A stretch of DNA of 21,157 nt from the IMG/VR virus record IMGVR_UViG_3300047276_000314, positions 1-21,157 of that record. One strand, written 5' to 3'. Positions 1-21,157 of this stretch are shown here, piece by piece. Numbering within the stretch: the first letter of the stretch is position 1; every line of letters starts with the position of its first letter. The position numbers were made by a program, and so were the translations under genes. Under the pieces are notes generated by a model, which was not told the DNA's origin, did not search any database, and saw nothing but the letters and a program-made list of their open reading frames with translations. Source of the DNA: a virus.

Positions 1-248
1 GCAAACAGGCGGAAGAATGGGCTGAACAGGTCAAGAATGAGTTCGTCGCCAAGTACGGCCTGCGGGGCTGGGACGAGGTGCAGAAAGAGATCATCCGCGT
101 CCGCAAGGAGCAGCGGATACTGGAGGAGCAGCGCAAACGTGACGCGCAGCAAATGAAGGAAGACCTTGCGCTGCTAGGTGCAATCGCTTTGGTCGCGACG
201 TTTCTGGTGGCTGGTCTGTTTGGAATGGCTATCTTATTGAGCAGGTGA
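1..248 (+). CDS. 3' end of unidentified membrane-anchored protein (cut by window edge)
   Basis: An open frame (first full codon at 3) enters from the left edge and ends at a TGA at 246-248, giving the last 81 residues. They start with a very charged Glu/Gln/Lys/Arg helix, probably coiled coil, and end in a hydrophobic stretch of about 24 residues (LALLGAIALVATFLVAGLFG onward, then MAILL) with only Ser-Arg after it. This looks like a C-terminally anchored membrane protein. The gene lies 3 nt before the lysozyme start, so it is probably in the same transcript. A single-TM protein before a lysozyme could be a holin-type or virion protein, but I do not recognise the family. Confidence 0.6.
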   Translation, partial: KQAEEWAEQVKNEFVAKYGLRGWDEVQKEIIRVRKEQRILEEQRKRDAQQMKEDLALLGAIALVATFLVAGLFGMAILLSR

Positions 249-251
249 CAC

Positions 252-971
252 ATGAGAACATCAGGCGCAGGTATCCGACACATCCGCGAGTTTGAAGGTG
301 AGAAGCTGACTGCCTACAAGTGCAGCGCAGGCGTCTGGACGATTGGCGTCGGCCATACGTCTGCTGCTGGTGAGCCTGCCGTCTGCGAAGGTATGACGAT
401 CACCGCCAACGAAAGCGCGGCCATCCTTGCCCGTGATCTGGCTGCCTTTGAGCTTGGCGTCGAGCGGATGCTGGAAGTCCAAGTCAATCAGAACCAGTTT
501 GACGTTCTGGTGTCCTTCGCTTTCAACTGCGGCCTTGGCTCCCTGAAAAAATCCACGCTGCTGAAGCGCGTCAATGAAGGTAACTTTGACGCCGTTCCTG
601 CCGAGCTTATGAAGTGGACGAAGGCAGGAGGTAAGGAAATTTCCGGGCTTGTGCGCCGCCGCCGTGCAGAGGCTAAACTGTGGCGTGGCGTTGATACAGA
701 AGCCCCGGTAGACATTCTGGAGGCTCGCCTGACGCCCGAGCAGCCGAAGGCGTCGAAGTCTATCACGCAGTCAAAAGAGGCCAACGCTGCGGTGGCGGCT
801 GGCGGTCTTGGAACTGTGGCGGTCGTTCAGGAAGTCATGCCGTTGGTGAAGGAAGGGCAGGACATCTTGTCCGCTCTTAGCCCGACCGTTCTCCTTCTGG
901 TTGTTATCGTCATCGCGGCTGGAGCCGTATGGTATTTCCGCAAGAAAAGACTGGACGAGGAGGCCGCATGA
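252..971 (+). CDS. Endolysin, GH24 (T4/P22-type) lysozyme with C-terminal membrane tail
   Basis: This muramidase would cut the MurNAc-GlcNAc bond of peptidoglycan at lysis. Residues 11-36 carry the GH24 signature: Glu15 in IREFEG, Cys24 where many relatives have Asp, and Thr30 in WTIGVGHT. This fits the E-8aa-D/C-5aa-T catalytic spacing of phage endolysins. The domain continues to about residue 146 (NQFDVLVSFAFNCG, GLVRRRRAEAKLW). After it come about 40 linker residues, a mildly hydrophobic Ala/Gly/Val segment (about 178-198), a strong TM helix (212-229) and RKKR. N-terminal signal or SAR helices are the usual export devices; a C-terminal tail is unusual. The ATG at 252 has AGGTG at 243-247. 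It overlaps the next gene by ATGA. Confidence 0.93.
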   Translation: MRTSGAGIRHIREFEGEKLTAYKCSAGVWTIGVGHTSAAGEPAVCEGMTITANESAAILARDLAAFELGVERMLEVQVNQNQFDVLVSFAFNCGLGSLKKSTLLKRVNEGNFDAVPAELMKWTKAGGKEISGLVRRRRAEAKLWRGVDTEAPVDILEARLTPEQPKASKSITQSKEANAAVAAGGLGTVAVVQEVMPLVKEGQDILSALSPTVLLLVVIVIAAGAVWYFRKKRLDEEAA

Positions 972-1198
972 TCGGGTTGCTGTTCTCCCCATTGGGCCGC
1001 TATATCCTGATTGGCGGTGTGTTGATCGTGGCTTTAGGCGGGGTGTATGTTAAAATCCGCTCTGACGCCATTAACGAAGTCAAAGCGCAGGCGACATCAG
1101 ATGCTCTCAAACGCACTCAAGACGCGATTGCTGCTGGCGACGCTGCCGCTGTTTCTCCTGACCGGCTGCTTCAAGACGACGGCCATCGGCGGGACTGA
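968..1198 (+). CDS. Inner-membrane spanin (Rz-like), short
   Basis: 76 residues if started at ATG 968, which overlaps the lysozyme stop as ATGA. An in-frame start at 929 lies deep inside the lysozyme and is less likely. Residues about 11-28 (RYILIGGVLIVALGGVYV) form a TM helix, followed by a short, mostly helical charged domain. Position after an endolysin, an N-terminal TM helix and a lipoprotein nested in another frame define the i-spanin role: bridging inner and outer membranes in the last step of Gram-negative lysis. At 76 residues it is about half the length of classical Rz, so the periplasmic part is very short. The assignment rests on context and topology, not on recognised sequence. 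Confidence 0.68.
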   Translation: MIGLLFSPLGRYILIGGVLIVALGGVYVKIRSDAINEVKAQATSDALKRTQDAIAAGDAAAVSPDRLLQDDGHRRD

Positions 1199-1316
1199 CA
1201 GCGCCTGTGCTGTTTGGCGTGACATATCTTGGTCGTCTAAGGATACGCCGCAGACGATCACCGAAGTGAAGATCAACAATGCCCGCCGCGAGGGCTTCTG
1301 CGAAGGTAAGAAGTAA
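1101..1316 (+). CDS. Outer-membrane spanin lipoprotein (Rz1-like)
   Basis: 71 residues from ATG 1101, which lies within the i-spanin gene in another frame. The first 23 residues are a lipoprotein signal peptide: basic MLSNALKTR, a hydrophobic LLLATLPLFLL core, and the lipobox L-T-G-C with Cys23. The mature part has SACAVWRDISWSSKDTPQTI and a terminal Cys (FCEGKK), a pattern I associate with small phage lipoproteins after lysozymes. Partial nesting in Rz is the classic Rz/Rz1 layout. A longer version from ATG 1047 would put about 18 basic residues before the signal, so 1101 is preferred. Its TAA ends at the A of the next gene's ATG (TAATG). Confidence 0.75.
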   Translation: MLSNALKTRLLLATLPLFLLTGCFKTTAIGGTDSACAVWRDISWSSKDTPQTITEVKINNARREGFCEGKK

Positions 1317-3061
1317 TGCCTCTTGCGCCAGTCAACATTCCGCCGGGGATCGTCAAAGCGGCCACGCCGTTACAGGTCAAGGGTCGCTACTGGGACGGTA
1401 ACCTGATCCGCTGGCGTGCTGGCAAACTACTGCCGGTTGGCGGCTGGCAGCGCATTACAGCGTCACCACTTTCTAGCACGATTAGATGCTTGTTCCCGTG
1501 GGCTGGTGCAGACAATGCAACGTATTGCGCTGTTGGCTGCGAAAGCAAATTGTTCGTTCTAAATGGATCGACCTACACAGATATTACACCTCCTAATTTT
1601 GTCGCAGCCAATGCTTCTGTTTTTGGGGCATATGGGACAGCAAACTATGGCGCGACTTATTATGGATTGGACACTGATCCAACGCATCCTCGTGATCCAA
1701 CGCAGAGCTTCCTGCCGACGTTCTCTTGGACCATCGACAACTGGGGAGGCGACATCCTTGCGGTGGCATCGTCAGATGGTCGTTTGCTTCATTGGAACCA
1801 CAACGAAAGTTATGCCGAGGAAGTTGGACACAATACAATCGTCAACATTGTCCGCACGTCTAATGTGGCAACCGTTACGACGGTAAATCATCACGGATTT
1901 ATTAACGGACAAACTGTCGTCATTTCTGGGAACAGCGTAACTGGTTTGAACGGAACCTATACGATCACCAGCGTCACCAGCGATACGACGTTTACGTATG
2001 CGAATAGCGGAACAAACACCACAGGAACCGGTGGCCTTGCATCTGTTCCTGCGGCTGACCAATGCCCAATTGACAACCGTGGCGTCATCGTTACGCCTGA
2101 GCGGCACGCTGTTCTGATCGGCGCTGGCGGCAATACACGCCGCGTGGCTTGGTCGTCGCGTGAAGACTATACGGACTGGGACTTTGCTGACCCGGCAAAC
2201 ACGGCTGGCTATCTTGATCTGGATACTCAGAACAAGATCACCATGTGTGCCCCTGTGCGCGAGGGTACGCTGATCTGGACTGAGGACGAGGCATGGTTGA
2301 TGCGCTACATCGGTCTGCCGTACATCTATCAGATCGAGCGGATTGGCTTTGGCTGCGGTCTAATCGCCCCGCGCGCCTTTGCAACCTTTGCTGGCCGGTG
2401 CGTCTGGATGGGCCGTGAGAGTTTCTTCCTGTACGACGGCGGAACGGTTCGCCCGCTTCCCTGCGAAGTTGGCTCATATGTTTTCGATGACGTTGATCCG
2501 CAGGTCGGCTCACTGTGGACGCATGGCTCTGAAAACAACATCTTCCCAGAGGCGTGGTTCTGGTATCCGTCGCAAGGTTCGACCGTCCCCAACCGCGCCG
2601 TCTATTACAACTATGCTGAGGGTTGGTGGGGCATTACCGACACCATGACGCGTACGGCTGCATGTGGTTCTGGTGTATTTCGTTTCCCATTAGCTTCTGA
2701 CCAAGTTAACGACATTTTCCAGCAGGAGAACGGCTGGACTGCGGCAGGCACGCCTATCACCACTGGCCGATTTGCTGAGACTGGATCAATCAACATCCAG
2801 AACGGAAATTCCATTTCCCATATTCGCCAAGCCATCACAGACAGCGGATATGGCTATGACAGCACGCAGTTGACTTTCTTCTCATCTTTCACACCAGAGG
2901 CTCCAGAAACAACGAGTGGTCCGTACAACCCACGCGCATCTGGCTACACGGATATGCGCGTCACTGGTCGCGACTTCCGCGTGAAGATTGCTGCGACCGA
3001 GGATGGCGAGTGGTCCATCGGTGAGATGCGGTTGGAGATGATCGGAGGCGGCGGCAGATGA
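1316..3061 (+). CDS. Virion protein resembling gp10-type packaged DNA stabilisation / tail-hub proteins
   Basis: 581 residues starting PVNIPPGIVK, with early WDGNLIRWRAGKLLPVGGW, a pattern I associate with phage head-completion or tail proteins. The body is rich in aromatic and Gly residues with repeated beta-strand/turn texture, such as LLHWN, YTDWDF and FFLYDGGTVRPLP. This is consistent with the beta-rich plug proteins that close the portal after packaging in P22-like phages. Residues about 172-242 form a distinct Thr/Asn-rich module (NHHGFINGQTVVISG, LNGTYTITSV) like the small beta modules inserted in many phage tail proteins. The C-terminus (WSIGEMRLEM) again suggests a beta domain. Placed at the head of a virion gene run. 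A tail-fibre-proximal hub is the main alternative. Confidence 0.6.
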   Translation: MPLAPVNIPPGIVKAATPLQVKGRYWDGNLIRWRAGKLLPVGGWQRITASPLSSTIRCLFPWAGADNATYCAVGCESKLFVLNGSTYTDITPPNFVAANASVFGAYGTANYGATYYGLDTDPTHPRDPTQSFLPTFSWTIDNWGGDILAVASSDGRLLHWNHNESYAEEVGHNTIVNIVRTSNVATVTTVNHHGFINGQTVVISGNSVTGLNGTYTITSVTSDTTFTYANSGTNTTGTGGLASVPAADQCPIDNRGVIVTPERHAVLIGAGGNTRRVAWSSREDYTDWDFADPANTAGYLDLDTQNKITMCAPVREGTLIWTEDEAWLMRYIGLPYIYQIERIGFGCGLIAPRAFATFAGRCVWMGRESFFLYDGGTVRPLPCEVGSYVFDDVDPQVGSLWTHGSENNIFPEAWFWYPSQGSTVPNRAVYYNYAEGWWGITDTMTRTAACGSGVFRFPLASDQVNDIFQQENGWTAAGTPITTGRFAETGSINIQNGNSISHIRQAITDSGYGYDSTQLTFFSSFTPEAPETTSGPYNPRASGYTDMRVTGRDFRVKIAATEDGEWSIGEMRLEMIGGGGR

Positions 3062-3288
3062 TCATCAACCTGCCAACTCCTCCCGGCGGATACGACCGCG
3101 AGTATTTCCGTTTTGCCTTCTCGCTGTTGGAGCGGGTGCTGGGGCAGAGCATCGGCAGGTTGGAAGCCGTCGATGGTGTTCTCCTTCAGGCTCCTGATGG
3201 CGGTGTTTGGAAGGTGACGGTTGATAACGCTGGAAACCTTGTGACGACATCAGTGGCCTTGGGTCAGCAGGGAGCGCCGCCGTATTGA
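3058..3288 (+). CDS. Small virion-region protein, unknown function
   Basis: 76 residues, ATGA overlap with the previous gene. The N-terminus (INLPTPPGGYDREYFRFAFS) leads into a probable helix with LLERVLGQ. The C-terminal half (LLQAPDGGVWKVTVDNAGNL) reads like a beta-hairpin of the kind seen at tips of phage structural proteins. No catalytic motif, TM helix or Cys cluster is visible. Tight coupling between two virion genes suggests a small structural or assembly component. I do not recognise a named family. Confidence 0.7.
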   Translation: MIINLPTPPGGYDREYFRFAFSLLERVLGQSIGRLEAVDGVLLQAPDGGVWKVTVDNAGNLVTTSVALGQQGAPPY

Positions 3289-3302
3289 TCGACAGGGAAC
3301 AC

Positions 3303-3644
3303 ATGATTGCCCGTCTGGAGGCGGCGCTGGAACACGGCGGCGGCACGTTTGCTTTGCATGACATTGTCGCCGGGTTAGAAGAAGGCAGGTTCCAACTATT
3401 TTGGAACGACGGCGGTCTGGCGGTCACGGAGATCATCCAGTGCCCCCAGAAGCGATATTTGAACATCTTCCTCGCTGCAGGTGAGATGGAAGCTGTGCTA
3501 AAGTTGCACAAGAAGGTCGAGAAGTTCGCCCGCAAAAATGGGTGCAACTTCATGCAGGCGATGGCTCGGAAGGGCTGGGAAAAGTTCAACCCGGAGTTTG
3601 GGTGGCGATCCACCCACACCGTATATCAGAGGGCTTTGACATGA
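3303..3644 (+). CDS. Small GNAT-fold-like protein of the virion module
   Basis: 113 residues. A TTG at 3285 would add six residues but lacks a ribosome-binding site, while ATG 3303 is preceded by CAGGGAA, so 3303 is chosen. The order of hydrophobic strands and helices (FQLFWNDGGLAVTEII, then KRYLNIFLAAGEMEAVLKLH, then KKVEKFARKNGCNFMQAMAR, then GWRSTHTVYQ) resembles the minimal acetyltransferase (GNAT) fold found in small phage proteins of morphogenesis modules. No acetyl-CoA loop (Q/RxxGxG/A) is evident, so catalysis is doubtful. It sits between structural genes and ends with an ATGA overlap with the next gene. Function is inferred only from fold impression and context. Confidence 0.6.
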   Translation: MIARLEAALEHGGGTFALHDIVAGLEEGRFQLFWNDGGLAVTEIIQCPQKRYLNIFLAAGEMEAVLKLHKKVEKFARKNGCNFMQAMARKGWEKFNPEFGWRSTHTVYQRALT

Positions 3645-4573
3645 GCGGTGGCGGCGGAACACAGACGGTCGTGAACAAGACAGAAATCCCGCAGTGGGTG
3701 CAGGAAGCGGGGCAGCGAAATCTTGCTGCGGCTTACGATGTTTCCCGCAGCCTTCAGGGGCCGTATGAGGGGCAGCGGGTGGCGTCGATGACGCCGGGTC
3801 AGATCGGCACCATTGGAGCTATCGCCAACAATTACGCCCTCGCCCAACCTGCCTACGCCTACGCGCAACAGATGGCCGCACAGGCTGGCGGCTATCAGCC
3901 GACGCAGGTTTCTGCTGGTCAACTTAGTCAGGCTGACTTGTCTCCATACATGAACCCATACACGCAAAACGTGTTGCAGACCTCGCTGGACACCCTCAAC
4001 CAGCAGCGGCTGGCTGGTCTTAATCAGGCGTCTGACGCTGCCATCAAAGCCCGGGCGTTTGGTGGCTCTCGTCAAGCCATCCAAGAAGCCGTGGTCAACG
4101 CGGCTGCCCAGCAGCAAGCCGGTCAGCTGGCGGCGAACCTGATGGCCCAGAACTATGCTCAAGCGCAGGCTGCGGCATCTGGCGACATCCAGCGTCAGAT
4201 GGAGGCTGCCCGTCTCAATCAGGCGGCTGGTATCACCGGGGCGCAGCTGGGGCTCACTGGGGCCCAGACGCTCGGTGGCCTTGCTGGCGCGGGACAGGAA
4301 GCCTTTCTCACCGGAGCCACGGGTGCGCTGGCTGCTCAGTCCGCCATTCAACAGCAGCAGCAGGCGGAACTCGACGCCGCGCGTCAGGCGTATCAGGAGC
4401 AGCAGCAGTTCCCGCTGACGCAGCTGCAGATACCGTTGCAGGCTCTTGGCGTTACCCCATACGGCCAGACGAACACGCAAACCGGTCCCGGGCCGTCTGG
4501 GTCTGGCCTGCTGACTGGTCTTGGCGCGGCTGCCTCGGCTGCCTCGATCCTCTCGACGCTTGCATCCCTGTGA
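3641..4573 (+). CDS. Ala/Gln-rich internal or structural virion protein
   Basis: 310 residues from ATG 3641 (ATGA overlap); an upstream extension to 3542 would sit inside the previous gene. The N-terminus MSGGGGTQTVVNKTEIPQW and the motif SPYMNPYTQNVLQTSLDTL are features I associate with a phage virion family common in podovirus-like genomes. The centre (about 120-285) is dominated by Ala, Gln and Leu and should be long amphipathic helices (AAQQQAGQLAANLMAQNYAQ). A QQQQQAELDAAR stretch follows, and the C-terminus is Gly/Ala-rich and hydrophobic (SGLLTGLGAAASAASILSTL), which could insert in a membrane. This suits a DNA-ejection or internal core protein. A tail-assembly role cannot be excluded. 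Confidence 0.6.
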   Translation: MSGGGGTQTVVNKTEIPQWVQEAGQRNLAAAYDVSRSLQGPYEGQRVASMTPGQIGTIGAIANNYALAQPAYAYAQQMAAQAGGYQPTQVSAGQLSQADLSPYMNPYTQNVLQTSLDTLNQQRLAGLNQASDAAIKARAFGGSRQAIQEAVVNAAAQQQAGQLAANLMAQNYAQAQAAASGDIQRQMEAARLNQAAGITGAQLGLTGAQTLGGLAGAGQEAFLTGATGALAAQSAIQQQQQAELDAARQAYQEQQQFPLTQLQIPLQALGVTPYGQTNTQTGPGPSGSGLLTGLGAAASAASILSTLASL

Positions 4574-5256
4574 TCGACACGGCAATCCAGTTTTCAGGCG
4601 GCAAGGATAGCCTTGCCTGCCTGTACCTGTACCGTGAGCGGTGGGATACTACATATGTGGTATGGCTCGACACGGGAGCCGCGTATCCCGAGATGGTCGA
4701 GTACATGGAGAAGTGGAAGCAGCGGCTTCCTCATTTCATCCATGTGAAGTCAGATCAGCCGAGCAACGTGCGTGAGCGTGGCTGGCCGGTTGACGTGTTG
4801 CCGGTTGAGAACACGCTGGTCGGTCGCATGATTACCGGCAACGACGGGCCGCTGATGCAGTCGTATCTGGACTGTTGCGCGGTCAACATCTGGGTTCCCT
4901 TGTACAATGCCTGCAAGAAGCTCGGCATCAGGTATCTGGTAAAGGGGCAGCGCGGCGACGACCGCCGCAAGTCGCTGGCGGTCGATGGTCAAGTTGTCGA
5001 TGGCATCCAGTACGTCATGCCGATCCAAGGTTGGACCGAGGAGCAGGTATTCAAGTACCTCAAGGATGTTGAGGCTGACATGCCGCCCGGGTATGGCATG
5101 GGCGAAAAAACTGGCCGCGACTGCTGGAATTGCACGGCTTATCTGGATGACAACAGGAAACGGATATACAATCTGCCGGAAGATAAGCGCGCAGAAATGC
5201 TGCGGCGGCTGGCGATTATAGACGGTTCAATCGAAAAGCAGTGGATCAGGGTATGA
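4570..5256 (+). CDS. PAPS/APS-reductase-family ATP pyrophosphatase with Fe-S-type cysteines
   Basis: 228 residues, GTG start at 4570 overlapping the previous stop as GTGA, with no clear ribosome-binding site, so probably translationally coupled. Residues 9-14 are SGGKDS, the PP-loop of N-type ATP pyrophosphatases; LDTGAAYPE (33-41) and KGQRGDDRRKS (125-135) match the following substrate regions of PAPS reductases. Cys102-Cys103 and Cys185-x2-Cys188 reproduce the CC...CxxC spacing that holds a [4Fe-4S] cluster in assimilatory APS reductases. The C-terminal catalytic ECGLH-type cysteine is not visible. Known relatives reduce PAPS/APS, or activate sulfur transfer for DNA phosphorothioation (DndC) or tRNA thiolation. 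The role in this phage is open; lack of the catalytic Cys argues against simple sulfate reduction. Confidence 0.85.
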   Translation: MIDTAIQFSGGKDSLACLYLYRERWDTTYVVWLDTGAAYPEMVEYMEKWKQRLPHFIHVKSDQPSNVRERGWPVDVLPVENTLVGRMITGNDGPLMQSYLDCCAVNIWVPLYNACKKLGIRYLVKGQRGDDRRKSLAVDGQVVDGIQYVMPIQGWTEEQVFKYLKDVEADMPPGYGMGEKTGRDCWNCTAYLDDNRKRIYNLPEDKRAEMLRRLAIIDGSIEKQWIRV

Positions 5257-6242
5257 CCTACGAAGAACTGCTCAGACGGATTGTGCGGCTGGAAAGCGGT
5301 GGCAACCCGATGGCGCAAGCAAAGACGACTTCTGCAGGTGGCCTGTACGGGTTCACTAGCGGCACGCTTGCTAATGTTCTGAAGCGCATGGACCCTGAGA
5401 CATATGGCGGTCGGTCGGCTGATGAGCTTGCAAGCCTGAAGTTTGATCCAAATGTCTCTGCGGCTGCTGCCAAGTATCATCTCCAGAACGACATTGTTCC
5501 TGCCTTGCAGAAGGCAGACATTCCGATCAGCGGCGCGACCGCCTATTCTGGCTGGTTTCTTGGTCCGCAAGGTGCTGTGAAGGCATATCAGGCCGATCCT
5601 TCGGAAAAGATCGCTGACCTGTTTCCGAACTACATCAAGCCAAACGCTGGAATGAAATTTGAGGGAAAGCCGTTCGCCGAGTGGGATGTCGGCACATTCC
5701 AACGGTGGGCTGCGACCAAGGCTGGAACGACACCTGCCGCTCCGTCGTCCGCTGATGCTGCTCCTCTGTATTCTGGCAACAAGGCTGCACCGCAGTCTGC
5801 TGGCGAAATGCTTGCTTCTTCTGTCACTGAGCCGATTAGCAGTTGGACCGGCTGGCTCGGTCAGCGTCTTGGCGGTGGCCTCATGGGTGACACTGGAGCC
5901 AAGGTTCCTTTTGACGCACAGCGTCCGTACTCCCCCTCGTTTCAAGAGCCCATGCAGCCGATGGGCGCACAGTTTGCCGGTCAGATGCCTGTTGGTGGCG
6001 TTGGACCGATGTCGGCTCCCGGGGCAGCATCAATGGCGTTGACATCAAGGCCATTGCCACAGCCGGACACTGGGTGGAGTATGGACAAGGGAACGGCGAA
6101 AGACATCGCTGGGCTTGCATCTGCTGGCGCTGCGCTCATGGCAGCAGGCGCGCCAAAGCAAACGTGGACACCGCAGGCCCCTGCGCCTGTAAACCGAGGC
6201 CGCTGGCGGGACGATCTGTTCGCTGGACTGTTGGGGTTATAA
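5253..6242 (+). CDS. Virion-associated lytic-transglycosylase-like protein
   Basis: 329 residues from ATG 5253, which overlaps the previous stop as ATGA and follows CAGGG; a GTG at 5241 is possible but less supported. Residues 8-40 (RRIVRLESGGNPMAQAK, then GGLYGFTSGTL) match the start of a lysozyme-like transglycosylase fold, with Glu14 as the expected catalytic acid and GLYGFT in the place of the usual GLMQI/GLFQF. AYSGWFLGPQGAVKAYQADP further on resembles the phage transglycosylase pattern H-FLGPxGA. From about residue 155 the chain becomes Ala/Pro/Gly-rich and disordered. Virion transglycosylases open a local hole in peptidoglycan for DNA entry; the position among ejection-type proteins fits this. 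Confidence 0.75.
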   Translation: MTYEELLRRIVRLESGGNPMAQAKTTSAGGLYGFTSGTLANVLKRMDPETYGGRSADELASLKFDPNVSAAAAKYHLQNDIVPALQKADIPISGATAYSGWFLGPQGAVKAYQADPSEKIADLFPNYIKPNAGMKFEGKPFAEWDVGTFQRWAATKAGTTPAAPSSADAAPLYSGNKAAPQSAGEMLASSVTEPISSWTGWLGQRLGGGLMGDTGAKVPFDAQRPYSPSFQEPMQPMGAQFAGQMPVGGVGPMSAPGAASMALTSRPLPQPDTGWSMDKGTAKDIAGLASAGAALMAAGAPKQTWTPQAPAPVNRGRWRDDLFAGLLGL

Positions 6243-6243
6243 A

Positions 6244-7500
6244 ATGGCGACCATTGAAGAAATCAACGCCCTTTATCAGAGCGTGTTCAACAGACCGGCA
6301 GACACGGCTGGCGCTCAATACTGGGCAAGCACGGGCGCAACTCCTGCAGAAATTCAACTGGCGCTTGCTTCCTCCCCAGAAGCAACTGTCCGCAATACTT
6401 ATCAGCAGGTGTTTAATCGTCCTGCCGAAACCGCTGGCGTTGAGTATTGGACGCCGCTTCTGGCGTCTGGTCAGATTTCCCCTGAGAACCTTGCTGCTGC
6501 ATTCAGGGCAACGACTGAAGGCCAAGGTCTGCTCGGTGGCGGGACGACGACTGGTGGCACGACAACCGGAGCAACCACTGGAGCCACAACTGGCGGTCTT
6601 CTTGGTGGCACGCAGGCTGCGGCCAACAAGGGCATGTCGCGTGCAGAAGCGGTATCCCTGATCCAAAATGCTTATCAGAACATCTTGGGAAGACCGGCTG
6701 AACAGGCGGGCATTGATTATTGGGCTGACTTCCTAACGAATGGAACCCAGACTTGGGATCAGGTTCTTGCGAACATTAGGCGTTCAGCAGAAGCTGGAAC
6801 TTCGCAAGCTCAAAACGCACAAGCTGGCATCCGTCAGGTTCCGTTTGGATCGCAGCCAGTCGGCGGTATTGTCTATCAAACGACGCAGATGCCTTCTGCT
6901 GCATCTATCCCGTCGTTCCAGCAGTTTGCTGATCCGAACGCCACGGCCAACGCCTTCCAGCAGTCGCTGGCGTATCAGGCTGCTCTTCCGTCGATGATCC
7001 GGCCATTTAACCCGGCTGACATTCCAGCGACCTACCAGCAGATCGCCGGTCCTCGTCAAAGACTTGATATTTCAAATATTCAAATTCCTGATTGGCTACG
7101 TATCGCTGCTGCCAAAGATGAGAAGCGAGCAGATGCTCAAACTGCATCTTTGGCTGGCGGAACAACTGGGACAACCAGCGGTATCACCAGCACGACGCCG
7201 GGCGTCATCGGCACGACTGGTGGAGGAACTGTTGGTGGTGGAACAACTGGCGGGACGACCGGCGGAACAACTGGTGGGCGTACTGGGGCTGATCTGCAAG
7301 CCTTCAATCAAATCCTGAACCAGACCTATCAGACTGCACTTGGGCGTCCTGCGGAGGCTGCTGGTGCTAACTACTGGACTGGGATGTATACCAGTGGAAC
7401 GCCTTTCCAGACGATCGTAAATGCAATCATGAACTCGCCTGAAGCGCAGGGCAGGGCAGCGGCGACGACTGCTGGCGGGTTACTCAGCAATTGGGAATAA
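6244..7500 (+). CDS. DUF4214 multi-repeat protein in the virion module
   Basis: 418 residues. Four copies of a helical unit start at residues 10 (LYQSVFNRPADTAGAQYW), 52 (TYQQVFNRPAETAGVEYW), 143 (AYQNILGRPAEQAGIDYW) and 361 (TYQTALGRPAEAAGANYW). This is the xYxxxxxRPAxxAGxxYW hallmark of DUF4214. Two Gly/Thr linkers (about 98-122 and 305-346) join the units, and residues 200-300 form a Gln/Pro/Ala-rich spacer. DUF4214 is best known from large secreted or surface proteins of Proteobacteria and cyanobacteria; its biochemical role is not settled. Placed between a transglycosylase and ejection-type proteins, it is probably a virion component, perhaps surface-exposed or injected. Start ATG 6244 follows GGGG a few bases upstream. 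Confidence 0.8.
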   Translation: MATIEEINALYQSVFNRPADTAGAQYWASTGATPAEIQLALASSPEATVRNTYQQVFNRPAETAGVEYWTPLLASGQISPENLAAAFRATTEGQGLLGGGTTTGGTTTGATTGATTGGLLGGTQAAANKGMSRAEAVSLIQNAYQNILGRPAEQAGIDYWADFLTNGTQTWDQVLANIRRSAEAGTSQAQNAQAGIRQVPFGSQPVGGIVYQTTQMPSAASIPSFQQFADPNATANAFQQSLAYQAALPSMIRPFNPADIPATYQQIAGPRQRLDISNIQIPDWLRIAAAKDEKRADAQTASLAGGTTGTTSGITSTTPGVIGTTGGGTVGGGTTGGTTGGTTGGRTGADLQAFNQILNQTYQTALGRPAEAAGANYWTGMYTSGTPFQTIVNAIMNSPEAQGRAAATTAGGLLSNWE

Positions 7501-7509
7501 GAGGGCAAC

Positions 7510-9144
7510 ATGGCTGATGGCGATTTCCTTGGCGGACTGTTTGGCGGCATCAAAGATGCCGGGTCTGCACTCTATGGCCTTCTCGGTGGTCCGTCTGGCG
7601 CACCGGCTGCTGGTGGCACGACGCCGACCGACATCCTGCAGCAGTTGTCTCCCGAGGAGCAGCGCCGCCTGACTGCCTCGACACTCGGGCAACTTGGTGC
7701 GTCGCTGCTTGCTGCCGGTCAGAAGCAGATGCCAGCGCAGAGGGCGCAGGCTCTCGCGCAACTTGGCAACATTGGTCCAAACATTGACCTGCAACTCCAG
7801 CGTGCTGTCGCCGTGCGTAACCAGCAGGAGCAGCTGCGTCGGCAGAACGAGTTGTTCCCGCTGCAGAAGCAACAGATGGAGCTTGCTGCACGTTCGGCAC
7901 AGCAGCAACTTGGTATGCAACAGCAACAGATGGTCTTGCAGCAGTTGAAATTGCAGCGCGACATCCAGTTCCTTGAGAGCCAAGGTCTTGATGCAAGCGG
8001 TGCGAGAGAGCAACTTCGCATCATGCAACAGATGGGAGCAGGTATCCCGGGCGGCGCTCCTGCCGGTGGCGTTGGTGCCCCTGCTCCTACTGGTTCTGCT
8101 CCTGCCGTGTCTGCCGGTGCGTCTATGGCTCCCGGCGCTACTGTTCCACAGCAGGGGACTGGCTACACGCCGTCTCAGGCAGTGCGTGAAGAAGCTGTGA
8201 CCGAGCCGGGTTTTGCTCCGGGCATGATGGGTGGTGCGGCTGTTCCGACGCCTGCTCAAGCTCGCTCGATGGCTGGCGGAAACATCTACACCAATCTGAT
8301 GTATCTGGACCCGAACCGCGTCACTGCGGAAATTGGCCGCGCAGATGACAAGCAGGCTGCTTATGCAAAGCTGCTTGAGGAGAACGAGAAGGCGAAGCAG
8401 GAGCAGTTCAAGTTCGAGCGTGATCTATCGAAAGAATTTCGACCGACTGCTGACAGGTTCCGTGAAATCCAGAAAGGCATCCTCACGATGGGTGGCCTCG
8501 CTGGGAACAAGACTGGTATTTCGGACGTTGCCCTTATCACGTCTCTTTACAAAATCTTCGACCCGACCTCGGTTGTCTCGACTAACGAAGCCGGTCAGAT
8601 TGTCTCCGCAAGAGGCGTTGTGGATGGCACCTTCGAGCGCATGATGAACTCGATCATCAGTGGTCAGAAGCTGACGGATGACCAGCGAGCGCAGATTATC
8701 CAAGCTGCCCAGTCTCGTTTCAAAAACGAATATGCCGACTATGAGCGTTCGTTTGAAAATGCAAACAAGAACGCCCTCAACTATGGCGTAAACGCTGTTC
8801 GCACTGTTCAGGATGTGCGTGATCCGACAGTGGTTCAGCAGGTTCAAATGGAGCGTGATATTGAGCGCGCGTCGAAAACAATTTCGGCGAGAGACATCCT
8901 GTCGCTCGACATGGAAGGACTTCAGATGCTGAAGCCTGACATGATGAGCAAGGCAGCCAAGGATGCTTACAAAACCCGCATCCAGATGCTCACTGCTCCT
9001 CCAGAACTGCCTGAAGGCGTTCCGCAGTCTCAGGTTCAGGGTCCGCTCGATGTTCGCCGGTCTGGCGTGTTGCAGTCGCAGCGTCTGTATCAGACACTGC
9101 AACCTCGCAACCGTCGCCCCGACGAAAACATGCCGCTGTATTGA
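7510..9144 (+). CDS. Large Gln-rich internal virion / DNA-ejection protein candidate
   Basis: 544 residues; ATG 7510 follows a GAGGG ribosome-binding site. A glycine-rich, hydrophobic N-terminus (FLGGLFGGIKDAGSALYGLL) could contact membrane. Residues about 40-170 are strongly helical and Gln-rich (NELFPLQKQQMELAARSAQQ), followed by an Ala/Pro/Gly linker (about 178-225) and a charged helical C-terminal half (KLLEENEKAKQEQFKFERDL, KNEYADYERSFENANKNAL). Such low-complexity, coiled-coil-rich proteins after a virion transglycosylase are typical of ejection proteins (as P22 gp7/gp16/gp20 or T7 gp14-gp16 by role). No enzyme motif is visible. The assignment is contextual. Confidence 0.6.
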   Translation: MADGDFLGGLFGGIKDAGSALYGLLGGPSGAPAAGGTTPTDILQQLSPEEQRRLTASTLGQLGASLLAAGQKQMPAQRAQALAQLGNIGPNIDLQLQRAVAVRNQQEQLRRQNELFPLQKQQMELAARSAQQQLGMQQQQMVLQQLKLQRDIQFLESQGLDASGAREQLRIMQQMGAGIPGGAPAGGVGAPAPTGSAPAVSAGASMAPGATVPQQGTGYTPSQAVREEAVTEPGFAPGMMGGAAVPTPAQARSMAGGNIYTNLMYLDPNRVTAEIGRADDKQAAYAKLLEENEKAKQEQFKFERDLSKEFRPTADRFREIQKGILTMGGLAGNKTGISDVALITSLYKIFDPTSVVSTNEAGQIVSARGVVDGTFERMMNSIISGQKLTDDQRAQIIQAAQSRFKNEYADYERSFENANKNALNYGVNAVRTVQDVRDPTVVQQVQMERDIERASKTISARDILSLDMEGLQMLKPDMMSKAAKDAYKTRIQMLTAPPELPEGVPQSQVQGPLDVRRSGVLQSQRLYQTLQPRNRRPDENMPLY

Positions 9145-9152
9145 GGTCTGAC

Positions 9153-11138
9153 ATGGCAGAAGAAAGCGCACTCGACATCCTGAAGAAGTATCGTGCGCCT
9201 GCCGCAGATGCTGGTGAGGCTCGCGATCAGGCTGCTATGGCTGCACAAATGCGGTCCAGAGCGGGTCTGCCCGAGCAGTCGTCGTTCATCGGCGACGTGC
9301 TTGGCCGCCAATTCCTCGGCCAAGGCGTCCTGATGGGCGCGGGTGACGAGGCAGAGGCTGCTGCACGGTCGCTCGCCCGTGGCACCCGCTACGATGATGA
9401 ACTTGCTTATGTGCGCCAGAAGAACGCCATCACCCGGGCAGAGCGTCCGATTGCCTCCACGGCTGCTGAGATCACTGGTGGCCTTGCTCCTGCGTTGGCT
9501 GCAACCGTTGCAACAGGTGGAGCCGCTGCTCCTGTGATTGCAGGCGCGCGCACTGCCGGTCTGGCCGGTCAGATCGGTCGCATGGCTGGCACGGGTGCCG
9601 CAGTTGGCGGTGTTCAGGGCGGCGTCGAAGGCTTCCTGAAGGGCGAAGGCAGCGCGGCTGCACGGCTCGACAAGGCTGCCGAAGAAGCAGTTCAAGGCGC
9701 GCTATTCGGCGGCGCGGTTGGCGCTGCTTTCCCGGCTGGCGCTGCTGCGTATCGCGCGGTGACGAGGCCGCCTGAGCAGCTGGCGGCTGGCGTGTTGCAG
9801 CGGTCGCTTCAGCAAGAGGGCATGACGGTGGATGACCTGCTGCGGGCATACCAGCAGCGGCAGGCGACTGGCGTGAAGCCTGAGATCGCCTCTGAGGTTC
9901 TGCCTCCGGGAAGCGCGCTGGAAGCACAGGCTCGCCTTGTTGCCCAGACGCCCGGGGCGCAGAGGGCTGGCGTCGGGCAGCAGCTGCAAGAGCGTGCCGC
10001 AGGTCAGACGCAGCGGCTGGAGGAGGAGTTTACCCGCGCCATCGGGCAGCAGAAGAACATCTTCGCTTCACTCGATGAGCTTGCTGCCACTCGTGCAGAG
10101 ATCGCAAAGCCGCTTTATGCGAAGGTCGATCCGATGGTGGCGCGATCCGATGAATTGGATGCGCTCATCAAGAAGGTTCCAAACAGCGTCTTTTCTGAAT
10201 TGGAATCTGTGGCGGATATTCGCGGCATCACCCCGGCGACTATTATCAAGCGCAACGAAAAGAACGCGAAAGAAATCGCCCGCGACTACACGTTTGCCGA
10301 AGTGGACAGCATCCAAAGGGCGCTCGATGACGCGGCGTCTGCGGCATACCGTGATGGCAAGGGAAACCTTGGCGGCGATCTGAAGTCTCTGCGTGATGCC
10401 ATAGTGGCTTCTGCCGAGAAGCAAAATGCTGACTACAAGCAAGCCCGCGCCATCTGGTCTGACACCCGGGCTGCCGAGCGGCAAATGATGGAAGGCCAGA
10501 AGGTCTTCAAGACACGGCCAGAGCTGATTGAGAAGTCGGTGAAGGATATGTCGCCGTCCGACAAGGACGCATATCTGGTTGGCGTCTTCGATGCCTTCTC
10601 TGGCGTTCTGAACGGTCGAGTAACTGGCGAGGATGTCACGCGGGCCTTCCGCACAGGCCGCGCTAAGCAGCAAATGGAAGCTGCCATCAAGGCTGCATGG
10701 AACGATCCCGCTGAGGCGAAGCGCGTCACGGATAACCTGTTCGCCAACATTGAGCGTGAGGCGCGGATGTCTGCGTCCAAAAACAAGCTGCTTGGTGGAT
10801 CACAGACAGCGCAGACGCTAACGCAGCAAGAGAGCAACCTTGCCGCCATGAGCCCATTGGCTGCCATGGCGCAGGAGATGGCTGCTGGCGGTCCCACGAT
10901 CGGCATGATCGGCAGGGCTGCTCAGGGCGTCGGGCAGGCCATCCAGAAGGGCCTCACGCCTGCACGGCAGGAGGCGGCGAACGAGCAGCTGCGAAAGGTT
11001 CTGTTCGCCCGCTCCGAGGCCGACCTGCGCCGCGAGTTGGAGGCGATGCAGGCCATGCTGGCCGCGCGGCAATACACGGCTCCCACTGGAGCCCGGGCGC
11101 TGGTTCCCGGCCTGCTTGGAGGCGCACTGAACCAGTAG
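9153..11138 (+). CDS. Large Ala-rich internal virion / DNA-ejection protein candidate
   Basis: 661 residues. ATG 9153 is preceded by GAGGT at 9143-9147; a TTG at 9141 is possible but lacks a site. Residues about 95-200 are Ala/Gly-rich with GxxxG-like spacing (AGLAGQIGRMAGTGAAVGG, LFGGAVGAAFPAGAAAY), as in membrane-penetrating ejection proteins. The middle is helical and charged (LEEEFTRAIGQQKNIFASLD, DSIQRALDDAASAAYRDGKG). The C-terminal part carries AIKAAWNDPAEAKRV and further helices. This is the last gene before a strong terminator, so it closes the late operon. Length and composition suit a P22 gp16/T7 gp16-like role, but no catalytic domain is seen. Confidence 0.6.
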   Translation: MAEESALDILKKYRAPAADAGEARDQAAMAAQMRSRAGLPEQSSFIGDVLGRQFLGQGVLMGAGDEAEAAARSLARGTRYDDELAYVRQKNAITRAERPIASTAAEITGGLAPALAATVATGGAAAPVIAGARTAGLAGQIGRMAGTGAAVGGVQGGVEGFLKGEGSAAARLDKAAEEAVQGALFGGAVGAAFPAGAAAYRAVTRPPEQLAAGVLQRSLQQEGMTVDDLLRAYQQRQATGVKPEIASEVLPPGSALEAQARLVAQTPGAQRAGVGQQLQERAAGQTQRLEEEFTRAIGQQKNIFASLDELAATRAEIAKPLYAKVDPMVARSDELDALIKKVPNSVFSELESVADIRGITPATIIKRNEKNAKEIARDYTFAEVDSIQRALDDAASAAYRDGKGNLGGDLKSLRDAIVASAEKQNADYKQARAIWSDTRAAERQMMEGQKVFKTRPELIEKSVKDMSPSDKDAYLVGVFDAFSGVLNGRVTGEDVTRAFRTGRAKQQMEAAIKAAWNDPAEAKRVTDNLFANIEREARMSASKNKLLGGSQTAQTLTQQESNLAAMSPLAAMAQEMAAGGPTIGMIGRAAQGVGQAIQKGLTPARQEAANEQLRKVLFARSEADLRRELEAMQAMLAARQYTAPTGARALVPGLLGGALNQ

Positions 11139-11139
11139 C

Positions 11140-11157
11140 CTGTCAAACTTTTGACAG
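11140..11157. repeat. Inverted repeat CTGTCAA-ACTT-TTGACAG after the late operon
   Basis: Perfect 7-bp arms with a 4-nt loop start two bases after the stop codon of the last virion gene. No T-run follows, so it is not a classical terminator by itself. An 18-nt near-copy lies in the promoter spacer at 20405-20422 (15 of 18 bases the same), which suggests a protein-binding operator rather than only an RNA hairpin. Confidence 0.6.
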
Positions 11158-11175
11158 CGTTAACCATAGCAACAT

Positions 11176-11212
11176 GCAGCCTGCGGAAATTATCCACAGG
11201 CTGCGTTTTTTT
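11176..11212 (+). terminator. Intrinsic terminator of the virion operon
   Basis: Arms GCAGCCTG (11176-11183) and CAGGCTGC (11197-11204) pair perfectly, with an inner GGA/TCC extension, and a run of seven T begins at 11206. This is a strong rho-independent terminator 38 nt after the last virion gene. It separates late transcription from the early operon promoter just downstream. The loop and right arm contain a perfect DnaA box, listed separately. Confidence 0.85.
11190..11198 (+). promoter_or_regulatory. Perfect DnaA box TTATCCACA inside the terminator hairpin
   Basis: TTATCCACA equals the consensus high-affinity DnaA box. A chance match in 21 kb is not negligible (about one in six for both strands), but its place between a terminator and the early promoter, and a DnaA domain-IV-like gene 500 nt downstream, make it notable. 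It may let DnaA, of host or phage, influence early transcription. Confidence 0.5.
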
Positions 11213-11213
11213 G

Positions 11214-11242
11214 TTTGCATCTCCCGCCAGACCGTCTATGAT
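11214..11242 (+). promoter_or_regulatory. Sigma70-like early promoter
   Basis: TTTGCA (11214-11219) and TATGAT (11237-11242) are 17 bp apart; the -10 matches consensus at five of six, the -35 at four of six. It lies just after the terminator and before the first small early gene, so it is the best candidate for the start of the early operon. A weak hairpin (CAGGC 11255-11259 with GCCTG 11268-11272) lies in the leader. Confidence 0.6.
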
Positions 11243-11294
11243 TTTTTGCATGGACAGGCGCTGATTTGCCTGACCGGCAACGATGGAGACGACC

Positions 11295-11387
11295 ATGATC
11301 CGCGAAGTCATCTATGAAATCCTGAACGCATCGGCTGCTCTCAGCGTGCTGGCCTTCGTCCTGATCCTGTGTCTGGCGATGGCATGA
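11295..11387 (+). CDS. 30-residue hydrophobic membrane peptide
   Basis: A 30-codon frame starts at ATG 11295 with GGAG at 11285-11288, six bases of spacing. After a charged MIREVIYEIL start, residues 11-30 (NASAALSVLAFVLILCLAMA) form one hydrophobic helix that runs to the C-terminus. It is the first gene after the early promoter and overlaps the next frame as ATGA. It could be a small membrane-active early peptide or only a translated leader. It has no family I recognise. Confidence 0.5.
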   Translation: MIREVIYEILNASAALSVLAFVLILCLAMA

Positions 11388-11584
11388 CCGACGCACCGTT
11401 CGTCATCGCATTAACGCTGTTTTTATTTCTACCGGCGATCATTCTTCTGGTCGCCGTGGTCGTGGGGGTTCGAGATGCTGACAAGAAATCCGATAGAACT
11501 GAAAGAGGAACACAAGGGGTTCTGGGTTCTGACCTATTTCGGCGAGGAAGTCGGGGTGATCGAGAAGCTGACCCGAAACAATAA
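11384..11584 (+). CDS. Small single-TM protein, possible
   Basis: 66 residues from ATG 11384, coupled to the previous peptide by ATGA. Residues about 5-28 (PFVIALTLFLFLPAIILLVA onward) are a clear TM helix, followed by a very charged tail rich in Asp, Arg, Lys and Gly. The last 110 nt overlap another credible gene in a different frame, and the tail may be out-of-frame noise, so only the hydrophobic half is persuasive. Unknown function. Confidence 0.4.
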   Translation: MTDAPFVIALTLFLFLPAIILLVAVVVGVRDADKKSDRTERGTQGVLGSDLFRRGSRGDREADPKQ

Positions 11585-11690
11585 GAAAGCAGATGTCCCT
11601 GTGTGGCGTGTCTGCTCGGTGCATGGTGAACTCGACTACTGCGGCTCACTCGGTTCCGCCCGCAGCCGCCTGATGGAGATGCACCATTGA
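11475..11690 (+). CDS. Small soluble early protein, unknown
   Basis: 71 residues, ATG 11475 with GGGGG a few bases upstream. The sequence (HKGFWVLTYFGEEVGVIEKL, then VPVWRVCSVHGELDYCGSLG) reads as a compact beta-rich domain followed by a basic helix (SARSRLMEMHH). Two Cys residues are present but no clear zinc motif. It overlaps the preceding TM frame by 110 nt, which makes one of the two starts uncertain. It overlaps the TTG of the next gene by four bases, as is usual in this operon. Confidence 0.55.
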   Translation: MLTRNPIELKEEHKGFWVLTYFGEEVGVIEKLTRNNKKADVPVWRVCSVHGELDYCGSLGSARSRLMEMHH

Positions 11691-12340
11691 ACGCGCACCA
11701 ACTTGCCCAGCACTACAGGGACGTTCTCAGCCGCACTCGCGCCAAGGCACAGGCAGCAGTGGTAATACCACAGAAGCCGCAGAAAAAACTGCCTGAACCA
11801 TTTGTGCCGCTGCCTGATCCTCGCGTCGTCCCGCGTGAGGACATCAGAAAAATCACGCGCGACATCTTCATGAAGTGGTTCATCGAGACAAATCAGGACA
11901 AGCTGGTCACAGTTTGCCTGCCGTCAGAGGCGCGCCAGATCACGAATAAGGTTCTCAAGCGGCACGGGCTAACGATGGAGCAGGCGTTCTGCCGAAGCCG
12001 CGCGACATTCATCTGCGAGTGCCGACATGAGGTTTGGTTCGCCCTCGCAGCTAACGGATATGGATACGCACAAATTGGCCGAATGTTCGGTCGTGACCAC
12101 ACTAGCATCATGCACGGTGTGAAAAGTTGGAGGATGAGAAGTGGCCGAGAATATACAGACTACATTGGCAACCCGACAGCAATCGCACGGAGACTTTCGG
12201 CACGTCGCAACAACCTCGCAAAATCTGAAGCGCGTGTTGAACTCGACAAGTATCTGGAGCGACTTGGAGCCATGGCAGCAGGAGGCGATGGAGCAAATCT
12301 GCATGAAGCTGGCCCGCATCATGTCGGGGAACAGCTTTGA
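11687..12340 (+). CDS. DnaA domain-IV-like DNA-binding protein
   Basis: 217 residues from TTG 11687, supported by GGAG at 11675-11678 and by the absence of an early ATG. Residues about 95-147 resemble the C-terminal DNA-binding domain of DnaA: a helix with CRHEVWFALAANGYGYAQIG, then FGRDHTSIMHG (134-144), the signature that reads DnaA boxes in bacterial initiators. The AAA+ ATPase domain is absent, so this is not a full initiator. It may bind DnaA boxes and either compete with host DnaA or recruit replication factors; TTATCCACA lies 490 nt upstream. From codon 152 the frame overlaps the next gene by 200 nt, and the Arg-rich tail looks unlike a folded domain. Confidence 0.75.
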   Translation: MNAHQLAQHYRDVLSRTRAKAQAAVVIPQKPQKKLPEPFVPLPDPRVVPREDIRKITRDIFMKWFIETNQDKLVTVCLPSEARQITNKVLKRHGLTMEQAFCRSRATFICECRHEVWFALAANGYGYAQIGRMFGRDHTSIMHGVKSWRMRSGREYTDYIGNPTAIARRLSARRNNLAKSEARVELDKYLERLGAMAAGGDGANLHEAGPHHVGEQL

Positions 12341-12518
12341 CATCGACCACTGGCACGACATTGCCGGGTATGCGTCACTGGTCGTCCGTGAGATCGAGCG
12401 TCGAGAGGTCGAGTATCAACTGGAGCAGGGTATTCGAAAAGCAGCAGAAGAAGCCGCGCGTCAACAAGCAACGATGCAAGAGATGATAAGGGAGATGCCT
12501 GATGAGCCGAGGGAATAA
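12141..12518 (+). CDS. DUF6378-like phage protein
   Basis: 125 residues from GTG 12141, chosen because GGAGG sits at 12129-12133 with seven bases of spacing. The block HGDFRHVATTSQNLKRVLN, then LEPWQQEAMEQICMKLARIM, then SGNSFDIDHWHDIAGYASLV matches DUF6378 as I know it from phages: GDF near the start, K-ARI-SG, and DHW-DIAGYA. The C-terminal 35 residues are a Glu/Arg/Ala helix. The function of the family is unknown; it appears in early or replication regions. The first third is encoded within the DnaA-like frame, and its end overlaps the next gene by 17 nt. Confidence 0.8.
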   Translation: MAENIQTTLATRQQSHGDFRHVATTSQNLKRVLNSTSIWSDLEPWQQEAMEQICMKLARIMSGNSFDIDHWHDIAGYASLVVREIERREVEYQLEQGIRKAAEEAARQQATMQEMIREMPDEPRE

Positions 12519-12786
12519 CCAGCTGGCGCAATACGTCGCCCGCATCGAAAAACTGGAGGATGAGAAGGACGACTTAAAGCTGTCTCTTGCTGACCTGTAC
12601 ACAGAGATCAAATCCGCCGGGTACGACACCAAGATCGTCCGCAAGATCATCTCATTGCGACGCAGGACGCCCCAGCAGCGGCAGGAAGAACAGGCGCTGA
12701 TGGCGACCTACATGGATGCCTTGGGCATGGACAGCCTGCCACTATGGCAAGCGGCAGGAGGCAAGGATGGCGAACCTAACGACTGA
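12502..12786 (+). CDS. GapR / DUF2312 nucleoid-associated protein
   Basis: 94 residues. The N-terminal three quarters (NNQLAQYVARIEKLEDEKDD, then LKLSLADLYTEIKSAGYDTK, then IVRKIISLRRRTPQQRQEEQ, then MATYMDALG) match the whole length of alphaproteobacterial GapR/DUF2312, including the long first helix, the GYDTKIVRKI region and the terminal YMDALG. GapR dimers or tetramers clamp over-twisted DNA ahead of replication and transcription and stimulate type II topoisomerases. The phage copy ends in an extra 18 or so residues (SLPLWQAAGGKDGEPND). Start ATG 12502 follows AGGGAG. It may handle torsional stress at the phage origin or alter host chromatin. The match supports an alphaproteobacterial host. 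Confidence 0.88.
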   Translation: MSRGNNQLAQYVARIEKLEDEKDDLKLSLADLYTEIKSAGYDTKIVRKIISLRRRTPQQRQEEQALMATYMDALGMDSLPLWQAAGGKDGEPND

Positions 12787-13093
12787 TGAGGCGCTGAACC
12801 ACCTGCGGGATGGAATGTACACTGGCCGCGAGATTATCCAGTACGACTACAGGACAGTTCTCGAACTGTACAACGCATTCAAGGAGTTGGCGTGGCACCA
12901 CAAGCGCACGACTGCTGAGTTGAACATGTGCAGGGGCGACCGTGTGCATGACTACGAAGACAGGCAGAAGCAATTTGCTGCGTATCAGGATGCGTTGAGA
13001 CAGTATGCCTGCGAATGTGAGAAGCAGTGCGACCCGGAAATGGTTAACGACGACTACTGCGGATGGAAGGCGAAGCAGCTGCTGGGATTGTAA
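12767..13093 (+). CDS. Hypothetical early protein with Cys-rich C-terminus
   Basis: 108 residues from ATG 12767, selected because AGGAGG (12756-12761) lies five bases before it; the frame is open further upstream but inside the GapR gene. The start (TTDEALNHLRDGMYTGREII) and middle (LYNAFKELAWHHKRTTAELN) are helical. The last third has Cys residues in CECEKQC and DDYCGW, which could bind a metal, though spacing fits no zinc finger I know. Overlaps GapR by 20 nt. No function assigned. Confidence 0.7.
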   Translation: MANLTTDEALNHLRDGMYTGREIIQYDYRTVLELYNAFKELAWHHKRTTAELNMCRGDRVHDYEDRQKQFAAYQDALRQYACECEKQCDPEMVNDDYCGWKAKQLLGL

Positions 13094-13232
13094 TGCCGTG
13101 GCGTGAGCCCCATGACCCCGGGACTGGAGCTGGGAGCCCTGTTCGCAGGGAACAGTGAACCTCCTGATGGAGCCACGGGGAGCAAGGTTTGGGTCGGCCT
13201 TGCTCCATTTTATCTAGATGAGGATGAGGAAC
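13094..13232 (+). other. Structured intergenic RNA region
   Basis: The longest gene-free stretch in the early operon has several strong hairpins. CCCTG-TTCG-CAGGG (13137-13150) has a UUCG tetraloop. It is exclusive with CTGTTC-GCAGG-GAACAG (13139-13155), because both use the same bases. GGAGCAAGG pairs with CCTTGCTCC (13179-13206). Only tiny frames (about 20 codons) are open. It may be a small RNA, an attenuator or an mRNA processing site. I do not recognise a known riboswitch or tRNA. Confidence 0.45.
13179..13212 (+). terminator. Terminator-like hairpin, weak T tract
   Basis: Nine perfect base pairs (GGAGCAAGG 13179-13187 with CCTTGCTCC 13198-13206) enclose a 10-nt loop, followed by ATTTTAT. 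The T tract is short, so it would be a partial terminator or attenuator within the early operon rather than a full stop. Confidence 0.4.
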
Positions 13233-13427
13233 ATGAAAGTTAAAGAATACCGGGAGCATCTGGACAGCACCCTGAAGAACCTGAACCGGCAGGACATGTG
13301 GGACAAGGCTTTCCTTGTCGCCATGCAGGGGCTGCTATCTAACGCACCATCGACGCCTGCTCTTATGGCTGCATCAGCTGCCCAGTATGCCGACGCCATG
13401 GTGACTGAATGGGAGAAGCGCAAATGA
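13233..13427 (+). CDS. Small early protein, phage hypothetical
   Basis: 64 residues from ATG 13233, with AGGA at 13221-13224; an in-frame ATG at 13218 directly after a TAG is possible. It begins MKVKEYREHLDSTLKNLN and ends with AASAAQYADAMVTEWEKRK, an Ala-Asp-Ala-Met helix end common in very small phage proteins I have seen described only as hypothetical. No motif gives a function. It ends with an ATGA overlap with the next gene and follows the structured RNA region, which may control it. Confidence 0.65.
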   Translation: MKVKEYREHLDSTLKNLNRQDMWDKAFLVAMQGLLSNAPSTPALMAASAAQYADAMVTEWEKRK

Positions 13428-13666
13428 GCAAGCTGCCTGATGAACTGCGCGAGTGGTCAGAGGGAGATGCTTATCTTGCACCTCGAAAGACGAAGCGGAT
13501 GTTGGATGAAGCCGCCGACCGCATTGAGCAACTGGAGGCCGCTCTGAACAAATGGCTGCATTACGACTGCGGCCCTTATGACAGCGGCACAGACATGATG
13601 CGTGATTACCTAGACGCTTTGGACGCGACCCGCGCCGCAATGGAGGGGAAAGATGCAGAACGATGA
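13424..13666 (+). CDS. Small early protein with AADRIEQLE helix (repeat family member A)
   Basis: 80 residues, ATG 13424, with GGGAG nine bases upstream. Residues about 27-42 (LDEAADRIEQLEAALN) form a heptad helix, encoded by a 23-nt stretch found again in the gene at 13963. The end reads AAMEGKDAER, whose codons contain the TGGAGGGGAAAGATG junction that serves as ribosome-binding site and start of the next gene. Similar small AADRIEQLE proteins are frequent in phage early operons without known function. Confidence 0.7.
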   Translation: MSKLPDELREWSEGDAYLAPRKTKRMLDEAADRIEQLEAALNKWLHYDCGPYDSGTDMMRDYLDALDATRAAMEGKDAER

Positions 13667-13970
13667 AATAGTTGATCTGGCGAAACGCATGTGGGTCGCT
13701 TACTCCATACGGGCCGGAGGCAAGACGTTCGACGGCAAGCCGTTGCCTAGTTGGGACGAGCTTGGCGAGGATAGGCAGGCGTGCTGGGTTGCTGCGGCTA
13801 AGGTTCCATATGCCCGCATTGAGCGGCTATGGATGTGGCTTAGTCGGGCTTATTTCGCTTTGTCAAACGCCGCGCATTGCAAAACGTATGAGGGCGGTCC
13901 TTTAAATGAGCCAGTCATTGGCATCATTTTGAAAAACGCGCTTATCGCGCTGGAGGGGAAAGATGGCTAA
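13653..13970 (+). CDS. Hypothetical early protein (ends in LEGKDG)
   Basis: 105 residues from ATG 13653, with GGAGGGG at 13642-13648. The N-terminal half (DLAKRMWVAYSIRAGGKTFD, then PSWDELGEDRQACWVAAAK) resembles a phage pattern with W-x3-Y and a polar helix, followed by a Trp/Leu helix (IERLWMWLSRAYFALS). The last six residues, LEGKDG, repeat those of the gene at 14177 because both ends are built from the same junction sequence. No enzymatic motif is visible. Overlap of eight bases with the next gene. Confidence 0.7.
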   Translation: MQNDEIVDLAKRMWVAYSIRAGGKTFDGKPLPSWDELGEDRQACWVAAAKVPYARIERLWMWLSRAYFALSNAAHCKTYEGGPLNEPVIGIILKNALIALEGKDG

Positions 13971-14187
13971 AACACTTTTAGATCGCCTTCGCAGTTATTT
14001 GGAATGGCGAGAGGATTGGCCGAGTAAGGAAATCCCCTTGGTGATTGACCGCATTGAGCAACTGGAGGCTCAGACGGCGACGTTAAGAGCCGCCATGAAT
14101 GACGTGCTGTCGTATGTGTCCCGCGCCGATTACTACTACATGGAGCCTCAGACGATTGAGGTGATGAGGGAAAACAATGGCGGATGA
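13963..14187 (+). CDS. Small early protein with DRIEQLE helix (repeat family member C)
   Basis: 74 residues, ATG 13963 within the repeated junction TGGAGGGGAAAGATG (13951-13965). Residues 28-35 (IDRIEQLE) and flanks share 23 identical nucleotides with the gene at 13424 (14047-14069 against 13517-13539). The start LLDRLRSYLEWREDW is another amphipathic helix. The C-terminal half has YYYMEPQTIEV, perhaps a turn and strand. Unknown function; likely a coiled-coil dimer. Confidence 0.65.
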   Translation: MAKTLLDRLRSYLEWREDWPSKEIPLVIDRIEQLEAQTATLRAAMNDVLSYVSRADYYYMEPQTIEVMRENNGG

Positions 14188-14473
14188 TCTTGTGGCGCGG
14201 CTGCGCGCTGGCACGTATGACAAGTCGCGCGCGTTTGACTGGATGAATGCAGCCGCCGACCGCATTGAGAAGCTAGAGAACGAGGTAGGTTACGGACACG
14301 TTTCTTACCGCTCTCTGGTCAAGGAGTTTGGCGAATACATCACCGATATGGAGAAGATGAGGCAGGCGTTGCAGAAAATTGCTGCGATGAAGACCGACCC
14401 TGAGTTTGGCACGCCTCCCATTGACTCCGCGATTGAGGTGGCCCGCGCTGCGCTGGAGGGGAAAGATGGTTAG
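14177..14473 (+). CDS. Small early protein with AADRIEKLE helix (repeat family member D)
   Basis: 98 residues from ATG 14177, with GAGGG upstream and an 11-nt overlap with the previous gene. The helix AADRIEKLENE is encoded by a stretch whose first 18 nt (14252-14269) equal 13511-13528. The N-terminus (DDLVARLRAG) resembles member C in placing a LxxRLR helix first. The C-terminus VARAALEGKDG carries the same terminal junction as the gene at 13653. The protein is probably all-helical. Function unknown. Confidence 0.7.
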   Translation: MADDLVARLRAGTYDKSRAFDWMNAAADRIEKLENEVGYGHVSYRSLVKEFGEYITDMEKMRQALQKIAAMKTDPEFGTPPIDSAIEVARAALEGKDG

Positions 14474-14654
14474 AGAGCTATCACTTGAATTAAAGATCAC
14501 GATGCTATGGACCCATCTTTGCTATGGGAAATCGTTTAAATTTATCTCGAAGCTGTATGGCGTTTCTGAGCAGCGGATGGCGTCCATTACTGAGGCAGTC
14601 AAAAAGGCGCTGGAAGATGAGGAGAGAAATGCAACCCGGCTCCGTTCCACCTGA
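14466..14654 (+). CDS. Small HTH-like early protein
   Basis: 62 residues from ATG 14466, the third use of the repeated TGGAGGGGAAAGATG junction. The pattern LKITMLWTHLCYGKSFKFIS followed by KLYGVSEQRMASITEAVKKA reads like a helix-turn-helix: a first helix, a FISKLYGVSE turn helix, and a recognition-like helix. This resembles sigma-factor-region-4 or transposase-type HTHs but is too short to assign. A role as a small transcription regulator is possible. Confidence 0.55.
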   Translation: MVRELSLELKITMLWTHLCYGKSFKFISKLYGVSEQRMASITEAVKKALEDEERNATRLRST

Positions 14655-14874
14655 TGCCCGAGTCCGCGAGGGCTACATTGACGAAACAGGTAAGCAGTAC
14701 GGCAATCTGCATGTGATCGCATATCACAAGTCTGCTGGGGAAGGGCGGCGCAGAGCTGCGCTTTTTGAGTGTGTTTGTGTATGCGGAGAGATTATCCTCG
14801 TCCGTGGTCAGAAGTTGCGAAATGGCGGCGTCACGATGTGTCAAGCCTGTTACGCTAAGAGCAAGGGGGCATAG
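14629..14874 (+). CDS. Small zinc-ribbon-like phage protein
   Basis: 81 residues from ATG 14629, with GAGGAGAG upstream; the frame is open further left but lies within the previous gene. The order TGKQYGNLHVIAYH, then ALFECVCVCGEIILVRGQKL, then GGVTMCQACYAK is the pattern of a small zinc-binding domain often found in front of phage HNH or AP2 domains: a Gly-x-Leu-x-Val-Ile strand, C-x-C-x-C-G, then C-x2-C. Here it stands alone. It may bind DNA. The stop is directly followed by the next ATG. Confidence 0.65.
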   Translation: MQPGSVPPDARVREGYIDETGKQYGNLHVIAYHKSAGEGRRRAALFECVCVCGEIILVRGQKLRNGGVTMCQACYAKSKGA

Positions 14875-15087
14875 ATGGAAAGCTGTTTGAGTTGCAAGTA
14901 CACCACCGGGAAAGACGGCGGATCGTTGTCATGCCAACGGTATCCGCAGCAGTTGCGTGTCGCCCGCTCTTATTGGTGCGGCGAGTACAAAGCCGATCCT
15001 AACTACACGATCCCTGCAAAACGGTCGAAGGAGCGGCTAACTGCCAAGCCATATGGCCAGTCTGAAGGTGGAACCCTCGATGTCTAG
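14875..15087 (+). CDS. Small Cys-motif protein
   Basis: 70 residues, ATG 14875 directly after the previous TAG, with GGGGG upstream. Cys residues sit in ESCLSCKY (C4, C7), LSCQRYP (C20) and YWCGEY (C35), a C-x2-C...CxRYP...WCGEY pattern I know from short phage hypothetical proteins that probably bind zinc. The C-terminus is basic and likely flexible. It overlaps the regulator gene by eight bases. Confidence 0.65.
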   Translation: MESCLSCKYTTGKDGGSLSCQRYPQQLRVARSYWCGEYKADPNYTIPAKRSKERLTAKPYGQSEGGTLDV

Positions 15088-15283
15088 TGTCACGCAGATC
15101 AAGAAACTCATCGAGGCAGAACGTATGCGTCGTGGCCTGTCGCAGCGGGAATTGTGCAAGCTGGCTGGAGTTTCGTCTGCTACCTACGGTTCCTTCTTGA
15201 ACAAACGAAGCAGCGGGAACATCGTAACCCTGCTGGCGTTCTGCGATGCTCTTGGGATCGAAATAGAACTGAGGGTCACATGA
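15080..15283 (+). CDS. XRE-family (Cro/CI-like) HTH regulator
   Basis: 67 residues from ATG 15080. An upstream ATG at 15053 lacks a ribosome-binding site, while 15080 has AAGGTGG about ten bases before it. Residues 6-60 follow the Cro/C1-type HTH: IKKLIEAERMRRGLSQRELC (helix 1-2), KLAGVSSATYGSFLNKRSSG (recognition helix), then NIVTLLAFCDALGIEIEL. No cleavage or dimerisation domain follows, so this is a Cro-sized protein. The inverted repeats at 11140-11157, 20405-20422 and 20432-20444 are plausible operators, but this link is inference. Overlaps the next gene by ATGA. Confidence 0.85.
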   Translation: MSSVTQIKKLIEAERMRRGLSQRELCKLAGVSSATYGSFLNKRSSGNIVTLLAFCDALGIEIELRVT

Positions 15284-15744
15284 TCCTCGCCATTGACCCG
15301 GGAGCCTCTGGCGCACTGGCTTTCTACAACCCAGAGGCCGGGACGCTGGAGATCATCGACACGCCTGTGGTGCAGGTGAAACGCGGCGCCAAACTGAAAA
15401 CAGAGATCAGTCCGCAGATGATGAGCGCGATCATTAGAGCAAGGGGACCAAAGATCGCTATCCTCGAACTGGTCAACGCGATGCCGGGGCAAGGCGTATC
15501 CAGCATGTTCCAGTTTGGACGTGGCGTCGGCATGTACGAAGGCGCGCTGGCTGCCTTGCAGATACCTGTAACCTACATCACGCCGGTTGGATGGCAGAAA
15601 GCAGTGAGCGCACGATCTGGGAAGGACGGGAACAGGCAACGCGCAGCAGAACTGTTCCCTGCATATGCTCACTTGTTCGCCCGTAAAAAGGATGATGGGA
15701 GAGCAGATGCTGCGCTGATGGCGTGGTGGGCTGCGACGAGATGA
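15280..15744 (+). CDS. RuvC-like Holliday junction resolvase
   Basis: 154 residues from ATG 15280 (ATGA overlap, GAGGG upstream). LAIDPGASGALAF carries the first catalytic Asp (residue 5) of the RNase H-like RuvC fold. ILELVNAMPGQGVSSMFQFG has the Glu of the second strand with the PGQGVSSMFxFG motif shared by phage RuvC-type nucleases. The C-terminus DDGRADAALMAWWA supplies the final Asp. Such enzymes cut four-way or branched DNA during recombination and before packaging. Length fits the family. It belongs with the nuclease and SSB genes downstream. Confidence 0.9.
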   Translation: MILAIDPGASGALAFYNPEAGTLEIIDTPVVQVKRGAKLKTEISPQMMSAIIRARGPKIAILELVNAMPGQGVSSMFQFGRGVGMYEGALAALQIPVTYITPVGWQKAVSARSGKDGNRQRAAELFPAYAHLFARKKDDGRADAALMAWWAATR

Positions 15745-15754
15745 GGAGAGAGAA

Positions 15755-15997
15755 ATGGGGCAGAAGACGGAAGTTTACGACAAGGAAAAGGTAGAAAAGA
15801 TCGCACAGAAAATATCTGATGCGCTGGTCGGGCAGGATCGCAAATATATAGTTTCGGCGTTAGGTGCGATGCTGATGTACGAAATAGTAGATGTCTCTAA
15901 AGACAAGGAAGCGGCTGTTTGGCTGGCCGATTGGGTGACGAAAAAGCTACATGCTGGCATTGATGCGTCGTTCCAAGAAGAAAAAATAAGGATGTAG
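15755..15997 (+). CDS. Small hypothetical protein
   Basis: 80 residues, ATG 15755 after GAGGAGAGAG. Two helical parts: YDKEKVEKIAQKISDALVGQ and SALGAMLMYEIVDVSKDKEA, then WVTKKLHAGIDASF. The gene at 16000 has the same layout (helix, then ALGxxxxx hydrophobic helix, then VxxxxHxxI), so the two may be distant relatives. The hydrophobic stretch is too short and interrupted to call a TM helix. Unknown function. Confidence 0.65.
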   Translation: MGQKTEVYDKEKVEKIAQKISDALVGQDRKYIVSALGAMLMYEIVDVSKDKEAAVWLADWVTKKLHAGIDASFQEEKIRM

Positions 15998-15999
15998 AT

Positions 16000-16236
16000 A
16001 TGAGCAGAGACGAACACCTGAATAAACTTGCATACGAGATCATGGAAATCCTTGAGCCGCATGGGCCAAGGGATGCGCTTGAGGCGATGACTGTGGCTTT
16101 GGGAAGTGTGATTATTTGCTCTGTGAAATCACAGTTGGACGCCATTAACGTGATGAAAGAAATCGTTGATACCGTGATGCACACTATTGAGGAATATGAA
16201 CACCACACACCGTGTCACTGGGAACACGAAGACTGA
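16000..16236 (+). CDS. Small hypothetical protein, layout like its upstream neighbour
   Basis: 78 residues from ATG 16000, with AAGGA at 15988-15992. It has HLNKLAYEIMEILEPHGPRD, then ALEAMTVALGSVIICSVKSQ, then a helix ending in VMHTIEEYEHHTPCHWEHED. The His/Cys-rich tail (HH-x3-CHW-x-H) could bind metal, an observation only. Helix order and the shared ALG motif resemble the product at 15755. No known family. Confidence 0.65.
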   Translation: MSRDEHLNKLAYEIMEILEPHGPRDALEAMTVALGSVIICSVKSQLDAINVMKEIVDTVMHTIEEYEHHTPCHWEHED

Positions 16237-16260
16237 GCCTGCGATCTGGATGAGGGAAAC

Positions 16261-17052
16261 ATGCAAAACGATTACTTCAGCCTTGAGGCGTTGTCCGCCT
16301 CTGGCGCAAAGGAACTCCTGCGTTCACCTGCACACTATCGCTACTGGAAGGACAATCCAAAAGAGCCCACTGCCGCAATGGTTTTCGGCACACTGGTTCA
16401 TGCGCTGATCCTAGAGCCACATCGCAGCATCTATGACGTGGTGTCCATCAAGCAGCTGAACTGGACAACGAAGGAAGGCAAGGCAGAGCGGGAAGGACTC
16501 CAGAAGCTCGGCCTGCCAATCGTCAGCCAGCAGGATGCCGATAGGGCTATGCGCGTCCGTGATGTCGTTCTCGACCATGAGCAGGCAAAAGAACTGCTTG
16601 CTGGTGCGACATGCGAGAAGAATTACCAGTGGCAGGGCTACACGCCGATGGTCGCCTGCAAGGCTGGCGTCGATGCCGTTGGTCCAGCAGGCATCATTGA
16701 CGTGAAGACAACCATCGACGCATCGCCAGAAGGGTTCGCTAGACGCGTGCGAAGCCTCAACTACCATCTGCAAGCCGCTCACTACATCGACGGCGTGTCG
16801 CATGTCGACGGAGTTATGCACAGCTTCACGTTCATCGCTGTTGAGACGGCACCACCATATGCTGTGGCTTGCTACCAGTTGGACCGCAATGCCTTGTCAG
16901 CTGGTCATGCTGCAATGGACCGCCTCGCATTAGTTTACGCACGCTGCCTTGCTTCTGGCGAGTGGCCTGCGTATCCGTCGAGGTCCACTGTTCTCTCGAT
17001 CCCAAACATCAATGAGATGGATGGCGTCGTTGTAGAAGCAGAGGACTTCTAA
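16261..17052 (+). CDS. PD-(D/E)XK exonuclease, RecE/DUF3799-like
   Basis: 263 residues, ATG 16261 with GAGGG upstream. It starts YFSLEALSASGAKELLRSPA, typical of the RecE-type family (S-x-S...L-x-SPAHY). Residues 43-50 (GTLVHALI, His47) form the helical motif; Asp138 in CKAGVDAV and Asp147-x-Lys149 in GIIDVKTT are the metal-binding catalytic core; YHLQAAHY (168-175) is the terminal motif with Gln171. Such enzymes degrade one strand of duplex DNA 5'-3' to make recombinogenic 3' tails. Next to it is an ssDNA-binding protein, but no RecT/Beta-type annealase is recognised, so that protein may take the annealing role. Confidence 0.9.
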   Translation: MQNDYFSLEALSASGAKELLRSPAHYRYWKDNPKEPTAAMVFGTLVHALILEPHRSIYDVVSIKQLNWTTKEGKAEREGLQKLGLPIVSQQDADRAMRVRDVVLDHEQAKELLAGATCEKNYQWQGYTPMVACKAGVDAVGPAGIIDVKTTIDASPEGFARRVRSLNYHLQAAHYIDGVSHVDGVMHSFTFIAVETAPPYAVACYQLDRNALSAGHAAMDRLALVYARCLASGEWPAYPSRSTVLSIPNINEMDGVVVEAEDF

Positions 17053-17056
17053 CCTA

Positions 17057-17073
17057 GCCGTCGGGGGGACGGC
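17057..17073 (+). promoter_or_regulatory. Hairpin GCCGTC-GGGGG-GACGGC before the SSB gene
   Basis: Six perfect base pairs with a G5 loop, 30 nt before the SSB ATG. A second hairpin with the same UC-GGGGG-GA core and compensating changes in the stem lies before the next gene (17738-17752). There is no T-run, so a translational operator or RNA-binding site is more likely than a terminator. Confidence 0.55.
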
Positions 17074-17103
17074 AAACCCTGTAAACGTGAAAACGAGGAA
17101 AAC

Positions 17104-17688
17104 ATGGAAAACGCAAACACACGCATGGTCATCCGCAATGTTCGCCTGACCTACATGCACATCTTGGAGCCGCGTGCTGCCGCTGAAGGCGCGGAGCCTA
17201 AGTACAGCCTCACGATGCTCATCCGCAAGGATGACAAGGAAAACATCGACGCCATCAAGGCAGCGATCAAAGCAGCCATCGGCAAGAAGTTCGGTGAGAA
17301 GCCGCCGAAAGGACTGAGGAACCCGCTGCGCGATGGCGACGAGGTGGACGGTGAGACGGGAGAGCGGATGAAAGGCGGCGAGTTCGAGGGCTGCTATTAC
17401 CTGTCCGCCAGCAACAAGAAGCCAATCAAGCCGGTCGTCGGTAAGGCCAAGTCGCCTGCCACAGCCGATCATCTGGTGAACGGGTACTTCGGCTGCGTCG
17501 GCGTCAATTTCTACGGGTACGACGCCGCTGGCAACCGTGGCGTGGCTGCCGGTCTGAATGATCTCTGGATCACGAAGAAGGGCGACGTGCTGGCTGGTGC
17601 GTCTGTGGACTGGGGCAACGTGGAGGCCGAGGACTTCGGCAGCACGGCGCTGTCCGGCTCGATGGATGACGAGGACGTATTCGCCTGA
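17104..17688 (+). CDS. DUF2815 single-stranded DNA-binding protein
   Basis: 194 residues from ATG 17104 with GAGG at 17094-17097. The start (MVIRNVRLTYMHILEP), EPKYSLTMLIRKDD and CYYLSASNKKPIKPVVGKAK, followed by YFGCVGVNFYGYDAAGNRGV and AAGLNDLWITKKGD, are the features of DUF2815, an OB-fold ssDNA-binding family with the role of T7 gp2.5. The C-terminus (SMDDEDVFA) is an acidic tail with a near-terminal Phe, as in SSBs that recruit replication partners. Neighbouring nuclease and helicase fit replication and recombination. A hairpin sits in front of the gene, and a 12-bp hairpin directly follows it. Confidence 0.88.
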   Translation: MENANTRMVIRNVRLTYMHILEPRAAAEGAEPKYSLTMLIRKDDKENIDAIKAAIKAAIGKKFGEKPPKGLRNPLRDGDEVDGETGERMKGGEFEGCYYLSASNKKPIKPVVGKAKSPATADHLVNGYFGCVGVNFYGYDAAGNRGVAAGLNDLWITKKGDVLAGASVDWGNVEAEDFGSTALSGSMDDEDVFA

Positions 17689-17695
17689 AACAGAT

Positions 17696-17731
17696 GTCCC
17701 CGGTAGCCGATCTGGGGAAGCTACCGGGGAC
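17696..17731 (+). other. 12-bp perfect hairpin after the SSB gene
   Basis: GTCCCCGGTAGC (17696-17707) pairs fully with GCTACCGGGGAC (17720-17731) over a 12-nt loop. It begins seven bases after the SSB stop. No T tract follows, so a role in mRNA 3'-end protection, rho-independent pausing or processing is more likely than termination. It may set the SSB message apart in abundance from downstream genes. Confidence 0.6.
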
Positions 17732-17737
17732 TGCCTG

Positions 17738-17752
17738 TGGTCGGGGGGACCA
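17738..17752 (+). promoter_or_regulatory. Hairpin TGGTC-GGGGG-GACCA before the next gene
   Basis: Five perfect pairs with a G5 loop, 23 nt before ATG 17776. It shares the 10-nt TCGGGGGGAC with the hairpin at 17057-17073; two stem pairs differ by compensating changes (C-G to G-C, C-G to T-A), which supports a shared RNA fold. Confidence 0.55.
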
Positions 17753-17775
17753 GTCGTCCAGCGAGCGAGGAGGAG

Positions 17776-18096
17776 ATGTCCGTGCCGAGCGACAAGATCA
17801 ATCCTAACACAATGATCCCTGCATCCCAAAACAAGCAGCTGGCGCTGTTCGACGCCTTCGAGGAATACATGGGGCGGGTCAGTCTTTATAGTGGTTTAGC
17901 CATAGATTACGCGTCCGCCGAAGACTTGGCGGGCATGGCCTACTCGATGAGGAAGGCCAAGGCGTACTTCAAAGCTGCCCATGATGAGATGGCAGAAATC
18001 ATGTCTGAAAGGATGCAGGAAAACAAAAGCGTGCAGCCCGTTGGTGCCGCACCAAAGGATGACGGAAGCCAGTCTAAAGAATGGTGGGAAGAATGA
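17776..18096 (+). CDS. Small acidic helical protein, unknown
   Basis: 106 residues from ATG 17776, supported by GAGGAGGAG just upstream; a GTG at 17737 would place the hairpin inside the coding region and is less likely. The centre (QLALFDAFEEYMGRVSLYSG, AEDLAGMAYSMRKAKAYFKA, AHDEMAEIMSERMQ) is helical. The tail has several acidic residues and ends EWWEE, reminiscent of acidic partner-binding tails. Between an SSB and a helicase gene, it may be a helicase-loading or replication accessory factor; this is only contextual. Confidence 0.65.
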   Translation: MSVPSDKINPNTMIPASQNKQLALFDAFEEYMGRVSLYSGLAIDYASAEDLAGMAYSMRKAKAYFKAAHDEMAEIMSERMQENKSVQPVGAAPKDDGSQSKEWWEE

Positions 18097-19574
18097 GCGG
18101 GGGGACACTCGATGACTGGTTCGAGGAAGACGATGGCCTCTTGGAGCAGGCCACCAAGCTCATCGAGGCCAAGAAGGTCGCCAAGGGAGCCAATGGACAC
18201 GCCGTATGGTCTACCGAGGAGGACGGGTCAGAGAAGGCCGTCCTGCTGCCTGACGCGTGGCAGGAAGGGCTGATAACGGACGCCAAGGGCCATGCGCTGA
18301 TGAACCATGCAAACGCGGTCCACACGCTGCGTGAGCATCCCGAGTGGCAAGGCGTCCTCGTGTTCAACGAGTTCACAGGTAGGAAAATGGTCCTATCGCC
18401 AATACCGGGATCAAGGACGCCAAAGAAGCATTTTCACGTCCGTGAACTGGCTGACAACGATATCTTGACCGCGACTGCATGGTTCAACCGGAACAGGTTT
18501 CCCAAGGCGTACAAGTCAGTGATTGCAGACGCCATCGACGAGGTGGTCATGGAGGCCACGTATCATCCGCTGCGGGACTATCTGAACGCCTGTGCGGCAG
18601 CGTGGGACGGGACGCCACGGATCGAGCGTTGGCTGGAGACGTATTGCGGCGTGGCTCCCGGCGATCCCATGGAGGAGCAGTATGTCCGCGAGGCTGGGTC
18701 AAAGTGGATGATCTCAGCCGTCGCCCGCGTCATGCGACCGGGATGCAAGGTGGATGCTGTCCTAATCCTCGAAGGCGTCCAAGGAGCCGGTAAAAGCACG
18801 GCTGCCAAGGTGCTGGCGGGAGCCGAGTACTTCGGTGATAACCTGCCGCCAATGCACACACGGGACGCCGCCAGCTACGTGCGCGGCATGTGGATTGTGG
18901 AACTGGCCGAACTGGCAAACGTCAGCAAGGCAGAGGTGGAGATCGTCAAGGCGTTCGTCAGCCGCACGGAAGAACGGTTCCGCCCTGCATACGGACGCAA
19001 CGAGGTAACTTATCCTAGGCAGTGCGTGTTTATTGGTTCCACAAACCGCTCGGATTACCTGCGGGACGATACCGGAAACCGCAGGTTTTGGCCGGTGGCC
19101 GTGGGAGCCATCGATACCGATGCGCTTGCAAAGGATCGCGACCAGTTGTGGGGCGAAGCCGTGGTCGCCTTTCGTGCCGGGGCTAGATGGTGGCTATCGG
19201 CTGCCGTGGAGAAGATCGCCCAGCAAGAGCAGAAGGAGCGGCTGCTGGAAGACCCGTGGAACGCGGTGGTCTTGGAGCATGTCGCAGGTAAGGCCGAGGC
19301 GTGCGTGCCGCAGATACTCGCAGACATGCTCATCGAGACAGGACGCCGCGACAGGATGATGGGAAACCGGGTCACGTCGATCCTGATGCAGAATGGATGG
19401 GTGAAGCAGGGGCGCTTCACCGCCGGAACATACAAGGGACAGAACCGCTTCGTGCTGCGTGCTGACTTGGCTGCCCAGAAGGCGGTGGAGGCGGCTGCTG
19501 CGGTGGCCGTGGAGGCAAGTCTGCCGTTGGATGAACTGGGTCCAGATGCCGATCTTGGTACAGATGTTTTCTAA
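18093..19574 (+). CDS. VapE-family replicative helicase (P-loop ATPase)
   Basis: 493 residues from ATG 18093, coupled by ATGA; a second ATG at 18081 is possible. Walker A is GVQGAGKST (228-236), Walker B-like MWIVELAEL (266-274), then VFIGSTNRSDYL (312-323) and DDTGNRRFWPV (325-335), the typical series of VapE/phage P-loop helicases. The N-terminal 150 residues (helical, with HPEWQGVLVFNEFTGRKMVL) are the usual VapE leader; no primase or polymerase catalytic motif is apparent. The C-terminus (VTSILMQNGWVKQGRF) is winged-helix-like. It would unwind DNA at the phage origin. The third CGGGGGGAC motif covers codons 2-5. The AT-rich, iteron-bearing gap begins right after its stop. Confidence 0.88.
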   Translation: MSGGTLDDWFEEDDGLLEQATKLIEAKKVAKGANGHAVWSTEEDGSEKAVLLPDAWQEGLITDAKGHALMNHANAVHTLREHPEWQGVLVFNEFTGRKMVLSPIPGSRTPKKHFHVRELADNDILTATAWFNRNRFPKAYKSVIADAIDEVVMEATYHPLRDYLNACAAAWDGTPRIERWLETYCGVAPGDPMEEQYVREAGSKWMISAVARVMRPGCKVDAVLILEGVQGAGKSTAAKVLAGAEYFGDNLPPMHTRDAASYVRGMWIVELAELANVSKAEVEIVKAFVSRTEERFRPAYGRNEVTYPRQCVFIGSTNRSDYLRDDTGNRRFWPVAVGAIDTDALAKDRDQLWGEAVVAFRAGARWWLSAAVEKIAQQEQKERLLEDPWNAVVLEHVAGKAEACVPQILADMLIETGRRDRMMGNRVTSILMQNGWVKQGRFTAGTYKGQNRFVLRADLAAQKAVEAAAAVAVEASLPLDELGPDADLGTDVF

Positions 19575-19583
19575 GCTAGACAA

Positions 19584-19659
19584 GTGAATAGAGGTCAGTG
19601 AATAGCTGGTTTTCAGAGACATCGTTCGAGAAAGTGATTCCGAGTGAATAGGTGAATGG
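19584..19659 (+). repeat. GTGAATAG iterons, direct
   Basis: Three exact copies and one single-mismatch copy, at 19584, 19598, 19644 and 19652. The first two are 14 bp apart and the last two are directly adjacent. Phase is not a strict 11 or 22 bp, unlike plasmid iterons. A replication or transcription protein could bind here. Confidence 0.65.
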
Positions 19660-19794
19660 TTTTATAGCTTATTTTATAATTTTATATAAGTTATTGATAA
19701 TAGGGTGTTCAGGGTAAGCATGTCTCTGGTGGTTTGGATATGTGCTGTTCTGTTCACTATCACTTATGAACCGTAATAGTCTTTTGCTGGATTT

Positions 19795-19810
19795 CTATTC
19801 ACCTATTCAC
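19795..19810 (-). repeat. GTGAATAG iterons, inverted pair
   Basis: Two adjacent CTATTCAC copies are the reverse complement of the pair at 19644-19659 (15 of 16 bases match). The two pairs could form a 16-bp stem across the AT-rich core or bind protein on both sides of it. Confidence 0.65.
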
Positions 19811-19839
19811 CGTGTTCTGGGGCGCATGAAGGAGGAGAG

Positions 19840-20403
19840 ATGAGCAGGGTAAAAACCGCGATTGCGGACACGATTACAAACCCGGTTGCGAGCGACACGG
19901 AGGCCGCATGGCGAGCCGCTGTTCAATACGCTGACGAGGCTGCGCTGCGGATCGAAGGGCAATGGGGCATAGGTCGTATTGAGCGGCTGGTGCCGCCTGA
20001 CCTTGCCGCCAAGTTCGCAATTGCCCAGCGGCAACTGGACGAAGCAATACGCCGAGGCGATCCTGCGCTGGCCGCCCAGAAGTCTGCCTCCTTGGCGAAG
20101 GGTTGGCATTTGATGGACAAGGCCGCACGGGAGGCCGGTCACAGGCCAGAGGACGCAGGAAACGTCTGGTTCCAAGCCAGCGAGGATGGCAGTCGCAAGT
20201 ATTGCTTCTGCGCCCGAGGCAGCGAAGGGTCAGCATTGGCTCGACGGTATCCAGATCACATTGTTGTCTCGTTCGAGGAGGCCATACGGCTCATGGAGAC
20301 AACCGAAGCAGGCGCTGCCGTGTCTGCCGTTAAAACCGTGTTTCCCGGCTCACAGTTGGTCGCTGGCCGCATCCCGAAGGATGGGGATGAGATACCGTTT
20401 TGA
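19840..20403 (+). CDS. Conserved-looking phage hypothetical protein before the small terminase
   Basis: 187 residues from ATG 19840, with AAGGAGG at 19829-19835, the best ribosome-binding site in the window. The first half is helical (AAWRAAVQYADEAALRIEGQ, then WGIGRIERLVPPDLAAKFAI, then RQLDEAIRRGDPALAAQKSA), and WGIGRIERLVPPDLAAKF resembles a pattern seen in alphaproteobacterial phage and prophage hypotheticals. The second half (KYCFCARGSEGSALARRYPD, HIVVSFEEAIRLM) has strand and helix texture. Function unknown; position near the terminase suggests late control or packaging. Its stop overlaps the -35 box of the next promoter. Confidence 0.75.
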   Translation: MSRVKTAIADTITNPVASDTEAAWRAAVQYADEAALRIEGQWGIGRIERLVPPDLAAKFAIAQRQLDEAIRRGDPALAAQKSASLAKGWHLMDKAAREAGHRPEDAGNVWFQASEDGSRKYCFCARGSEGSALARRYPDHIVVSFEEAIRLMETTEAGAAVSAVKTVFPGSQLVAGRIPKDGDEIPF

Positions 20404-20428
20404 CCTGTCAATGTTTTGTCAGTATAAC
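20400..20428 (+). promoter_or_regulatory. Sigma70-like promoter of the terminase gene
   Basis: TTGACC (20400-20405) and TATAAC (20423-20428) are 17 bp apart, each matching consensus at five of six. This is the strongest promoter I see. The -35 box overlaps the stop of the previous gene. The start site should fall near 20435, 20 or more bases before TTG 20458. It probably begins the packaging and morphogenesis transcript. Confidence 0.7.
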
Positions 20429-20444
20429 TGCCTAAACGGTTTAG
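20405..20444. promoter_or_regulatory. Two palindromes over the terminase promoter (operator candidates)
   Basis: CTGTCAATGTTTTGTCAG (20405-20422) fills the promoter spacer, an imperfect inverted repeat matching 11140-11157 at 15 of 18 bases. CTAAAC-G-GTTTAG (20432-20444) is a perfect 6-bp palindrome at the expected start site. Both places are classic for repressor or activator binding. The regulator is not identified; the XRE protein at 15080 is one candidate. Confidence 0.5.
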
Positions 20445-20457
20445 ACGGGGGTTCAGG

Positions 20458-21021
20458 TTGAGGAAGAAGGACAAGCCGCCAAGGACGCCGCCAACGCCTG
20501 TTGAGGCAGTGATCGAGCAGGTTCCAAAAAAGATTGGCAGGCCAAGCCTCAAGACGCCAGAGGTTGTTGAGACAATCCTGCTGCGCGTGTCGTCCGGTCG
20601 CTCGTTGGCATCGGTCGCAAATGACGACGATCTGCCAGAGATACGGACGATACATAGGTGGATTGCGGAAGACGAAGCCTTCAGGCAGGCTTACACGCGT
20701 GCCTGCGCGAACCGTAGCCTAGTCTACGCTGATACCATTGGCGACATTGCGAAAGGCGTTCTGGCTGGCAAAATCGATCCAAACGCGGCCCGTGTCGCCA
20801 TTGACAGCTACAAGTGGCTTGCTGCCCGGCTACAGAGCGGCACGTATGGCGAGCGTTCCGAGGTCAACGTGAACCACAACCACACGCTGCACCTCGACGC
20901 CTTGCGCCAGTTGGCCGAGGAAGCCAAGGCGAACCAGCTGCCGATGATTGATGTAACCGCCGAAAAGGTGCTGCCTATAGAACAGGTTAAACCTATAGAC
21001 GATACCGATATGGTTCCATAA
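20458..21021 (+). CDS. Terminase small subunit (Sf6 gp1-like)
   Basis: 187 residues. No in-frame ATG occurs until the C-terminal third, so the TTG at 20458, with GGGGG at 20447-20451, is the likely start. The core (TPEVVETILLRVSSGRSLAS, then ANDDDLPEIRTIHRWIAEDE, then AFRQAYTRACANRSLVYADT) is the DNA-binding HTH of Sf6-type small terminases: ILxRVSxGxSL, DDxxPxxxTIxRW, and FxxxYxRA. The region ARVAIDSYKWLAARLQSGTY, then GERSEV, is equally typical. The protein recognises the packaging site and activates the large subunit. The stop overlaps a following ATG (TAATG), but no large terminase is recognisable. Confidence 0.9.
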   Translation: MRKKDKPPRTPPTPVEAVIEQVPKKIGRPSLKTPEVVETILLRVSSGRSLASVANDDDLPEIRTIHRWIAEDEAFRQAYTRACANRSLVYADTIGDIAKGVLAGKIDPNAARVAIDSYKWLAARLQSGTYGERSEVNVNHNHTLHLDALRQLAEEAKANQLPMIDVTAEKVLPIEQVKPIDDTDMVP

Positions 21022-21157
21022 TGGCCGTTATGCGAATGAGCTTAAGTATAACAGAGACGCATCCGAAACGGTTACAAATGACGCGCGGTCGCGTGGTCGC
21101 AAGGCTTCACCGGAACCGTGTTCCGCCAGACCCCCCCCGGCACCCCCACCCCCCGGG
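21021..21157 (+). other. Unassigned tail of the window, C-rich end
   Basis: A frame from ATG 21021 (TAATG with the terminase stop) stays open to the window edge, but the 45 residues (MAVMRMSLSITETHPKRLQM onward, then Pro-rich) do not look like a large terminase. The last 27 bases are C8-GG-CA-C5-A-C6-GGG. This may hold a cos or pac element or an assembly end. I do not call a gene here. Confidence 0.35.

Follow-up and report, generated by a model that had tools for sequence, protein, structure and literature searches.

Phage genes called cysH are among the most reported viral auxiliary metabolic genes and are read as sulfate assimilation (167 genes in PMC10914622; the Baltic Sea survey PMC9301287). 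One gene of this type lies between structural genes in the virus record IMGVR_UViG_3300047276_000314, of which we analyzed positions 1 to 21,157 (21,157 nucleotides, here called the window), and its position raises the question of what the enzyme does there. An earlier interpretation made from the letters of the window (the sequence-only reading) had described a PAPS-reductase-like protein that may adenylate and thiolate a nucleic acid or cofactor rather than reduce sulfate. The relevant features are as follows.

1316..3061, plus strand: virion structural (stabilisation) protein, PHROG_3287 (E 1.4e-82)
3058..3288, plus strand: small conserved protein, ATGA/TTGA overlaps on both sides, kept in most close loci
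3285..3644, plus strand: probable GNAT-fold acetyltransferase-like protein, 119 aa (AlphaFold2 pLDDT 89.7)
3641..4573, plus strand: DNA-ejection-type (internal virion) protein, 310 aa (PHROG_4287 DNA ejection protein)
4570..5256, plus strand: predicted Fe-S PP-loop ATP pyrophosphatase, 228 aa (ORF, PF01507, PHROG_424, model), annotated elsewhere as PAPS reductase
4594..4611, plus strand: SGGKDS PP-loop, residues 9-14 (sequence; kept in 83/83 distinct homologues)
4873..4878, plus strand: Cys102-Cys103, predicted [4Fe-4S] ligands (invariant 50/50; aligned with CC of Mtb APS reductase 7lhr)
5122..5133, plus strand: Cys185-Trp-Asn-Cys188, predicted [4Fe-4S] ligands (invariant 50/50; aligned with CxxC of 7lhr)
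5253..6242, plus strand: internal virion protein with SLT transglycosylase-like N-terminus (PHROG_4067 transglycosylase), ATGA-overlap start

Genes along this operon overlap by four bases at 3058, 3285, 3641, 4570 and 5253, and the ejection gene is therefore best called as 3641-4573 and the downstream gene as 5253-6242. The enzyme ORF is exactly as had been claimed: 228 aa from a GTG start that overlaps the upstream stop as GTGA. The ejection-type protein stops about 21 aa past its GLG motif, and a Pfam search of it found no Peptidase_S74 domain. The product of 3285..3644 appears, from its predicted structure, to have a GNAT fold and to be acetyltransferase-like; in the PDB it most resembles GNAT enzymes, protein N-acetyltransferases being frequent among them, with Z up to 11.8. 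The SLT match of the downstream product scores 19.8 bits, slightly below the cut-off of 21.3. Beyond this gene, the internal-virion region encodes at 6244-7500 a protein with several DUF4214 stretches, which varies among close relatives.

The enzyme contains the pairs C102-C103 and C185-x-x-C188, separated by 81 residues; besides these four it has just two cysteines, C17 and C115, and inspection of the sequence found none past C188 and no ECGLH-like tail. The CC-x~80-CxxC arrangement of the APS-reductase [4Fe-4S] site is thus present in the sequence, while the cluster itself is predicted. Shuffling the protein 200,000 times produced CC-x75-84-CxxC in 39 cases and SGGKDS in none. The Pfam PAPS_reduct model (PF01507) matches well above its gathering cut-off (60.7 vs 22.5 bits), whereas the NCBIfam models for cysH (31.7 bits, cut-off 165.1) and APS_reductase (29.4 bits, cut-off 235.3) fall far below theirs, and NCBIfam DndC (TIGR03183) gave no match at E values up to 1. 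Values of dN/dS against relatives, 0.03-0.13 where this could be calculated, show purifying selection on the gene.

Structural comparison places the AlphaFold2 model of the enzyme (pLDDT 96.6) nearest to CysH structures, Mtb APS reductase and 2goy among them (Z 13.9-15.4), ahead of GMP synthetase (Z 12.6) and CysD (Z 12.1). The phylogeny against CysH, APS reductase and DndC that the earlier interpretation had proposed as a check gives a separate clade: a branch with support 95-99 sets the phage family apart, and APSR (support 100), PAPSR, CysD and DndC all fall outside it, several of the outgroup rows being long branches.

Residues conserved across the family separate it further from the sulfonucleotide reductases. 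The SGGKDS-type loop, CC and CxxC are each kept in 83 of 83 distinct homologues, and in an alignment of 50 members the only invariant cysteine columns are 102, 103, 185 and 188. Both cysteine pairs of the family profile align with those of the Mycobacterium tuberculosis APS reductase 7lhr. The intact SGGKDS is, on its sequence, an ATP-pyrophosphatase loop, as opposed to the S-x-x-x-E-D type of the APS reductases, which in those compared here reads S-S-L-A-[AF]-E-D or S-L-G-A-E-D. Hence only part of the resemblance to APS reductases noted earlier holds: the CC-x81-CxxC arrangement is indeed shared and the loop is not. In a joint alignment of 40 phage proteins with APS reductases, the position of the Lys that comes after CC in APS reductases holds I, L or M in all 40, so that this Lys is lost, and the column of the ECGLH Cys never holds Cys; in the window enzyme N/I follows CC in place of the APS-type R-K. 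Cysteines in the tail are sporadic (7/83 distinct homologues) and none is conserved, which bears out, for the window and for the whole family, the reported absence of an ECGLH-like C-terminal Cys. C17 was considered as a fifth, catalytic Cys and rejected; it occurs in 46 of 50 members and, being missing from four, is not universal.

Genuine viral APS reductases served as controls. Four of them (L205-L208) carry an ECG[LM]H tail and, after CC, RK or RKV-like residues; since such reductases are present in viral contigs, the two kinds can be distinguished, and these four are usable as positive controls for viral sulfate assimilation. They come from a search of limited sensitivity with a beta-proteobacterial profile, which yielded five loci, the tail being present in four. 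A codon-restricted DNA pattern for KECGLH gave ten matches in viral contigs, with no CysH among the translations listed, a count that implies no rate.

The customary explanation, given in phage papers, is a canonical APS/PAPS reductase serving sulfate assimilation as an auxiliary metabolic gene. The PAPS_reduct score and the APS-reductase-like cluster cysteines speak for it; the missing catalytic Cys tail and APS-binding Lys, the ATP-type loop, the low scores of the NCBIfam CysH/APS models and the separate clade speak against it, as does the lack of a thioredoxin in 12 phage records, although these records may be incomplete and thioredoxin is also present in the host. Residues, models and tree lead us to reject this explanation, to which we attach a very slight probability. 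The sequence-only reading was thus right to doubt sulfate reduction: the catalytic-Cys tail occurs nowhere in the family and the family lies outside CysH. It had named a homologous catalytic Cys or a placement within canonical CysH as evidence against itself; both were looked for and neither was found. Because the loop and the cluster cysteines are kept, the catalytic Cys and the Lys are lost, the family forms its own clade and the fold is CysH-like, we consider it highly probable that these proteins are adenylating enzymes, PP-loop ATP pyrophosphatases with an APS-reductase-type [4Fe-4S] site, and not sulfonucleotide reductases. The family and its fold were already known; the non-reductase status of this subfamily is added here.

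We confirmed at least 329 relatives in viral contigs (IMG/VR loci). A search of cellular genomes, one genome for each of 84,980 species, gave at least 14 candidates, of which about half are real family members, and several of these have phage-like neighbors; the family is mainly a phage family. The published carriers are Burkholderia Lessieviruses, in which the gene is named PAPS reductase and called a moron. In Aeromonas phage phiA008, the annotation of pA_gene0068 (L004:7977-8663) begins at 8130, too late to include the SGGRDS loop, and 7977 offers a start in the same frame.

The position of the gene is nearly fixed. Of 84 non-redundant loci, 80 have an ejection-type gene directly 5' of the enzyme, and in 74 a GNAT gene precedes the ejection gene. 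A second sample, selected through a nucleotide pattern within the enzyme gene and not by its neighbors, but drawn from the same collection and partly overlapping the first, gave 31/31 and 28/31, respectively. Overall, the loci come mostly from one viral collection and the neighbors were detected by profiles. The contexts fall into two main classes: 56 loci have ejection and GNAT proteins of families A/A and 14 are B-C/B; six more have a B-C ejection protein with no GNAT detected. Profile-profile comparison detected no relation between ejection families A and B, nor between the two GNAT families, and homology of the A with the B/C ejection families, or of the GNAT families with each other, is thus unsupported. 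The late-operon place between structural genes that had been reported for the window is therefore real, and its almost invariable pairing with an ejection protein, seen in two context classes, is new. In 76 of 77 loci, with and without the enzyme, a GNAT gene precedes the ejection gene; the GNAT is retained in close relatives that lack the enzyme, and an obligate GNAT-enzyme pair was accordingly rejected. The virion proteins listed for phage JC1 include gp64, at the ejection position, and not gp63 (GNAT) or gp65 (enzyme) (PMC9144972), so the enzyme probably acts inside the cell.

Loci found through the ejection protein revealed a second regularity. The enzyme is the next gene in 32 of the 55 loci with enough sequence, and in loci without it the ejection protein is mostly extended by a C-terminal Peptidase_S74 domain. 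This domain, the endosialidase chaperone, is mostly known from tail spikes and fibres. In the non-redundant loci of this search, S74 occurs in 0/49 with the enzyme and in 15/21 without it (p 7.5e-11; the 15 are 14 counted by script plus locus L260 recounted by eye). The corresponding figures for families B/C, whose ejection proteins (n=10) are too diverse for a single profile and were split for searching, are 0/10 and 26/65 (p 0.012); both p-values assume independent loci, an assumption that does not fully hold. The state, enzyme or S74, switches on the ejection-protein tree at least eight times by parsimony and at least four times by starred branches. For example, a locus with the enzyme (L051) and one with S74 (L285) share 91% identity over 3.8 kb, and this similarity ends 79 nt before the enzyme start. 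Phages with neither feature also occur, and neither is therefore essential. Examples of S74-bearing ejection-type proteins are L129:5350-6588, L130:5338-6477 and L226:2950-4143. The mutual exclusion of enzyme and S74 in an ejection-protein context is new; it may be functional, or the two may just use one slot, behind the ejection core and ahead of the gene that follows.

PP-loop enzymes with an intact SGGKDS cleave ATP between the alpha and beta phosphates and adenylate their substrates. An adenylating role, which had been suggested before, agrees with the intact ATP-pyrophosphatase loop, and we propose that the enzyme would bind ATP and adenylate a carboxyl or carbonyl group of its target late in infection. 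The role of the cluster would be structural or electrostatic, given that its ligands are four cysteines and that the family has no further invariant Cys; such a four-Cys cluster, as predicted from the alignment, would also argue against an on-protein thiosulfonate or persulfide. The likeliest target would be the co-translated ejection protein, either its hydrophobic Gly/Ala-rich C-terminus or its assembly. This protein is the best guess because it is a fixed neighbor, the reading frames overlap and S74 is excluded; that the enzyme acts on it is possible, with the balance somewhat against it. The enzyme would then take over a maturation for which other phages rely on S74. Taken as a whole, an adenylating enzyme that is co-translated with the ejection protein and acts on it or on its maturation is the best explanation we can offer, and we hold it tentatively, at somewhat less than an even chance. 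Its most specific form, in which the Fe-S PP-loop enzyme matures the ejection protein in trans, for instance by adenylating and then capping the C-terminus, and so replaces a cis-acting S74, is doubtful.

Two other proposals must be weighed against this one. Many PP-loop enzymes act on nucleic acids, and the enzyme might instead use ATP to activate a base or phosphate of phage DNA or RNA late in infection, with sulfur or another group installed via host IscS as in DndC or TtcA; the GNAT and the occasional methyltransferase would then be further modification steps. DndC is related by its fold class, and the methyltransferase neighbors or fusion resemble modification cassettes. A Methyltransf_11 protein adjoins the enzyme in L079, L083, L084 and L102, and in a Comamonas plasmid prophage an ORF annotated as 'methyltransferase type 11' (L143:5446-6708) has the enzyme as its C-terminal half behind a methyltransferase-like N-terminus; these five loci would also fit a nucleic-acid or small-molecule substrate. 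Against nucleic-acid modification, no cysteine desulfurase and no DndD were found in the 12 phage records, which may be fragments, and a host may supply the desulfurase; moreover, the cluster layout is unlike that of DndC, there is no invariant fifth Cys for a persulfide and the gene tracks the ejection protein rather than replication genes. We regard this proposal as rather unlikely, and a phage-encoded DndC-like system was rejected, since neither DndD nor a desulfurase was found in these 12 possibly incomplete records. The DndC/TtcA-type thiolation of DNA suggested by the sequence-only reading thus finds little in its favor, given the different DndC cysteine layout and the lack of an NCBIfam DndC match. 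Its wider suggestion, that the gene matters during virion production, fits the setting, but DNA need not be the target: the ejection pairing and the S74 exclusion point equally or more to a virion protein.

Alternatively, the enzyme could adenylate a metabolite on the way to a cofactor or nucleotide of benefit to the phage, and its place behind the ejection gene would be an insertion hotspot shared with S74. The finding of S74 or nothing in the same slot of enzyme-less phages and the repeated switching on the ejection-protein tree are what a cargo slot would give, and a moron insertion hotspot is known in Burkholderia prophages (PMC2920897). However, a neutral cargo slot should hold widely varying unrelated genes, whereas one and the same enzyme is found repeatedly, at 30-98% identity, beside two ejection families without detectable mutual similarity. 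A small-molecule enzyme is also improbable in our estimation.

Because the family, judged from its sequence, cannot act as the reductase for which it is named, counts of viral cysH genes need a filter based on the tail Cys and the loop type. The nomenclature of profiles adds to the problem. PHROG_424 (phosphoadenosine phosphosulfate reductase) is the top PHROG match of the window enzyme, which corresponds to profile positions 164-357; the profile spans both parts of the fusion, and its positions 8-106, which have no counterpart in the window protein, match separate Methyltransf_11 proteins. The name can therefore spread to plain methyltransferases. PHROG_4752, 'tRNA methyltransferase', matches the neighboring methyltransferases weakly. 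The link to the ejection protein, together with the S74 exclusion, provides a testable lead on how short-tailed phages mature the proteins that bring their DNA into the cell.

Among known systems, DndC shares with the phage enzyme an intact SGGKDS PP-loop, an Fe-S cluster and the broad superfamily, and it has ATP pyrophosphatase activity (PMC4611135). DndC is a larger protein, however, with one Cys at the CC position of the family (L124), and it acts together with DndA/D/E; according to a review, its cluster has three Cys and a Cys dyad lies apart from it (PMC10853773), unlike the four-Cys layout here. The four invariant cysteines likewise would speak against the three-Cys cluster with a free Fe site of TtcA/TtuA. 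DndC, SspD and BrxP are PAPS-reductase-family proteins from phosphorothioation and BREX type 4 systems; BrxP has extra domains (PMC12839542), and the PADLOC matches of the window enzyme are weak. QueC-family deazaguanylation in type IV CBASS is a case of PP-loop enzymes modifying protein (PMC11996544, PMC13279940). The QueC-family proteins (Cap9 of type IV CBASS and that of qatABCD) share the PP-loop fold and there is a weak profile match to Cap9 (9nto, E 9e-5), but they belong to another Pfam family in which the CC/CxxC four-Cys layout is not demonstrated, and the likeness is one of mode only. The assimilatory APS reductases (Mtb 7lhr, PaAPR 2goy) are similar in fold (Z about 14), in the CC...CxxC positions and in a GQR motif, and differ in the loop, the Lys after CC, the ECGLH tail and the clade. 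Also close are the Lessieviruses (Bcep22-like), whose enzymes, for example BcepIL02 gp67 and JC1 gp65, are 35% identical to the window enzyme over 96% of the length and have the same four Cys and SGGKDS. These genes are annotated as a sulfate-reduction moron, and the enzyme is described as sulfate reduction in JC1 and CSP3 (PMC9144972, PMC10269572). Although the neighboring GNAT and ejection families are unrelated to those of the window as far as profile comparison detects, the Lessievirus-type enzymes fall in the same clade as the window enzyme and lie in the same gene order: stabilisation/head-closure, GNAT, virion protein, enzyme, virion protein.
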